64,000 bases of DNA, taken from Methylobacterium sp. E-065. GTDB lineage: Bacteria > Pseudomonadota > Alphaproteobacteria > Rhizobiales > Beijerinckiaceae. The first letter of the stretch is position 1. Each line of letters opens with the position of its first letter. The notes under the pieces were generated by a model. The model saw only the letters and a list, made by a program, of their open reading frames with translations, searched no databases and was not told where the DNA came from. This document shows positions 1-64,000 of the stretch, one piece after another. The stretch spans positions 1-64,000 of the forward strand of contig NZ_JAKSYD010000149.1 of NCBI RefSeq assembly GCF_022829605.1. Direction: 5' to 3'. A program made the translations under genes and the position numbers.

Positions 1-428
1 TGCCGCTGGTCGAACTGCGGCGCCTCCTTGTTGAGCACCTTGTCGAAGTTCCAGATCACCGCGTCGGCATCGAAGGCCGAGCCGTCGTGGAACGTCACGC
101 CGTCGCGCAAGTGGAAGGTCCAGACCTTCGGGTCGGCCTTATCGACCTCCCAGGACGTGGCAAGCCCGGGCACCATCTTGCCGGGACGGTCGGCGACGTC
201 GAGCTCCCAGGCGACCAGTGGATCGTACAGGGTCAGGCCGGTGAACTGGTAGCCGCCGGCGCCCCGGTCCGGCTGGCCGGTGGTGAGCGGCAGGTCGGTC
301 ATCGAGATGCCGTAGGTCAGGCTGCCCGGCGTCCCGCCCTGCGCGCCGGCCCGGCCCGGGGCTCCCAAGGCGGCCAGTGCCGCGCCTCCCACCATCAGCG
401 AGCGGCGTGTCGGCTTGATCAGGTCCAT
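1..428 (-). CDS. ABC transporter substrate-binding protein, family 5 (partial, C-terminus outside window)
   Basis: The reading frame starts at an ATG at 428 and runs off the left edge of the window, so only about 142 N-terminal residues are seen. It opens with a twin-arginine-like export signal (TRRSLMVGGAALAALGAP, residues 7-24) ending near Ala-Gly-Ala-Gln. The mature part reads like the start of an oligopeptide or dipeptide binding protein of solute-binding family 5: LTLYDPLVAWE, then LATSWEV, WTFHLRDGVTFHDG and FDADAVIWNFDKV, the usual order of motifs in these proteins. A GAGAG stretch just upstream can serve as ribosome binding site. The role would be periplasmic capture of a peptide or similar solute for an ABC importer whose other genes lie outside the window. 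Family is clear; the ligand cannot be inferred. Confidence 0.85.
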   Translation of the reverse strand, partial: MDLIKPTRRSLMVGGAALAALGAPGRAGAQGGTPGSLTYGISMTDLPLTTGQPDRGAGGYQFTGLTLYDPLVAWELDVADRPGKMVPGLATSWEVDKADPKVWTFHLRDGVTFHDGSAFDADAVIWNFDKVLNKEAPQFDQR

Positions 429-576
429 CGTGTCTCTCGGCTGGAAGCGGATGCGCCGCATGGAGCGGCGCCCGCTCTCCAGGCGCGCAACGGCGTTCTC
501 CCCACCGTGACCCCATGCTGCATACAGTATCATGCACGCATCATGCCCAATTGGGCGGCATCTGGCGGCGCTGCTC

Positions 577-1638
577 TCAGGCCTGCCAGACCTGCCCGGG
601 TCTAAGAGCCAGGAACCGCTCCGGCAAGAGACCGGCGGCTCCGAGCGCCGCGTTCAACGCCTCCACGGGCCGCTCGACGCCCTCATCGGTGAGCTGGAAC
701 GTGCCCCAATGGTGGCCGAGCGCCTGCTCGGCGCCGAGGAGGCGGAAGGCCTGCACGGCCTCGGCGGGGTCGATGTGCTGCGCACGCATGAACCAGCGCG
801 GCTCGTAGGCGCCGATCGGCAGGGTCGCCAGCCGGGGCGGCCCGAAGCGGGTGCGGATGTCCCGGAACAGGGCCCCGTCGCCGAAGCCCGTGTCGCCGAC
901 GTGATAATGCACGCCCCGGGGCGAGGTGATCACGAAGGCGCACCACAGCGCCATCCGCCGATCCCGGACGCCCCGGGCCGACCAGTGGTTGGCCGGTGTC
1001 AGATGGACCTGCAGCCCGTCGCCGAGATCGACCGACTGGCCCCAGTCGCGGGTCTCAACGTGCATCGTGTCGTCGAAGCCGCGCAGGATCGCGTCGTTGC
1101 CGAGCGGCGCGACGATCAGCGGCTGATGCGCCTGCCAGATCCGCGCGACGCCCGGCCCGTCGAGATGGTCGTAGTGGTTGTGGGTGATCAACACCGCATC
1201 GATCGGCGGCAGGTCGGCGAAGGCGATGCCCGGCGGATTGACCCGCTTCGGCCCGGCGAAGCGGACCGGACTCGCGCGCTTGGCGAAGACCGGATCGATC
1301 AGGATGTTCCGGCCGGCGACCTGCACGAGGTAGCTCGCATGGCCGATCAGCACGACCCTCAGGCCGCCGACGCGCTCGGGCGGCCGATCCGCCGGAAAGG
1401 AGCTTGGGAAGCTCGCCGGCCAGGGCTCCCGCGCCCGCTTGGCCTGCCAGCGAAGCACGTCGGGCAGCGATTTGTCGGTCGCCTGGTCCGGCAGGAAGAA
1501 GCGCAGCCCGTCGAAATGGTCCGAGACCGGGCCGCGATAATAGGGGTTCCGACCGCGCCGGTGGGCGGCATAACCGACGCCGCCGAGCGTCATCACCGTG
1601 GCCGCACTCGCGACCGTAAGCAGGCTTCGCCGTTTCAT
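577..1638 (-). CDS. MBL-fold metallo-hydrolase, NAPE-PLD/RomA-like, membrane-anchored
   Basis: 353 residues starting at an ATG. Residues 1-25 form a basic start plus hydrophobic segment, so the protein is probably exported or anchored to the inner membrane. The metallo-beta-lactamase fold is shown by GHASYLVQ (99-106), the metal-binding motif HNHYDH (153-158), His218, Asp249 in HVGDTGFGD and the His pair at 309-310. The spacing and the EPRWFM segment after the metal sites are typical of the phospholipase-D-like branch (N-acylphosphatidylethanolamine hydrolase, RomA/UlaG-like) rather than of class B lactamases. Likely a zinc-dependent phosphodiesterase or lipid hydrolase; the substrate is unknown. 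It is separated by about 60 bases from the next minus-strand gene upstream and has no obvious operon partner of known function. Confidence 0.85.
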   Translation of the reverse strand: MKRRSLLTVASAATVMTLGGVGYAAHRRGRNPYYRGPVSDHFDGLRFFLPDQATDKSLPDVLRWQAKRAREPWPASFPSSFPADRPPERVGGLRVVLIGHASYLVQVAGRNILIDPVFAKRASPVRFAGPKRVNPPGIAFADLPPIDAVLITHNHYDHLDGPGVARIWQAHQPLIVAPLGNDAILRGFDDTMHVETRDWGQSVDLGDGLQVHLTPANHWSARGVRDRRMALWCAFVITSPRGVHYHVGDTGFGDGALFRDIRTRFGPPRLATLPIGAYEPRWFMRAQHIDPAEAVQAFRLLGAEQALGHHWGTFQLTDEGVERPVEALNAALGAAGLLPERFLALRPGQVWQA

Positions 1639-1698
1639 ACCCCCGGAGATGGCGGGTGGCGCGCGCCGGTCAAGTTCTCTGCCTTGCGACGGCGAGCC

Positions 1699-1935
1699 TC
1701 AGTCCACCGCCTCGGCGGCCAGGGACAGGCGCGCCCGGAAGACGACCTTGCCGACGCCGTCACGCACGCAGGCGACGTAATCCTGGCGCTCGACATCCGG
1801 CAGCATGTCGCGAGCGATCGCCGACATGATCCGGGTGACCTTGGCGCGGGCGGCCGGCAAGTCCGGCAGCTCGAAGCCGACGTCATCGCGGACCGGCTGC
1901 GAGCCGTCGTGAAGATCGATGAAGAAGCGAGGCAT
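1699..1935 (-). CDS. DUF6894 family small protein
   Basis: 78 residues, ATG start. It begins MPRFFIDLHDGSQPVRDDVG and continues with a region in which an Ala-rich helix (AARAKVTRIMSAIARDML) is followed by VRDGVGKVVFRARLSL. This pattern (PRFFIDLHDG...D..G.EL.D...A) is that of the DUF6894 proteins that occur in many copies in Methylobacterium and Bradyrhizobium. Function unknown; proteins of this family are small, cytoplasmic and often stand alone, as here. The assignment rests on remembered family sequence, not on a search. Confidence 0.75.
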   Translation of the reverse strand: MPRFFIDLHDGSQPVRDDVGFELPDLPAARAKVTRIMSAIARDMLPDVERQDYVACVRDGVGKVVFRARLSLAAEAVD

Positions 1936-2249
1936 CGGTGCGAAGAGTCTCGATAAGAGGTTCTGCGCGGATATTATTGCTCTGTGTATGGTTAATAGGA
2001 TCTTAAATTCGGGCCTCGATCAATCTGATCGCGCGTCCAATCCACGGTTCACCTAAACCTCACGGTGGGCGGACGGATCCATATATCCGGCTCGGATACG
2101 ACGCGGGTTCAGTCGATCGCGGTCCGCGCGCCAACCCGCCCCGCACAGCGGGCTAAGGGCTACATAGCTTGTCTGTCTCGGCAGAGCGCGCACGCCAGCC
2201 TGAAAACGCACAGGAATGGACAATGAGCGGAGCCGCGCCGGCGACGCGC
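1936..2249. other. Intergenic region, 314 bases, no gene seen
   Basis: Lies upstream of the DUF6894 gene and downstream of the Rieske oxygenase gene, both on the minus strand. The part nearest the DUF6894 start (about 1960-2040) is clearly richer in A and T than its surroundings and is the likely promoter region. No convincing ribosome binding site plus open frame, RNA gene or terminator was found; the open frames here continue antisense into the Rieske gene and have no coding character. Confidence 0.5.
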
Positions 2250-3350
2250 TCAGGAGCGCCAGCGCAACTCCTTGCGCTCCAGTGGGTTCGTGAACGCGCG
2301 TTCGTCGCGGGCCGCTTCGAGCGCCTCGCGCTTCAGGCGGAAATACCATTGCGACGGCAGATCGCCCTGGCCGAACAGCACCATGGTCGGCTTGCGATCG
2401 AGACCGTCCTGCGCCTGCTGGAGCACCTGCTGGTCCTGGGTCAGGAACTGCCGCATCAGCGGGCGGGCGACCGGCTTCAGCAGGTTCAGCGCCGGCATGC
2501 TCCAGTAGAGGGCGTTGGTGAGCAGCGTCCGGTCAGGCGTGAGCGGCGTCGCGAAGGTGTAGTTCGCCACGCGCTTCTCGCCCGCACGGATCCGCTCCAG
2601 GCGCACGCCCGGCAGGCGGAACTCGATCTCGACCTCCGGCACACCCCCGAGCAGCCGGTAGACCGGGGAACTCGTCGTGGTGGCGTGACTGGTCATGACG
2701 AAGCCGTGGGGGACCGGCTGGAAGGTCTTCACCTTCTCGCGGAGCTGCTTCGACGGTCGGAACCACCACGAATCGTGGACGAAGGCGACATGGCCGGGAT
2801 CGACGAGGCTCAGCGTCGTGAGATCGAAGGAAGCCTCGACCACGAGTTCGACCACCAGGGATCCGGCCGGCGTGAAATCGAGCTCGGGTAAAGCGGCGAT
2901 GTCGCCACCGGCCGGGCCGATATGGGGGTTGACCCACAGGAAGCCGGCACTCTCGCGGATCGGGAAACGCTGGACCTGGATGCGCGAGAAATCGGCGACG
3001 TCATGCTCCGATAGGGTCGGGACGTCGCGGCAACGCCCATCCGTGCCGAAGCGCCAGCCGTGGAACGGGCACATGAGCGAGTCGCCGTCGAACCGGCCCT
3101 TGGACAAGGCCATGCCACGGTGGGGGCAACGATCCCTCAGCGCGAAGGGGGCACCGTCCGGGGCGCGGCCGAGCACGATCTGCTCGCCGTTCAGCTCAAC
3201 CGCGCGCAGACCCGCCTTGCTGCCGGCCTTGCCGAGGTTACGGGACTGGCCGACGCAGTACCACGCGTTCCCGAGCGGCTGGCGCATCGCGTCGGGATCG
3301 AGGGCAGCCTCGTCGGCGGGACGCGGCGGGTTGGTGAAGGGCGCGTTCAA
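2250..3350 (-). CDS. Rieske [2Fe-2S] non-heme iron oxygenase, PAO/CAO-like
   Basis: 366 residues from a TTG at 3350; an in-frame stop lies shortly upstream. The only nearby ATG alternative is at 3287, just before MRQPLGNAWYCVGQ, so the first 21 residues are uncertain. The Rieske domain holds CPHRG (Cys75, His77) and CPFHGW (Cys94, His97). The catalytic mononuclear iron site is DPGHVAFVH (Asp184, His187, His192), with a further Asp in LTQDQQVLQQAQ. The LTQDQQVL segment resembles pheophorbide a oxygenase/Tic55-type enzymes rather than biphenyl-type dioxygenases. It needs a reductase, which is not encoded next to it. Likely activity: hydroxylation or demethylation of an aromatic, tetrapyrrole or isoprenoid substrate, not determinable here. 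Divergent from the micro-ORF at 3528. Confidence 0.85.
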   Translation of the reverse strand: MNAPFTNPPRPADEAALDPDAMRQPLGNAWYCVGQSRNLGKAGSKAGLRAVELNGEQIVLGRAPDGAPFALRDRCPHRGMALSKGRFDGDSLMCPFHGWRFGTDGRCRDVPTLSEHDVADFSRIQVQRFPIRESAGFLWVNPHIGPAGGDIAALPELDFTPAGSLVVELVVEASFDLTTLSLVDPGHVAFVHDSWWFRPSKQLREKVKTFQPVPHGFVMTSHATTTSSPVYRLLGGVPEVEIEFRLPGVRLERIRAGEKRVANYTFATPLTPDRTLLTNALYWSMPALNLLKPVARPLMRQFLTQDQQVLQQAQDGLDRKPTMVLFGQGDLPSQWYFRLKREALEAARDERAFTNPLERKELRWRS

Positions 3351-3512
3351 GGCGGCTCGGGCTGCGGGCGGGATGCCCCGTCATACGCCCGCCGGCCGAT
3401 GCGGGAAAGCGCGGGCCCGTGAAGTGCAGATTTCGGGAGGACAAACGGGCGCAGGCGCGGGGCTTCACAAGCCGGCTCGCACCACCTACCTTGCCTTCAT
3501 CCGCAACGAACG

Positions 3513-3526
3513 AAAGGAGGTGATCC
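3513..3526 (+). promoter_or_regulatory. Extended Shine-Dalgarno sequence, 14 bases complementary to the 16S rRNA 3' end
   Basis: The bases AAAGGAGGTGATCC at 3513-3526 are the full complement of the 3' end of alphaproteobacterial 16S rRNA (GGATCACCTCCTTT). Ordinary Shine-Dalgarno sites match 4-7 bases. The GGAGG core ends 7 bases before a GTG at 3528, ideal spacing for initiation. No other gene in this window has a comparably long match. Confidence 0.75.
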
Positions 3527-3527
3527 A

Positions 3528-3599
3528 GTGTCTCATTGTCATCAGCCGTGTGTCTCGGCTCATCGGACCTGGACCGTCGCCTCCAGCGTGTCGTTCTAA
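3528..3599 (+). CDS. Micro-ORF of 23 codons with perfect ribosome binding site
   Basis: GTG start at 3528, TAA stop at 3597-3599. The peptide begins (M)SHCHQPCVSAHRTW and ends TVASSVSF; it has two Cys, three His and one Trp and no membrane segment. It is far below the length usually annotated, but is placed 7 bases after the GGAGG core of a 14-base Shine-Dalgarno match and is followed, 58 bases after its stop, by a strong intrinsic terminator on the same strand. Together these look like a short dedicated transcription unit of roughly 200-300 bases. It could be a small protein, a leader peptide or the visible part of a dual-function small RNA. No function is claimed. Divergent from the Rieske oxygenase gene. 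Confidence 0.55.
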   Translation: MSHCHQPCVSAHRTWTVASSVSF

Positions 3600-3657
3600 G
3601 ACGCGCTAGAGACCCGATTTCGGGACAGTTCCGCCGGACGACATGGTTCGGCAATGG

Positions 3658-3692
3658 AAGGGCCACCCTCACGGGTGGCCCTTCGGCTTTTT
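3658..3692 (+). terminator. Rho-independent terminator of the micro-ORF transcript
   Basis: An 11-base perfect stem (AAGGGCCACCC at 3658-3668 with GGGTGGCCCTT at 3673-3683) closes a 4-base loop and is followed by CGGC and five T (3688-3692). It points along the plus strand and ends six bases before the stop of the convergent coiled-coil gene. On the minus strand the stem is not followed by a T-run. Confidence 0.85.
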
Positions 3693-3697
3693 AAGGC

Positions 3698-4264
3698 TCA
3701 GCGCTTCTGCATCTGGAACAGCGGCTGGGCCAAAGCTTCGGTCCGGGCGCGCCACACGTCGCGCTCCTCCCGCAGGGCGTCACGCTCGGCCACCAGGGCG
3801 GAACGCTCGCCCGCAGCCCGCTCGCGCTCGGTCTGCATCGCTGCGCGCTCGGTCTTGAAGCGCTCACGCTCCGCGCGGATCTCCGCCTGTTCCGCCCGCA
3901 GATCGTCGAGGGAGCCGATCTCATCCTGGATATGCGCACGCAGGGTGCGGATCTCCTCCGCGAGCAGCGCCTGCAGTTGGTCCTGATGCTCGGCCTCCAG
4001 GCGGAGCTTGGCCTTCAGCATCAGGTTCTCGGCCATCAGCTCGGAGATGTCGGCATCCTCGGTCTCGGCTGCCTGCGACGGCCCGGCGGGCGCCACAACC
4101 CGCGGCGACCACGCGGTCTCGGCGGCACCGGGTCCGGCCTTCGGATCCGGGCGCGCTGCGTCGGCCGGGCTGTGAGTCTTCATCGCCGAGAGCCAGTCCC
4201 GAAGCGGCCCGGGCGCGGGGCGGCCGCTGGACTCGGGCGGCAGGGAGCGGGCGGGTTCCGACAT
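3698..4264 (-). CDS. Coiled-coil protein of unknown function
   Basis: 188 residues from the ATG at 4264 (MSEPARSLPPESSG); a longer open frame upstream adds a basic, low-complexity stretch and is less likely. Residues 1-65 are rich in Pro, Ala and Gly and look disordered. From about residue 68 to 183 the sequence is a nearly continuous Glu/Arg/Ala/Leu coiled coil (AEIRAERERFKTERAAM and similar), ending LFQMQKR. No enzyme motif, membrane segment or signal peptide. Such proteins often act as scaffolds or polar/cell-division factors, but nothing here indicates which. Function unknown. Confidence 0.7.
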   Translation of the reverse strand: MSEPARSLPPESSGRPAPGPLRDWLSAMKTHSPADAARPDPKAGPGAAETAWSPRVVAPAGPSQAAETEDADISELMAENLMLKAKLRLEAEHQDQLQALLAEEIRTLRAHIQDEIGSLDDLRAEQAEIRAERERFKTERAAMQTERERAAGERSALVAERDALREERDVWRARTEALAQPLFQMQKR

Positions 4265-4543
4265 GGGGCGGCGTCCTGAACGAATTCGCCTCGTAGACAA
4301 TCGGAACATGCTTAACGATCGGTAAAAGGGGGCGGTCGGCACGACAGAGGCCGCAACCCGGAAATTGACTTTACCGGCCAGCGCGGCTACGCCGCGCGCT
4401 CCCGATCCGTAGCAGATCGACCGATGCCAAGCCGACCGGTCCCGTGAGACCGGAGGTCAACGCCCGACAGCGCGTGTGCGCCCTCGGGCGCGATGAGTGT
4501 TGGCTGATTGGCGATGGCGGGATCCGCCGGCCGAGGCAGTCCC

Positions 4544-4762
4544 ATGACGCGAGATCAAGAAGCGTTGAACATCGAGGACGCGATCAACGAGACCTGCCCA
4601 TGGTCGGGCAAGCCGATCTCGGCCGACTCGCTGACGCTCTACAACGGTGCCGTGGTGGGGTTCTGCAACCCGGATTGCCGAGACAAGTTCGCCAAGGCTG
4701 TCCGCAGCTTCGAGGCCGATCTCCAGGCGCGCCGGGTCGAGCGCGCCGGGCTCGAACAGTAA
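4544..4762 (+). CDS. Small YHS/TRASH-like metal-binding domain protein
   Basis: 72 residues from the ATG at 4544 (MTRDQEALNIED), which has GAGG about ten bases upstream; an earlier ATG at 4508 has no ribosome binding site. The core is CPWSGKPISADSLTLYNG followed by GFCNPDCRDKFAKAV: a Cys-x3-Gly-Lys-Pro turn and an FCN-x2-C-x2-KF knuckle, as in YHS and TRASH domains that bind a metal ion through cysteines. It sits 15 bases upstream of ffh on the same strand and may share its transcript. Role unknown; metal sensing or trafficking is an inference from the domain type. Confidence 0.7.
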   Translation: MTRDQEALNIEDAINETCPWSGKPISADSLTLYNGAVVGFCNPDCRDKFAKAVRSFEADLQARRVERAGLEQ

Positions 4763-4777
4763 GCGCGGGTTCAGAGC

Positions 4778-6352
4778 ATGTTCGAAGGCCTGTCCGATCG
4801 CCTCTCCGGCATCCTCTCGGGACTGACGCGCCGCGGTGCGCTCACCGAGGCCGACGTCACCGCCGCCATGCGCGAGGTGCGCCGGGCTCTGCTGGAGGCC
4901 GACGTCGCCCTCGAAGTGGTGCGCGGCTTCACCGATAAGGTGAAGGAGAAGGCGGTCGGCGCCGTCGTGCTCAAGTCGGTGACGCCCGGCCAGATGGTCG
5001 TGAAGATCGTCAACGACGAGCTCGTGGCGATGCTCGGCACCGATGCCGAGACCGTAGATCTCAACGCCCCCGCCCCGGTGCCGATCCTGATGGTCGGCCT
5101 GCAGGGCTCGGGCAAGACCACCACCACCGCCAAAATCGCCCGCCGCCTCTCCGAGCGCGACAAGCGCAAGGTGCTGCTTGCCTCCCTCGACACCCGCCGC
5201 CCAGCCGCCATGGAGCAGCTCGCGGTGCTGGCCAAGCAGGTCGGCGTCGAGAGCTTGCCGATCGTGGCCGGCCAGTCGGCGGTGCAGATCGCCAAGCGCG
5301 CCATGGAAGCGGCCCGACTCGGCGGCTTCGACGTGGTCATGCTCGACACCGCCGGCCGCACCACGGTGGACGAGGCCCTGATGGCCGAGGCCGCCGAGGT
5401 GAAGGCCGCGACGCGGCCCCACGAGGTGCTGCTGGTCGCCGACGCGCTCACCGGCCAGGACGCAGTCAACACCGCCCGGGCCTTCGACGAGCGGCTCGGC
5501 GTCACCGGCATCGTGCTGACCCGCATGGACGGCGATTCCCGCGGTGGCGCGGCGCTCTCGATGCGCGCCGTCACCGGGAAGCCGATCAAGCTCGTCGGCG
5601 TCGGCGAGAAGGTCGATGCGCTGGAGGAGTTCCACCCGTCCCGCGTCGCCAACCGCATCCTCGGCATGGGCGACATCGTCTCGCTGGTCGAGAAGGCCGC
5701 CGAGACCATCGACCACGAGCAGGCGCTCCGCACCGCGGAGAAGATGCGCAAGGGCAAGTTCGATCTCGAAGACCTGTCCATGCAGCTCGCCCAAATGGAG
5801 AAGATGGGCGGCATCGGCGGCCTGATGGGCATGCTGCCCGGCATGGGCGCGATCAAGAAGCAGGTCGAGGGCGCCAACCTCGACGAGAACATGTTCAAGC
5901 GCCAGCGGGCGATCATCTCGTCGATGACCCCACAGGAGCGCAAGAACCCCGATCTGCTCAAGAACAGCCGCAAGAAGCGCATCGCGGCGGGTTCAGGCGT
6001 GGACGTCTCGGAGATCAACAAGCTCCTGAAGATGCACCGGACCATGGCCGACATGATGAAGGCGATGGGCTCCGGGAAACGCGGGATCGGGCAGGCGCTC
6101 GGCTCGATGTTCGGCCTCGGCGGTGGCGGGATGGGCGGGGGCGGCATGGGCGGCATGCCCGGCCTGCCCCCCGGCATGCCGGAGCCGACGCCGGAGCAGA
6201 TAGCCCAGATCGAGAAGCAGTTCGGCGGCAAGCTGCCGCCGATGCCGCCGGGCCTCGGCGGGGGCGGCATGCCCAAGATACCGGGGCTTCCGGGCCTGGG
6301 CGGTCCGAAGCTGCCGGGTCTCGGTGGGATCATGCCGGGGAAGAAGAAATGA
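4778..6352 (+). CDS. ffh: Signal recognition particle protein Ffh (SRP54)
   Basis: 524 residues, ATG start. GTPase of the signal recognition particle: with the SRP RNA it binds signal sequences emerging from the ribosome and docks with FtsY at the membrane. The N domain is residues 1-95; the G domain has the P-loop GLQGSGKTT (107-115), DTAGRTTVDEAL and TRMDGDSRGGAAL; the methionine-rich M domain follows (MEKMGGIGGLMGMLPGM and onwards). The C-terminus is extended by about 70 residues rich in Gly, Met and Pro ending PGKKK, typical of Rhizobiales Ffh. It is the first gene of a four-gene run with chorismate mutase, rpsP and rimM, whose starts overlap or follow closely. Confidence 0.98.
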   Translation: MFEGLSDRLSGILSGLTRRGALTEADVTAAMREVRRALLEADVALEVVRGFTDKVKEKAVGAVVLKSVTPGQMVVKIVNDELVAMLGTDAETVDLNAPAPVPILMVGLQGSGKTTTTAKIARRLSERDKRKVLLASLDTRRPAAMEQLAVLAKQVGVESLPIVAGQSAVQIAKRAMEAARLGGFDVVMLDTAGRTTVDEALMAEAAEVKAATRPHEVLLVADALTGQDAVNTARAFDERLGVTGIVLTRMDGDSRGGAALSMRAVTGKPIKLVGVGEKVDALEEFHPSRVANRILGMGDIVSLVEKAAETIDHEQALRTAEKMRKGKFDLEDLSMQLAQMEKMGGIGGLMGMLPGMGAIKKQVEGANLDENMFKRQRAIISSMTPQERKNPDLLKNSRKKRIAAGSGVDVSEINKLLKMHRTMADMMKAMGSGKRGIGQALGSMFGLGGGGMGGGGMGGMPGLPPGMPEPTPEQIAQIEKQFGGKLPPMPPGLGGGGMPKIPGLPGLGGPKLPGLGGIMPGKKK

Positions 6353-6684
6353 GCGTGCTCGCGGCACAGGCCGTCGATCCCGAACTCGCGCGCCTGCGCG
6401 ACAGCATCGACAACTTCGATGCCGCGCTGATTCATCTGCTCGCCGAGCGCTTCCGCTGCACGCAGCGGGTCGGCGAGCTCAAGGCCCGAAAGGGGATCCC
6501 CCCTTCCGATCCGGACCGGGAGGCCCGTCAGGTCGCCCGGCTCCGCAAACTCGCGGTCGATGCCAATCTCGACCCCGATTTCGCCGAGAAATTTCTGGCC
6601 TTCGTGGTCAAGGAAGTCATCCGGCACCATCAGTCGATCGCAGCGACGCACGAGTCGGCGACCGACACCGAGAGAAAGTCGTAA
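6349..6684 (+). CDS. Chorismate mutase, AroQ class
   Basis: 111 residues; the ATG overlaps the ffh stop codon (ATGA), so it is translationally coupled to ffh. Chorismate mutase converts chorismate to prephenate, the branch point to phenylalanine and tyrosine. The protein is an all-helical AroQ domain with the expected motif order: [23 protein letters not shown] (helix 1), [20 protein letters not shown] with the catalytic Arg and Lys, and the C-terminal helix [14 protein letters not shown]. No signal peptide and no fused dehydratase or dehydrogenase domain; the partner enzyme prephenate dehydratase is encoded at 43128. The placement between ffh and rpsP is common in Rhizobiales. Confidence 0.93.
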
Positions 6685-6688
6685 GAAA

Positions 6689-7051
6689 ATGGCCCTTAAG
6701 ATTCGTCTCACCCGCGGCGGCGCGAAGAAGCGCCCCTACTACCGCATCGTTGTCGCCGACGCCCGCGCCCCCCGCGACGGCCGCTTCATCGACAAGGTCG
6801 GCGCCTACGACCCGATGAAGGCCAAGGACGATCCGGCGCGCATCGTGCTCGACAACGAGAAGATCCAGAGCTGGCTCGCCAAGGGCGCGCAGCCGACCGA
6901 CCGGGTCCTGCGCTTCCTTGATCAGGCCGGCCTCGCCAAGCGCCCGACGCGCAACAACCCGCAGAAGGCCGAGCCGGGCGAGAAGGCCAAGGAGCGTGCC
7001 GCCAAGCGCGCCGAGAAGGCCGCCGCCCCCGCCGAGGACGCTGCGGCGTAA
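6689..7051 (+). CDS. rpsP: Ribosomal protein bS16
   Basis: 120 residues from the ATG at 6689, four bases after the stop of the chorismate mutase gene. The N-terminus [20 protein letters not shown] and the block [13 protein letters not shown] are diagnostic of small-subunit protein S16. Compared with the about 82-residue enterobacterial protein it carries a 35-40-residue tail rich in Ala, Lys and Glu ([16 protein letters not shown]), a usual feature in Rhizobiales. Followed after 11 bases by rimM. Confidence 0.98.
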
Positions 7052-7062
7052 GGCGCTTCACC

Positions 7063-7743
7063 ATGGCGCGCCGCCCCGCAGGTCCCTCCCCCCGCGACGG
7101 CGGCCGCCGGAGCCGCGTGAACGCCGCGATCGCGCCCGACGCCGCGACTTCGCCCAAGGCGCCGGCCCCGAAGCCGGCCGCCCCGCCCACCGATTCGAAC
7201 CTCGTCCTGTTGGGCGAGTTCGGGCGGGCACATGGGCTTACCGGCGAGGTTCGCCTCAAATCCTACACGGCAGAGCCGCGGGCGATCGCCAGCTACGGTA
7301 CCCTGCTGACCGCGGACGGGCGCAGCCTGACGCTCGCCGAGGTACGCGTCGCCCCCGGCACATCCCCCGACATGCTGATCGCCCGGGTGAAGGGTGTTTC
7401 CGGACGGACTGCGGCCGAGGCGCTGAACCGCGTCGCCCTGTTCATTCCGCGCGACCGCCTGAGCGCCCCCGAGGACGAGGACGAGGTCTATGCCGCCGAT
7501 CTGATCGGCGCCACGGCTTTGGACGAAGCCGGCACGGTCATCGGGACGATCGTGGCCGTCCCCAATTACGGCGGTGGCGACCTTCTGGAACTGCGCCCGC
7601 CGAACGGCGGCGCGACGGCGCTCCTCCCCTTCACCAGGGCCTTCGTGCCCGTGCTCGACGTGGCGCAGCGCCGCGTCACCGTGGTGGCGCCGGACGATCT
7701 GTTCGCGCCGCCGGGCGAGAAACCGACCGACGATCCGGGCTGA
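7063..7743 (+). CDS. rimM: Ribosome maturation factor RimM
   Basis: 226 residues from an ATG at 7063; a GTG at 7117 is a possible later start because the first 45 residues are a Pro/Ala-rich tail not found in most RimM proteins. The conserved part begins [23 protein letters not shown], the N-terminal barrel, and continues with [16 protein letters not shown] and the C-terminal PRC-barrel GDLLELRPP...[13 protein letters not shown]. RimM binds S19 and helps 30S head maturation. It ends the ffh-aroQ-rpsP-rimM run; trmD, normally next, lies 1.8 kb further on. Confidence 0.95.
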
Positions 7744-7795
7744 TCTCGAAGCCGGTTTCCGTCGGAAAACCGGCAGCCACTTTTGCGGACCCTGC

Positions 7796-8587
7796 TCAGG
7801 GCGCCGGCGCCACCACGGCGGCCCGGGCGATCACCAGCGGCTCTGCGCTCATCGCCAGCGGCCCGTCGAAGGGGCGCTCGTGCAGGGCGATCAGGCCGAG
7901 GGTGGTGACCATTGCCAGCGAGAAGGTCATCAGCACCGTCGCCTGAGCAGCCGGGTGTTCCGTGTGAACGAGCCCCAGGGCTACCAGGGTGAGCGCCGCC
8001 AGGATCAGCAGGGTGAGCCACTTGGTCCCGTCGCTCGCGGTCTGGCTGAGCGCCAGCCGTTCGCCGCGGTCACCCCGCAGCGCCATGGCGGCGCTGAGAA
8101 GTGCGGCATGGGTTGGCGCGCCCGCCTCCGTGGTGATCTTCGGATCCGACACCGTCTCCAGAAGTCGCCGTAACCCGGCCCCGGCTTCCGGCGCGTAGCC
8201 GCCCTCGCTCATCCGCGGCCATTCCCGTTCGATCACCGCGTCGAGATAGGCCGCGAGGGCTGACCGGATGTTGCGCATGTCGGAGGTCGAGGCGAGGCTG
8301 AGATCGTAGAGCGCTAGGGCGTCGGCGCGCTCAGCCTGGAGGGCGCGCGAGGCCGCGCGCTGGCGCTCCCAGGCATCGTTGGCCACGAAGCCGGTCAAAA
8401 GGGCCAGCAGGGTTGCCAGGGCGGTGAAATAGGTGGGCACCATGCCGGCACCGAGGTGGCGCATCATCGGACGCGTCCGGCGCAGGTGTGAGAGTCCGTA
8501 CAGGATTGCGCTGAGGACGCCGAACAGGAGGGCCAAAACCGCGAAGATCGCCCAGAGCGGTTGATCGAGCCAGAGTCCGAGGAGCAT
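7796..8587 (-). CDS. DUF4239/bestrophin-like membrane protein
   Basis: 263 residues, ATG start. Two N-terminal hydrophobic segments (about 10-31 and 48-68), a polar helical middle (about 70-185) with AWERQRAASRALQAERADALALYDLS, and two C-terminal segments (about 190-208 and 218-235). This topology and the LTGFVANDAWER region match the DUF4239 family of uncharacterised inner-membrane proteins distantly related to bestrophin channels. It runs against rimM and is one of two minus-strand genes that separate rimM from trmD. Function unknown; an ion channel role would be speculative. Confidence 0.7.
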   Translation of the reverse strand: MLLGLWLDQPLWAIFAVLALLFGVLSAILYGLSHLRRTRPMMRHLGAGMVPTYFTALATLLALLTGFVANDAWERQRAASRALQAERADALALYDLSLASTSDMRNIRSALAAYLDAVIEREWPRMSEGGYAPEAGAGLRRLLETVSDPKITTEAGAPTHAALLSAAMALRGDRGERLALSQTASDGTKWLTLLILAALTLVALGLVHTEHPAAQATVLMTFSLAMVTTLGLIALHERPFDGPLAMSAEPLVIARAAVVAPAP

Positions 8588-8698
8588 GCGGCGGCCTGCA
8601 TCGTGGGCGACGGGGCCGCGATGCTGACAACCTTGGGCTGAGAAAGCGTGAAGTCCTGCGCCGTACGCGTCCCAGGACAGCGATCCCCCCGGCAGCTG

Positions 8699-9430
8699 CT
8701 ACCGCCGCGTCGCCCCGTCCCGGCAGGGCCGGATCGTTTCGGGTGACGGCCTTCGATCGGTCGCGGGTGCCGAAAACACCGCGAGGTAGGCGCCATCCTT
8801 CAACGGGTGAAACCCGGTCTCGCGATACCCTGCGGCAGTGAGTTCGCAGCGCAGGAGCGCCGGAGGGGTGCCGTGGCGGGACGGGATATCGTCGGCGTCG
8901 ACGATGCCGACGCGACCGCCCGGGTGCATCGCCGCGGCGAGATTGTAGAGCAGGCCGAAGGGCTGGGTGATCTCGTGGTACATGTGCACGAGGATCGCCG
9001 CATCCACGGAGGCCGGGGGCAGGCGCGGATCGTGCGGCTCGCCCCGGACCACGGTGACGTTGGCGAGGTCCTTCACCCGTGTCTCCAGGGCGGTGAGGTA
9101 ATCCGGCGTGACGTCCTCGGCGAGCACCCGGCCGCCCGGGCCAACCAGCGGGCTCAGCCGGACCACGTAGTAGCCACTGCCCGCGCCGATATCCGCCACC
9201 GTCTCACCCGGGGCGAAGCCCATAGCCCTGGCGACCTCGGTGAACTCGCCGGCCTTGTCGCGCGCGGATTCCGAGGACCAGCGCGGTGCGACGATCTCGG
9301 CCACCGGCCGGTCGGGCTTCGGAAAGGCGTCGGCCGGAGCGCCCGCAGGTGCGAGCGGTCCGGCCGCGCAGACCGGTCCGGCGAGCACGAGGGACAACAG
9401 GGCCGGGACGTGGGTCAGGATTCGGATCAT
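8699..9430 (-). CDS. Exported class I SAM-dependent methyltransferase
   Basis: 243 residues, ATG start. Residues 1-23 form a signal peptide (MIRILTHVPALLSLVLAGPVCAAG), unusual for a methyltransferase. The Rossmann core shows GETVADIGAGSGYYVVRLSPLVG (motif I), RVLAEDVTPDYL, and the post-I/motif IV region DAAILVHMYHEITQPFGLLYNL; MHPGGRVGIVDAD is motif V-like. Exported paralogues of this type are found in several Proteobacteria, yet S-adenosylmethionine should be absent from the periplasm, so the protein may be anchored facing inward or have another role. It is divergent from trmD with 75 bases between the starts. Confidence 0.8.
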   Translation of the reverse strand: MIRILTHVPALLSLVLAGPVCAAGPLAPAGAPADAFPKPDRPVAEIVAPRWSSESARDKAGEFTEVARAMGFAPGETVADIGAGSGYYVVRLSPLVGPGGRVLAEDVTPDYLTALETRVKDLANVTVVRGEPHDPRLPPASVDAAILVHMYHEITQPFGLLYNLAAAMHPGGRVGIVDADDIPSRHGTPPALLRCELTAAGYRETGFHPLKDGAYLAVFSAPATDRRPSPETIRPCRDGATRR

Positions 9431-9505
9431 GGCCGGTAACAGCCCGCGGGCCGGATCGGTGCCGGTGGCGTTGACCGTGCCGCACCCGGCGCGCGATCAA
9501 GCGCC

Positions 9506-10246
9506 ATGACGCACACGGACACGCCCTGGCGGACCACGATCCTCACCCTCTACCCGGAGATGTTCCCGGGCCCGCTGGGCGTCTCGCTCTCGGGCGATGC
9601 TCTGACGCGCGGCACCTGGAGCCTGGAGGCCCGCAACATCCGCGAGCACGGGCTCGGCCGGCACCGGGCGGTAGACGACACCCCAGCCGGTGGCGGCGCC
9701 GGCATGGTCCTGCGCTGCGATGTCCTGGCCGCCGCCATCGACGCCGCGAGCCCGCCCGACGACCCGCGCCCACGCCTGCTGATGTCCCCCCGCGGCCGGC
9801 CCCTGACCCAGGCGCGGGTGCGCACCCTCGCGGAAGGCCCCGGCGCGCTGATCGTCTGCGGCCGGTTCGAGGGGGTGGACGAGCGGGTGATCGCCGGGCG
9901 CGGCCTGGAGGAGGTCTCGATCGGCGATTACGTGCTCTCGGGGGGCGAGATCGCCGCCCTGGTGGTGCTCGACGCCTGCGTGCGGCTCCTGCCCGGCGTG
10001 ATGGGCAAGGTGCAATCCGGCGTCGAAGAGAGTTTCGAGGGCGGACTCCTCGAATACCCGCACTACACGCGGCCCCGGGACTGGGAGGGCCGCGCGATCC
10101 CCGACGTGCTCTCCGGCGGCAACCACGCCGCCATTGCCCGCTGGCGGCGGGACGAGGCCGAGCGCCTCACCGCCGAGCGGCGGCCCGACCTCGCCGGCGC
10201 ACGTCAGGCCGCCTCAAGATCGATCACAGGACCGTCCCGGTCGTAA
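9506..10246 (+). CDS. trmD: tRNA (guanine-N1)-methyltransferase TrmD
   Basis: 246 residues, ATG start. Methylates G37 of tRNAs that read CNN codons, preventing frameshifts. The SPOUT trefoil-knot sequence is plain: [19 protein letters not shown] at the N-terminus, [40 protein letters not shown] and the knot [19 protein letters not shown]. Normally part of rpsP-rimM-trmD-rplS; here rimM is 1.8 kb upstream and rplS does not follow. The last 43 bases overlap a small convergent membrane-protein gene. Confidence 0.97.
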
Positions 10247-10383
10247 TCCAACGGATCGCGCTGCAGGGGCTGCCGCATCGGCCGCCGCAGGCGATACGGG
10301 AGCGCGATGTGGGCCGTTAAGGCTCCAATAACCACAAGCAGAGCAGACCAGACCGCCAGTATCGCGGCGCTGTGCATAGACAT
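10204..10383 (-). CDS. Small single-pass membrane protein, 59 residues
   Basis: ATG at 10383, TGA at 10204-10206. GAGGT stands at the right distance upstream of the start. The peptide opens [20 protein letters not shown], one membrane helix of about 20 residues, then a basic stretch [14 protein letters not shown] and an acidic tail ending VIDLEAA, so the tail probably lies in the cytoplasm by the positive-inside rule. Its last 43 bases overlap the end of trmD on the other strand. Strong ribosome binding site, clean membrane helix and polar tail argue for a real gene. Function unknown. Confidence 0.6.
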
Positions 10384-10454
10384 CGATGTACCTCAAACGC
10401 TACGCGGCACAGCATTAAGCCTAACGGGCCAGGCTTAATCGACTGTTCCGCGCT

Positions 10455-10571
10455 CCGGGACTGCCTGTCCCGGCCGGGGTCACCCCGTGGGAATCGCAGC
10501 GCTGGCAAACGCTTGCCAGACGCCGGGTTTCGGCGCATGCGCGAGTTCGGGATTTCCTCCCCCGCGAGGAA
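10455..10571 (+). promoter_or_regulatory. Hairpin-rich leader upstream of serC
   Basis: Five short inverted repeats follow one another before the serC start: CCGGGAC/GTCCCGG (10455-10473), CGGGG/CCCCG (10475-10487), CTGGCAA/TTGCCAG (10502-10519), CGCCG/CGGCG (10521-10535) and TTCCTC/GAGGAA (10554-10571). Stems are 5-7 base pairs with loops of 3-6. An alphaproteobacterial serC leader motif is known from comparative genomics (Rfam serC RNA); whether this leader belongs to it cannot be decided by eye. Regulation of serC by this region is an inference. Confidence 0.45.
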
Positions 10572-10597
10572 TGCCCCTCTGCCAGGATGGATTCGCG

Positions 10598-11767
10598 ATG
10601 ACCACCCGCCCCACGCAGCGCCCGCGCGTGCCGCATTTCTCCTCCGGCCCCTGCGCCAAGCGTCCGGGCTGGACCCCGGCCGCCCTGGCCGACGCAGCCT
10701 TGGGCCGGTCGCACCGCTCCCCCCTCGGCAAGGCCAAGCTCGCCCGGGCGATCGACCTGACGCGCTCGGTCCTGCAGGTGCCCGCCGACTATCGGATCGG
10801 CATCGTGCCGGCCTCGGACACCGGCGCCGTCGAGATGGCGATGTGGACGATGCTCGGGCCGAAGCCCGTCGAGGTCGCGGCCTGGGAAGCTTTCGGCAAG
10901 GAGTGGGTCACCGATGCGCTGAAGCAGCTCAAGATCGCGCCCCGCATCCACCAGACGCCCTACGGCGTGCTGCCCGACCTCGCGGCGATCGATACCCGGC
11001 ACAGCGATCTGGTCTTCACCTGGAACGGCACCGCGGCCGGCGTGAAGGTGCCGGACGGCGACTGGATCGCCGCCGACCGCGAGGGACTGACGATCTGCGA
11101 TGCCACCTCGGCGGCCTTCGCGCAGCCGCTGACCTGGGACAAGCTCGATGTCGTGACCTTCTCCTGGCAGAAGGTGATGGGCGGCGAGGCCGCGCATGGC
11201 ATGCTGATCCTGTCGCCGCGCGCCGTGGCCCGCCTGGAGAGCCACTCGCCGTCCTGGCCGCTGCCGAAGGTGTTCCGCCTGGCGAAGGACGGCAAGCTCA
11301 TCGAGGGCATCTTCAAGGGCGACACGATCAACACGCCCTCCATGCTGGCGGTGGAGGATTACCTCGACACCCTGACCTGGGCCGAGGGGATCGGCGGCCT
11401 GACGGCGCTGCACGCCCGGGCCAATGCCAACGCCAAGGCGATCTACGATTGGGTGGCGCGAACCCCCTGGATCGCGCCGCTGGCGGTCGATCCGGCGACC
11501 TACTCGAACACGGGCGTCTGCCTCGTGATCGCCGATCCGGACGTGCTTGCCCGGGGCGACGCAGCGGTCTCGACCTTCGCGGCGGGACTCGTGGCGCGGC
11601 TGGAGCGGGAGGGCGTCGCCTTCGATATAGGCGCCTACCGCGATGCCCCGGCAGGTTTACGGATCTGGTGCGGCGCCACGGTGGAGACGTCGGATCTGAA
11701 GGCGCTGACGCCCTGGCTCGACTGGGCTTACTCCGAGGAGAAGGCGGCGCTGACACAGGCGGCGTAA
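10598..11767 (+). CDS. serC: Phosphoserine aminotransferase
   Basis: 389 residues from the ATG at 10598 ([25 protein letters not shown]), with AGGA about ten bases upstream; a longer frame upstream lacks coding character. PLP enzyme that makes phosphoserine from 3-phosphohydroxypyruvate and glutamate, the second step of serine synthesis. The family signature [13 protein letters not shown] and the lysine that binds PLP in [15 protein letters not shown] are visible, as is TNTPS-like [12 protein letters not shown]. It belongs to the alphaproteobacterial/archaeal-type SerC group. In many Rhizobiales serA follows; here amtB on the other strand follows, behind a terminator. In a serine-cycle organism serine is also a C1 acceptor, so supply matters. 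Confidence 0.93.
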
Positions 11768-11812
11768 GACGCGGACCACGCGCTGACCGCTCTTACGTCG
11801 CTTGGTAAAATC

Positions 11813-11845
11813 AAAAAAACCCTGGCCCTCTCGAGCCGGGGTTTT
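11813..11845. terminator. Bidirectional intrinsic terminator between serC and amtB
   Basis: Stem AAAACCCTGGC (11816-11826) with GCCGGGGTTTT (11835-11845), one G-T wobble, loop of 8 bases. On the plus strand it ends in four T, on the minus strand in a run of seven T (complement of the A-run 11813-11819). It can stop transcripts of both convergent genes. Confidence 0.8.
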
Positions 11846-11888
11846 CGCGTTTGACAGACGCGGCCCCGCAGGGCCGCGCCACATGTCC

Positions 11889-13388
11889 TTAGTAGTTGTA
11901 GGCGCGCTCGCCGTGATCGGCGATGTCGAGGCCCTCGCGCTCCTCTTCCTGGGTCACCCGCAGGCCGATCGTCAGGTCAACGAGCTTGTAGAGGATCGCC
12001 GAGCCAATGCCCGACCACAGCAGGGTCAGGCCGACCGCTTCGGCCTGGATGATGAGCTGGCCCATCATGTCGTAGGCACCGACCGCCAACTCGCCCGGCT
12101 TGGAGGTGTAGTCGGGGATGCCGACGCCGCCGAGGTTCGGATCGACCAAGATGCCGGTCGCCAACGCGCCCAGGATGCCGCCGATGCAGTGCACGCCGAA
12201 CACGTCGAGCGAGTCGTCGTAGCCGAGCGCGTTCTTCACCGTCGAGCACATCACGAAGCAGACCACGCCGGCGACGAGGCCAAGCACGATCGAGCCCATC
12301 GGGCCGGCAAAGCCGGAGGCCGGGGTGACGGCCACGAGGCCGGCGATCGCGCCCGAGAGCATGCCCAGCAGCGACGGCTTGCCCTTGAGCGCCCACTCGG
12401 CGAACAGCCACGCCACCGCGGCGCCGCAAGTCGCCACGAAGGTGTTCAGCATGGCCAGCGCCGCCGTGCCGTTGGACTCGAGGTTCGAGCCTGCGTTGAA
12501 GCCGAACCAGCCGACCCACAGCAGCGAGGCGCCGATCATCGTCATGGTCAGGGAGTGCGGGGCGAGCAGGTCGCGGCCGTAGCCGATACGCTTGCCCATG
12601 ATCAGGCATCCGACGAAGCCCGCGATTCCGGCGTTGATGTGCACCACAGTGCCGCCGGCGAAGTCGAGGGCGCCCTTCTGGAACAGGAAGCCGGCATCCT
12701 TATTGACCGCATCCAGCGCTGCCTGAGCGGTGGCCTTGGAGGCGTCGTCAGTGGCAGCAGCGAGCGCCTTGGCGGCGTTGCCGACCGCATCCGGGCCGCC
12801 CCAGTACCAAACCATGTGGGCCATCGGGAAGTAGATGAGCGTGACCCAGAGGATCGTGAACACCACCAGGGCGGAGAACTTCATCCGCTCCGCGAAGGCG
12901 CCGACGATCAGCGCCGGGGTGATCATCGCGAAGGTCATCTGGAAGCACAGATAGACGTATTCGGGGATCACGACGCCGTTGGAGAAGGTCGCCACGGTGG
13001 AGTTGGCGTCGATCCCCTTGAGGAAGGCCTTCGAGAATCCGCCAACGAAGTCGTTGATGCCGCCGCCGTTGGTGAAGGCGAGGCTGTAGCCATAGAACAC
13101 CCAGAGCAGGCCGACGATCGACACGATCGCGAAAACCTGGGTCAGCACCGAGAGCATGTTCTTGGTGCGCACGAGGCCGCCATAGAACAGCGCGAGGCCC
13201 GGCACCGCCATCATCAGCACGAGGGCCGAGGAGATCAGCATCCAGGCGGTGTCGCCCTTGTTGGGGATCGGGGACGGCGGCGGCGAGGCGGCTTCCGGCG
13301 TCGGCGTCTGTGCAAGCGACGGCTCGATCAGGATGGCGGCGATGGCCGCCCCTCCCAAGCCGAGCATGAGGGCGTGACGAAGTTTCAT
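11889..13388 (-). CDS. amtB: Ammonium transporter AmtB
   Basis: 499 residues from the ATG at 13388; a GTG two codons earlier is also possible and is nearer the GGGAG ribosome binding site. An N-terminal signal peptide (to about Ala27-Gln28) is followed by a Pro-rich linker and eleven membrane helices. Typical Amt sequences: ALFYGGLVRTKNMLSVLTQ, YFPMAHMVWYWGG with the first pore histidine, GGTVVHINAGIAGFVGCLIMGKR with the second, LLWVGWFGFNAGS and VFGVHCIGGILGALATGI. The C-terminal tail binds GlnK. It conducts ammonium across the inner membrane at low external levels. glnK is 80 bases upstream in the same direction, the classic order. Confidence 0.97.
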   Translation of the reverse strand: MKLRHALMLGLGGAAIAAILIEPSLAQTPTPEAASPPPSPIPNKGDTAWMLISSALVLMMAVPGLALFYGGLVRTKNMLSVLTQVFAIVSIVGLLWVFYGYSLAFTNGGGINDFVGGFSKAFLKGIDANSTVATFSNGVVIPEYVYLCFQMTFAMITPALIVGAFAERMKFSALVVFTILWVTLIYFPMAHMVWYWGGPDAVGNAAKALAAATDDASKATAQAALDAVNKDAGFLFQKGALDFAGGTVVHINAGIAGFVGCLIMGKRIGYGRDLLAPHSLTMTMIGASLLWVGWFGFNAGSNLESNGTAALAMLNTFVATCGAAVAWLFAEWALKGKPSLLGMLSGAIAGLVAVTPASGFAGPMGSIVLGLVAGVVCFVMCSTVKNALGYDDSLDVFGVHCIGGILGALATGILVDPNLGGVGIPDYTSKPGELAVGAYDMMGQLIIQAEAVGLTLLWSGIGSAILYKLVDLTIGLRVTQEEEREGLDIADHGERAYNY

Positions 13389-13468
13389 GGGCACGTGGCT
13401 CCCGGTCTCAAATCCGTATCGTTTCAGAAAGTCTGGACTCTGCGGGCCCGGGCGCGCCGGGCCGCGGA

Positions 13469-13807
13469 TCAGAGCGCGTCGGCGTCGGTCTCGCCGGTCC
13501 GGATGCGCACGGCCTTCTCGAGCGGCATCACGAAGATCTTGCCATCACCGATCTGGCCGGTGCGGGCCGCTCCCGCGATGGCGTCGATGACGCTCGACGT
13601 CAGGTCCGAGGCGACGGCGACCTCGATCTTCAGCTTGGGCAGGAAGCTCACCGCGTATTCCGCGCCGCGGTAGATCTCGGTGTGGCCCTTCTGCCGGCCA
13701 TACCCCTTCACCTCCGTCACCGTCAGGCCGTGCACGCCGATTCCGGTGAGCGCGTCGCGCACCTCCTCCAGCTTGAACGGCTTGATGATGGCCATCACGA
13801 TCTTCAT
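13469..13807 (-). CDS. glnK: Nitrogen regulatory protein PII (GlnK)
   Basis: 112 residues, ATG start. MKIVMAIIKPFKLEEVRDAL opens the PII fold; the T-loop GYGRQKGHTEIYRGAEYAV carries Tyr51, the uridylylation site; the B- and C-loop regions are ARTGQIGDGKIFVMPLE and RIRTGETDADAL. PII senses 2-oxoglutarate and ATP/ADP and blocks AmtB when nitrogen is plentiful. Co-directional with amtB, hence GlnK rather than GlnB. A sigma-54 promoter stands about 110 bases upstream, so NtrC control is likely. Confidence 0.97.
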   Translation of the reverse strand: MKIVMAIIKPFKLEEVRDALTGIGVHGLTVTEVKGYGRQKGHTEIYRGAEYAVSFLPKLKIEVAVASDLTSSVIDAIAGAARTGQIGDGKIFVMPLEKAVRIRTGETDADAL

Positions 13808-13918
13808 GGGCGACGCCCCCTTGGAAATGCCTGGGAACCGTTGCCGTCACCCAATCCGCGAGCGACCCTGGCGGGGTCGCCCACAGGCTCGGGATGGCCC
13901 GCGGTCGAACGCCGCTAT

Positions 13919-13933
13919 TCAAGGACTGTGCCA
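13919..13933 (-). promoter_or_regulatory. Sigma-54 (-24/-12) promoter for glnK-amtB
   Basis: Read on the minus strand the sequence is TGGCAC-AGTCC-TTGA, matching the consensus TGGCAC-N5-TTGC at 9 of 10 fixed positions with exact spacing. It lies 112-126 bases upstream of the glnK start, in the right orientation. Nitrogen-limited expression through RpoN and NtrC follows from family knowledge. I could not place a convincing NtrC site upstream. Confidence 0.8.
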
Positions 13934-14106
13934 GATAAGCTTAACAGGGAACCTTTTCCTTGACCCGTCATCTGCCCACGGATTGATCGACCACGACCAT
14001 GCGACGTGCACTTGCTGGGACGTTCGTGCCCTCCAATTGGGCAGTCTGCTCAACAAGCAGCATTCCCGTGAGTTGCAGATCCGCAACGCACGCACGGGAA
14101 CGCGTT

Positions 14107-15006
14107 TTAATCCCGCTTCGGCCGAATAAGGCCTTCTTGCGCCACGGAGGCCACGAGGTTGCCGGCGTGGTCGAAAATCTGCCCGCGGGCGAAACCGCGG
14201 GCGCCGCCGGCGACAGGGCTGTCCTGGGCGTAGAGCAACCAGTCATCGATCTTCACGGGTCGGTGGAACCAGAGAGCGTGATCGAGGCTCGCGGCCTGGA
14301 TGGCCGGGTCGAACACCGAGCGCTCGTGCGGGATCAGGGAGACGTCGAGCAGGGTCATGTCGGAGGCATAGGCCAGCACCGCCCGGTGGAGGGCCGGATC
14401 GTCCGGCAAGGTGGCGGCAGCCCGCAGCCAGACGTTGAAGACCGGCTCGGGTGGTCGGCCGCCCTTCCCGGCGGCGATGTAGCGGTTCAGGTCGACCGGA
14501 CGCAGGGCGATCGGCCGCTCGCGGCCGAAATACGCGGCAATGGCTTCCGGCATGCCGCTGCCGCCGGCAGCCGCCAGCGCCTTGCCGTCGAGAAGTCCCT
14601 CCGGGCCGGCCACGTCCGGCATCGCCGGCTGGTGAACGAGCCCCTCCTCGGCCACCTGATACGAGACCGTTGTGGCGAAGATCGCCCGCCCGTGCTGGAT
14701 CGCCTTGACCCGTCGGGTCGTGAAGCTGCGCCCGTCCCGGATCCGCTCGACCTCGTACACGATGGGCGTGCGGGGATCGCCCGGCAGCATGAAGTAGGCG
14801 TGCAGGGAATGGACCGGACGATCGTCCGGCACGGTGCGGGTGGCGGCGACCAGTGCCTGGGCTACCACCTGCCCGCCGAAGACCCGCCGCCAGCCGGTTT
14901 TCGGGTTCTGCCCGCGGAACAGATCGACCTCCAGGCGTTCGAGGTCGAGGATGGCGATGAGTTCGGCGACGGCGTCGGTCATCGCGTCGGTATTAGCGTC
15001 CGTCAT
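14107..15006 (-). CDS. tesB: Acyl-CoA thioesterase II
   Basis: 299 residues from the ATG at 15006 (MTDANTDAMTDAVAELIAIL); upstream frame has no coding character. Hydrolyses acyl-CoA to free fatty acid and CoA. Double hot-dog fold: FRGQNPKTGWRRVFGGQVVAQALVAATRTV with HSLHAYFMLPGD in the first half, and RPVKIDDWLLYAQDSPVAGGARGFARGQIF with LVASVAQEGLIR in the second, including the catalytic Asp/Thr/Gln region. Length is usual for TesB. Divergent from the FAD monooxygenase gene, 101 bases between starts. Confidence 0.92.
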   Translation of the reverse strand: MTDANTDAMTDAVAELIAILDLERLEVDLFRGQNPKTGWRRVFGGQVVAQALVAATRTVPDDRPVHSLHAYFMLPGDPRTPIVYEVERIRDGRSFTTRRVKAIQHGRAIFATTVSYQVAEEGLVHQPAMPDVAGPEGLLDGKALAAAGGSGMPEAIAAYFGRERPIALRPVDLNRYIAAGKGGRPPEPVFNVWLRAAATLPDDPALHRAVLAYASDMTLLDVSLIPHERSVFDPAIQAASLDHALWFHRPVKIDDWLLYAQDSPVAGGARGFARGQIFDHAGNLVASVAQEGLIRPKRD

Positions 15007-15107
15007 GGCGCGCGGGGTTTCCGTTCGTTGCCCGCGTGCGACATAGGCCTTTCGAACCGACCTAGCCAACGTCTCCCGCGCGGGAGTCACACCGGAGATC
15101 TGCCACG

Positions 15108-16385
15108 ATGACGGCCGAGACGCCCCGCCCCGGTAGCCGCCGCCTCCTGATCGCCGGGGGCGGCCTGCCCAGCCTCGCCCTGGCGCTCGCGCTCAAGCAG
15201 GCCCATGGACCCGCACTCGCCGTGACGGTGATCGATCCCTCCGGCGCCGACCCGGCGCGCCATCGCGGCCGGGCCTACGCGGTGGCGGCGGGGGCGCGAC
15301 GGATGCTGGACCGCCTCGGTGTCTGGGACCGGCTCTCGGGGGCGGCCGAGCCCATCACCGAGATGGTGATCAGCGACAGCCGCCTTGCCGATCCGGTCCG
15401 CCCGGTCTTCCTGACCTTCGGCCGCGCGTTCGACCAAGAGGCGGAGGACGATCGGGTCGAAGGCGATCCCTTCGCCCACATGGTGGAGGCCGAGCCCCTG
15501 GCCGAGGCGTTGGGGCAGGCCTGCCGGGAGGCCGGTGTCGCCTTCGTCTTGGCCGGCGTGGTGCGCGCGACGCAAGAGGGTCCGGCGATCCGTGCGGAGC
15601 TGAGCACGGGCGCGCAGCTGCGCGGCGATCTCTTGGTCGCCGCCGACGGCGCACGTTCGCGCCTGCGGGAGGCGGCGCGGATCGGCTGGGTCGGCTGGTC
15701 CTATCCGCAGGTCGGCATCGTGGCGACCATCGGCCACGCCCAGCCGCACGGGGGCCGAGCCTTCGAGCATTTCCTGCCCGCGGGCCCGTTCGCGATCCTG
15801 CCGCTGCGGGACGGTGGAGCTCTCGGCCATCGCTCCTCGATCGTTTGGACCGAGCGCGCCGACGCGGCCGACGCCCTGCTGTCCGGTGAGCCCGACGAAG
15901 TGCTGGCCGAGATCGAGCGCCGCTTCACCCTCGATCTCGGAACGCTCGCCCTCGAGCATGGGCCGAGCCGGCACCCCCTGGCCTTTGGCCTCGCCCGGAG
16001 TTTTTACGCGCCGCGCCTCGCCCTGCTGGGCGACGCCGCCCACGTGATCCACCCGATCGCCGGCCAGGGACTTAACCTCGGCCTGGCGGATGCCGCCTCC
16101 CTCGCCGAGGCGGTAACCGGTGCGCTGCGCCTCGGCCTCGATCCCGGCAGCCCCGACGTCCTGCGCGACTATGAGCGCGCCCGGCGCTTCGACAGCTTCG
16201 CCATGGCGGCGGCGACCGACGGGCTGAACCGCCTGTTCTCGAACGATGCGCTGCCGCTGCGGCTCGCCCGGGATCTCGGCCTCGGGCTCGTGGACCGGCT
16301 GCCGAGGCTCAAGCGCTTCTTCATCGGCGAGGCCGCCGCCGCGCGCGGATCGCGGCCTCGGCTGATGCGCGGGGAGGCCCTGTAG
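15108..16385 (+). CDS. UbiH/UbiF/Coq6-family FAD monooxygenase
   Basis: 425 residues, ATG start. Class A flavin hydroxylase of the ubiquinone-biosynthesis group. The FAD dinucleotide motif is LLIAGGGLPSLALALAL near the N-terminus, the middle motif is DLLVAADGARSRLRE (DG motif), and the C-terminal FAD motif is LALLGDAAHVIHPIAGQGLNLGLADAASLAEAV. These three in order define the family. It probably hydroxylates the ring of a ubiquinone precursor; which of the three positions cannot be told without comparison. Unusual: the first motif reads GGGLPS where GGGPAG or GGGLAG is common. Neighbours are unrelated. Confidence 0.88.
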   Translation: MTAETPRPGSRRLLIAGGGLPSLALALALKQAHGPALAVTVIDPSGADPARHRGRAYAVAAGARRMLDRLGVWDRLSGAAEPITEMVISDSRLADPVRPVFLTFGRAFDQEAEDDRVEGDPFAHMVEAEPLAEALGQACREAGVAFVLAGVVRATQEGPAIRAELSTGAQLRGDLLVAADGARSRLREAARIGWVGWSYPQVGIVATIGHAQPHGGRAFEHFLPAGPFAILPLRDGGALGHRSSIVWTERADAADALLSGEPDEVLAEIERRFTLDLGTLALEHGPSRHPLAFGLARSFYAPRLALLGDAAHVIHPIAGQGLNLGLADAASLAEAVTGALRLGLDPGSPDVLRDYERARRFDSFAMAAATDGLNRLFSNDALPLRLARDLGLGLVDRLPRLKRFFIGEAAAARGSRPRLMRGEAL

Positions 16386-16400
16386 CGGGCGCCCTGTATC

Positions 16401-16895
16401 TCAGCCGACGACGAGCGCGCGGGCCCGGCGCATCCAGCGCAGCGAGGCCTCGACCAGCGCCGGATGCCGATGCTTGAGGATCGCCGATTTCAGGAGGGTC
16501 CTGGGCACCTCCCAGAGCTGAACGGATCCGACCGGGAAATGCGCGACATCGCCCGGGGTCAGGTGATGCCGCTTGCCATCCGCTTCGGTGATGAAGACGT
16601 CGCCGTCGAGGATCGTGATGATCTCGTCGCTGTGGTGGGTCCAGCGGAACGTGCTCGCCGTGGTGCGCCAGAGATAGACGTTCGCGCTCCCATCATGGGT
16701 TTCCGAGACTTCTGCGACCTCGGTGACGGGATCGCCCGAGACGACCCACTCCGCCGGGATCGGCGCGGGGTTGAAGGCCGCGATCCCAGCCCGCATCGCG
16801 GTGCCGGCGACCGGGCGCCCGCCCTCGTGGAGACGGATCTCCACGTAGGCGCCGGCGACGGTAAGCAGCAGGGCGGCGGCGAGGATCCTCTTCAC
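16401..16895 (-). CDS. Cupin-domain protein with N-terminal membrane anchor
   Basis: 164 residues from a GTG at 16895, preceded by AGGAG at ideal spacing; an in-frame ATG at 16967 has no ribosome binding site and would hide the signal segment. The N-terminus MKRILAAALLLTVAGAYVEI is a signal anchor or signal peptide. The cupin barrel shows RWTHHSDEIITILDGDVFITEADG (motif 1 with His-His and Glu) and LTPGDVAHFPVGS (motif 2). Metal-binding cupins of this size can be isomerases, dioxygenases or sugar-binding regulators; no specific role is seen. Its gene ends 15 bases from the end of the convergent UbiH-type gene. Confidence 0.75.
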   Translation of the reverse strand: MKRILAAALLLTVAGAYVEIRLHEGGRPVAGTAMRAGIAAFNPAPIPAEWVVSGDPVTEVAEVSETHDGSANVYLWRTTASTFRWTHHSDEIITILDGDVFITEADGKRHHLTPGDVAHFPVGSVQLWEVPRTLLKSAILKHRHPALVEASLRWMRRARALVVG

Positions 16896-17182
16896 GGCCA
16901 GCTCCTGAACGCGAGGCGCAGCACCCGCTGAAATAGCGACAGCACTGTCGTCTATTACACCGTTCATGAGAACACATTTATAGGGATTCTTACCCGTCAG
17001 GCCGGTCTATTTGCCAGTTTTGCTTAATAGGATCTGGCGTCGACCTGGCATCCACTTGATCGACGTTCTCCCGTGCGCGGACGACGCGTGTAGCCGCTTA
17101 TCCTGTGTGATGGGGGGAGCGCAGCGCTGGGGAGCGGCTGCCTCGGGCGCTCAGGATCGCACCACAGCCAACGGAACCGCAA

Positions 17183-18712
17183 TCAGCCCTCCCGCCGCCG
17201 CTCCGTGATCCAGCGCGTCGCGTCGGCCCGGGGGGCGACCACATCGGTATCGGTACGCAGTTGCGGCGAGTAGGTGGGATCCTCCGCCAGCACGTCGTGC
17301 CAGCGGCGCAGGAAGCGCGCGGTCTGTGAGCCCGGGGCGAAGCTGGTCTGGCGCGACGCGCTCTCGTGGTGCGCCATCTCGGCGAACGGCGTGTAGACGA
17401 TGCGGTAGCCGAGCTGGCGCATCTTCAGGCACAGATCGACGTCGTTGAAATCGAGGGCGAAATCCTCGTCGAAACCATTCACGGCGTCGAGCACGGCCTT
17501 GCGGGTCGCGAAGAGGGCGCCGGTCACCGCCGAGCAGTCGCGCTGGGTCAACGCCCAGTCGCCATAGGTCGGTTCCGCAGCATCCCGGTTGTACCAGGGA
17601 TGGGCGAACACGTCGAAGATGCCGCCGGTCATGCCGGCATGCTGGAGCTTGCCGTTCGGAAACAAAAGCCGGCCGCCGACGCCGCCGACGCCCCGGTCGA
17701 GCGCGAAGGTCAGCAGGGCTTCGATCCAGCCGGGCCGGCGCACCACGAGGTCGTCGTTCATCAGGATGACGAGGTCGGTCTCGGCGGCCCGCCAGAGCGT
17801 GTTCATCTTGGCGGCGTAGTTGAACCGCTCCCCCGGTGCCCGGGTCGTCAGCAGGCGAGTCACCGCGAACCGGTCGGAGCGGCCGCGATAGATGGCATCG
17901 TCGGCCACGTCGTCGCCGATCAGCACCCGGATCCAGTCGGCCGGATAAGTGCTGCGGCCGAGGCTGTCGAGCAGGTTGATCACGTGCGGCTTGGCGCCCT
18001 CCACGGGGCGGCCCTGATCGTCCTTCGGCCGGCTCTGGTTGGTCGGAACCACGAGGGTGACGGACGGGCGCGGATCGAGCGTCCGGCGGATCTCCAGCGT
18101 GTCCGGCGTCAGGCCGGGACTTGTGCGCAACGGGACGCCGGTCGTCTCGAACCAGCGGTCGAGGGCGTGGGCGCGGGCCGTGCGCGTCGCCTTCGGCCGC
18201 TCGAGCGGCGAGGCGATCAGGGTCTCGGGAATCCGATCGATCCCGATGCCGGCGGAGATCGCCCCAAGCAGGAACCGGAACCACGCGGCGCTCGGGTAGC
18301 GCTGACGGAAATCCGGGAGGAGGCCTGCGAAGGCCGCGGTACGGATCAGCAGCGGAAAGCCGATGTAATCGTCGGCCATCAGCAGAGTTGGATTGAAGGC
18401 CGGCTTGCAATGGACGCTGCGGACCTGTCCGGTGCCGTCCACCACGGCGTCGTCGCCATAGAAGATGCCGATATCGGGCCGCTCGGCCAGGGCGCGCGTG
18501 ACTTGCGCCACAAGGTCCGGGCGCAGCTCCGAGGCCGCCGGGGCGATGAACACGGCCCGGCAGGACGGCAGCTGCCGGGCGGCGATCTGGCCGAGGCGGC
18601 GCTCGTCCAAGGGGCGGAACTGCGCGTCGAGCGGCAGCGGCAGGATCGCGTCCGGCCACGCGAGCGCTTCCCAGGAGGCCGACGGGGCCGGGACCGGCTT
18701 CTTCTTCAACAC
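17183..18712 (-). CDS. Glycosyltransferase family 2 protein
   Basis: About 509 residues from a GTG at 18712 (VLKKKPVPAP), with CGGAG nine bases upstream and 19 bases after the stop of the preceding glycosyltransferase gene; the two form an operon. The catalytic GT-A domain begins at PSVTLVVPTNQSRPKDD and includes FNYAAKMNTLWRAAETDLVILMNDDLVVRRPGWIEAL with the Asp-Asp metal site, and a C-terminal half AVTGALFATRKAVLDAVNGFDEDF...LDFNDVDLCLKMRQLGYRIVYTP typical of O-antigen and rhamnan glycosyltransferases. The N-terminal 200 residues look like a degenerate second GT2-like domain (RPDIGIFYGDDAV). Likely builds a surface polysaccharide. Confidence 0.85.
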   Translation of the reverse strand: MLKKKPVPAPSASWEALAWPDAILPLPLDAQFRPLDERRLGQIAARQLPSCRAVFIAPAASELRPDLVAQVTRALAERPDIGIFYGDDAVVDGTGQVRSVHCKPAFNPTLLMADDYIGFPLLIRTAAFAGLLPDFRQRYPSAAWFRFLLGAISAGIGIDRIPETLIASPLERPKATRTARAHALDRWFETTGVPLRTSPGLTPDTLEIRRTLDPRPSVTLVVPTNQSRPKDDQGRPVEGAKPHVINLLDSLGRSTYPADWIRVLIGDDVADDAIYRGRSDRFAVTRLLTTRAPGERFNYAAKMNTLWRAAETDLVILMNDDLVVRRPGWIEALLTFALDRGVGGVGGRLLFPNGKLQHAGMTGGIFDVFAHPWYNRDAAEPTYGDWALTQRDCSAVTGALFATRKAVLDAVNGFDEDFALDFNDVDLCLKMRQLGYRIVYTPFAEMAHHESASRQTSFAPGSQTARFLRRWHDVLAEDPTYSPQLRTDTDVVAPRADATRWITERRREG

Positions 18713-18731
18713 AGGTCGCGTCTCCGGGGAA

Positions 18732-21700
18732 TCAGGACCGTTCAGCGCGGAGGCGGGATAGGCTCGCCTCCATGGCGGCCGCGACCGCGCCGGTGGACAG
18801 CCGCTCGCGGATGCGCGCCCGGGCGGCGACACCGATCCGGGCCGCCTCTCCACCCGTCACGGCCCGGGCCGCATCGGTGAGCGCCCGGGCGAGGTCGGCC
18901 TCGTCCACCTGGCCCCATTCGGCACCGCGCAGGTACGGGCCGTAGGTCTGGTCGAGGGCGGTGACCTCGGCCTTCACGGGGAAGCCGCAGGTGGCGTCGA
19001 GGAAGTCGCGGCAGCCGCCGTAATCGGTGGCGACCACGACCTTGCCCATCTCCATCGCCTCGGCGATCGTCAGGCCGAAGCCCTCCGAGGAATGCGACGA
19101 CGCGTAGACCGCGCCGAGCTCGAACAGGGCGCCGAGCTCGTTCTGCGAGAGCGGCTGGTCGATCACCACGACGTCGCCCGAGGTTCCGACGAGGTCGAGC
19201 AGCTTCTTGCCCTCCTCGGGCAGATCGAAGACGTGCTTGGTTTTGAGCACGAGCTGCCAGCCGGCTTGCCCGAGACCGGCAGCCCGGAACGCCCGGATCA
19301 GCGCGTGCGGGTTCTTGCGGGCGAGGTAGCTCGACCCGTCGAAGGCGTAGAGGATCACCCGCCTGGACGGGTCGATCGCGAAGGCCTTGCGCAGGTTCGC
19401 CTTCGCGGCGGCGCTCGCCGGCTCGCCGGCCTCGTTCTCGACCACGTAGGGCACGACATCGACCGGGATGTCGGTGATCTGCCGGAAGATCGCCGCGCAG
19501 AACTCGGTGGGCGCCCAGATCGCGTCGAGCCCGTCGACGGTGGGCAGCCAGCCGCCCGGCACGTGGGAGGTCTCCCAGACGAACAGCCCGATCTTCAGGC
19601 GCGCCTGCGCGGCTGTCGCCTGCTGCGCGTCGCTCATGAGCGAGTGCCAGCTGTCGCCGTTGAAATGCACCAGGGCGACATCCGCCGGTCCCGAGAAGGT
19701 CCGGGCCTGCCAAGCCGGCGCCACCCGGGCGTGGACGTGGAAGGGGCGCTCCATCGGGTGGATGTTCAGCGCGAACGGCGCGCGGTGGAGCGCACGGGCG
19801 TAGCTCCGGGCCGCGACCCCGAGGCCGTTGGCGTAGTTCATTGGCGAGATGAACGACACGCGCAGCGGCCGCTCCGGCGCCTCGGGTTTGCGCAGGTCCG
19901 CCCAGATCCTGGCGCCGGGATACGTGTAGGTCACGTCGAGCCGGTCGAGGTCGAAGCCGCGCTCCGCGATCGCCTCCCGCACCGCCGCACCGCCGATCGC
20001 GGCATGCTCGCCCAGGAGCGAGCGCTTCACGAACGGGAAGCCCTGGCTGAGCATGTTCTCCCAGTCGAACAGGGTACGGTTGTTGCGCGGATCGTTGACC
20101 AGCGACATGTGCTTGTTCTGCGCCGAGAACAGGCTGCGCATCCCGAGCCCCGCGGCCCGCATCCGCTGCGAGAAGGTCAGCTCGTACTCGGTGATCACCG
20201 AGTTCTTGTCCGGCCAGTTCGCCACCGACAGGAGGAAGTGATTGAACGCGTAGGACGATAGGCAGCGCCGCTTCAGGGCCAAAAAGAAGCTCTGCAGGTG
20301 ATGACTGTAATAGAAGTTGTCGGCGAGCCCGATCACCGCCTCCGGGAACGCATCGATCTTCGCCAGAAGCGCAGCGAAATCGTTCCCGTCGAGGGGCCCG
20401 ACGAGGCTGTCGTTGGCAAGGTACAGCATCTCCGAGTCGAGGAGATCGACATCCTCCAGCAGGACATGCGCCCAGGCGGCGAAATCGAAGCCCTTGTTCT
20501 CGCGCAGATAGACCGAGGCGCACAGATCCAGGATCGCCTGTGGCACCGCGTTCTTCTGCTGGTCGGCGGCGATGATCAGGACGATGTCGGCCCCGTTCTC
20601 CGCGAAGGCCTTCAAGTAGGGCTCGACATGGCCGCGGATCCGGCCCTCCGGGCAATGGGTAATGAACAGGGCCGTGCGGTTGTGCCGGCGCGGCTCCCGC
20701 TTCAGACAGGACAGGTGGGCGTCGGACGCCTCCGGCACCGTGCTGCCGGGGACGCGCCGGGTGAGCCGCCCCGCCTCCAGGCCGGTCAGCACGTAATCGA
20801 CGAGCGGGTTGAGCCCGAGGGCAGCGACCTTCGGGTAGCGGGCGAGATACCAGGGTGCGTCGAAGCGCGGTGACGGGCTGGTGCTGCGCCCGCCATCCGC
20901 GAGGAAGTGCACCAGCGGATTCTGCCCGGCGCCGTCGCCGGCGAAGTAGGACTTCGCGTACCAGCGCGTGTCGAACCAGGGTCCGGGATCCAGCCCCTCG
21001 GCGGAGCCATGCTCCAGGAAATGGACCAGGGGGTTGAGGGCGTCGGCCCGCACGGCGGTGGATTGGGCCGCGTACCAATCCGGGTCGAACAGCGGATGGG
21101 GCGCGTAGCGGCGATAGCCGCCCGCCATGACGTAGTGCTCCAGGGGCTCAAGACCGCTGGTCGCGGCCTCGGGGCAGCGCGCGCGGTAGAATTCCGCGTC
21201 GAAGATCCCGGAGCGGCGGATCAGGTCCACGTGCCGCGACAGCCCGACGAACTCCTCCGGATTGCGCAGGTAGCCCTGCTTCCGGCCGGTCTCGTAGTAG
21301 TGCGCGAGGGCATTGCCGCCGGCAGCCCGGGCGTCGGGATAGCGGGACAGGTACCAAGCCGTGTCGAACAGTGACGACGGGTCGGTGCCCGGATTGGCCA
21401 GGAAGTGCAGGAAGGCTTCTCCGCGCTGCTGCGCGCCGCCGAGATAGCGTTCGGCGTACCAGTCCGGATCGAACAGCGGGTTGGGGCGGATCCCCGCCTC
21501 GGCGCCGCGGTCGCGGTAGTGGAGCACCGGATTGATGCCCTCGGCCCGGAGCCCCGGCACGGAGTCGAGGTAAAGGTCGCCGTGGAACAGCGGGTGCGGC
21601 CAGCGCCCCTCTCGGCCGCCATGGACCGCATAGTGCACCACCGGATCGATCCCCTCTCCGACCACGTCGGGATAGCGCCGGGCGTACCATGCGGGATCGA

Positions 21701-21860
21701 ACAGGCCGGATGCCTTGACCGCCTGGATCAGGTCCGCCTGCCGGGGTTCGCCGCGGCGGCGCTTGAGCCGGCGGGTCAGCGGACGCGCGAGGGATTGCGC
21801 CGCCCCGGCGAGGCCGGCCGTTTCCGGTAATCCGGCGGCGAACACATTGCGAAGGCGCAT
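18732..21860 (-). CDS. Multidomain glycosyltransferase with eight FDxxWY repeats, RgpF domain and GT4 domain
   Basis: 1042 residues, ATG start. Residues about 50-390 hold eight degenerate repeats of 34-45 residues of the form LFDPxWYxxxYPDVxxxGxNPLxHYxxxGxxEGR. Next, about 400-650, is a rhamnan-synthesis RgpF-like domain (NRTALFITHCPEGRIRGHVEPYL, LRENKGFDFAAWAHVL, YLANDSLVGPL). The last 380 residues are a GT-B glycosyltransferase of family 4 type, with ISPMNYANGLGVAARSYARAL, VLKTKHVFD and the E-x7-E motif SEGFGLTIAEAMEMGKVVVATDYGG. Probably assembles rhamnose-containing lipopolysaccharide or capsule with the GT2 encoded 19 bases downstream. No signal peptide; cytoplasmic or peripheral membrane. 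Confidence 0.88.
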   Translation of the reverse strand: MRLRNVFAAGLPETAGLAGAAQSLARPLTRRLKRRRGEPRQADLIQAVKASGLFDPAWYARRYPDVVGEGIDPVVHYAVHGGREGRWPHPLFHGDLYLDSVPGLRAEGINPVLHYRDRGAEAGIRPNPLFDPDWYAERYLGGAQQRGEAFLHFLANPGTDPSSLFDTAWYLSRYPDARAAGGNALAHYYETGRKQGYLRNPEEFVGLSRHVDLIRRSGIFDAEFYRARCPEAATSGLEPLEHYVMAGGYRRYAPHPLFDPDWYAAQSTAVRADALNPLVHFLEHGSAEGLDPGPWFDTRWYAKSYFAGDGAGQNPLVHFLADGGRSTSPSPRFDAPWYLARYPKVAALGLNPLVDYVLTGLEAGRLTRRVPGSTVPEASDAHLSCLKREPRRHNRTALFITHCPEGRIRGHVEPYLKAFAENGADIVLIIAADQQKNAVPQAILDLCASVYLRENKGFDFAAWAHVLLEDVDLLDSEMLYLANDSLVGPLDGNDFAALLAKIDAFPEAVIGLADNFYYSHHLQSFFLALKRRCLSSYAFNHFLLSVANWPDKNSVITEYELTFSQRMRAAGLGMRSLFSAQNKHMSLVNDPRNNRTLFDWENMLSQGFPFVKRSLLGEHAAIGGAAVREAIAERGFDLDRLDVTYTYPGARIWADLRKPEAPERPLRVSFISPMNYANGLGVAARSYARALHRAPFALNIHPMERPFHVHARVAPAWQARTFSGPADVALVHFNGDSWHSLMSDAQQATAAQARLKIGLFVWETSHVPGGWLPTVDGLDAIWAPTEFCAAIFRQITDIPVDVVPYVVENEAGEPASAAAKANLRKAFAIDPSRRVILYAFDGSSYLARKNPHALIRAFRAAGLGQAGWQLVLKTKHVFDLPEEGKKLLDLVGTSGDVVVIDQPLSQNELGALFELGAVYASSHSSEGFGLTIAEAMEMGKVVVATDYGGCRDFLDATCGFPVKAEVTALDQTYGPYLRGAEWGQVDEADLARALTDAARAVTGGEAARIGVAARARIRERLSTGAVAAAMEASLSRLRAERS

Positions 21861-22269
21861 GGTGGGGTCCGGATACGCGAGAAGCCCGAACAGCTGCCCA
21901 CGCCGCGATCCGCGAGAGACATCAGAGGGTTCGGCCGGTCCGGCGATCGCAGGCGGGACCGCCCCGGCCTGGGCGCCTTCCTAAAGGTCCGGGTCGCCGA
22001 CGCCAAGACCCGGCGGCCAAGACCCGACTGTGGGACGGGTGACGCCGCCGCGCCCGGGACCCGTGGGATGGCCCCCGGAAATTCCCGCCCGTCCCTATCC
22101 TGCGGTCGCCGGCTTCGTGTACGAGCCGCGTTCACGGAAGGCGTCGGCGGCATACGCGACCCCGGCGGCCGATCCGCACCCGGAGCGATCGCGGAAGCCC
22201 GGGGTCGCGCGAGCAAAGGCGCGACGCTGCTCCGTCCGGCGCAGACCACACACGATGGAGCCTACCGCA
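21861..22269. other. Divergent intergenic region, 409 bases
   Basis: Separates the large glycosyltransferase (minus) from the Fae paralogue (plus) and must hold both promoters. I see no RNA gene, clear inverted repeat or short gene with a ribosome binding site. The glycosyltransferase start at 21860 has no recognisable Shine-Dalgarno sequence; the fae-like start has GGAG. Confidence 0.5.
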
Positions 22270-22818
22270 ATGAGTGAACGCATCATCCTCCGCGCCGGCG
22301 AAGCCCTGGTGGCGGGCGGTCCGCCGAACACCGCGGCCGAGCCCGAGGTCATCATCGGCGAGCTCGACGGACCGGTCGGCACTGCCCTGGCGACCCTGAC
22401 GGGCGATCAGGTCGTCGGCCACAGCCGCGTCTTCGCGCTGCTCAACACCGACATCATGGTCCGCCCGGTGACGCTCTGCGTCTCCAAGGTGAGCGTGACC
22501 GAGAGCAAGTACACGTCGATCCTGATGGGCACGGTGCAGTTCGCCATCGCCAACGGCGTGCTCGACGCCGTGCGGGCGGGCTACATCCCGAAGGAGAAGG
22601 CCAACGACCTCGGCATCATCTGCTCGGTCTGGCTGAGCCCGGGCGTGATCCAGGCCGAGACGGTCGACCACAAGGCGCTGTTCGAGATCCAGCGCAAGGG
22701 CATGACCGAGGCGATCCGCAAGGCCATGACCAACGAGCCCTCGATCGACTGGCTCCTCGAGAACCAGGACAAGATCGTGCACAAATACTACACGATGGGC
22801 CTCCAGGGTAAGATCTGA
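22270..22818 (+). CDS. Formaldehyde-activating enzyme paralogue (Fae2-like)
   Basis: 182 residues from the ATG at 22270, with GGAG nine bases upstream; an in-frame ATG at 22255 would add five residues. Fae condenses formaldehyde with tetrahydromethanopterin. The overall order of the Fae fold is kept: GEALV near the N-terminus, EVIIGELDGPVGTAL, RPVTLCVSKVSV, GTVQFAIANGVLDAVRAGYIPKEKANDLGIICSVW and FEIQRKGMTEAIRKAMTNEPS. From memory of the Methylorubrum extorquens enzyme, its catalytic His22 (in EVAHIDLIIG) is replaced here by AAEPEVIIG, with no His before residue 51. So this is a paralogue, probably not a standard condensing enzyme; a binding or regulatory role is possible. No methanopterin gene is adjacent. 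Confidence 0.8.
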   Translation: MSERIILRAGEALVAGGPPNTAAEPEVIIGELDGPVGTALATLTGDQVVGHSRVFALLNTDIMVRPVTLCVSKVSVTESKYTSILMGTVQFAIANGVLDAVRAGYIPKEKANDLGIICSVWLSPGVIQAETVDHKALFEIQRKGMTEAIRKAMTNEPSIDWLLENQDKIVHKYYTMGLQGKI

Positions 22819-22993
22819 CCCTGTCGCGGCTGCCCGCCGGAACACCTTCCCGCGCGCCGGACCGGGGCTCGCTTCGGCGCCCCGAATTGGCGTGCGGCGA
22901 TCCCGACCTTGCCAGCCCGGTATCATCAGCCCCACACTTACGGGATTGACCGGCGGGCCTTTCCGAAGGCCCGGGCAGGAGATGGATAGCGGC

Positions 22994-23998
<1,005 letters not shown>

Positions 23999-24101
23999 TC
24001 CGGAAGCATTTTCGAGTTAGGTGGATGCCGGCTAACATGAAGAAAATGCGTACCTTCGAGCCATCGTCGGCGCTGAGCCGCGCCGAAGGGCTCCGCTGAC
24101 G

Positions 24102-25013
24102 ATGGTCGCGACAAACGCCCTCGACGCGGGCAGACGCACCCCAGGCCGGCGCGAGAGCGAGGGCGCGACGGCCCTATCCGACAAGATGCCCCGCCTCGTC
24201 CTGGAAGCGCGGCGCGTGTCGAGCCTGCTGGCTCACGGCCTCCACGGGCGCCGCCGCGCGGGTCCCGGCGAGAGTTTCTGGCAGTTCCGTCCCTTCGTCA
24301 CCGGCGAGGCCGCCGCGCGCGTGGATTGGCGCCGCTCGGCCCGGGACGACCGGCTCTATGTGCGCGAGCGCGAATGGGAGGCGGCCCACAACATCTGGCT
24401 GTGGATCGACCGCTCGGCCTCCATGGGCTTCGTTTCGGACCTGGCCACGGCGCCCAAGGTCGAGCGCGCGCTCATCCTCGGGCTGGCTCTGGCTGATGCC
24501 TTCGTGGAGGGCGGCGAGCGGGTCGGGCTCCTCGGGCTGACCCGGGCCAGCGCGTCGCGCGGCATCGTCGAGCGTCTGGCCCAGGCCCTTGTGGCCGACA
24601 CGGCCGGCCTCACCGAGGACCTGCCGCCCCGGGCCACCCCAGCCCGCTTCGACGAGGTGGTGCTGATCGGCGACTTCCTCACCGAACCCGACCGGATCGC
24701 CGCCGCCGTTCAGAACCTCGCCGGCCGTGGGAGCCGCGGCCATCTCCTGATGGTGGTGGACCCGATCGAGGAGACCTTCCCGTTCACCGGTCAGGCCGTG
24801 TTGCACGATCTCGAAGGCAGCCTCAGCCTCGATATCGGCGACGCCGATGCCTGGGGGGCGCGCTACCGTGCCCGGATCGCCGAGCACCGGGCCGCGTTGG
24901 CGGCCATCGCCCGCGGTCAGGGCTGGACACTCACGATCCACCGCACGGACCGGCCGGCGAGCGAGGCGGCCCTGCGGCTCGCCACACTGATCGCCGCCCG
25001 CGGCACGGAGTGA
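24102..25013 (+). CDS. DUF58 domain protein
   Basis: 303 residues, ATG start, about 100 bases after moxR. The DUF58 signature is complete: GESFWQFRPFVTGEAAARVD then WRRSARDDRLYVREREWEA. A degenerate von Willebrand A metal site DRSASMGF follows (103-110). Such proteins are standard partners of MoxR ATPases and are thought to be cytoplasmic or membrane-associated substrates of them. Ends seven bases before the next gene, so translation is probably coupled. Confidence 0.9.
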   Translation: MVATNALDAGRRTPGRRESEGATALSDKMPRLVLEARRVSSLLAHGLHGRRRAGPGESFWQFRPFVTGEAAARVDWRRSARDDRLYVREREWEAAHNIWLWIDRSASMGFVSDLATAPKVERALILGLALADAFVEGGERVGLLGLTRASASRGIVERLAQALVADTAGLTEDLPPRATPARFDEVVLIGDFLTEPDRIAAAVQNLAGRGSRGHLLMVVDPIEETFPFTGQAVLHDLEGSLSLDIGDADAWGARYRARIAEHRAALAAIARGQGWTLTIHRTDRPASEAALRLATLIAARGTE

Positions 25014-25020
25014 GGCCGCC

Positions 25021-27840
25021 ATGCTGGGTCTGACCTTCGCCGCCCCGCTCGCCCTCGCGGCGCTGATCGGCCTGCCGGCCCTGTGGTTCCTGCTGCGGGT
25101 GACCCCGCCGCGCCCGCGGCGGATCAACTTCCCGCCGCTCAAGCTCGTGGCCGACCTGATCCCGCAGCGGCAGACGCCTGCGCGCACGCCGCCCTGGCTG
25201 CTGATCCTGCGCCTGCTGATCGCCGCTGCCCTGATCCTGGCGGTGGCAGGCCCGGTCTGGAATGCCGGGGGCGTTGGAGCCGGGGGCGGCCGCAGCGCGC
25301 TACTCGTGCTCCTCGACAACGGCTTCCCCGCCGCCCACGACTGGCGCGACCGGCTGCGCGTCGCGACCGACGCCGTAGAGGGCGGCGCCCGCGACGGCCG
25401 GCCGGTGGCGGTGATCGGGCTCGCCGACGCCCCCGCGGCGTTCGAGGCGAAGACCCCGGCCGCAGCCCTGGAACGGTTGCGCGCCCTGGCGCCCCGCCCG
25501 ATCCTGCCGACCCGCGACGCGCATCTCGCAACGATCGAGACCTTCCTCGACAAGAACCGGGGTGCCGGCCTCGTCTGGATCAGCGACGGCGTCGCCGGTG
25601 CCGACGACACGCGCTTTTCCAAGGGGCTCGTGGACCTCGCCGGCGACAAGGGTGCCGCGCTCACCGTGCTGCGGGCCGACCGGCCGCCAGCCTTAGCCCT
25701 CACCGCCACCGAGAATGCGGGCAAGCTCGTCACCCATGCCCTGCGGGCGGTTCCGAACGGGCGCGATTCCGGCGTGATCCGGGCACTCGACCAGAAGGGC
25801 CTGCCGCTCGCCGAACGCGATTTCACCTTCGCGGCCGACGCCACGGACACGGAGGCCACCTTCGAGTTGCCGGTGGAATTGCGCAACAGCATCAGCCGGC
25901 TGGAAATCACGGGCGAGCGCTCGGCCGGCGCCGTCGTTCTGCAGGACGAGCGCGGCAAGCGGCGGCGGGTCGGGCTCGTGTTCGGCGGCACACTCGATCA
26001 GGCGCAGCCCCTGCTGGCGCCGACCTACTACCTCGCCCGGGCACTCCAGCCGTTCGCGGACGTGCAGGAGCCCCGCGGGGCCAAGGGCACGGCGGAGTCG
26101 ATCAACCAGCTCCTCGACAATCAGGTCTCGGTCCTCGTGCTGGCCGATGTCGGGGCGCTGGACGAGAAGACCACCGCGCGCATCGAAAGCTTCGTGAAAG
26201 AGGGTGGGATGCTCCTGCGCTTCGCCGGCCCGCGCCTCGCCGCCGGCAGCGATCCGCTGGTGCCGGTGCGGCTGCGCCGGGGCGGGAGGACGCTCGGCGG
26301 CACCCTGTCCTGGGACAGCCCGAAGACGCTCGCGCCCTTCCCGCCCGAGAGCCCGTTCGCCGGCCTGACGCCGCCGGCCGATATCGGCGTGCGCCGCCAG
26401 ATCCTGGCCGAGCCCGATGGCGACCTGCCGAACCGGACCTGGGCCTCGCTCCAGGACGGCACCCCGATCGTCACCGCGCAAAAGCGTGGCCAGGGCACGA
26501 TCGTGCTGTTCCACGTTACGGCCGACACGACATGGTCGAACTTGCCACTCTCCGGCCTGTTCATCGACATGCTCCGGCGCGTGGTGGCCCTGGCCGGTGC
26601 CGCGGCGCCGGCTCAGGGTGAATCCCCGCGTACGGCCGCCCCGGTCCTCGCCCCGCGGGTGACGCTGGACGGGTTCGGTGCGCTGGGCTCACCCCCGGCC
26701 TCGGCTACCGCGGTGTCGGCCGATTACGCCGACCGGGGGACCCTAGAGCATCCGCCGGGCTTCTACGGCCCGCCGGACGGAGGCATCAGCGTGAACGCCC
26801 TCAAGCCCGACGACCGGCTGAAGCCCATCGATACCGCCGCCCTCGACGGTGCCCGGTTCGGCTCGCTCGCCGGGGCCGAGACCGTCGATCTGCGCCCGAG
26901 CCTGTTCACCCTGGCGCTGCTGCTGCTGGCGCTCGACACCCTGGCGGGCCTCTGGCTCGGCGGATTCCTGCGCCGCAGCGGCCTCGTGTCCCGCCTGCGC
27001 GGACGCCCGGCTGTGCTGGCGCTCGCGGGCGTCGTCCTGCTCGCGGCCCTGCCGGCCGTGCCCGTTCGTGCCGAGGAACCGGCGATCAACCGGCCGAACG
27101 GCATCGAATCGGCCCTCGTCACGCGGCTGGCCTACGTGATCACAGGCGACGCCGCCGTCGACGAGGCCAGCCGCACCGGCCTCACCGGCCTGACCCAGAT
27201 GCTCTCCACCCGGACCGCCCTGGAACCGGGCGAGCCGGCCGGCATCGACCCCGCCAAGGACGAACTGGCCTTCTACCCGCTGATCTACTGGCCGATCGCG
27301 CCGAACAGGCCGCAGCCCTCGGAGGTCGCGATCCGCAAGATCGACGCGTTCATGCTCAACGGCGGCACCATCCTGTTCGACACGCGCGATGCGCTCACCG
27401 CCCGACCGGGCGGACCGCCCTCCCCGGAGGCGACGTATCTCCGCACGATGCTGGCGACGCTCGAAGTGCCGGAGCTGGAGCCGGTGCCGCTCGACCACGT
27501 ACTGACCAAGGCGTTCTACCTCGTGGACAGCTTTCCGGGCCGCTACGCCACTGGCCAGACCTGGGTCGAGGCGCTGCCGCCGGCCGCCGAGGGCGCTGAG
27601 CGCCGCCCGGCCCGCGCCGGCGACGGGGTAAGCCCGATCGTCATCACCAGCAACGACCTCGCCGCCGCCTGGGCGGTCGGACGTCGCGGCGAGCCGCTCT
27701 ACCCGGTGGTGGGCGGCGACCAGCGCCAGCGCGAAATGGCGTTCCGCGGGGGCGTCAACATCGTGATGTACACGCTCACGGGCAACTACAAGGCGGATCA
27801 GGTGCACGTGCCCGCGCTGCTGGAGCGACTGGGGCAGTGA
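25021..27840 (+). CDS. BatA-type membrane protein with C-terminal DUF4159
   Basis: 939 residues, ATG start. N-terminal aerotolerance-regulator domain with two membrane helices (ALAALIGLPALWFLLRVTPPRPRRINFPPLKL, then PPWLLILRLLIAAALILAVAGPVW), a VWA-like region (LLVLLDNGFPAAHDWRDRL, VWISDGVAGADD), a central periplasmic part, two further helices at about 625-690 and a DUF4159 domain with ELAFYPLIYWPIAPN and GGTILFDTRDA. This fusion is conserved in Rhizobiales in the moxR-DUF58 operon. It is an inner-membrane protein probably involved in envelope integrity or stress, by analogy; no direct evidence of function. Confidence 0.88.
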   Translation: MLGLTFAAPLALAALIGLPALWFLLRVTPPRPRRINFPPLKLVADLIPQRQTPARTPPWLLILRLLIAAALILAVAGPVWNAGGVGAGGGRSALLVLLDNGFPAAHDWRDRLRVATDAVEGGARDGRPVAVIGLADAPAAFEAKTPAAALERLRALAPRPILPTRDAHLATIETFLDKNRGAGLVWISDGVAGADDTRFSKGLVDLAGDKGAALTVLRADRPPALALTATENAGKLVTHALRAVPNGRDSGVIRALDQKGLPLAERDFTFAADATDTEATFELPVELRNSISRLEITGERSAGAVVLQDERGKRRRVGLVFGGTLDQAQPLLAPTYYLARALQPFADVQEPRGAKGTAESINQLLDNQVSVLVLADVGALDEKTTARIESFVKEGGMLLRFAGPRLAAGSDPLVPVRLRRGGRTLGGTLSWDSPKTLAPFPPESPFAGLTPPADIGVRRQILAEPDGDLPNRTWASLQDGTPIVTAQKRGQGTIVLFHVTADTTWSNLPLSGLFIDMLRRVVALAGAAAPAQGESPRTAAPVLAPRVTLDGFGALGSPPASATAVSADYADRGTLEHPPGFYGPPDGGISVNALKPDDRLKPIDTAALDGARFGSLAGAETVDLRPSLFTLALLLLALDTLAGLWLGGFLRRSGLVSRLRGRPAVLALAGVVLLAALPAVPVRAEEPAINRPNGIESALVTRLAYVITGDAAVDEASRTGLTGLTQMLSTRTALEPGEPAGIDPAKDELAFYPLIYWPIAPNRPQPSEVAIRKIDAFMLNGGTILFDTRDALTARPGGPPSPEATYLRTMLATLEVPELEPVPLDHVLTKAFYLVDSFPGRYATGQTWVEALPPAAEGAERRPARAGDGVSPIVITSNDLAAAWAVGRRGEPLYPVVGGDQRQREMAFRGGVNIVMYTLTGNYKADQVHVPALLERLGQ

Positions 27841-28150
27841 TTTCTTTGAGCATTCAGATCGGCGCCCCTCCCCTCAGGGCCTCGGAAGCCACGTGGATTG
27901 ACGCCTCATCGCCAGCGACCGAGCTACCGCCACACCGGCTTCCGACGCGCACCCCTTTCCCGGACGCCTGGAACGCAGTGGAAGGTGATCCGGGACCCAG
28001 CACGGAAAGCACCGCGCAGCGGCACCGTATGAGCCATCCGGACGCTTCGCGAGATCTCGTGCCGGATCCCGGGTCGCATTCCGCCGAAGCTCCGTGCGCC
28101 CAGGAAAGGGGCCGTGCTCAAACGATCTACGTCTTGGAGGTCGGAGCGTC
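27841..28150 (+). repeat. 310-base spacer inside the moxR operon with REP-like palindrome
   Basis: Between two genes that are close together in most relatives lies a 310-base spacer. It contains the imperfect inverted repeat TCCCGGA (27957-27963) and TCCGGGA (27988-27994) around CCTGGAACGCAGTGGAAGG, a form I associate with dispersed palindromic repeats of this genus, and a second one near 28062-28072 (GATCCCGGGTC). The open frame through the spacer has no ribosome binding site and no protein-like composition. Coordinates of the repeat limits are approximate. Confidence 0.45.
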
Positions 28151-30235
28151 ATGCTGAGCCTCAGCTTCACCCCCTTCCTGCCCTGGCCGGCCATCGCCGT
28201 GCTGGGCGTGATCGTCGCCGTCCTGGCGGCGTTCGCGGTACTGGCGCGGGGCCGCACCGCCCTGCTGCGCGTCGTCGTCCTGGCCTTGGTGCTCGCGGCG
28301 CTGACCAATCCGGCCCTGGTCCACGAGGATCGCGAGCCCGTGAAGGACATCGCGGCGATCGTCGTCGATCGCTCCGGCTCGCAGGCGCTCGGCGACCGGC
28401 CGCAGATGACCGATGCGGTCCGGGCCGAATTGCAGCGCCGCTTCGGGGCATTGTCCAACATCGAGACCCGCTTCATCGACGTGCCGGACGCCAAGGACGG
28501 CGACGACGGCACCAAGCTGTTCATGGCGCTCGGCCAAGCGCTCGCTGACGTTCCGCCGGAGCGGCTCGCCGGCATCGTGATGCTCACGGACGGCGTGGTC
28601 CACGACATCCCGACCGCGATGGCCCAGCTCGGCATCAAGGCGCCGCTCCACGTTCTCGTCACCGGCCATCCCGATGAGCGCGACCGGCAAATCAAGCTGC
28701 TGGAAGCCCCCCGCTTCGGCATCGTCGGTAAGGACCTGACCATCCGCGCGGAGGTCATGGAGCGCGGCGGCACCGGCCACGCGGTCGTCACCATACGGCG
28801 CGACGGCGAAGAGATCGGCCGGCGGGACGTGGCCACCGACAAGCCGTTCTCGCTGACCACCCGGATCGAGCATGGCGGCCCGAACGTCGTGGAGATCGAG
28901 GTCGAGCCGCTGCCGGGCGAGCTGACCAACGTCAACAACCGCGCGGTGCTGCCGATCGAGGGCATCCGCGAGAAGCTGCGCGTGCTGCTGGTCTCCGGCG
29001 AGCCCCACCAGGGCGAGCGGACGTGGCGCAACCTGCTGAAGTCCGACGCCAACGTCGATCTCGTGCACTTCACCATCCTGCGCCCGCCGGAGAAGCAGGA
29101 CGGCACGCCGATCTCCGAACTCTCCCTGATCGCCTTCCCCACGCGCGAGCTGTTTGTCCAGAAGATCAAGGATTTCGACCTGATCATCTTCGACCGCTAC
29201 GCCAACCAAAGCGTGCTGCCGCAGGCCTATTTCGACAACATCGTCCGCTATGTCCGCGAGGGCGGCGCCCTACTGATCGCCGCCGGCCCCGAATTCGCCG
29301 GTCCCGCGAGTCTCGCCCGCACCCGGCTCGCCGGCATCCTCCCGGGTGACCCGGACGGGCGGGTGGTGGAAAAACCCTACAAGGCGACGCCGACCCAAGT
29401 CGGCCAGCGCCACCCTGTGACGCGCGCCCTGCCGGGCTCGGACGCCAATCCGCCCGCTTGGGGCGACTGGCTGCGGATCATCGAAGCCCGCACCCGCCCC
29501 GGCATCCAGCCGATCCTGTCGGGCGCCGAGGGGTTGCCGCTGCTCGCCCTGTCGCGGGAGGACAAGGGCCGCGTCGCCCTGCTGCTGTCGGACCATGCCT
29601 GGCTCTGGGCCCGGGGCTACCAGGAGGGCGGACCCTATCTCGACCTGCTGCGCCGTCTCGGCCACTGGCTGATGAAGGAGCCGGCCCTCGAAGAGGAGGC
29701 TTTGCGCGCCCAGACCACCGGCCGCGGCCGGGAGGTCCGGGTCGAACGCCAGACCATGGCGGATCAGGCCGAGCCAGTCACCGTCACGGGTCCGACCGGC
29801 AAGGTGACGACGCTGACGCTCAAGCCCCAGGAGCCGGGTCTCTTCACCGCCACCTTCGACGCCGAGAGCCTCGGGCTGCACACGCTCCGCTCCGGCAACC
29901 TCGTGGCTTTCGTCAGTGTCGGCCCGGCCAACCCCCGCGAGCTCGCCGATGTGTTCAGCGATACGGAGCGGCTGAAGCCGGTGGCGGACGGGTCTGGAGG
30001 CTCGATCCGCCGGGTCGCTGGGTCAGGGGGTGCCATCGAGGTGCCGCGGCTCGCGGTGGTGCGCGGCGGACGGCTCTCGGGCGCGGACTGGATCGGTTTC
30101 CGGCCGAGCGACAGCGCCAACATCCGCGGCGTCGAGGTCTACCCGCTGGCGCTCGGCCTCGCGGCCCTGGCGGCCCTGGCCACCGCGCTGCTCGCCATGT
30201 GGCTGGTCGAGGGCCGGCGGGGCCGGGCGTTGTAA
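28151..30235 (+). CDS. VWA/glutamine-amidotransferase-like membrane protein of the MoxR operon
   Basis: 694 residues from the ATG at 28151, with GGAGG and GGAG upstream; an upstream extension has no coding character. Two N-terminal membrane helices (about 10-45), a VWA-like domain beginning AAIVVDRSGSQALGDRPQM, a class-I glutamine-amidotransferase-like region (KIKDFDLIIFDRY, YVREGGALLIAAGPEF) and a C-terminal membrane helix (LALGLAALAALATALLAMWLVEGRRG). The catalytic Cys of amidotransferases is not apparent, so the fold is probably structural. Last gene of the moxR operon; likely forms a membrane complex with the BatA-type protein. Confidence 0.85.
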   Translation: MLSLSFTPFLPWPAIAVLGVIVAVLAAFAVLARGRTALLRVVVLALVLAALTNPALVHEDREPVKDIAAIVVDRSGSQALGDRPQMTDAVRAELQRRFGALSNIETRFIDVPDAKDGDDGTKLFMALGQALADVPPERLAGIVMLTDGVVHDIPTAMAQLGIKAPLHVLVTGHPDERDRQIKLLEAPRFGIVGKDLTIRAEVMERGGTGHAVVTIRRDGEEIGRRDVATDKPFSLTTRIEHGGPNVVEIEVEPLPGELTNVNNRAVLPIEGIREKLRVLLVSGEPHQGERTWRNLLKSDANVDLVHFTILRPPEKQDGTPISELSLIAFPTRELFVQKIKDFDLIIFDRYANQSVLPQAYFDNIVRYVREGGALLIAAGPEFAGPASLARTRLAGILPGDPDGRVVEKPYKATPTQVGQRHPVTRALPGSDANPPAWGDWLRIIEARTRPGIQPILSGAEGLPLLALSREDKGRVALLLSDHAWLWARGYQEGGPYLDLLRRLGHWLMKEPALEEEALRAQTTGRGREVRVERQTMADQAEPVTVTGPTGKVTTLTLKPQEPGLFTATFDAESLGLHTLRSGNLVAFVSVGPANPRELADVFSDTERLKPVADGSGGSIRRVAGSGGAIEVPRLAVVRGGRLSGADWIGFRPSDSANIRGVEVYPLALGLAALAALATALLAMWLVEGRRGRAL

Positions 30236-30261
30236 GGATTGGCGCGCGGCACACGCACATC

Positions 30262-30290
30262 TCCTTCCCCTGAAGAGGGGGAGGGAGAGC
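30262..30290. repeat. GC-rich palindromic repeat copy
   Basis: CTTCCCCTGAAGAGGGGGAGGGAGAG: a CTCCCCTC/GAGGGGAG-type palindrome like those at 52720-52740, 55533-55647 and 58086-58172. It lies in the spacer between the moxR operon and the first yejA-like gene. Confidence 0.45.
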
Positions 30291-30414
30291 CCGCGCCATT
30301 CCTGCTCCCGTGGCGCGTGTGCGGGCGCGCTCGACGTGCGGGGCACCCTCGGCCTAAGAGCTTCAGCAAACGGCGGCGATCCACGCCGATTCCAACACCG
30401 GAGACAGCCTGCCC

Positions 30415-32328
30415 GTGACAGCGCAGACCGTGACTGGACGCCTCCTCGCCGCGACACTCCTCGTCGCCTGCCTGCAGCTCAACCCGGCCCGTGCGCAGGA
30501 ACCGGCCGCGATGCCGTCCGATCCGCCGACAATGCCCGCCGCCACCGGCCAGTGGACTCACGCCCTGACGCTGATGGGCCAGCCGAAATACGGACCCGAC
30601 TTCAAGCATTTCGACTATGCCGACCCCGCCGCCCCCAAGGGCGGGATGGTGCGTCTTGGCGCCCAAGGCGGCTTCGACAACTTCAATATCATCGTGTCCG
30701 GCCTGAAGGGCGATCTCGAGAACGGCATCCAGCAGATCTACGATCCGCTGATGACCCAGTCTTCGGACGAGCCGTTCACCTCCTACGGCCTGGTCGCCGA
30801 GGCGGTGCGGGTCGCCCCCGATCTCGGCTCGGTCTCCTATCGCCTGCGCGAGAACGCCCGCTGGCACGACGGCAAGCCGATCACCCCCGAGGACGTGGTC
30901 TGGTCCTTCGACATCCTGAAGGCCAACAGCCCGTTCTATGCGGCCTATTACCAGACGGTCGCGAAGGCAGAGGCGACCGGGCCGCACGAGGTGACCTTCA
31001 CCTTTTCGGAGACAGGCAACCGCGAGCTGCCGCAGGTGATCGGGCAATTGCGCATCCTGCCCAAGCACTGGTGGACCGCAAAGGACGCCAACGGCAAGCA
31101 ACGCAATCCAACCGAGACCACGCTCGAGCCGCCGCTCGGCTCCGGCCCCTACCGGCTGGCCAAGTTCGATCCCGGCCGCAGCGCCAGCTACACCCGCGTG
31201 CCCGATTACTGGGGCCAGGATCTGCCGGCCAATGCCGGGCATTACAACTTCGACACCGAGCGGTTCGAGTATTTTCGCGACGGCACCGTGCTGGTCGAGG
31301 CGCTGAAGGGCGATCTCTACGATTTCCGCAACGAGAACGTCGCCCGGAACTGGGCGACCGCCTACGACGACTTTCCGGCCGTGAAGGAGGGCCGCCTGAT
31401 CAAGGAGGCTTTCCCCGACCGAGGCATGGGCATCATGCAGGCCTTCGTGTTCAACACGCGGAAGGACAAGTTCAAGGACCCGCGCGTGCGCCGGGCCTTC
31501 AACCTCGCGATGAACTATGAGGAGATGAACAAGGCCCTGTTCTACGGGCTCTATAACCGCATCAACTCCTACTTCTTCGGCTCGGAGCTGGCCTCGTCGG
31601 GCCTGCCGGAGGGCGACGAGAAGGCGATCCTCGAGTGCGTCAAGGATAAGATCCCGGCATCGGTCTTCACCACGCCCTACACCAACCCGGTGAACGACGG
31701 ACCGGTGGCCGTGCGCAAGAACCTGCGCGAGGCGGTCGGCCTGCTGCGCGAGGCGGGCTACGAGCAGCGTGGCGGCAAGATGGTCAACAAGGCGACCGGC
31801 GAGCCGCTCACCGTCGAGTTCCTGGAATTCCAGAACACCTTCGAGCGGGTGATCCTGCCGTTCTCGGCGCAGCTGAAACTGATCGGCATCGACACCACCC
31901 TGCGGGTGATCGATCCGGCGCAGTACCAGAACCGGATCCGCAACTTCGACTTCGAGATCACCACGTCGAACTGGGGCGAGTCGCTCTCCCCCGGCAACGA
32001 GCAGCGGGAGTACTGGGGCTCGGCGGCGGCCGACAAGCCCGGTTCGCGCAATCTGATCGGCATCAAGGATCCCGGCATCGACGCGCTGATCGAGAAGGTG
32101 ATTTTTGCGAAAGACCGGCCGACCGTGATCGCTGCCACCCGGGCGCTCGACCGGGTGCTGCTCGCCCACGATTACGTCGTGCCGCAATGGTCCTCGAACC
32201 AGCAGCGGACCCTGCGCTGGAACCGGTTCGGCCACCCGGCGATCCTGCCGCTCTACGCCAGCTCCGGTTTCCCGACGACGTGGTGGTACAACCAAGCGCT
32301 CGCGGCCAAGACCGGGGCGCCCCGTTGA
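30415..32328 (+). CDS. ABC transporter substrate-binding protein, YejA-like (copy 1)
   Basis: 637 residues from a GTG at 30415. N-terminal Sec signal peptide (GRLLAATLLVACLQLNPARAQ). Solute-binding family 5, YejA branch: ALTLMGQPKYGPDFKHFDYADP, KGGMVRLGAQGGFDNFN, YRLRENARWHDGKPITPEDVVWSFD, EPPLGSGPYRLAKFDPGRSASYTRVPDYWG and RNLIGIKDPGIDALIEKV. YejA binds oligopeptides and, in enterobacteria, microcin C. It is followed by a second yejA-like gene with a 4-base overlap and by yejB, so it is part of a peptide importer operon. Confidence 0.92.
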   Translation: MTAQTVTGRLLAATLLVACLQLNPARAQEPAAMPSDPPTMPAATGQWTHALTLMGQPKYGPDFKHFDYADPAAPKGGMVRLGAQGGFDNFNIIVSGLKGDLENGIQQIYDPLMTQSSDEPFTSYGLVAEAVRVAPDLGSVSYRLRENARWHDGKPITPEDVVWSFDILKANSPFYAAYYQTVAKAEATGPHEVTFTFSETGNRELPQVIGQLRILPKHWWTAKDANGKQRNPTETTLEPPLGSGPYRLAKFDPGRSASYTRVPDYWGQDLPANAGHYNFDTERFEYFRDGTVLVEALKGDLYDFRNENVARNWATAYDDFPAVKEGRLIKEAFPDRGMGIMQAFVFNTRKDKFKDPRVRRAFNLAMNYEEMNKALFYGLYNRINSYFFGSELASSGLPEGDEKAILECVKDKIPASVFTTPYTNPVNDGPVAVRKNLREAVGLLREAGYEQRGGKMVNKATGEPLTVEFLEFQNTFERVILPFSAQLKLIGIDTTLRVIDPAQYQNRIRNFDFEITTSNWGESLSPGNEQREYWGSAAADKPGSRNLIGIKDPGIDALIEKVIFAKDRPTVIAATRALDRVLLAHDYVVPQWSSNQQRTLRWNRFGHPAILPLYASSGFPTTWWYNQALAAKTGAPR

Positions 32329-34178
32329 CGGGCGCGCTCCGACGACCGACCCGGCGCGGCGTCGTCCTCGGCGCCGGCGCCCTCGCGCTTATCCGGCCGG
32401 CGCAGGCCGAGGAGGCGGAGCGCCACGGCCTCTCGAGCTTCGGCGCGCTGAAGTACCCCCCCACCTTCGAGCATTTCGACTACGTGAACCCGATGGCGCC
32501 GCGCGGCGGCCGCTTCTCGGCGACGCTCTCCGGCACGACCGGCAACCAAGCGTTCAACACCTTCAACACGCTCAACATCTTCGTGCTGCGCGGCGAAGGC
32601 GCCGCCGGCATGATTCTGACCTTCGACAGCCTGATGGTCCGGGCCTTCGATGAGCCGGACGCGATTTACGGTCTGGTGGCGCGCGCCGTCACGGTGAGCC
32701 CGGACGGCCTGACCTACACATTCTCGCTGCGCCCGCAGGCCCGGTTCCACGACGGCTCGCGGCTCACCGCGCGCGATGCCGCCTTCAGCCTCAAGCTGTT
32801 GCGCGACAAGGGTCACCCGGAGATCTCCGAGATGATCCGCGCCATGCAGGATGCCCGAGCCGAGGGCGACGACCGCCTCGTCGTGACCTTCGAACCCGGC
32901 CGCGCCCGGGACCTGCCGCTGTTCGTGGCGCAATTGCCGATCTTCTCTGCGGCCTATTATGGCGCCCGCGATTTTGAGGCATCGACACTGGAGCCGCCGC
33001 TCGGCTCAGGCCCCTACCGGGTCGGCACGGTCGATGTCGGCCGCTCGATCGGGCTGGAGCGGGTACAGGATTACTGGGCTGCCGACTTGGCCGTGAATGT
33101 CGGCCAGAACAACTTCGATACGATCCGCTACGAGTATTTCCGTGATCGCACCGTGGCGTTCGAGGCGTTCAAGAGCGGCGCCTTCACGTTCCGGGAAGAA
33201 TTCACCGCCCGGGTCTGGGCCACCGGCTACGACTTCCCGGCCCGCGCCGAGGGTCGCGTGACACTCGAGACCGTGCCGGACGCACGGCCGAGCGGCACGC
33301 AAGGCTGGTGGATCAACACCCGCCGGGACACGTTCCGCGACCCGCGGGTGCGCGAGGCGATCGGCCTGTGTTTCGACTTCGAGTGGTCGAACCGGAACCT
33401 GATGTACGGCGCCTATACCCGCACGGCCTCGTTCTTCGAGAACTCGGACCTCAAAGCCTCGGGAAAACCCTCGGCCGGGGAACTCGCGCTGCTGGAGCCG
33501 CTGAAGGATTTGCCGCCGGAGGTGTTCGGCGAGGCCTGGGCGCCGCCGGTCTCGGACGGGTCCGGCCAGGACCGGGCGCTGCTCAAGCGCGCCGATGCGC
33601 TGCTGCGCGAGGCCGGCTGCACCCGCTCCGGCGGCAGCCTCCTGCTTCCGGGCGGACGTCCGCTGACGATCGAGTTCCTGGACGATGATCCGGTCTTCGA
33701 TGCGGTGACGCAGCCATTCATCCGCAACCTCGGGCTGCTCGGCATCAAGGCGACCCTGCGCGTGGTCGACCCTTCGCAATACCAGACACGGCTCAAGGAT
33801 TTCGACTTCGACGTCTCGCCGCGCCGCTACAGCAGCGGTCTGACGCCCGGCGCGGAGTTGCGCGAGACCTACGGCTCCCGGGCGGCCAAGACGGCGGGCT
33901 CGAACAACCTGTCGGGGATCGCGGACCCCGCCATCGACGCGCTCCTCACCGCCATCGCCGACGCCAAGTCCCGGGCGGATCTCACCGCCGCCTGCCAGGC
34001 CCTCGACCGGGTGCTGCGCGCCGGGCGCTACTGGGTGCCGATGTGGTACGCCTCGACCCACCGCCTCGCCCTGTGGGATGTCTACGGCCGGCCGGCGAAC
34101 CCGCCACAATACGAGCTCGGCGCGCCGTCAACGTGGTGGTTCGACGCCGACAAGGCCAAGCGGATCGGGCGGGAATGA
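32325..34178 (+). CDS. ABC transporter substrate-binding protein, YejA-like (copy 2)
   Basis: 617 residues from a TTG at 32325 that overlaps the stop of copy 1 (TTGA), the only start that preserves the export signal. The signal is twin-arginine-like: RRPTRRGVVLGAGALALIRPAQA, so this copy probably uses the Tat route whereas copy 1 uses Sec. The mature part is collinear with copy 1 (YPPTFEHFDYVNPMAPRGG, FSLRPQARFHDGSRLTARDA, LEPPLGSGPYRVGTVDVGRS, NNLSGIADPAIDALL). Tandem yejA genes are common in Rhizobiales. They may widen the range of peptides taken up. Confidence 0.9.
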   Translation: MTGALRRPTRRGVVLGAGALALIRPAQAEEAERHGLSSFGALKYPPTFEHFDYVNPMAPRGGRFSATLSGTTGNQAFNTFNTLNIFVLRGEGAAGMILTFDSLMVRAFDEPDAIYGLVARAVTVSPDGLTYTFSLRPQARFHDGSRLTARDAAFSLKLLRDKGHPEISEMIRAMQDARAEGDDRLVVTFEPGRARDLPLFVAQLPIFSAAYYGARDFEASTLEPPLGSGPYRVGTVDVGRSIGLERVQDYWAADLAVNVGQNNFDTIRYEYFRDRTVAFEAFKSGAFTFREEFTARVWATGYDFPARAEGRVTLETVPDARPSGTQGWWINTRRDTFRDPRVREAIGLCFDFEWSNRNLMYGAYTRTASFFENSDLKASGKPSAGELALLEPLKDLPPEVFGEAWAPPVSDGSGQDRALLKRADALLREAGCTRSGGSLLLPGGRPLTIEFLDDDPVFDAVTQPFIRNLGLLGIKATLRVVDPSQYQTRLKDFDFDVSPRRYSSGLTPGAELRETYGSRAAKTAGSNNLSGIADPAIDALLTAIADAKSRADLTAACQALDRVLRAGRYWVPMWYASTHRLALWDVYGRPANPPQYELGAPSTWWFDADKAKRIGRE

Positions 34179-34182
34179 CGCG

Positions 34183-35289
34183 ATGATCGCCTACATCCTG
34201 CGTCGCATCGGCCTGATGATCCCGACCCTGCTGGGGATCATGCTGATCACCTTCACGATCATCCAGTTCGCCCCCGGCGGCCCGGTGGAACGGGTGCTGT
34301 CGCAGCTCCAGGGCCAGCGCGACGGGGCGATGTCCCGCGTGACCGGCGGCGGCGGCGATCTCGGCGGCGGCAGCCGGCCCGCGGGCAGTGGCGGCGAGGC
34401 GAGTTCGCGATATCGCGGCGCGCAAGGCTTGAGCCCGGAATTCATCGCCAAGCTGGAGAAGCAGTTCGGCTTCGATAAGCCGGCACCCGAGCGCTTCGCC
34501 AAGATGATCTGGGACTATGTCCGGTTCGATTTCGGCCGCAGCTATTTTCGCGACGTAACGGTGATCCAGCTCATCAAGGAGCGCCTGCCGGTCTCGATCT
34601 CGCTGGGCCTGTGGATGACGCTGCTGTCCTACGCGATCTCGATCCCCCTCGGCATCCGCAAGGCTGTGAAGGACGGCGAGCGGTTCGACCGCTGGACTTC
34701 TTTCGTGGTGATCATCGGCTACGCGATCCCGGGCTTCATGTTCGGGCTGATGCTGATCATCTTGTTCGCGGGCGGCTCGTTCTATCAGTGGTTCCCGCTG
34801 CGCGGCCTGACCAGCGAGGGATGGGAAGATTTTTCGACCTGGCACAAGGTGACCGACTACGCGTGGCACATGGTGCTGCCGCTGACCGCACTCGTGATCG
34901 GCGCCTTCGCGACCTCGACGCTTCTCACCAAGAACTCGTTCCTCGACGAAATTCGCAAGCAATACGTGCTGACCGCGCGGATGAAGGGGCTGTCGGAACG
35001 GCGGGTGCTTTACGGACACGTTTTCCGCAACGCGATGCTGATCGTGATCGCGGGTTTCCCCGGGGCCTTCATCTCGGCCTTCTTCACCGGCTCGCTGCTG
35101 ATCGAGACGATTTTTTCGCTGGATGGGCTCGGGGAACTGTCGTTCCGGGCGATCGTCGGGCGCGACTACCCGGTGGTGTTTGCCACGCTCTACATCTTCT
35201 CGTTGCTTGGGCTGGCGGTGAACCTGCTGTCCGACCTGATCTATGTCTGGATCGACCCACGGATCGACTTTTCCGCGCGGGCGACATGA
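34183..35289 (+). CDS. yejB: ABC transporter permease YejB
   Basis: 368 residues from the ATG at 34183, four bases after copy 2 of yejA. Inner-membrane permease of the peptide importer with six membrane helices: MIAYILRRIGLMIPTLLGIMLITFTIIQFAPGG opens it in the usual way for DppB/OppB/YejB. A hydrophilic insert of about 45 residues rich in Gly and Ser (40-85) is normal for alphaproteobacterial YejB. The EAA loop that contacts the ATPase is in TARMKGLSERRVLYGHVFRNAML. The partners yejE and yejF, which should follow, are absent. Confidence 0.93.
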   Translation: MIAYILRRIGLMIPTLLGIMLITFTIIQFAPGGPVERVLSQLQGQRDGAMSRVTGGGGDLGGGSRPAGSGGEASSRYRGAQGLSPEFIAKLEKQFGFDKPAPERFAKMIWDYVRFDFGRSYFRDVTVIQLIKERLPVSISLGLWMTLLSYAISIPLGIRKAVKDGERFDRWTSFVVIIGYAIPGFMFGLMLIILFAGGSFYQWFPLRGLTSEGWEDFSTWHKVTDYAWHMVLPLTALVIGAFATSTLLTKNSFLDEIRKQYVLTARMKGLSERRVLYGHVFRNAMLIVIAGFPGAFISAFFTGSLLIETIFSLDGLGELSFRAIVGRDYPVVFATLYIFSLLGLAVNLLSDLIYVWIDPRIDFSARAT

Positions 35290-35300
35290 AGACCTTTTAG
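35286..35300 (+). pseudogene. Possible remnant of the yejE start (ATG AAG ACC TTT TAG)
   Basis: An ATG overlaps the yejB stop codon (ATGA), the usual coupled start of yejE, but only four codons follow before TAG, after which the sequence turns AT-rich. The simplest reading is that yejE-yejF were lost and only the start survives. Four codons cannot prove homology; the position alone suggests it. Confidence 0.35.
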
Positions 35301-35514
35301 ATTATTTGCATGCAAATGTAGGATGTGGTACGCGTAAAATTATTCCAGATTAGGTAGAAATAAAAAATTTCATCTCGATCCCGGCCCCTTCAACCTGCAT
35401 CTGCTGGGCTGACTTAGATCGTCTTTGCTGGCAATAATACCGCAGGCCCGATCCTGAGCTGCACCTTTAGGCAAACGGATCGGGGTACTGTTTTCCGGCG
35501 CGGGCTCATCGTCG
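35301..35514. other. AT-rich intergenic segment with 14-base perfect palindrome
   Basis: Just after the truncated yej operon base composition falls sharply for about 90 bases (for example TAAAATTATTCC and AAATAAAAAATTTC). It contains the perfect palindrome ATTTGCATGCAAAT at 35304-35317. No gene or ribosome binding site was found. It probably marks the junction with the segment that carries the flavoprotein gene, and may also act as its promoter. Confidence 0.5.
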
Positions 35515-36942
35515 ATGTTTGACCAGGACGAAACGACGAAATCCGAGCCGCGTCATCATCCGATCGCCGTCATCGGAGCAGGCTTCAGCGGTACGATGGC
35601 GGCGGTACAGTTGCTCGCGCGCTTGCCACAGCACCAGCCGGTTCTGTTGTGTGAACGCGCGGAGCGCTTCGGCAGCGGTCGCGCCTACTCAACCGAGAAC
35701 CCCGACCACCTGCTCAACGTGCGCGCCGCCAACATGAGCGCCTATCCCGACCGGCCGTCTCATTTCGAAGACTGGCTCCTGGAGATCGGCGAGGGTGAGA
35801 TGGGAGCCGGCGCCAGCGACCCTGCGATCGGGCATGGCCGCGATGGCATCCGGCAGACCCCGGCTGGGACCTTCGCGGCACGCGGGCTGTACGGAGATTA
35901 TCTAGCGGGAATTCTGACCGAAGCGATGACAAGCGGTACGCCGCCGCGCCTGCACCTGCTCAACGACCTGATCATCGACATCGTGCCGGACGAGAACCGT
36001 CTGGTCCTGGTTGCCGAGGGCGGCCAACGCGTCGAAGTCGCCGGTGCGGTGCTGGCGATGGGCAACCTTGCCCCGCCCCATGAACCGGCAAGCCGCTTCC
36101 GTGTAGATCCGTGGCGTCCAGAGCCATACGGACGGCTGCATCCCGATCATCCGGTTCTCATCATCGGCACCGGTCTCAGCATGGTCGACGCGGTGATCAG
36201 TCTTCGGCGCCACGGCTTTTCCGGACAGATCTTCGCGCTCTCGCGGCGGGGTCAGATCCCGGCCGTCCATGAACGCACTGATCCCTGGCCGCGTCCGGAC
36301 TTCACCGCCGCCGAAGCCCGCTCACTCAACCGGCTTCTGGCCCGGATTCGTCGGGAAGTCGCCTCTGCGGCTCAAGCTGGTATCGGCTGGCGTGGGGTGA
36401 TCGACGCCTTGCGGCCGGTCACGGACGCCCTGTGGCTCGGACTTCCGCAAGCCGACAAGGCCCGATTCCTGCGCCATCTCCGCCCGTTCTGGGACACGCA
36501 TCGGCACCGCGCCGCGCCGCCCGTGGGAGCCGCCATCGCCCGCGAGATCAAAGCCGGCGCTCTGCAGATTCAGGCCTGCAAGCTGGTGGCGATCGAGGAT
36601 CAGGCAGGCGAAGCCCGTGTCATTTACCGTCCGCGGGGTGCATCCGAACGCAAGACCCTCGGTGTGCAGCTCATCCTCGATGTTCGCGGCGTCGGTCGTG
36701 TTGCCGATACGGCCGACCCGCTCCTGCGCAATCTGATCGGTCGCGGCCTTGTACAAGCCGGCCCGTTCGGCCTGGGCCTCGCCGTGCGTCCCGATCTGAC
36801 GGTCATGGGCGCTTCCGGCACTCCAGCGCGCCTCTGGACGCTGGGCCCGCTGCTCCGCGGCGCATACTGGGAATGCACGGCCGTGCCGGATATCCGCAAC
36901 CAAGCCGTCGACCTGGCCCAGTCCGTCGCGGCAACGCAGTGA
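35515..36942 (+). CDS. FAD/NAD(P)-binding protein (NAD_binding_9 type)
   Basis: 475 residues, ATG at 35515, without a clear ribosome binding site. N-terminal dinucleotide fold PIAVIGAGFSGTMAAVQLLARL followed by VLLCERAERFGSGRAYSTENPDHLLNVRAANMSAYPDRP, the signature of the FAD-NAD(P)-binding family related to E. coli YdhS; a second nucleotide motif is HPVLIIGTGLSMVDAVISLRRHG. Substrate unknown; members occur in siderophore, sulfur and nitrite-related contexts. The gene and its flanks are less GC-rich than the rest of the window and occupy the place where yejEF would be, so horizontal gain is likely. Confidence 0.82.
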   Translation: MFDQDETTKSEPRHHPIAVIGAGFSGTMAAVQLLARLPQHQPVLLCERAERFGSGRAYSTENPDHLLNVRAANMSAYPDRPSHFEDWLLEIGEGEMGAGASDPAIGHGRDGIRQTPAGTFAARGLYGDYLAGILTEAMTSGTPPRLHLLNDLIIDIVPDENRLVLVAEGGQRVEVAGAVLAMGNLAPPHEPASRFRVDPWRPEPYGRLHPDHPVLIIGTGLSMVDAVISLRRHGFSGQIFALSRRGQIPAVHERTDPWPRPDFTAAEARSLNRLLARIRREVASAAQAGIGWRGVIDALRPVTDALWLGLPQADKARFLRHLRPFWDTHRHRAAPPVGAAIAREIKAGALQIQACKLVAIEDQAGEARVIYRPRGASERKTLGVQLILDVRGVGRVADTADPLLRNLIGRGLVQAGPFGLGLAVRPDLTVMGASGTPARLWTLGPLLRGAYWECTAVPDIRNQAVDLAQSVAATQ

Positions 36943-36999
36943 CAGTCTGGGTTACTGTGACCCCTGCGAGGACGTGAGAGTCGTTCCCAATCAGGTCAC

Positions 37000-37788
37000 T
37001 CAGCGCCCAGGGCGCACACCCAGAACCCGCGCCACGGTCAGGCGCAGAGCCTGGGCGCTCCGATACCCCACCGCCGCCGCCACGGCAGCGGGCGCCCGTC
37101 CCTCGGCGGTGAGCGCCAGCGCGCGGATCACCCGGGCGCGGGCCCGCCAATCGCCGAAGCTCAGGCCCGTTTCCGTGCGAAAGCCCCGGGTCAGCGTGCG
37201 CCGGCTCGCCCCAGCGCGGTCGGCCCAGGCGTCGAGGTCGTCCTCCGAGGCCGGATCCTCGATCAGACCCAGGCAGACCCGGCGCAGGCGCGGATCGCGC
37301 GGCAGCGGCAGCGTGAGCGGCGTCGCGGGCGCGCGGGCGATCTCGTCGACCACCAGGGCCGCGAGATGGCCGCCGCGGCCGTCCTCCGTGTAGAGCACCG
37401 GCTCCTCGGCCAAAGCCGTCAGGGCTGCCGCGAGGAGCCGCGACACCGCGATCACACGGCAGCCCGTCGGGAAGCCCACGACCGCGGCGGGATCGAGATA
37501 CGCTGAGCACATCGACACCGCGCCGTGGGTCGCCACCGCGTGCGGCAGGCGTGGCGGAATCCACAGAGCATGGCCCTCCGGTACGACCCAGGTGCCATCC
37601 TCCGCCGAAGCCATCATCAGGCCCGCGGTCGCGTAGAGGAGTTGCGCCCGCGGGTGGAAATGCCGGTCAAGCACCATCCCGGCCGCATAGGCCTTGGGCA
37701 TCACCGCGACCGCGCGTGGCACGTCCTGATAGTCAGCCGCATTTGTGGATCGCCCGACGTGGGATGAAAACGGCCCGTTCGCATACAT
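37000..37788 (-). CDS. AraC-family transcriptional regulator
   Basis: 262 residues, ATG start. N-terminal cupin sensing domain (AAGMVLDRHFHPRAQLLYATAGLMMASAEDGTWVVPEGHALWIPPRLPHAV) and C-terminal double helix-turn-helix (LDAWADRAGASRRTLTRGFRTETGLSFGDWRARARVIRAL then GRAPAAVAAAVGYRSAQALRLTVARVLGV). Divergent from the MFS exporter gene with 62 bases between starts, an arrangement in which the regulator usually controls the exporter. The inducer is unknown. Confidence 0.92.
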   Translation of the reverse strand: MYANGPFSSHVGRSTNAADYQDVPRAVAVMPKAYAAGMVLDRHFHPRAQLLYATAGLMMASAEDGTWVVPEGHALWIPPRLPHAVATHGAVSMCSAYLDPAAVVGFPTGCRVIAVSRLLAAALTALAEEPVLYTEDGRGGHLAALVVDEIARAPATPLTLPLPRDPRLRRVCLGLIEDPASEDDLDAWADRAGASRRTLTRGFRTETGLSFGDWRARARVIRALALTAEGRAPAAVAAAVGYRSAQALRLTVARVLGVRPGR

Positions 37789-37850
37789 ATCCGGCCCGAC
37801 ACCTCCATCGGGTCAGGCTATCAGGGTCCGATCCTGGAGGATACGCCGCG

Positions 37851-39047
37851 ATGGATTCGGACACCCTGTCCCGCCGCACCCTGCGCTTCGTCAACGTCGC
37901 GCACGCCCTCGACCACTTCGTGCTGCTGATCTATCCGACCGCGGTGATCGCCATCGCGAGCCAGACGGGGCTCGGCTACGGCGAGTTGATCGGGCTTGCC
38001 ACCGGCGCTTTCGTGGCCTTCGGCTTGTGCTCGCTGCCGATGGGATCGCTCGCCGACCGGTTCGGCCGCCGCACCATGCTGGCGGTGTTCTTCTTCGGTT
38101 ACGGCCTGTCGTGCCTCGGCGTCGCCACCGCCTCGACGCCGCTCGCCTTCGCACTCTGGCTCTGCGTGCTCGGAGTGGCCTCGGCGATCTATCATCCGGT
38201 CGGCTCGGCCATGCTGGTGACCCATGCCCGGCGACTGGGCCGCGACCTCGGGCTCAACGGCGTCTGGGGCAATTTCGGCGCAGCCTCGGCCTCCGGCGTC
38301 ACGGCGCTGCTCGCGGCGACCGTCAGTTGGCGCGCGGCCTTCGTAGTGCCGGGCCTGATCTGCCTCGCCTGCGGGACCGCGTTCCTAGCGCTGGTGCCGG
38401 GCGACGGCGACGCGGCGGGGAAGAAGGCCGGCGGCGCCGCCGTGCTCCCGGTGACGAGGCCCTGGGCCCTGATGGCGATGTTCGCCCTGGCGATCTTCGC
38501 GGGCGGCCTGACCTTCAACCTGACCACGATCAGCCTGCCCAAGGTGATCGACGAGGGGGTCGGCCACGCCCTGCCGCTGGCGCTCACCGGCTCGATCGCT
38601 ACCGTGGTGTTCCTGTTCGGCGCGCTGATGCAGCTTGCCATGGGCCGCCTGATCGACCGCTACAGCTTGCCGGCCCTGTTCGTAGCGTTGTCGGTGTTGC
38701 AACCGCTCGGCCTCGGGATCGCGGCGTTCAACACGGGCCTGCCGCTGCTCGCGGGGCTCGTGATCGCCATGACGGCCATCTACGGGCAGGTGGTGATCAA
38801 CGACGCCATGATCGCGCGCTACGTGCCCGCCGCCTACCGTGCCCGGGCCTACAGCGTGCGCTACTTCGTGGGCTTCACGGCGAGCGGCTTCGTGGTGCCG
38901 GCGATCGCGCTGCTGCACGACCGCGGCGGCTTCGGGCTGGTGCTGGGCGTAGCCTCGGCCTGCGGCGCGGTGGTCTGGCTCTCGGCGATCGGCTTCCTGA
39001 AGCTGACGCAGGCAGCCGACCGGCCCGCCTTGGCCGCCGCTGAGTAG
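37851..39047 (+). CDS. MFS transporter
   Basis: 398 residues from the ATG at 37851 with CTGGAGG eight bases upstream. Twelve predicted membrane helices; the MFS loop 2-3 motif is GSLADRFGRRTMLAVFFFGYG. The N-terminus FVNVAHALDHFVLLIYPTAVIAIASQTGLGYGELIGLATGAF resembles the fosmidomycin-resistance-like group of exporters. Probable proton-driven efflux of a small molecule, likely controlled by the divergent AraC regulator. Followed after 64 bases by an acetyltransferase gene on the same strand. Confidence 0.9.
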   Translation: MDSDTLSRRTLRFVNVAHALDHFVLLIYPTAVIAIASQTGLGYGELIGLATGAFVAFGLCSLPMGSLADRFGRRTMLAVFFFGYGLSCLGVATASTPLAFALWLCVLGVASAIYHPVGSAMLVTHARRLGRDLGLNGVWGNFGAASASGVTALLAATVSWRAAFVVPGLICLACGTAFLALVPGDGDAAGKKAGGAAVLPVTRPWALMAMFALAIFAGGLTFNLTTISLPKVIDEGVGHALPLALTGSIATVVFLFGALMQLAMGRLIDRYSLPALFVALSVLQPLGLGIAAFNTGLPLLAGLVIAMTAIYGQVVINDAMIARYVPAAYRARAYSVRYFVGFTASGFVVPAIALLHDRGGFGLVLGVASACGAVVWLSAIGFLKLTQAADRPALAAAE

Positions 39048-39111
39048 CCCGGCGGTTTGCGGGTCGGGCCCTGCGCTGCTACGCGGCGGCCATTCGATCC
39101 GAAAGCGCCCC

Positions 39112-39615
39112 GTGACCGCCTTGTCCCTCGTCATCCGGCCCGAGCAGCCGGAGGACGCCCCCGCCATCGAGCGCCTCCAGGCCCGAGCCTTCGGCCCCGG
39201 CCGCTTCGCCCGAACCGCCTATCGGCTGCGCGAGGGCGCGGCCGAGCGGATGGATCTCGGCGTCACCGCGTGGGTGGGCAGCTTCCTGGTCGGTTCTGTG
39301 CGGATGGGCCCGGTGCGAGACGGTGCGATGCCCTTCGTGATGCTCGGGCCGCTCGCGGTCGATCCGAGCTTCGAAGGCCGCGGCATCGGCGGCACCCTCA
39401 CCCGCGCGGCGATCGACGCGGCGCGGCAGGCGGGCGACGGGCTGGTGATCCTGGTGGGGGATGCGCCCTACTACAGCCGCTTCGGCTTCGATCCGGTCCC
39501 ACCGGGGCGGCTGACCCTGCCGGGCCCGGTCGATCCGGCACGCCTGCTCTGGCTGGAGCTGATCGAGGGTTTTCGCGACGGTGTCGCCGGCCCGGTCGAG
39601 GCGATCCGAGCCTGA
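39112..39615 (+). CDS. GNAT-family N-acetyltransferase
   Basis: 167 residues from a GTG at 39112. The acetyl-CoA fold is shown by SLVIRPEQPEDAPAIERLQARAFGPGRF at the start, MLGPLAVDPSFEGRGIGGTLTRAAIDAARQAG (motif A with the pyrophosphate loop GRGIGG) and LVGDAPYYSRFGFDPVPPG. The YYSRFGF segment places it with YhbS-like predicted acetyltransferases. Substrate unknown. Confidence 0.88.
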   Translation: MTALSLVIRPEQPEDAPAIERLQARAFGPGRFARTAYRLREGAAERMDLGVTAWVGSFLVGSVRMGPVRDGAMPFVMLGPLAVDPSFEGRGIGGTLTRAAIDAARQAGDGLVILVGDAPYYSRFGFDPVPPGRLTLPGPVDPARLLWLELIEGFRDGVAGPVEAIRA

Positions 39616-39621
39616 CAACGG

Positions 39622-39727
39622 GATCCCAAAGGGCCGAGGCCCTTGGGCGGGTTGTCAGGGCAGCGCCATCACGTGCCTTCGCAGGGCTCTGCCCTGCACC
39701 CGCGAAAGGTCTCGACCTTTCGAAACC
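39622..39727. repeat. Intergenic palindromic repeats
   Basis: Three inverted repeats fill the space between two convergent genes: CCCAAAGGGCC/GGCCCTTGGG at 39627-39649, GGGCAG/CTGCCC with GCAGGGCTCTGCCC around 39657-39698, and CGAAAGGTC/GACCTTTCG around 39703-39721. They could terminate both genes, but the form is that of the dispersed palindromes common in Methylobacterium intergenic DNA. The inner limits are approximate. Confidence 0.5.
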
Positions 39728-39734
39728 ATGACGG

Positions 39735-40916
39735 TCACGCCCGTCGCAGCGCCAGGGCGGCGATCAGCCCGGCTGCAAGCAGCGCCAGCGCCACCGGCGT
39801 CGCCGAGGTGGCGGGCCACGCGGAGGCGGCCGCCGTGAAGATGGCCCCGAAGCTCATCTGCGTGAAGCCGTAGAGGCTGGAGGCCGAGCCAGCCGCGTGC
39901 GGATCGACGTTCATCAGCCCGGCCACCGCGTTGGGGCTGAGCAGGCCGACGCCGACCGCGTAGGCGAAGAGCGGCACGATCAGGCTGACGACACCGAGCA
40001 TCCCGGTCCGGTCGACCACCAGCAGGGTCAGAGCCGCCGCGATGCAAAGGATGTTGCCGCGCCGCGCCGCCTTCCGGATCGGCACCCGCGCGGCCAGCCG
40101 GCTGGCCAGCACCGCGCCGCCGACCATGCCGAACACCACGATGAGGCAATCGAACCCGACCTCCTGCGACGAGCGTCCGAGGCGGTCCACGAGCAGGAAC
40201 GGCGCCACCGCCAGGAAGGCGTAGAGGCTGGTGCCGCCGCAGGCCCCCGCCACGAGATAGGCGCGAAAAACCGGGACTCGCACGAGCCGCAGGTAGCCGG
40301 CCAACACAGCGACAAAGCCGGGCAGCGCCACCTTGTGCCGGTTGGTCTCAGGCAGGGTGAACACCACCAGCGCGCCGAGCACTGCAACGAGGCCGGCCAG
40401 CACCACGAACACCGCCCGCCAGCCGAAGGCCTCGTTGACCACACCGCCAATGGCGGGCGCCAGCGCAGGGGTGAGCGTCATCGCGGTGGTGAGGATCGCC
40501 AGCTTGCGGGCGGCATCCTCGCGGGTGGAGACGTCGCGCACCATGGCGCGACCGATCACCAGCGAGCCGCAGGCGCCGAGTGACTGGAGCACCCGCGCCA
40601 CGAGCAGCACGCCGATATTCGGCGCCGGGATCGCCAGCAGCAGCCCGGCAAGGTAGAGGCCGAGCCCGCCGATCAGGATCGGCCGCCGTCCGTACCGATC
40701 CGAGAGCGGACCATAGAGGAGTTGACCGCCCGCGAGGCCAATCAGGTAGACCGTGATGGTGAGTTGCGCACCGGCCGCATTGGTGCCGAGATCGACCGCG
40801 ACGGCCGCGAGCGCCGGCACGAAGATGTGCAGCGCCACCGTTCCGGTCATGGTCACGGCGACGAGCAGTGGGAGGGGCGCCCGGCGCTCCTGCCCATCGG
40901 GACTTCGGTCAGCCAA
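39735..40916 (-). CDS. Bcr/CflA-type multidrug efflux MFS transporter
   Basis: 393 residues, ATG start. Twelve membrane helices with the drug-resistance transporter pattern: LHIFVPALAAVAVDLGTNAAGAQLTITVYLIGLAGGQLLYGPLSDRYGRRPILIGG (loop 2-3 motif and motif of helix 1) and RVLQSLGACGSLVIGRAMVRDVSTREDAARKLA (motif C region of the Bcr/CflA family). Inner-membrane proton antiporter that exports toxic compounds such as bicyclomycin or sulfonamides in relatives; the natural substrate here is unknown. Convergent with the acetyltransferase gene. Confidence 0.92.
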   Translation of the reverse strand: MADRSPDGQERRAPLPLLVAVTMTGTVALHIFVPALAAVAVDLGTNAAGAQLTITVYLIGLAGGQLLYGPLSDRYGRRPILIGGLGLYLAGLLLAIPAPNIGVLLVARVLQSLGACGSLVIGRAMVRDVSTREDAARKLAILTTAMTLTPALAPAIGGVVNEAFGWRAVFVVLAGLVAVLGALVVFTLPETNRHKVALPGFVAVLAGYLRLVRVPVFRAYLVAGACGGTSLYAFLAVAPFLLVDRLGRSSQEVGFDCLIVVFGMVGGAVLASRLAARVPIRKAARRGNILCIAAALTLLVVDRTGMLGVVSLIVPLFAYAVGVGLLSPNAVAGLMNVDPHAAGSASSLYGFTQMSFGAIFTAAASAWPATSATPVALALLAAGLIAALALRRA

Positions 40917-41043
40917 GGGGTCCTACGCGGGTTTCAATCCGGCAGGATGCCGGGGTGCAGCCCAGGAGCAAGGGTTGCGCCCAACGCCATGCCGGCGGAA
41001 CGCGGCTGACAGGCGGAAGCCGGGATGCGCCCGGCCGGGCCCG

Positions 41044-42030
41044 TTACTCCTGCTTCGGAAGCGGCTGCGGGGTCGGCAGCGGCGCGTTCATATCCTTGGT
41101 CGGACCCCCGACCTCGAGATCCTTGGCCTTGTCGACCGCCTCGGGATCGGCCTTCGCAGCCGGCTCCTTGGCGACTGGCGCCGACGGGGCGGTCGGCTCG
41201 GCGGGGATGATGCTCGAAGGCTGGCCCTGCTGGTCGCTGTCATGGGCGCTGGCGGGCGGCGACGGGGCGTTGCGGTCGCTGGACTCGCTCGGCGCACGCG
41301 GGCTGCCCGGGGACTTCTGCTCGACCGGTTTGGCGGTGCTGGTATCGGCGGGCTTCGCCGGGCTGTCCTTGCCCTCGGAGGGCTTGGACGCGGCCGGCTG
41401 TGCAGCCGTCGGCTTGTCGGCCGGTGCGGCGGCCGGCTTCTCTTCAGTCTTTGCAGCCGCCGGGGTCGCCGCAGGCGGCGCCTCGGACTTCTCGACGGCC
41501 GGCAGCGGCTTCGGAGTTTCCGCGTTCGTGCGCAGGTAGGCGATGACGTTGGCGCGCTCCTGGGGCGAGGCGATGCCGGCGAAAGCCATCTTGGTGCCCT
41601 TCACGTAGCCCTTCGGGTTCGCCAGGAACTCGTCGAGATCCGCATAGGTCCAGGCGCCGCCCTTCTCCTTCAAGGCCGCCGAGTACTCGAAGCCCGCATG
41701 CGCGCCCTTCGGCCGCTCAACCACCCCGTACAGGGCGGGGCCGACCTTGTTCGGGCCGTCCTTCTCGAAATTGTGGCAGGCATGGCAGGCCTTGGTGCCG
41801 GCCTCGCCTTTCTCGACATTGGCGCTCGCGAGCCGGACCGCGATCGGCTCGACCTTGGCCTCCGGCGCAGCGTTGGCGGCGGCCTCCGGCTGTGGCTCGG
41901 GCAGGTCGTAGCCGGCCTTGCCTGCCGGTTTTGGATGGTAGATCAATTCGGCGACGAAACCCGATCCGGCCGCGAACAGCAGGGCGCCGAGGACAGCGCC
42001 CAGGACTTTGTTCACCTCGAACGAGTTCAT
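41044..42030 (-). CDS. Membrane-anchored class I cytochrome c with long Pro/Ala/Lys tail
   Basis: 328 residues from the ATG at 42030, with GAAGAG just upstream. An uncleaved membrane anchor (GAVLGALLFAAGSGFVAELIY, about 11-31) is followed by a linker and one c-type haem domain: CHACH (82-86) binds haem and Met148 in GTKMAF is the distal ligand. The domain resembles CycM/cytochrome c552 that carries electrons from the bc1 complex to terminal oxidases. Residues 171-328 are a low-complexity tail of Pro, Ala, Lys, Glu and Ser, about as long as the rest of the protein. Such a tail is not usual for CycM and could cross the periplasm. Divergent from kdsB. Confidence 0.9.
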   Translation of the reverse strand: MNSFEVNKVLGAVLGALLFAAGSGFVAELIYHPKPAGKAGYDLPEPQPEAAANAAPEAKVEPIAVRLASANVEKGEAGTKACHACHNFEKDGPNKVGPALYGVVERPKGAHAGFEYSAALKEKGGAWTYADLDEFLANPKGYVKGTKMAFAGIASPQERANVIAYLRTNAETPKPLPAVEKSEAPPAATPAAAKTEEKPAAAPADKPTAAQPAASKPSEGKDSPAKPADTSTAKPVEQKSPGSPRAPSESSDRNAPSPPASAHDSDQQGQPSSIIPAEPTAPSAPVAKEPAAKADPEAVDKAKDLEVGGPTKDMNAPLPTPQPLPKQE

Positions 42031-42361
42031 GCTCTTCTCGCGTCTCGGCCCGGCCCTGTCGCGCACCTGACATGGGCGAGCGAGTTCGAACGCCGGACAT
42101 TGGAAGATTTCGAGGTTGCCTTAGCCGTTCAGAGCGGTTCCTGACAATGCCGCCGACGACCCCCGCGTCGCTCCGGCGCAGAATTGTGCAATCGAATCGT
42201 CAAGCTTGTCACCGGGCGGCATCTTTTCGCCGATGCGGTGTCCCGGCCGAGGGATCGACGAGGGGACGACAACCGGAAGCCGGCCTGTTAAGCAGCCCGC
42301 CCGCACGCGGGCGGGGCTGTTCGACCCGCGCCACAGGTGCGAATCGTCGGGTCCGAACGCG
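42031..42361. other. Divergent promoter region, 331 bases
   Basis: Separates the cytochrome gene (minus) from kdsB (plus). A GC-rich hairpin AGCCCGCCCGC/GCGGGCGGGGCT is at 42294-42318, some 45 bases before kdsB; it is not followed by T and is more likely a leader hairpin or repeat than a terminator. No small gene found. Confidence 0.45.
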
Positions 42362-43105
42362 ATGTCCGATCCCCTGGTCCTGATTCCGGCGCGCCTCGCG
42401 GCGACCCGGCTCCCCGACAAGCCGCTGGCCGACATCGCCGGCGAGCCGATGATCGTCCATGTCTGGCGCCGAGCCGTCGAGGCCGGGATCGGCCCCGTGG
42501 TGGTGGCCACCGACACGGCGGAGATCGCCCGGGTCGTGGAGGCCGTGGGCGGCCTCGCGGTGATGACCCGCTCCGACCACCCGTCCGGCTCCGACCGGCT
42601 GGCCGAGGCGCTGGATATCGTCGATCCGGAGGGGCGCCACGACGTGGTCGTCAATGTGCAGGGCGACCTGCCGACCATCGATCCGGCGATCATCGGCGCT
42701 TCGATCCTGCCGCTCGCCGACCGGACCGTCGACATCGTGACGCTCTGCGCGCCGATCACCGATCCGCACGAGGCCGACAACCCGAACGTCGTGAAGCTGG
42801 TCGGCCACGCGGTTGGACCCGGGCGGCTGCGCGCCCTCTATTTCACCCGCGCCCGCGCGCCCTGGGGCGACGGGCCGCTCTGGCACCATATCGGCCTTTA
42901 CGCGTACCGCCGGACCGCGCTCACCCGCTTCGTCGCCCTGCCGCCGGGGGAGCTTGAGCTGCGCGAGAAGCTGGAGCAGCTCCGGGCGCTGGAGGCCGGC
43001 ATGCGCATCGACGCCGTAATCGTGGACGACCTGCCGCTGGGCGTCGACACCCCCGCCGACCTGGAGCGCGCCCGCGCCCTGCTCCAGGGCCGACGCCTGA
43101 ACTGA
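42362..43105 (+). CDS. kdsB: 3-deoxy-manno-octulosonate cytidylyltransferase
   Basis: 247 residues from the ATG at 42362 ([25 protein letters not shown]). Activates Kdo as CMP-Kdo for lipid A-core synthesis. The nucleotide-binding motif [62 protein letters not shown] and [37 protein letters not shown] are all in place. One difference: the common QGDEP reads QGDLP here. Followed after 22 bases by pheA on the same strand, the usual kdsB-pheA order of Rhizobiales. Confidence 0.96.
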
Positions 43106-43127
43106 TCGCCTGACGAACCTTCGAGCC

Positions 43128-43985
43128 ATGACAGACCGCACCATCGCCTATCAGGGGGAACCCGGGGCCAACTCGCATATCATCTGCGCGCAGGCCTATC
43201 CGGACTGGACGCCGCTGCCCTGCCCTAGCTTCGAGGACGCCTTTGCGGCGGTCACGGAGGGCCGGGCCCAGCGCGCCATGATCCCGATCGAGAATTCGAT
43301 CGCGGGCCGGGTCGCCGATATCCACCATCTGATCCCGCTCTCGCCGCTGCACATCGTGGCCGAGCATTTCCTGCCGATCCATTTTCAGCTGATGGTGCTG
43401 CCGGGCACGCCGATCGAGGCCCTCAAGAGCGTCCACAGCCACGTCCATGCGCTGGGCCAATGCCGGCGGATCATCCGCCGCCTCGGGCTGAAGGCCGTGG
43501 TGGCGGGCGACACCGCGGGTGCGGCCCGGGAAATCAAGGAATTCGGGGATCCGAGCCGGGCGGCGCTGGCGCCTGCACTGGCTGCCGAAGTCTACGGCCT
43601 CGACATCCTGGCGCGCGACGTCGAGGACGAGGTGCACAACACCACCCGCTTCGTGGTGTTCTCTCCCGAGGCCGAGCCGGTGGCACCCGGGACGGGGCCT
43701 TGCGTGACGAGCTTCGTGTTCCGGGTGCGCAACATTCCGGCGGCGCTCTACAAGGCGCTGGGCGGCTTCGCGACGAACGGCGTCAACATGTCGAAGCTTG
43801 AGAGCTACATGATAGACGGCGAGTTCACCGCCACGCAATTCTACGCGGAGGTGGACGGCCACCCCGAGGATCCGGGCCTCGCCCGCGCCCTCGATGAGCT
43901 CGCCTTCTTCTCCCGCGAGCTGCGGGTGATCGGCACCTATCCGGCCCATCCATTCCGCGAGGCGGCAAGGCCGGCGGCGGAGTAG
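43128..43985 (+). CDS. pheA: Prephenate dehydratase
   Basis: 285 residues, ATG start. Converts prephenate to phenylpyruvate in phenylalanine synthesis. Catalytic domain: IAYQGEPGANSHIICAQAYPD, MIPIENSIAGRVADIHHLI, SHVHALGQCRRII and VEDEVHNTTRFVVFSPE with the essential Thr-Arg-Phe. C-terminal ACT regulatory domain from about residue 190 (TSFVFRVRNIPAALYKALGGFATNGVNMSKLESYMIDGEFTATQFYAEV), so feedback inhibition by phenylalanine is expected. The monofunctional mutase is encoded at 6349. Confidence 0.96.
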   Translation: MTDRTIAYQGEPGANSHIICAQAYPDWTPLPCPSFEDAFAAVTEGRAQRAMIPIENSIAGRVADIHHLIPLSPLHIVAEHFLPIHFQLMVLPGTPIEALKSVHSHVHALGQCRRIIRRLGLKAVVAGDTAGAAREIKEFGDPSRAALAPALAAEVYGLDILARDVEDEVHNTTRFVVFSPEAEPVAPGTGPCVTSFVFRVRNIPAALYKALGGFATNGVNMSKLESYMIDGEFTATQFYAEVDGHPEDPGLARALDELAFFSRELRVIGTYPAHPFREAARPAAE

Positions 43986-44043
43986 GCGCAGATCCCTCGC
44001 GAGGCACAGCGTTCGGTGACAAACCGGGTTTCCGCGATCGTGT

Positions 44044-44451
44044 TCAGCGCTCGGCCGCGCTCGTGAGGGCCGCCTCGATAAAAGCCGAACGGGTGAGCCC
44101 CCTGGCTTCGGCTGCCTCATCGGTCAGCCGCAACAGGCCCTTGTCGATCATGATGTTGATGCGCACGCGTTCGCCGGGGACCCGCCGCGGGATGACGAGT
44201 TGCAACAGGGCGTCCTTTAGATCCTCGGCGACAGACGGATCCGTACGAAGCTCCGACAGAGTGCGTGCCGGTGGCAACGGTGCGCCGTCCGCAATCACCA
44301 TAGCGAGATGCCCCGAAAGGGCCTCGCGCGCCGCGTCTGCCGCGGCTTCGAAGCTCGGGCCTGCCGAGACACAGCCGGGCACATCCGGGAACGTGACGCC
44401 CCACTCGGACACGCCGACAGGTGGATGGAGGAGGGCGATGTAAGCCGTCAT
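44044..44451 (-). CDS. hicB: HicB-type antitoxin
   Basis: 135 residues from the ATG at 44451 (MTAYIALLHPPVGVSEWGVTFPDVPGCVSAG). The first half is the partial RNase-H-like HicB fold with the diagnostic WGVTFPDVPGCVSAG; the C-terminal part, KGLLRLTDEAAEARGLTRSAFIEAAL, is a ribbon-helix-helix DNA-binding region by which HicB represses its own operon. Encoded 33 bases after hicA, which it neutralises. Confidence 0.9.
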   Translation of the reverse strand: MTAYIALLHPPVGVSEWGVTFPDVPGCVSAGPSFEAAADAAREALSGHLAMVIADGAPLPPARTLSELRTDPSVAEDLKDALLQLVIPRRVPGERVRINIMIDKGLLRLTDEAAEARGLTRSAFIEAALTSAAER

Positions 44452-44484
44452 GGATACCTGTGTCACACTTGCCAAGCGCATCGC

Positions 44485-44664
44485 TCATAATCCGGCCGTC
44501 CGCATGATGGCCTTGACCGTTTTGGGATGCATATCCTTCTTCGGATTTGGGATCGTAATCTTTCCTGATTTTGCCGGATGCTTGAAATGCCGGTGGCTTC
44601 CGGTAGTTGAATGCCAGATCCAGCCATCTTTCTCCAAGAGGCGGATCAGATCCTTCGCGTCCAC
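44485..44664 (-). CDS. hicA: HicA-type mRNA interferase toxin
   Basis: 59 residues from a GTG at 44664 (VDAKDLIRLLEKDGWIW), the start that fits the family length; a longer frame upstream does not resemble HicA. The dsRBD-like fold and catalytic histidine region are GWIWHSTTGSHRHFKHP, followed by KITIPNPKKDMHPKTVKAIMRTAGL. HicA cleaves mRNA and slows growth; HicB, encoded downstream, blocks it. The toxin gene is less GC-rich than its neighbours, in line with transfer. Confidence 0.92.
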   Translation of the reverse strand: MDAKDLIRLLEKDGWIWHSTTGSHRHFKHPAKSGKITIPNPKKDMHPKTVKAIMRTAGL

Positions 44665-44758
44665 AATGCGCTCACCCCGGTGCAGCAGGTGCTGGCCGGA
44701 GAAATGTGGAACAGGTGTGTAATGTTCGCAAGCACCGACAGGTTTATCGCTTGCAACC

Positions 44759-45547
44759 TCACTCCCGCCGCAGCACTCGGTCCACCGCGACATCCGACCA
44801 GAAGCCCGGCCGGAAATCCCGCTTCAACGCCTCCGGATCGTAGATCGTCTCGACCCAGGTGAGGAAGTCGATCCCCTTCGCCTCGCCCTCGATCCGGTAG
44901 CGGACGAAGAACGCGTCGAGGATGCCGGTCTTCGCGAAGCGCAGATGGCCGTATCGGGCCGAGAGCTGGCGCGCGGCTTCTGCGACGGGGCGGCCCTCGT
45001 GCAGGATCAGGTAGAGCGCCGAGGCGAGGCCGGCCCGGTCGGCGCCCGACTTGCAGTGCATCACGGCCGGGTAGTCGATACCGGCGAAGAACGCCTTGGC
45101 GGCCAGGATGGTCGCCCGGTCCGGCGCCTCTCGGGAGCGCAGCACGAACTCGACGAGCTTCAGCCCGTGGCGCTCGCAGGCCTCCCGCTGCAGGGGCCAG
45201 GAGCCGTGCTCGCGCCCGCCGCGGAGCGAGATGACCGTGCGCACGCCCTCGGCCCGGAAGCGGGCGAGCTGGTGCGGACCGGGCTGGGCGGAGCGCCAGA
45301 GCGCCCCCGAGCCGACCCGGTGGCGGTTGAGGTAGGCGAGCCGGAACACGCCGTGATCCATCAACAGCATGTTGGCCCAGGCCCGCAGCCGGTCACCGGG
45401 GCCGGCGATCGGCCGCTCGAAGCGGGCGATTCGGGCCATGCGGCGCGCGTAGCGCGTCTCGGGCTTGAGGAAGCGGTTGAACAAAGCCGGGCTGCCGCGG
45501 GGAAGGAGCGCGGGCTCTAACAGTCGTCCGCCGAGCCGGCAATTCAC
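44759..45547 (-). CDS. Dual-specificity/tyrosine phosphatase-like protein
   Basis: 262 residues from a GTG at 45547; an ATG at 45439 is an alternative that loses 36 residues, and neither has a clear ribosome binding site. The active-site loop is AVMHCKSGADRAG, fitting C-x5-R, with the general-acid region around LRSREAPDRATILAAKAFF upstream. The segment LWRSAQPGPHQLARFRAEGVRTVISLRG is typical of DSP proteins of the cyclin-dependent-phosphatase-like group (PTPLP). Probably removes phosphate from proteins or inositol phosphates. The gene begins upstream of hicA on the same strand, 94 bases away. Confidence 0.85.
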   Translation of the reverse strand: MNCRLGGRLLEPALLPRGSPALFNRFLKPETRYARRMARIARFERPIAGPGDRLRAWANMLLMDHGVFRLAYLNRHRVGSGALWRSAQPGPHQLARFRAEGVRTVISLRGGREHGSWPLQREACERHGLKLVEFVLRSREAPDRATILAAKAFFAGIDYPAVMHCKSGADRAGLASALYLILHEGRPVAEAARQLSARYGHLRFAKTGILDAFFVRYRIEGEAKGIDFLTWVETIYDPEALKRDFRPGFWSDVAVDRVLRRE

Positions 45548-45678
45548 CGGCGAACCGACCGGACCCCTGCCCCCCTCGTGTTCGGCGCCGATCTTGCCTT
45601 CACTCCGCCTGGATCGGCATCGAACCTGGGCGGACCGCGCGGGTTCTCCGCGGGTTGGACGAGGGGAGCCCGAAGCCC

Positions 45679-46185
45679 ATGAGCACGCGCACCACGAGCA
45701 TCCGCCGAGCCCGCGAGGCCGATCTCGGCGGCTTGTCGAAGGTGTTCGATGCGTCCTGGCGGGAGGCCTATCGCGGCCTCATCCCGGGTGTCGCCCTGGA
45801 ACGCCTGATCGCAGGTCGGGACCGGGCGTGGTGGCAGGGCGCCCTGCGCCGGGGCCGCCCGGTCGCGATCATGGAGACCACTGACCACGTGGTCGGTTAC
45901 GCGTCCTACGGGCGGACGCGCAGCCGGGCGCTGGGCACGGAGGCCGAGATCGATGAGTTGTATCTTCTGCCAGAATACCAGGGCGTCGGCCTCGGTCGCC
46001 GGCTGTTCCGGGCAGTCCGCAACGATCTCGCCGATCACGGCCTTACGCATCTCGGCGTCTGGAGCCTGGAGGACAATGACCGCGCTGGCGCCTTCTACGA
46101 GGGTCTCGGCGGCAAGCCGGGCCCGCGGGTGCTGGACCGGGTGGCGGGTGTTCCGCTGCCGAAGGTCGGCTACCTGTTCGGCTAA
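45679..46185 (+). CDS. GNAT-family N-acetyltransferase
   Basis: 168 residues from the ATG at 45679 with GGGGAG upstream; an earlier TTG is unlikely. Motif [33 protein letters not shown], contains the acetyl-CoA loop QGVGLGR; motif B is [29 protein letters not shown]. The N-terminal [15 protein letters not shown] is common in GNAT proteins of this group. Substrate unknown. Confidence 0.88.
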
Positions 46186-46298
46186 CGTTTTCCCAGGCGC
46201 GTTGCGGAACCGTAGCGGCAACCGATTTGCAAGTTCGGGCCGCGCCTCTAAGAGAACCGGGACACGATCGGCACCCCGGATCCTGGAAGCGGAACGCC

Positions 46299-46832
46299 AT
46301 GAAAATCGACGCCATCCCGCTCGGCAAGAAGCCGCCGCACGACGTCAATGTGATCGTCGAGGTGCCGCTCGGCGGCGAGCCGATCAAGTATGAAATGGAC
46401 AAGGAGTCCGGCGCGCTGGTCGTCGACCGGTTCCTGTACACGCCGATGTTCTATCCGGGGAATTACGGCTTCATTCCCCATACCCTGTCGGGCGACGGCG
46501 ATCCCTGCGATGTGCTGGTGGCCAACACCCGCGCGGTCCTGCCGGGCGCGATCATCAGCGCGCGCCCCGTGGGCGTGATGGTGATGCAGGATGAGGGCGG
46601 CGAGGACGAGAAAATCATCGCGGTCCCCTCCCGCCACCTGACCAAGCGCTACGACCGGGTCGAGAACTACACCGACCTGCCTGACATCACGATCCAGCAG
46701 ATCCAGCACTTCTTCGAGCACTACAAGGATCTGGAGCCCGGCAAGTGGGTCAAGTTCGTCCGCTGGGGCGACAAGGAAGAGGCGCACCAGCTGATCGAAC
46801 AGGCGATCGAGCGGGGCAAGACCAAGGCCTGA
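46299..46832 (+). CDS. ppa: Inorganic pyrophosphatase, family I
   Basis: 177 residues from the ATG at 46299. Soluble hexameric enzyme that hydrolyses pyrophosphate and pulls biosynthetic reactions forward. Signature [10 protein letters not shown] (the D-x-D-P-x-D motif) and the active-site blocks [41 protein letters not shown] and [20 protein letters not shown] are complete. Length matches the family. In C1 metabolism it is needed for adenylating steps. Confidence 0.97.
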
Positions 46833-46977
46833 TCCAACACTCTTGCGGGTCGGCGCCCCGTCCCGCGGTCGGGGCGGGGCCCGGCCCCGACGGCGATTTC
46901 CTGTCGCGGGAATGGCACGGCGCACCCAAGGCGCCGATGCTACGATTGCCTGTGCCAGAGGCGCTGATGGGTAAAAG

Positions 46978-47259
46978 ATGGCTCGAATCCCGGTAATTCT
47001 CGGTCTCGTTGGCGTCCTGCTGATGCAGGACGCTGCGTCCGCAGCGGATCTACGCACGGTCGCGCCCCTCGGCGGTTTCCGGGCGACCTGTGAGGATCTC
47101 GGGACCTTCTGCTTCGCGGATGCCTGCGGCCGCGATCAGATCGAGGCCGCTCAGGGCTGCCGGGCGCGATGCCCGAGTGCGGCGATCATGAGCGTGACTC
47201 CGGCGACGTGCCCACGCCCGGAGACAGAGCGGTTTCCTGTCCTGCGCCGGCGCGGTTGA
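46978..47259 (+). CDS. Small secreted cysteine-rich protein
   Basis: 93 residues, ATG start. Signal peptide MARIPVILGLVGVLLMQDAASAA with a cleavage site near residue 22-23. The mature protein has six Cys at 38, 45, 50, 61, 65 and 78, enough for three disulfides, as in CEDLGTFCFADACGRDQ and CRARC. No known motif recognised. Even number of cysteines after a signal peptide suggests a folded periplasmic or extracellular protein. Function unknown. Confidence 0.6.
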   Translation: MARIPVILGLVGVLLMQDAASAADLRTVAPLGGFRATCEDLGTFCFADACGRDQIEAAQGCRARCPSAAIMSVTPATCPRPETERFPVLRRRG

Positions 47260-47435
47260 GCGTTGCCCCTTTCGTCTGTGCGCTGCCGCGGCCGGAAATG
47301 TACCTGTGTTAAAAAATCAAGCGCCCGCGGCAACGAAACGCGGAACGCGGCATTGACCAAGCTCAACGTGTTCACTGATCAACATAAGGGCGCGGACGGA
47401 TGCTCGCGAATGCGCGCGATGCCCGCAGGCGAACG

Positions 47436-47612
47436 ATGCGGACGAGCGATCTTCAACCGCCACGGGCGGGACTGAATTCAGACCCGGTTCTGTACGGTGT
47501 GGCTGCTGGTTTGGCAGCCCTGTTCCCGCTGGTGAAGGCCGGCAACGCTTCGGCCGAGCCGGCCCACGCTGGTCCATCGACACGGGCCAAGAGCACCGCC
47601 GACGCTGCGTGA
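47436..47612 (+). CDS. Hypothetical small protein
   Basis: 58 residues from the ATG at 47436 (MRTSDLQPPRAGLNSDPVLYG), with AGGCGA upstream. A moderately hydrophobic stretch LYGVAAGLAALFPLVKAG could be one membrane helix or an export signal; the rest is polar, ending STADAA. No family recognised. It lies in a stretch of lower GC with no other gene and may be spurious. Confidence 0.35.
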   Translation: MRTSDLQPPRAGLNSDPVLYGVAAGLAALFPLVKAGNASAEPAHAGPSTRAKSTADAA

Positions 47613-47640
47613 TTGGGGCGTGACGTGATGGGCGGTACCG

Positions 47641-47805
47641 TCAGCACGCGAGCCGGGCGAGAAGCAGCAGCGTCGCCATCACCGGAGCGGCGGCGGCAAG
47701 CCAAAGGGCGCCGGCGTGGATCCCGCCGGGCCCTAGAAAGCGCACACTCCGTGCCACACCGGGGCGCAGATCCGCGCCGCGCCCGATACCGATCCCGACT
47801 GGCAT
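47641..47805 (-). CDS. Possible small membrane protein, 54 residues
   Basis: ATG at 47805, TGA at 47641-47643. GAGGAGG is seven bases upstream, a very good ribosome binding site. The peptide starts MPVGIGIGRGADLRPG and ends with a likely membrane helix AGALWLAAAAPVMATLLLLARLAC. Another ATG four bases upstream opens a different, more Arg-rich frame and is a worse candidate by spacing. No family recognised. Confidence 0.42.
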   Translation of the reverse strand: MPVGIGIGRGADLRPGVARSVRFLGPGGIHAGALWLAAAAPVMATLLLLARLAC

Positions 47806-47899
47806 CCATGGCCTCCTCGATACCCGAGGAGTAGGAACCGAAACCCGCCAAGACCGTCTGAATCCCCGCCGGCCTTCGTGCAGCGTGGTGAACGGCCGC

Positions 47900-48412
47900 T
47901 TAAAGGGCGCGGTCGAACTTCAGCTCACCGTTCGGGCTCTTCAGGACCAGCTGAGAGCCGACGAGGTCCCACACCGCCGAGGTGCGCAGGGCAACGAAGA
48001 AAGCCTGTTCGGTGGCCGCGAGGCCCTTGTCGCAGTTCTTCTTGGTCAGCGCGAGCGGACCGACCGCGATGTGCTGCTCCTTCAGCGGAAAAGCGGTCGC
48101 CGCGAAGGTGTTGCAGCCACCGTAGCCGCGGGCGCGGTACTGTTTGTCGATGATGAAGCTCGGCCGGTCGCCGCCTGCGAACGGCTTGCCGTTGAGGCTG
48201 ACGGCCGTCCACGTCGAATCGAGCGGGAAGATCTTCTCGCTGGCCTTGGCCCCCGGCACGTACTGGGGCTTCTTCTCGTCTTCGCCGCCTGGACGGCGGT
48301 TGCCTTTACCGAAACCCGTGGGAGACCCCATCTGGGCCTGCGCCTGCGTCGCCGCGGTCAGACCCGCAGCCAGAACCGTGCAGGCCAAGGTTGCGATCAG
48401 CACCCCTCTCAT
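47900..48412 (-). CDS. Secreted META (HslJ-like) domain protein
   Basis: 170 residues, ATG start. Signal peptide MRGVLIATLACTVLAAGLTA to Ala-Gln at about 27, a Gly/Pro-rich linker, then the META fold: FPLDSTWTAVSLNGKPFAGGDRPSFIIDKQYRARGYGGCNTFAATAFPLKEQHIAVGPLALTKKNC. The GGCNTF block is the hallmark of META/HslJ proteins, heat- or stress-related periplasmic proteins that associate with the envelope. Function of the family is not defined. Confidence 0.85.
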   Translation of the reverse strand: MRGVLIATLACTVLAAGLTAATQAQAQMGSPTGFGKGNRRPGGEDEKKPQYVPGAKASEKIFPLDSTWTAVSLNGKPFAGGDRPSFIIDKQYRARGYGGCNTFAATAFPLKEQHIAVGPLALTKKNCDKGLAATEQAFFVALRTSAVWDLVGSQLVLKSPNGELKFDRAL

Positions 48413-48602
48413 CGTTCAGTCCCCATCTCGCGCGCTCTGCGCTCAGGTCATTCCAAATCCGGACGCGCCGCTAAGCGCGGTCCGATTCCCCGCGCTGCGA
48501 CGGATGCGACAGGATTTCAGCACAATTGTGGTCGAGCGCCCTATACCGTGCCCGGAAACGATCCGCGACGGCCATCGTTGTTGTTGATTGGAGATCGGGA
48601 GA

Positions 48603-48932
48603 GTGACCTTGGTAGGATCGGACGAGGGTGCACAGAGCGGGGCGGGCACGCCGGCGATGAGCCCGGCCCAATCGCGGGCGGCGCGCGGTCTGCTCGGATG
48701 GTCCGAGGCGGATCTGGCCGTGAAGGTTGGCTTCGACGAGAGGCTCGTGCGCGACTTCGAGGCTGGCTACGGCAATTCGCCAAGCGGACAGATCGAGGCC
48801 CTGCGCAGTGCGCTCTGCGCGGCGGGCGCGGTGTTCACGGATGCGCCGACGCCGGGTGTCCATTTGGCGAACGCGCCGGGGATCGACGAGGGAACCCGTC
48901 TCGGTGCGCTCACCACCGAGAACGACCGGTAA
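48603..48932 (+). CDS. Small XRE-like helix-turn-helix protein
   Basis: 109 residues from a GTG at 48603 with GGAG nine bases upstream; a TTG five codons earlier is possible. The middle reads like a Cro/C1-type helix-turn-helix: SPAQSRAARGLLGWSEADLAVKVGFDERLVRDFEAGYGNSPSGQIEALRSALCAAGAVFTD. The order helix-(ARGLLGWSEADLA)-helix-(VRDFEAG) fits XRE regulators, short ones of which occur in Methylobacterium. Target genes unknown. Divergent from the META gene. Confidence 0.7.
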   Translation: MTLVGSDEGAQSGAGTPAMSPAQSRAARGLLGWSEADLAVKVGFDERLVRDFEAGYGNSPSGQIEALRSALCAAGAVFTDAPTPGVHLANAPGIDEGTRLGALTTENDR

Positions 48933-49094
48933 CCGTCAGCACAGCGAGCGCGTCGCTAAGGGCGCGTTCAGACGCTCGGGTCGATAGCCGAGGCCAAGCC
49001 CCGCACGCTGCTTGGAGCGAACCTTGACCGACCCTCTCAGCCCCCCGCTCCGAGATGCCGCGCGTTCCGCACCCCTCCGGACGGCGGCTCGCTG

Positions 49095-49832
49095 ATGCGT
49101 GCCGATGCATTCTTGGCTGCGGCCGACGCCCTTCCTCTGGCGAGCCTCGACAGGCTGGTCGGGGCCGGTGGTCTGGTCATCGTGGCGCCCCATCCCGACG
49201 ATGAGAGCCTCGGCTGCGGCGGTCTGATCGCCGCGGCGCGGGCAGCCGAGCGGCCCGTTCGCCTCGTCGTGGTGAGCGACGGCTGCGGCTCCCATACGCA
49301 TTCCCAGCTCTATCCGCCCGAGAAGCTCCGCACCCTGCGCGAGGCCGAGACCGTGCGGGCAGTGGCGGTCCTCGGGATCGCAGCGGAGGACGTCACCTTC
49401 CTGCGCCTGCCCGATGCACAAGTGCCGAGCGACGGGCCGGTCGCCGAGGAGGCGGCGCGAGCGATCGCGCAGGCCGCCTCCGTTTGCAGCGCAAGCGCGG
49501 TGTTCGTGACTTGGCGGCATGATCCCCATTGCGACCACAAGGCGGCCGCCGCCATCGTCGGTCTCGCCCGGCCGCACATGCCGGGGGTGCGAGTCTACGA
49601 ATATCCGGTCTGGGGCTGGACCCTGCCGCCCGAGACCGAGGTTGGCGCCGCGCCGATGGGCCTTCGCCTCGACGTGTCTGCGTATCGTGCAACCAAGGCC
49701 CGCGCCGTAGCGGCCCACGAATCGCAGACGACCGACCTGATCTCGGACGATCCTCAGGGGTTCCGGTTGGAGACCGCGATGATCGAACGGCTCTGCGGAC
49801 CCTACGAGCGCTTCGTCGCGGTTTCGACATGA
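49095..49832 (+). CDS. PIG-L family deacetylase
   Basis: 245 residues, ATG start. Zinc-dependent N-deacetylase of the PIG-L/MshB/LmbE family; the metal motif HPDDES is in GLVIVAPHPDDESLGCGGLIAAARAAERPV and the second metal site is WRHDPHCDHKAAAAI. Removes an acetyl group from an N-acetylated sugar or lipid-linked sugar. First gene of a three-gene operon whose next members overlap it by a stop/start: methyltransferase and glycosyltransferase. The combination suggests synthesis of a modified glycoconjugate. Confidence 0.92.
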   Translation: MRADAFLAAADALPLASLDRLVGAGGLVIVAPHPDDESLGCGGLIAAARAAERPVRLVVVSDGCGSHTHSQLYPPEKLRTLREAETVRAVAVLGIAAEDVTFLRLPDAQVPSDGPVAEEAARAIAQAASVCSASAVFVTWRHDPHCDHKAAAAIVGLARPHMPGVRVYEYPVWGWTLPPETEVGAAPMGLRLDVSAYRATKARAVAAHESQTTDLISDDPQGFRLETAMIERLCGPYERFVAVST

Positions 49833-50422
49833 ACCGGCGGACTGAAACCGTACCGCCCGATTACTTCGCCGGAATCTATGCCAGCGATCCGGATCCCTGG
49901 CGTTTCACCAGTTCGGACTACGAGCGCGACAAGTACGCCGCGACGCTCGCGGCGCTGCCGCGAGCGCGTTACCGGTCGGCTTTCGAGCCGGCCTGCTCGA
50001 TCGGGGTGTTCACCCGCGCCCTCGCCGGGCGCTGCGACCGGCTGCTCGCCACCGACCTCGTTCCCTCTGCGGTGGACGCGGCCAGCGCCCGCTGCGCCGA
50101 CCGACCCAATGTCGAGATCCGGCAGGGCGCCGTACCGGCCGACTGGCCCGAAGGCCAGTTCGACCTGATCGTGCTGTCGGAGTTCCTGTACTTCCTGGCA
50201 CCACCGGATCTGGCTGCCCTGGTGCGCCGGATCGGGGATGCGATCGAACCCGGCGGCGACATCGTCCTGGTGCACTGGCTCGGGGTGACCGACTATCCGC
50301 AATCCGGCGACGAGGTCGCCGAAGCCGTCATTGCGCAGGCCGCCCCGTTCGCCGGCCTGCTGCACCAGTCGCGGACGGCCGAGTATCGGATCGATGTCCT
50401 ACGCGCCGGGTCCACCGCGTGA
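49829..50422 (+). CDS. NodS-like SAM-dependent methyltransferase
   Basis: 197 residues from an ATG overlapping the deacetylase stop (ATGA). The N-terminus PDYFAGIYASDPDPWRFTSSDYERDKYAATLAALP is typical of the NodS-type group, followed by motif I SAFEPACSIGVFTRALAGRCDRLLATDLV and LIVLSEFLYFLAPPDLAALV. NodS N-methylates a deacetylated chitooligosaccharide in rhizobia, so a methyltransferase directly after a deacetylase may use its product in a similar manner. That is an inference from order and family. Confidence 0.85.
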   Translation: MNRRTETVPPDYFAGIYASDPDPWRFTSSDYERDKYAATLAALPRARYRSAFEPACSIGVFTRALAGRCDRLLATDLVPSAVDAASARCADRPNVEIRQGAVPADWPEGQFDLIVLSEFLYFLAPPDLAALVRRIGDAIEPGGDIVLVHWLGVTDYPQSGDEVAEAVIAQAAPFAGLLHQSRTAEYRIDVLRAGSTA

Positions 50423-51270
50423 GCGCCACGGTCATCACCCTCAACAAGGGACGGGACGCGCATCTCGCCCGCCTGCTTGAAGGGCTCGTCCGCGGGGCGC
50501 CCCCCGCGACCTGCGTCGTCGTGGAGATCGGCGACGCGCCGGCACCCCTTCCGGACCTGCCCTTCCCGGTTGAGCGGGTCCCGTTCCCCCATGCCGGCCT
50601 CCCGCTCGCGGCCGCACGCAATGCCGGCCGCCGGGCGGCCCAGACCGAAACGCTGGTCTTCCTCGATGTCGACTGCATCCCCTCGGCGGGCCTCGTCGCC
50701 GGCCTGTCCCGGGCCATCGCCGAACAGGACGGTCTGGTGTGCTGCGAGATCGGCTACCTGCCGGCCGGCGCCCTCGTGGATGGCTGGCGCGAGGGCGATC
50801 TGGATCGGCTGGGGCAGCCGCACCCGGTGCGCGTCTTCCCGGACGCTGGAGTTGTGACGGTCGCGCCGCAACCCGGGCTTTTCTGGTCGCTGGCCTTTGC
50901 GGTGCGCGCCGGGACTTATGACCGGCTCGGCGGATTCGACGAGTCGTTCTCGGGCTACGGCGCCGAGGACACCGACCTCGCGTTCCGTGCCGATGCGGCG
51001 GGGGTGCCGATCCTGTTCCTCGGCGGCCCGCGGGCCTACCACCAGCACCATCCGGTCTACGACCCGCCGCTTCAGCATTTTCGCGACATCGTGGCCAACG
51101 CAAGCCGCTTCCACGCCCGTCACGGCATCTGGCCGATGGACGGCTGGCTCGACGGGTTCGCGCGCCTCGGGCTCATCACCGCAGATTGGCGGGATGGAAT
51201 CATAATCCGCCGCGAGCCGACGCCGGAGGAGATGGCGGCAGCGCGGCTGCCGGACACCAGGCCGTTCTGA
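50419..51270 (+). CDS. Glycosyltransferase family 2 protein
   Basis: 283 residues from a GTG that overlaps the methyltransferase stop (GTGA). GT-A fold: VITLNKGRDAHLARLLEGLV, LAAARNAGRRAAQTETLVFLDVDCIPS with the D-x-D metal motif (DVD), and WSLAFAVRAGTYDRLGGFDESFSGYGAEDTDLAFRADAAG, the ED acceptor-side motif. Third gene of the operon with the PIG-L deacetylase and the methyltransferase; probably adds the sugar that the others modify or extends the product. Confidence 0.9.
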   Translation: MSATVITLNKGRDAHLARLLEGLVRGAPPATCVVVEIGDAPAPLPDLPFPVERVPFPHAGLPLAAARNAGRRAAQTETLVFLDVDCIPSAGLVAGLSRAIAEQDGLVCCEIGYLPAGALVDGWREGDLDRLGQPHPVRVFPDAGVVTVAPQPGLFWSLAFAVRAGTYDRLGGFDESFSGYGAEDTDLAFRADAAGVPILFLGGPRAYHQHHPVYDPPLQHFRDIVANASRFHARHGIWPMDGWLDGFARLGLITADWRDGIIIRREPTPEEMAAARLPDTRPF

Positions 51271-51416
51271 ACAGCACCATCCTTTCCCCTTGCGGGAGGG
51301 GTCGGCGCTTCGCGCGCTGGTTCTTGGCGAGGCGAAAGGCTTCGCCTATGTTCGGGAGTGGAGCCGGTGATGGCTACACCGGCTCCTGGCGATCACCCGT
51401 TAGGGTTTAGCCATGT

Positions 51417-51478
51417 CCAGAAAAGTGGATGAGCGGCGAGGCGGAGGCTGAAGCTCCACTCGCCGCTTTCTTTTCTGG
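51417..51478. terminator. Long hairpin between convergent operons, likely bidirectional terminator
   Basis: Outer stem CCAGAAAAG (51417-51425) with CTTTTCTGG (51470-51478) encloses an inner stem AGCGGCGAG (51432-51440) with CTCGCCGCT (51459-51467). On the plus strand the inner stem is followed by TTCTTTTC, on the minus strand by a TTTTC within the outer arm. It lies between the glycosyltransferase operon (plus) and mcl (minus). The rest of the 354-base gap (51271-51624) holds a shorter hairpin GAGCCGGTG/CACCGGCTC at 51361-51385 and no gene. Confidence 0.7.
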
Positions 51479-51624
51479 CGATCGTCAGAACGATGACCAT
51501 TCGTTCGACTCCCGTCCGCAACCAGCCGCGTGCGGCCAATCACGGGCGGGCTGGTGAGGCCCGCAGGACATTCGTACCTATGCGGCCTGAAGCGGCGCAA
51601 CCGAAGTTGCGCCTCCCTGGCGGC

Positions 51625-52596
51625 TCAGCCCTTCATGGCATTAGCCTTCTCGATCAGCGCCTCGGCCATGCGGATCGAGGCGATGTCGATGAGGCGGCCG
51701 TCGAGCGAGACGGCGCCGCGGCCGGCCTTGGCGGCTTCCTGCATCGCTTCGAGGATGCGGCGGGCCTTGGTCACCTCGGCCTCGGAGGGGGTGAACACCT
51801 CGTTGGCGAGATCGATCTGCGAGGGGTGGATCGCCCACTTGCCCTCGAAGCCCAGCGCCGCGCAGCGGCGGGCCGCCGAGGTGTAGCCGTCCGGATCCGA
51901 GAAATCGCCGAACGGACCGTCGATCGGGCGCAGGCCGTAGGCGCGGCAGGCGATCAGCATCCGATTCTGGGCGAACAGCCACGGGTCCTGCCAATGGGTC
52001 TGGCGGTTGCCGGACTCGTCCTTGTCGGTGAGCACCGAGAAGTCGGGGTTTACGCCGCCGATCACGGTCGAGCGGGCGCGGGTCGAGGCGGCGTAGTCGG
52101 CCACGCCGAACGACATCGCCTCCAGGCGCTTCGACGACTGTGCGATCGCCTCGACATTGGCCATGCCGAGGGCGGTCTCGATCAGCACCTCGAAGCCGAT
52201 CTGCTTCTCGCGCTTCTTGGCCTGCTCGATCTGGGTGACCAGCACGTCGATGGCGTAGACGTCCGCCGGCACGCCGACCTTGGGGATCAGCACCATGTCG
52301 AGCCGCGGACAGGCTTCGACGATGTCGACCACGTCGCGGTACATGTAGTGGGTGTCGAGACCGTTGATGCGGATCATCATGGTCTTGTCGCCCCAATCCA
52401 GGTCGTTGAGCGCCTGGATGATGTTGGTGCGGGCCTTCTCCTTGTCGTCGGGGGCGACGGCGTCTTCCAGATCGAGGAAGATCACGTCGGCGGACGAGGA
52501 CGCCGACTTCTCCATGAAGGTCGGGTTGGAGCCCGGGACGGCCAGCTCGGAGCGGTGCAGGCGCGGCTTGGCCTGCTGGATCAGGGTGAAGCTCAT
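51625..52596 (-). CDS. mcl: Malyl-CoA lyase
   Basis: 323 residues from the ATG at 52596 (MSFTLIQQAKPRLHRSELAVPGSNP), GAGAG upstream. CitE/HpcH-family enzyme that splits malyl-CoA into glyoxylate and acetyl-CoA, closing the serine cycle. Motifs: RSELAVPGSNPTFMEKSASSSADVIFLDLEDAVAP (phosphate and metal binding, Glu-Asp), MIRINGLDTHYMYRDVVDIVE, GFEVLIETALGMANVEAIAQSS and GFEGKWAIHPSQIDLANEVFTPS. Length and sequence fit MclA of Methylorubrum (324 residues). Last gene of the mtkA-mtkB-ppc-mcl block, 162 bases after ppc. Confidence 0.96.
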   Translation of the reverse strand: MSFTLIQQAKPRLHRSELAVPGSNPTFMEKSASSSADVIFLDLEDAVAPDDKEKARTNIIQALNDLDWGDKTMMIRINGLDTHYMYRDVVDIVEACPRLDMVLIPKVGVPADVYAIDVLVTQIEQAKKREKQIGFEVLIETALGMANVEAIAQSSKRLEAMSFGVADYAASTRARSTVIGGVNPDFSVLTDKDESGNRQTHWQDPWLFAQNRMLIACRAYGLRPIDGPFGDFSDPDGYTSAARRCAALGFEGKWAIHPSQIDLANEVFTPSEAEVTKARRILEAMQEAAKAGRGAVSLDGRLIDIASIRMAEALIEKANAMKG

Positions 52597-52758
52597 GGGT
52601 GTTTCTCTCTCCTGGTGACGGTTCTGATGCCGGTGCGGGGTATCCGCTCGGCGGTGAAAGTGGCGCTCGTCAGGCTCGGCGACAGAGTGAGAGCGGATAT
52701 TCGAGGACCGGCGCGTCCCCTCCCCCACTGCGGGCGAGGGAATGCGTCCGTGGTGGCC

Positions 52759-55509
<2,751 letters not shown>

Positions 55510-55532
55510 AGGGCCACCTCGTGGCGCGCTGT

Positions 55533-55647
55533 CTACTCCCCTCTCCCTTGCGGGGAGGGGGTGGGGGGTGGGGGTGGCGCAGGAGGCACCGGAACGCCCC
55601 ATCCTGAGCCACCCCCACCCTCGGTCCCTCCCCGCAGAGGGGAGGGA
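55533..55647. repeat. Large GC-rich inverted repeat between mtkB and ppc
   Basis: Left arm CTCCCCTCTCCCTTGCGGGG..GGGTGGC (55536-55579) and right arm GCCACCCCCACCC..GGGGAGGG (55608-55647), each about 40 bases and partly self-complementary. The arms pair over most of their length through the shared CCACCCCC/GGGGGTGG and CCCTCCCC/GGGGAGGG blocks. Similar short copies are at 30262-30290, 51282-51298, 52721-52740 and 58086-58172. Probably a member of a dispersed repeat family; could attenuate or stabilise the mtk-ppc message. Arm limits are read by eye. Confidence 0.6.
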
Positions 55648-55652
55648 AGGAT

Positions 55653-56543
55653 CTACGCTGCCCGGGCGAGCACGTCAGCGACCGTTTGCCCGAACGAACC
55701 CGGATCCGGCGCCACCGTCAGACCATACGAGCGCATGATGTCGGCCTTCTCGGCAGCGCTGTCGCCGGCCGCCGAGATGATCGCGCCGGCGTGGCCCATG
55801 CGCCGGCCCTTCGGCGCGGTCAGCCCGGCCACGAACCCGATCACCGGCTTCGACATGTTCTCGCGGATCCAGGCCGAAGCCTCGGCCTCCTGCGGGCCGC
55901 CGATCTCGCCGATCATCAGCACCGCATCGGTATCCGGGTCGGTCTCGAACAAAGCGAGGTGGTCGAGGAAGGACGAGCCGTTGATGGGGTCGCCGCCGAT
56001 GCCCACCGAGGTCGAGATCCCGAGGCCGAGTTCCTTCAGCTGGGAGGCTGCCTCGTAGCCCAGCGTCCCCGAGCGGGAGATCACCCCGACATTGCCTGGC
56101 AGGTAGATGTGACCGGGCATGATGCCGAGCATCGCCTTGCCGGGGGAGATGATGCCCGCGCAGTTCGGGCCGACCACCATGGTCCGCTTTTCCTTGGGAT
56201 AGCGGTACAGGTAGCGCTTCACCCGCATCATGTCCTGGGCGGGGATGCCGTCGGTGATCGAGCAGACCAGCCGCAGGCCGGCATCGGCCGCCTCCATGAT
56301 GGCGTCGGCCGCGAACGGCGGTGCCACGAAGGTGATCGAGGTCGTGGCGCCGGTCGCCGCCACGGCTTCCTTGACGGTGTTGAACACCGGCAGGCCGAGA
56401 TGGGTGCGCCCGCCCTTACCCGGGGTGACGCCGCCGACGACGTTGGTGCCGTAATCCAGCATTTCCTTGGCGTGGAACGTACCCTTGTCGCCGGTGATGC
56501 CCTGGACGATGATCGGGGTGGTCTCGTCGATGAGGATGCTCAT
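55653..56543 (-). CDS. mtkB: Malate--CoA ligase subunit alpha (malate thiokinase)
   Basis: 296 residues, ATG start. SucD-like subunit that carries the phospho-histidine intermediate, His251 in MGHAGAIISAAG. It activates malate as malyl-CoA with ATP, subunit beta being encoded by mtkA 14 bases upstream. CoA-binding Rossmann domain: PIIVQGITGDKGTFHAKEMLDYGTNVVGGVTPGKGG, then PNCAGIISPGKAMLGIMPGH and VGVISRSGTLGYEAASQLKELGLGISTSVGIGGDP. The neighbouring ppc and mcl make malate thiokinase a better call than succinyl-CoA synthetase. Confidence 0.95.
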   Translation of the reverse strand: MSILIDETTPIIVQGITGDKGTFHAKEMLDYGTNVVGGVTPGKGGRTHLGLPVFNTVKEAVAATGATTSITFVAPPFAADAIMEAADAGLRLVCSITDGIPAQDMMRVKRYLYRYPKEKRTMVVGPNCAGIISPGKAMLGIMPGHIYLPGNVGVISRSGTLGYEAASQLKELGLGISTSVGIGGDPINGSSFLDHLALFETDPDTDAVLMIGEIGGPQEAEASAWIRENMSKPVIGFVAGLTAPKGRRMGHAGAIISAAGDSAAEKADIMRSYGLTVAPDPGSFGQTVADVLARAA

Positions 56544-56557
56544 GGCGCGGTCTCCCC

Positions 56558-57736
56558 TCAGTGCTTGGTCTTGGCGGAAGCGCAGGCGTCGACCGCCTTC
56601 TTGGCCGCTTCCGCGAGAGTGTCGGCGGTGATCAGATCGAGGCCGCTCTCGGCCAGGATCTTCTTGCCGGCCTCCACGTTCGTGCCGGCGAGCCGGACCA
56701 CCAGCGGCACGTCGATCTTCACCTCGCGGGCGGCCTGAACCACACCCTCGGCGACCCAGTCGCAGCGGTTGATGCCGGCGAAGATGTTGACGAGGATCGC
56801 CTTCACGTTGCGGTCCGAGAGGACCAGCCGGAAGGCCGTCGCGACCCGCTCAGGCGAAGCACCGCCACCGACATCCAAAAAGTTCGCCGGCTCGCCGCCT
56901 GCGTGCTTGATCATGTCCATGGTGGCCATGGCCAGCCCGGCGCCGTTGACGATGCAGCCGATCTCGCCGTCGAGGCCGATGTAGCTGAGGTTGTGCTCGG
57001 CGGCCTGGGCCTCGCGGGGATCACCCTGCGAGGGGTCGTGCATGTCGGCGATGCCCGGCCGGCGGAACAGGGCGTTGTCGTCGAACGACATCTTGGCGTC
57101 GAGCGCCAGCACCCGATCGTCCTTGGTAACGACGAGCGGGTTGATCTCCAGCATGGTGCCGTCACAATCGCGGAACGCCCGATAGGCGTTCATGATCGTC
57201 TTCACCGCGGCCGAGACCTGCTTGATGTTGAGCCCGAGCTGAAAGGCGATCTCGCGCGCCTGGAACTGCTGCAGGCCCACCGCCGGCTCGACCACCACCT
57301 GGATGAGCGAATCCGGCTCGTTGGCGGCGATCTCCTCGATATCCATGCCGCCGCGCTGGCTGGCGATGACGCGGACGCGCTCAGCCTTCCGGTCCAGCAC
57401 GTAGCCGAGGTAGAGCTCACGCTCGAACGGGTCGGCGGTCTCGACATAGACCCGCTGGACCGGCTTGCCCTCGGGGCCGGTCTGGTGCGTGACGAGGCGC
57501 TTGCCGAGGAGGTCCTTGGCGGCGTCGCGGACCTCGTTGTAGGTCCGGCACAGCTTGATGCCGCCAGCCTTGCCACGGGCACCCGCGTGGATCTGCGCCT
57601 TCACGGCCCAGAACGAGCCACCGAGTTCGGTCGCCGCGTAGACGGCCTGATCCGGGCTGAACGCGATGGCGCCTTTGGGAACGGCCACGCCGAAGCTCGC
57701 GAGCAGCTCCTTGGCCTGATACTCGTGAACGTCCAT
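56558..57736 (-). CDS. mtkA: Malate--CoA ligase subunit beta (malate thiokinase)
   Basis: 392 residues from the ATG at 57736 ([20 protein letters not shown]), with GGAGGAGG upstream, the strongest ribosome binding site of this block. SucC-like subunit: ATP-grasp domain with [49 protein letters not shown] and the CoA-ligase half [39 protein letters not shown]. First gene of the operon mtkA-mtkB-ppc-mcl. In M. extorquens mtdA and fch stand just upstream; here there is a 500-base non-coding region with an inverted repeat. Confidence 0.95.
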
Positions 57737-57850
57737 TCGGCGCCTCCTCCGCGGTTCGTTGCCGCCGTTGATGCGCTTCACTTTAGTTGAGTCGAAGGAA
57801 TACGCCCGTCAAATTTTTTGATCTATCGCTTCACGACGCCTTTTTCGCTG

Positions 57851-57880
57851 GCGCAACATCAATCGTATTTGATGCTGCGC
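57851..57880. promoter_or_regulatory. Near-perfect 12-base inverted repeat upstream of mtkA
   Basis: GCGCAACATCAA (57851-57862) and TTGATGCTGCGC (57869-57880) pair at 11 of 12 positions around a 6-base centre. It lies 115-144 bases upstream of the mtkA start. The ATCAA-N6-TTGAT core has the size and symmetry of an operator for a LysR-type regulator. In M. extorquens the LysR-type QscR controls the serine cycle; linking it to this site is an inference. Confidence 0.5.
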
Positions 57881-58239
57881 TGCGGCATACAGAACAACAA
57901 CGAGGCCCAGGCATGATGCACCCGGCCTCGACTGTCGATCCGTGATGCGGGGTTAGAGAGCGGCCGGTTCCATACGGATGTCGAGCGGTCGAGGCCGCCG
58001 GCTCACACGCGCCCTCCCCGCCCGCGTTGCGGGATATGGGCTACACAGATCGAAGGCACCGGAGAAATGCCAGGGCGCGAAGTGTCCCCTCACCCGCGCT
58101 CGGGCTCGCTTCACTGAACTGGCCGAACCCGACCCACTTCCCTCTAGGCCGTAGCCCGCACGGGAGAGGAAAATCACGCCTCCAGCGGCAACGCTAGCGT
58201 CGCTGACGCGTAGCGCGCGGCTCGCCTACGCGGATCTGC
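57881..58239. other. Intergenic region upstream of mtkA, no gene seen
   Basis: About 360 bases between the operator-like repeat and the end of the next minus-strand gene. From 58086 to 58172 it holds CCCCTCACCC.. and ..CGGGAGAGG halves of the GC-rich palindrome family, widely spaced. An open frame of about 70 codons exists on the minus strand at 57953-58177 but has no ribosome binding site and an Arg/Ala/Gly-rich composition; I do not call it. Confidence 0.5.
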
Positions 58240-58539
58240 TCAAAAATCCGCGCCGGGCCAGTCCCCCGGTCCGGGCTCGTAGCAGGTATAGCCGATCAGG
58301 CAGTTCGGGTTATCGCGGGTGGGTCGGAAGGCGCGCTTGGCGATTTCGGTGGGCTCGCAGAACGACCGGTCGCGTACGAACCGGTCGTAGGTCATCCCAC
58401 CGGTGCCCAGGACGAGAGCACCCCGCCCCTGGATCAGCCGGATCGTCTGCTGACAGGTCATCGCCGTACTGGAGGGCCGCGTCTGCGCTCCGACGGGCGT
58501 CGCGGCCAGGATGAGGGCCGCAGCGATCCGGGTCACCAT
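58240..58539 (-). CDS. Secreted hypothetical protein with four cysteines
   Basis: 99 residues from the ATG at 58539 (MVTRIAAALILAATPVGAQT), GAGG 12 bases upstream. Signal peptide of 19 residues. Mature part has Cys at 29, 61, 80 and 86: MTCQQTIRLIQGRGALVLGTGGMTYDRFV, then SFCEPTEIAKRAF and NCLIGYTCYEPG. This pattern recurs in small conserved periplasmic proteins of Rhizobiales that I remember without function. Two disulfides are likely. Confidence 0.7.
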   Translation of the reverse strand: MVTRIAAALILAATPVGAQTRPSSTAMTCQQTIRLIQGRGALVLGTGGMTYDRFVRDRSFCEPTEIAKRAFRPTRDNPNCLIGYTCYEPGPGDWPGADF

Positions 58540-58639
58540 GGCGTTCGTCTGCCTCGATCGTGAGCCATTCGGCTCGGACCTGCCGACAACCCCTGTTCGC
58601 GTGCGTTTATCCCGAAGCAAGGCACCGAAGGCGCGGCGA

Positions 58640-58918
58640 TCACTCCTCGAAGGCTTCGACGTATACGGTTCCGGAATCCTGGCGGCGGGCAGCCTCCTCA
58701 ATCCGGGCGAGTTGCGCCTGGGCCCGCCCGCACGGAAAGCCGTAGCGGGCCTGAACGCGCTCGCTGGCGATGCCGAGCGCGACGCGGCTCAAGCCCACGA
58801 ACTCATCGACCGGGTAGTCCTGCCCGACCGCGAGGTGGTCCTTGATGACCAGCGAGGGCGAGTAGCAGGCCTCGCGGGATCCGTCCGGCCAGCGGATGTG
58901 GAAGCGCATCTCAGGCAT
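58640..58918 (-). CDS. MSMEG_0570-family nitrogen starvation response protein
   Basis: 92 residues from the ATG at 58918 (MPEMRFHIRWPDGSREACYSPS), which overlaps the end of the glycosyltransferase gene by eight bases. The whole sequence, with SLVIKDHLAVGQDYPVDEFVGLSRVALGIASERVQARYGF, matches my memory of the MSMEG_0570 family, small proteins found next to MSMEG_0565-type glycosyltransferases in a conserved gene cluster with a nitrilase. Biochemical function unknown. Confidence 0.75.
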   Translation of the reverse strand: MPEMRFHIRWPDGSREACYSPSLVIKDHLAVGQDYPVDEFVGLSRVALGIASERVQARYGFPCGRAQAQLARIEEAARRQDSGTVYVEAFEE

Positions 58919-60125
58919 CGGTGGGCACCCGCGTGATGTTCCAGGCCGCCGCGCCGGTGGCCGGCGGCACGGCCAATCCCGGTTCCTGCAGGAGCGCCGC
59001 ATAGGCCGGCAGATGCCGCGCCGCGCAGGCCGCCCAGGTATGGACGCGGGCCGCATCGATGCCGGCATTGCGCAGACGGGCGCGCCGCGCCGGCGTCAGG
59101 CTCTCCCGCATCGCCACCGTCAGGGCTTCCACATCCTCGGGATTGACCATCAGGGCCTCACCGGGGGCGAGATACTCGGTGAAGGGTGGGCGCTTGGAGA
59201 CGATGACCGGGATGCCGCAGGCCATGGCCTCCAGCACGGTCTGGCCGTACCCCTCGGCCAGGGACGGAGAGACCAGCGTCGTGCAAAGCCGGTAAAGCCC
59301 AGGCATGTCGGCCTGGGCGACCGGCCCGGTGCGAATCACCGGCTTGCCCGGACCGACCTGCAGGCCGGCGCGTTCCAGCGCGGCACAGCAGAAGGCCTCA
59401 TAACCCGTCGGTTCAGGTGATGACGCCGCGCCCACCACGACGAGTTGCGCCTTCGGGACGCGTCGGTGAAGCGCCGCAAACGCCTCAATGATTGCGAGGC
59501 CGTTCTTGCGTGGATCGAAACCGCCGACGCTCAGGAACACCGGTCCGCGGCCGAGCCCGAGGCGCCGACGCAGGTTCTCGTCGCCGGGCTCCGGATCGGG
59601 CCTGAAGACCGTCCCGTCGACGCCGGTGCCGACCACCTCGGCCCGCGCTCCGTACTCGGCCGCAAGCGTCGCGGCCCAGATTTGACTGAGGCAGAACAGC
59701 TGCCCGGCATCGACGATCGCGCGATCCTGCCATCGGGCCAGTTGCGGGTCCGAGTACATCTCGGTGCGGTGGACCGTGCGCGCGAAGCCGGCGATGAGGC
59801 GCCGCCGGGTCAGCGTCGTCAGCGCGTTGCCGCCGATGCCGCACTGTGCATGGAAGACATCGAAATCGCAGGCCGCGGGCGTCGAGAAATGCGCCAGATA
59901 GTCGGCGATCCGGGCCCCGACCAGCGTGGCCCCGGCGCCGCGGATCGGCTTTGCCGCCACCGACACCACCGGACAGCTGGCATCGCGGAAGAAACCGCGG
60001 CCGGTCGGATCGGGGGCGTGGACCACGGCTTCGTGGCCTAACGCGCACAACGCTTCGCCGAGTGCCAGGGCGTGAACCCCAGTGCCGCGAGGTTCGGTGG
60101 CAGAGGTGAGGATCGCGATGCGCAC
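58911..60125 (-). CDS. MSMEG_0565-family glycosyltransferase (GT4)
   Basis: About 404 residues from a GTG at 60125 (VRIAILTSATEPRGTGVHALALGEAL), the position that aligns with the usual family start; a TTG eight codons earlier is less likely. GT-B fold with HAQCGIGGNAL, FARTVHRTEMYSDPQL, VFLSVGGFDPRKNGLAIIEAFAAL and the E-x7-E motif SLAEGYGQTVLEAMACGIPVIVSKRPP. The following gene is MSMEG_0570-like, which supports membership in the MSMEG_0565-0572 cluster. The other members (nitrilase, radical SAM, FAD protein, acetyltransferase) do not follow here. Confidence 0.85.
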   Translation of the reverse strand: MRIAILTSATEPRGTGVHALALGEALCALGHEAVVHAPDPTGRGFFRDASCPVVSVAAKPIRGAGATLVGARIADYLAHFSTPAACDFDVFHAQCGIGGNALTTLTRRRLIAGFARTVHRTEMYSDPQLARWQDRAIVDAGQLFCLSQIWAATLAAEYGARAEVVGTGVDGTVFRPDPEPGDENLRRRLGLGRGPVFLSVGGFDPRKNGLAIIEAFAALHRRVPKAQLVVVGAASSPEPTGYEAFCCAALERAGLQVGPGKPVIRTGPVAQADMPGLYRLCTTLVSPSLAEGYGQTVLEAMACGIPVIVSKRPPFTEYLAPGEALMVNPEDVEALTVAMRESLTPARRARLRNAGIDAARVHTWAACAARHLPAYAALLQEPGLAVPPATGAAAWNITRVPTDA

Positions 60126-60412
60126 GCTGTCGACCCTGGGACGGCGCAACGCGATTCGCTGTCGGTCCGGACCTCATGCCCAGCGACCCGAACCCCGGTC
60201 TCTGCCGCCCTCTCGGAGACCCGGAGCCCGACACACGCATCGTCCGTGCCGCGGACCGTTCAAGCGGTCGAACCTCAGGCGGATGGCGATCCGCGGGCGT
60301 TAATTTTGTGTTACGAATTCACTTCAGTTTAACAACGCTGGCCGAACGGCCCTTTTCAAATCCCCGTGTGAGACTGTAACCATTGCTCGCGAGTGCCGGA
60401 GCTGTCGGTCCA

Positions 60413-61246
60413 GTGTTCAAGTCCGCGAAAAATCAGTCCTCGAACACACAGGTCGCCCCCCGGTCGGCCCGTGGTATGCTGCGCCGGCTCGGCCTGCTCT
60501 GCGGCCTGCTGGTGATCCCGACGGCGGTGCTCGCCTACGCGGACCTGTTGCCCGAATCGCTCGACCTCCTGGGTATCGATCTGCGCGAAAGCCCGGATCT
60601 TCCGCATGTCGCCCGCCAGATCGCCATCGGTGCACCGTTGAAGATCGTGGCGTTCGGTTCGTCGTCGACCGAGGGCATCGGCGCGTCGAGCCCCGCGAAC
60701 GCCTATCCGGCCCGGCTGCAGACCGACCTGCGCAAGAAGCTGCACGGCATCGACGTGGCGGTGATCAACCGCGGCATCGGCGGCGAGCACGTGGACGACA
60801 TGCTGGCGCGCCTGGACCGCGACGTGATCAAGGCGGAGCCACAGCTTGTCATCTGGCAGACGGGCAGCAACGATCCGCTGCGCGGCGTGTCCGTCGCCCA
60901 TTTTCGCGCCGTCACGGTGGCGGCGATCCGCCGGATCCGCGAGGCCGGCATCGACGTGGTGCTGATGGAACCGCAATGGTGCCCGAAGCTCGAGTCGACG
61001 CCGGGTGCCTCGCGCTTCCTCGAGGCCGTGCGCAGCATCGGGGACGAGCTGGACGTGCCAGTCATCCGGCGCGCCGACCTGATGCACGGCTGGGTGCAGG
61101 ACGGGAAGCTGACCACGAAGCAGCTCTTCGCTTCCGACGGCCTGCACATGGCCGATGGCGGCTACGCCCTCCTGGCCGAGGCCGCGGCGCAGTCGATCCT
61201 GTCGGATGCGGGATCGGTGCAGACACCTGAGGCGGTCGCCGAGTAG
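60413..61246 (+). CDS. SGNH/GDSL-family hydrolase with N-terminal membrane segment
   Basis: 277 residues from a GTG at 60413 with GGAG 11 bases upstream; an ATG at 60476 (MLRRLGLLCGLLVIPTAVLAY) is equally possible and would start at the signal segment. Block I is VAFGSSSTEGIGASS with the nucleophilic Ser; block II Gly is in NRGIGGEHVDDML; block III is WQTGSNDPLRG; block V is DGLHMADGGYALLAE with the Asp-x2-His dyad. An esterase or acetylesterase facing the periplasm. It starts after an AT-rich promoter-like stretch (60300-60345). Confidence 0.85.
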   Translation: MFKSAKNQSSNTQVAPRSARGMLRRLGLLCGLLVIPTAVLAYADLLPESLDLLGIDLRESPDLPHVARQIAIGAPLKIVAFGSSSTEGIGASSPANAYPARLQTDLRKKLHGIDVAVINRGIGGEHVDDMLARLDRDVIKAEPQLVIWQTGSNDPLRGVSVAHFRAVTVAAIRRIREAGIDVVLMEPQWCPKLESTPGASRFLEAVRSIGDELDVPVIRRADLMHGWVQDGKLTTKQLFASDGLHMADGGYALLAEAAAQSILSDAGSVQTPEAVAE

Positions 61247-61363
61247 AGCGAGCCGCAGGTTCCTGGCGAGATCCGGGCAAGATCCCAGGATTGCGGTGAC
61301 GCTCCGGCTGGACGTGGCCGGCCAATCTCCCCATCTCGACGCGATCGAGATCGGAGCCGACCG

Positions 61364-61942
61364 TTGAGCCAGGACACCTTCAGGTACGACGACCGGGGCG
61401 CGGTGCCCCAGATGCATGCCACCACCATCCTGATGGTCCGAAAGGGCGGCCGCGTGGTGCTGGGCGGCGACGGGCAGGTCAGCCTCGGACAGACCATCGT
61501 CAAGGGCAATGCCCGCAAGGTCCGGCGTCTCGCCAAAGGCGCGGTGATCGGCGGCTTCGCGGGCGCCACGGCCGACGCCTTCACCCTGTTCGAGCGGCTG
61601 GAAGCCAAGCTCGAACAATATCCGGGACAGCTGACCCGCGCCTGCGTTGAGCTCACGAAGGATTGGCGCACCGACCGCTATCTGCGCCGGCTCGAAGCCA
61701 TGATGCTGGTTGCCGACCGCGACGTCAGCCTGCTCCTGTCGGGATCGGGCGACGTTTTGGAACCCGAGAGCGGCGTGATGGCCATCGGTTCGGGCGGCAA
61801 CTACGCGCTGGCGGCAGCGCGGGCCCTGGAGGATGGGGATCTCGACGCGGAGGCGATCGTGCGCCGTGCCATGGCGATCGCTGCCGAGATCTGCGTCTAT
61901 ACCAACGGCAATCTGGTCATGGAGGCGCTCGACGGCGCCTGA
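61364..61942 (+). CDS. hslV: ATP-dependent protease peptidase subunit HslV
   Basis: 192 residues from a TTG at 61364 with CGGAG upstream; an ATG at 61412 (MHATTIL) is an alternative. Threonine protease with proteasome-beta fold; the catalytic Thr is in [12 protein letters not shown] (Thr20 in this numbering), so 19 residues would be removed or the later start used. Other blocks: [76 protein letters not shown] and [20 protein letters not shown]. Works with the ATPase HslU, whose gene usually follows but does not here. Confidence 0.95.
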
Positions 61943-62083
61943 CTTCTGGCCGACGACGATCCATCGTTGCGGGGGCGCAGCACGGTCGTGCGAATACAGA
62001 TCCATCCGCCCGCGGTCGGTTAACGGCCTCTTGAGCTATCAACGATATTTTGCATCCAACCGAGCCTCTAGGGTTGGAACACT

Positions 62084-63754
62084 ATGAATATCGGCGGGAA
62101 ACTTCTGGGCTTCGTCGGCGCCTGCAGCCTGACGACGCTGGTGGTCGCGGGCGTCGGGGTCGTGACGCTGCGAAGCTTCGAGACCTCCCTATCGAACGTC
62201 GAGAACGCCTCGGTCCGTGCGCTCAACGCAGCGAACTTCAACCGGCTCGCCGCCGAGGTCACGATGGATTCCCGGGGCGTCTACGCCGCCGCCGACCGGG
62301 CAGAGGCGGCGAAATATGCCGCCGGCATCCGGAAGGGCCTGAGCGAGATGGATGCCCTCCGGACCGAATGGGCTCCGCAACTGGCCGAGTCCGAGCGTCC
62401 ACTGTTCGAAACGATGACCCGCAACTTCGAGGCTTACCGCACGCTGCGGAGCGCCCTTGCGGACGCCGGAGAGACGGCCGGCCCGCGCACCGCCGCCGAG
62501 TTGGGCTTCAACGACACCAACCGCGCCAACCGCAAGGCCTTCCAGGCCAGCATCGACACACTGGTCAGCCAGGGACGTGCCGAGATGGCGGCGATCCGGA
62601 GCGATACCCAAGCGCTGTTCCAGGCGCGGACGATCCTCCTTCTGGGCCTCGCGCTGCTCGGCACGCTGATCTGCGGCGCCCTGGGTCTGCTCGTCGGACA
62701 GCGGCAGATCGCCCGGCCGCTGCGCGCGGTCTCGGACGCGATCGAGCGCCTGTCACGGGGCGATCACGCGCTGCCGGCCGTAACGCTCCGCCGCGACGAG
62801 ATCGGTGCCATCTGGACAAGCACGCGGGTCCTCAGTGAGATGCTGCTGAAGGCAGAGGCGCAGCGCCAGGATCACCAGCGCCTGGACGCGGATTCGACGA
62901 CGCGGAAACGCAGCGAGATGGCCGATCTCGCCGATCGGTTCCAGGGCAGCATCGGCGGCCTTGTCGGTCACCTCGCCGGGGCGGCCGCCGGGATGGAGCG
63001 GGCCGCCGCCACGATGGCCGGCAATGCCGAGCGGACAGGCAGCCAGTCGCAGGCCGTGACGCGCGCTGCCGAGACCACGTCGCACAACGTCGAGGCGGTA
63101 GCAGCCGCGACGGAGGAACTCGCCGCCACGGCGAGCGAGATCGGCGTCCAGGTTTCCCAGACCTCGAGCGCGGCCGAGAGCGCGGTCGAGGCGACCCGGC
63201 GCACACGGGCCAGCGTCCAGGCCCTGGCCCGCAGCGCCGATGGGATCGGGCGGGTCGTGTCGCTGATCTCGACAATCGCCGGGCAGACCAATCTGTTGGC
63301 TCTGAATGCCACGATCGAAGCTGCGCGCGCCGGAGAGGCCGGGCGGGGCTTCGCGGTGGTAGCGACCGAGGTGAAGGATCTGGCGACGCAGACCGCCAAG
63401 GCGACCGAAGAGATTGCCGGCCAGATTGCCGCCATGCGCACCGCGACACACGAGGCGGTGGCGGCGATCGAGGAGATCGGCGGCACGATCGAGCAGGTCC
63501 ACGGCATCGCCCTCGGTGTGGCCGCCGCGGTCGAGGAGCAGCAGGTCGCCACACAGGAGATCGCCCGCAGCATCGCCGAAGCGGCGAGCGGCACCCGCTC
63601 GGTCACCGACACGATGGCCCTGGTGCTCGGCGCGGCGAACGAGACCGGCATCAGCGCGGCACAAGTGCTGGAGGCTGCCGCCGACATCGCCCGGCGTTCG
63701 AACGGGCTCGGCGGAGAGGTGGCGGGCTTTGTCACGCAGGTCCGGGCCGCCTAA
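62084..63754 (+). CDS. Methyl-accepting chemotaxis protein
   Basis: 556 residues, ATG start. Inner-membrane receptor: first helix about 8-30, a four-helix-type periplasmic domain about 31-183, second helix about 186-207, HAMP about 208-260 ([25 protein letters not shown]) and a cytoplasmic signalling coiled coil with the hairpin tip [50 protein letters not shown]. The tip is the Rhizobiales-type sequence that binds CheA and CheW. The ligand cannot be inferred. No che genes are adjacent. Confidence 0.95.
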
Positions 63755-64000
63755 GCAGGTTTCGCAAAAGCGGCCACCGGTCTTGCGATACAGACCGGCA
63801 ACCGGCCAAAGACCTCAGCAGCGTTGGCTTGCCTACGCTGCTGAGGGGGGCCTGCACGGGGCGACGTTGCGTTGCAGCGGGAAGCGCCGTAGGGATACGG
63901 CATTCGCAAGGACCCGGTGAAAGCCCGGGTGGCTCTTCCGGCCGCCGATCCGCCGGACCACGCATCCGAGTCGCCAGCTTGTCCGCCATCGGTGCGAACG
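63755..64000. other. Right-edge region after the chemoreceptor
   Basis: 246 bases. A perfect 12-base inverted repeat, CCTCAGCAGCGT at 63813-63824 with ACGCTGCTGAGG at 63835-63846, has a 10-base loop; it is followed by G on the plus strand and by TCTTT on the minus strand, so it could end a minus-strand transcript. A GTG at 63917 with AAGGA upstream opens a frame to the edge of the window (28 codons seen); it is too short to judge. Confidence 0.4.

Follow-up and report, generated by a model that had tools for sequence, protein, structure and literature searches.

The question raised by this locus is what an extraordinarily long Shine-Dalgarno (SD) sequence does in front of an open reading frame of only 23 codons, in a 64-kb stretch of DNA from Methylobacterium sp. 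E-065 (positions 1 to 64,000 of contig NZ_JAKSYD010000149.1; the whole stretch analyzed is referred to as the window). The first-pass annotation had described a 14-base SD complement of the 16S rRNA 3' end, a GTG start 7 bases past GGAGG with an open frame of 23 codons, and a terminator with an 11-bp stem 58 bases past the stop. The start and frame were confirmed at 3528-3599, and the terminator was also found, its exact figures being a 12-bp stem located 57 bases past the micro-ORF stop. The features of the unit were assigned as follows.

3504..3511, plus strand: leader CAACGAAC, the probable 5' end region of the RNA; the RF01867 match begins here.
3512..3527, plus strand: super-Shine-Dalgarno (super-SD) GAAAGGAGGTGATCCA, complementary to the 16S rRNA 3' tail (exact match, genus identity).
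3528..3599, plus strand: micro-ORF MSHCHQPCVSAHRTWTVASSVSF, GTG start, 23 codons, TAA stop at 3597-3599 (start/stop turnover, constrained length).
3533..3540, plus strand: 5' arm of the P1 helix TCATTGTC, codons 2-5, pairing with 3650-3657 (RF01867 structure, permutation test).
3569..3584, plus strand: 16S-tail mimic CTGGACCGTCGCCTCC within the ORF (codons 14-19), a complement of the SD whose partner in the minimum-energy fold is 3516-3528.
3650..3657, plus strand: 3' arm of the P1 helix GGCAATGG, abutting the terminator (covariation; identity of segment 3646-3658 in the genus, 0.982).
3657..3684, plus strand: intrinsic terminator, 12-bp stem and 4-base loop, then the T-rich tail GGCTTTTT.
3504..3682, plus strand: full RF01867 (CC2171) match, 85 bits against a cut-off of 75, E 5.5e-16.

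This anatomy (SD, frame, P1, mimic, and terminator) is well supported by comparison with related sequences. The unit stands alone, because both neighbors are on the minus strand: it is divergent from the Rieske oxygenase gene on the left (2250-3350), and convergent with the gene on the right (3698-4342; no Pfam match), beyond which an ffh ORF is located (4778-6352). Other RNA motifs in the window were the ffh motif (RF01793; 4446-4499, plus strand; 60.3 bits against a cut-off of 35) upstream of the ffh ORF, and the sul1 motif (RF03058; 63907-63962, plus strand; 77.8 bits against a cut-off of 36.2) near the window end. No match to a sigma-70-type promoter was found for the unit. A leader or attenuator of a downstream gene was rejected because the next gene (3698-4342) is on the opposite strand, and rough ORF clustering of ±1.5 kb around the loci revealed no same-strand downstream gene common beyond close relatives; neighborhood clusters were found mostly among close relatives. 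Upstream of five Rhodobacterales-type loci is a queuosine-precursor-transporter gene, and downstream of two is arfB (ribosome rescue); the copies L214 and L233 are located between these genes, and arfB also adjoins L197 (ArfB identity was confirmed for L214 and L197). This adjacency is suggestive in that it fits a ribosome theme, but concerns three loci only.

The 14-base complement noted at first pass proved to be real, extraordinary, and conserved in relatives. AAAGGAGGTGATCC at 3513-3526 (plus strand) was the sole exact match in the 64 kb, while five matches against 3.6 expected were obtained when up to three mismatches were permitted; since the inexact matches were close to the expected number, the exact match alone is meaningful. 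The duplex of the super-SD with the 16S 3' tail of the host, which we take to end in CTGGATCACCTCC, was predicted at -26.0 kcal/mol, against a best value of -15.3 and a median of -8.6 kcal/mol for 40 long ORFs in the window, the best of up to six starts being taken for each. The 16S rRNA was not found in the genomes searched for it (RF00177, 0/1; tail pattern, 0/6). According to passages of PMC10783764, the anti-SD of the class Alphaproteobacteria is CCUCCUUU; since this comprises 8 bases, the UGAUC extension of the unit exceeds the class norm.

When the seven bases between GGAGG and the start were left free in a search of same-family genomes, TG[A/G]TC was present in 55/55 matches from 54/119 genomes (52 A and 3 G), the extension counts here and below coming from related genomes and not being independent events. 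All of the 58 best-scoring covariance-model loci, picked by a score that favors the consensus, carried AAGGAGGTG[A/G]TCNN[A/G]TG (49 A and 9 G), and 12 of 14 lower-scoring units from class genomes matched by the model alone also had TG[A/G]TC. With G in place of A, the same rRNA base is still paired, by a wobble. Exceptions were TGACC in G009 and TGTCC in G220 and G309, the latter form being one base shorter with the start 6 bases past GGAGG; a pattern with 6 free bases gave 42 matches in 38/372 genomes, which look like background except for the units of G220 and G309. Within the genus, the identity of the SD was 0.991, and 14/16 positions were invariant (72 sequences). By this comparative evidence, the super-SD is kept as a complement of the 16S tail. 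An antisense fragment of a 16S gene was rejected, because the rRNA complement stops after the SD stretch and the window holds no rRNA match. A literature search with the motif letters gave no lead, the matches listed looking by title like uses of rRNA primers.

The unit corresponds to RF01867 (CC2171 sRNA) with 85.0 bits against the cut-off of 75, over positions 1-159 of 159 of the model, and was the sole match in the genome; the consensus of this family holds the leader, SD stretch, P1, and terminator. The remark that such a unit is skipped by annotation was therefore half true, failing in that Rfam lists it as the sRNA CC2171. A lack of conservation outside the strain, named at first pass as evidence against the unit, did not occur: a match was found in 79/79 genomes of the genus sample, although only in separate pieces in G757 and G814. 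At G757:C2:1348187-1349080, the two ends of the unit match approximately 780 bases apart, as if something had been inserted between them. Methylobacterium also has divergent forms of the unit: the second copies L193 and L194, from genomes G756 and G758, encode peptides resembling those of other genera, and L175 (G814) and L191 (G757) have longer, altered ORFs.

Using the Rfam model (E ≤ 0.001), matches were obtained in 58/99 family genomes, 25 reaching the cut-off, and in 85/385 class genomes, 14 reaching it. When 20 divergent loci were scanned with Rfam, none exceeded the RF01867 cut-off and the sole match was a tRNA; much of the superfamily is below this cut-off. The SD/start pattern AAGGAGGTGATCNNRTG was found in 84/385 class genomes, once in each except G012 (twice), while the reversed pattern was absent from all 385. 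Both pattern and model identified 62 class genomes, the pattern alone 22, and the model alone 23. Six of these 23 carry AAAGGAGGTGGTC (L006, L009, L010, L015, L016, and L019), and 14 of the other 17 contain a unit (TGATC in 6, TGGTC in 6, TGACC in G009, and TGTCC in G220), with no SD with a start in G122, G226, and G239. A recognizable or pattern-matching unit was present in 104/385 class genomes, among which a few pattern matches may be strays, and approximately 280/385 yielded no unit by the pattern or model searches.

In the phylum sample, the pattern was detected in 49/86 Alphaproteobacteria against 8/213 other Pseudomonadota. Six of these eight non-alphaproteobacterial matches head ORFs of 141-293 aa, and two (L239 and L240) head micro-ORFs of 18 codons; in a class sample around one of the latter, the pattern was found in 2/229 genomes, namely the one already known and another whose ORF has 11 codons. 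Named genomes, scanned with a pattern that demanded TC after the start and so was silent on codon 2, yielded at least 117 stretches, and among the 80 matches listed, 75 had an alphaproteobacterial taxon, including genera of Rhizobiales, Rhodobacterales, Sphingomonadales, Caulobacterales, Rhodospirillales, and Acetobacteraceae; three others were labeled 'Proteobacteria', and two more (one a Nealsonbacteria MAG) head ORFs of 109 and 141 aa. The spread in the genus, class, and phylum samples rejects a chance origin of the SD/start pattern and, as judged from these sequences, extends the unit over the class Alphaproteobacteria. The loci examined were the best 30 model matches each of the class and family samples, and most, not all, of the genus, class, and phylum matches. 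The same super-SD precedes ORFs of 55-59 aa with (by eye) signal-peptide-like N-termini at L083, L065, L332, L230, and L231, a possible second group of genes with a super-SD that encode small exported proteins. In four non-alphaproteobacterial genomes (L242-L245), AAGGAGGTGATCTG precedes a protein of 292-293 aa with VVWCPGCGHHGI near its start, which is an ordinary gene with a very long SD.

Evidence that the micro-ORF is translated comes from its evolution. With the ORF ending at the same place, the stop codons were TAG 14, TGA 8, and TAA 5 in the Rhodobacterales type (27 sequences), TAA 16, TGA 13, and TAG 1 in the Sphingomonadales type (30 sequences), and TAG 9, TGA 4, and TAA 1 in the Bradyrhizobium type (14 sequences); in 72 Methylobacterium sequences with 22-24 codons, they were TAA 36, TAG 21, and TGA 15. 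On four trees, these distributions correspond to at least 12 (Rhodobacterales), 7 (Sphingomonadales), 3 (Bradyrhizobium), and 8 (Methylobacterium) stop-codon changes, and to at least 30 in total. Members chosen by the sequence near the start or inside the ORF, in order to avoid selecting on ORF length, had the length of their group in 27/27, 30/31, and 14/14, and 72 of the 76 genus loci had 22-24 codons (the remaining four: 25, 25, 26, and 33). Start codons also interchange: the 58 best model loci use GTG (48) or ATG (10), and the 13 lower-scoring units that keep the usual spacing use TTG (7) or ATG (6), the start being followed by TC in all 13. Among 209 distinct N-termini, frame 0 measured 24.0 ± 7.0 codons and was never as short as 10, in a set limited to ORFs of up to 60 aa and thereby trimmed in frame 0. 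The standard deviations in frames +1 and +2 were 30.5 and 32.5, and 59 and 82 cases, respectively, had 10 codons or fewer.

Furthermore, the CTGG motif was in frame with the start in 49/59 non-redundant members, at a varying distance from it, while the lengths from stop to terminator were spread over three phases (40, 36, and 25). The interchange of starts and stops at a fixed position and length shows, as an evolutionary test, that the micro-ORF is translated; its destruction in relatives, named at first pass as evidence against the unit, did not occur. A translated sORF, one of the traits of a dual-function sRNA, is accordingly present here on purely evolutionary evidence, and the description of RF01867 as non-coding does not hold for the unit, given the stop turnover and a length constraint in frame 0 only. 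Since 'non-coding' is a label that the RF01867 model does not score, membership by score stands.

The conservation profile of the genus (72 sequences) follows the same anatomy. Identity was 0.915 in the leader against 0.67 just upstream, 0.994 in codons 1-7, 0.948 in the mimic segment, and 0.882 in the terminator, and fell to 0.635 in codons 8-12, 0.681 in codons 21-23 plus the stop, 0.593 in the spacer, and 0.39-0.68 in the flanks. Conservation is confined to the leader, SD, P1 arms, mimic, and terminator, and of all the evidence, this sequence profile argues most strongly for the anatomy named above being the functional one.

P1, in which codons 2-5 are paired with the bases before the terminator, is already part of the Rfam consensus structure. 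Its arms are TCATTGTC/GRCAATGG here and in relatives, and TCATGGTT/GACCATGA, ATGAGATT/AATCTCAT, GTGTTTTG/CGAAGCAC, CATGAAT/ATTCATG, and CACCAAA/TTTGGTG in other types. When the arms were swapped among 73 distinct 5' arms, the native score was 11.04 against 8.53 ± 0.25 for permuted pairs (0/20,000 as high), and for 24 coarse clusters 11.67 against 9.28 ± 0.42 (0/10,000); the latter set comprised 309 of 321 distinct pattern loci after ORFs had been limited to ≤60 aa and seven strays discarded, and a terminator was found in 277 of them. P1 with at least four pairs was formed in 67/144 minimum-energy folds against 19/144 after arm shuffling, and P1 at the standard place scored 12 or higher in 31/73 arm types against 9% of swapped pairs. 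The Bradyrhizobium type is without P1 at the standard place. On these sequence comparisons, P1 is compensated across subfamilies.

The mimic has the consensus CTGGAYC...[GA]CCTC[CT] (in summary form, CTGGAYC...GCCTCC), a near copy of the presumed 16S end, and its commonest form, CTGGACCGTCGCCTCC, accounted for 30 of the 76 distinct members with a detected motif. In the minimum-energy fold of the unit, whose energy is 5.9 standard deviations below that of shuffles (z -5.9), the mimic pairs with 3516-3528. Non-redundant sets of 144 or 142 representatives (the latter restricted to ORFs of ≤40 aa) were used for the tests. The SD-mimic test relied on was a duplex test permitting bulges, in which the SD against the downstream region gave a mean z of -1.14 and the reversed SD -0.15 (142 representatives; paired Wilcoxon p 7e-13); single sequences with z below -1.645 numbered 46/142 against 14/142 for the control. 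The ungapped version was weak (mean z, 0.70 against 0.05; 27/144 at p ≤ 0.05). The mimic is clear in the MSHC and Rhodobacterales types, and in most of the latter it is located 50-65 bases past the stop (e.g., CACCTCC), while L324, a Rhodospirillaceae MAG, has a perfect copy of the 16S tail (GGATCACCTCC). Types with peptides ending in EQPS or EQPL have RCCTYC at a fixed position approximately 16 bases before the stop, with weak energy. As far as sequence complementarity shows, the SD is complementary to a mimic in its own RNA.

Because the SD-mimic helix and P1 cross, they would be mutually exclusive in a nested fold, or would form a pseudoknot containing both. For the unit, a fold with the SD free was predicted to cost 3.9 kcal/mol (-86.9 against -90.8) and to contain nine P1-type pairs. 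The median cost for the 142 representatives was 3.6 kcal/mol, P1 being formed in 104/142 of the SD-free folds (a count without a shuffle control), and opening the 5' arm of P1 had a median cost of 5.3 kcal/mol. The cost of the SD-free fold may be within the range that a 30S subunit could tip.

We propose, with a probability of about 0.5, that the unit is an autonomous two-state RNA toggled by the 30S subunit and translation. An RNA of approximately 185 nt with a micro-ORF would adopt two crossing folds: a locked state, in which the super-SD (3516-3528) is paired with the mimic (3569-3584) and both the SD and start are hidden, and an open state, in which codons 2-5 are paired in P1 with the stretch just before the terminator, leaving the SD free. 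The tail of a 30S subunit would outpair the mimic for the SD and pull the RNA open, and the ribosome would then cross the mimic up to the stop, so that 30S availability may toggle the RNA. The output would be an altered state of the RNA in trans, i.e., its stability, its pairing with other RNAs, or the holding of 30S subunits, because no same-strand gene directly follows the terminator here.

This proposal has to be weighed against a functional micropeptide, namely, a strongly translated mRNA whose 23-aa peptide acts. The evolutionary test of translation is consistent with such a role, as are the near constancy of MSHCHQP...RTWTVASG within Methylobacterium and the presence of Ser at codon 2 in 117/129 distinct members outside the genus search, encoded by four different codons. 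However, the peptide starts differ between subfamilies (MSHCHQP..., MSRVILERGVGT..., MSHGSAERS..., MSYTKRCHLAGIAR, and MSSDFVFQNV...), which have little in common but Met-Ser. Within the genus, the conserved codons hardly vary even at wobble bases, which points to the RNA, and the C-terminal codons are free to vary. The segment of RNA encoding the conserved residues TW..AS is complementary to the SD, a pairing that explains them. The peptide had no Pfam match, and a literature search with the start MSHCH gave no lead. Mean hydropathy was -0.06 (258 distinct peptides, 10% above 0.5), and a type I toxin, for which a hydrophobic membrane peptide is expected, was rejected. The very highly translated micropeptide put forward at first pass is weakened by the divergent peptides, invariant wobbles, and complementarity of TW..AS to the SD, and we regard it as improbable; the best reading is that selection mainly keeps translation of the ORF, not the peptide. 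The other suggestion made there, a sensor of or competitor for 30S subunits, appears to fit the anatomy better and may be retained.

It is similarly improbable that the unit is an ordinary trans-acting sRNA that pairs with targets via some loop, with an ORF regulating its own stability only. Membership of an Rfam family, a 215-nt transcript tabulated for the RF01867 locus of Mesorhizobium huakuii (PMC5596092), the terminator of its own, and neighbors that are not common beyond close relatives agree with this role; on the other hand, besides the short leader, conservation in the genus is only in the SD, P1, mimic, and terminator, leaving no obvious seed. A sponge for anti-SD regulatory RNAs (the alpha-r8 type, represented in Caulobacter by SisA-D, for which CrfA already serves as a sponge) is a live rival, since the SisA-D/CrfA system, as described in passages of PMC12559287, indicates that competition between SD and anti-SD sequences is used in the class. 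SisA-D act there via a 10-mer with an anti-SD signature and are sponged by another RNA, and the super-SD would pair with anti-SD motifs. These RNAs resemble the unit in RNA-RNA competition via SD/anti-SD sequences, but are separate, Hfq-bound, and act in trans, and the same passages mention no micro-ORF in them. The conserved TG[AG]TC extension matches the 16S tail past the anti-SD core, and a sponge requires no translated frame and no conserved stop, which makes this role quite unlikely. We assign an equally small chance to a dedicated 30S competitor, in which the open RNA would hold 30S subunits SD-bound before initiation and lower initiation on other mRNAs: the duplex of -26 kcal/mol is in line with this, and P1, which begins 5 bases past the first base of the start codon, would probably clash with the mRNA channel, whereas ribosomes are released from a translated ORF that retains its stop.

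The proposed two-state RNA may be compared with known systems. Translational pseudoknots of the rpsO type trap 30S subunits, with a ribosomal protein as the ligand and a long gene as the output. Crossing helices control the SD and start region in these and would do so in the unit; here, however, it is the 16S tail that the crossing element resembles, and most ORFs have 14-36 codons. The dual-function attenuator rnTrpL/peTrpL of Sinorhizobium meliloti is likewise a small alphaproteobacterial RNA, with an ORF of 14 aa according to passages of PMC10117765, but rnTrpL, a leaderless RNA, is produced upstream of trpE, while a super-SD heads the ORF of the unit and nothing follows the unit on the same strand here. 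CC2171 (RF01867) itself is filed as an sRNA gene, and the published passages on it contain no ORF, super-SD, or 16S-tail mimic; it is named in a list of families with a revised structure in PMC11701678, and is not named in the small-RNA papers on Caulobacter, S. meliloti, and Bradyrhizobium PMC4117421, PMC5988900, PMC11005374, PMC10117765, and PMC5082802.

More tentatively, the two-state RNA may act as a sensor of ribosome supply across Alphaproteobacteria, its fold reporting free mature 30S tails and being read out via translation of the micro-ORF. Such an RNA would combine a sequence complementary to the 16S 3' tail with one closely imitating it, and the sequence of its micro-ORF would hardly matter. 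No description of an RNA imitating the 16S tail to gauge the translation machinery was found in the main texts of the open-access literature (Landt 2008 may mention the ORF). If this is true, many Alphaproteobacteria would possess a very small RNA that gauges the translation machinery itself through imitation of the mRNA-binding tail of the ribosome. An RNA family filed as non-coding would hold a frame selected for translation rather than for its product, which bears on the practice of judging small ORFs by peptide conservation.
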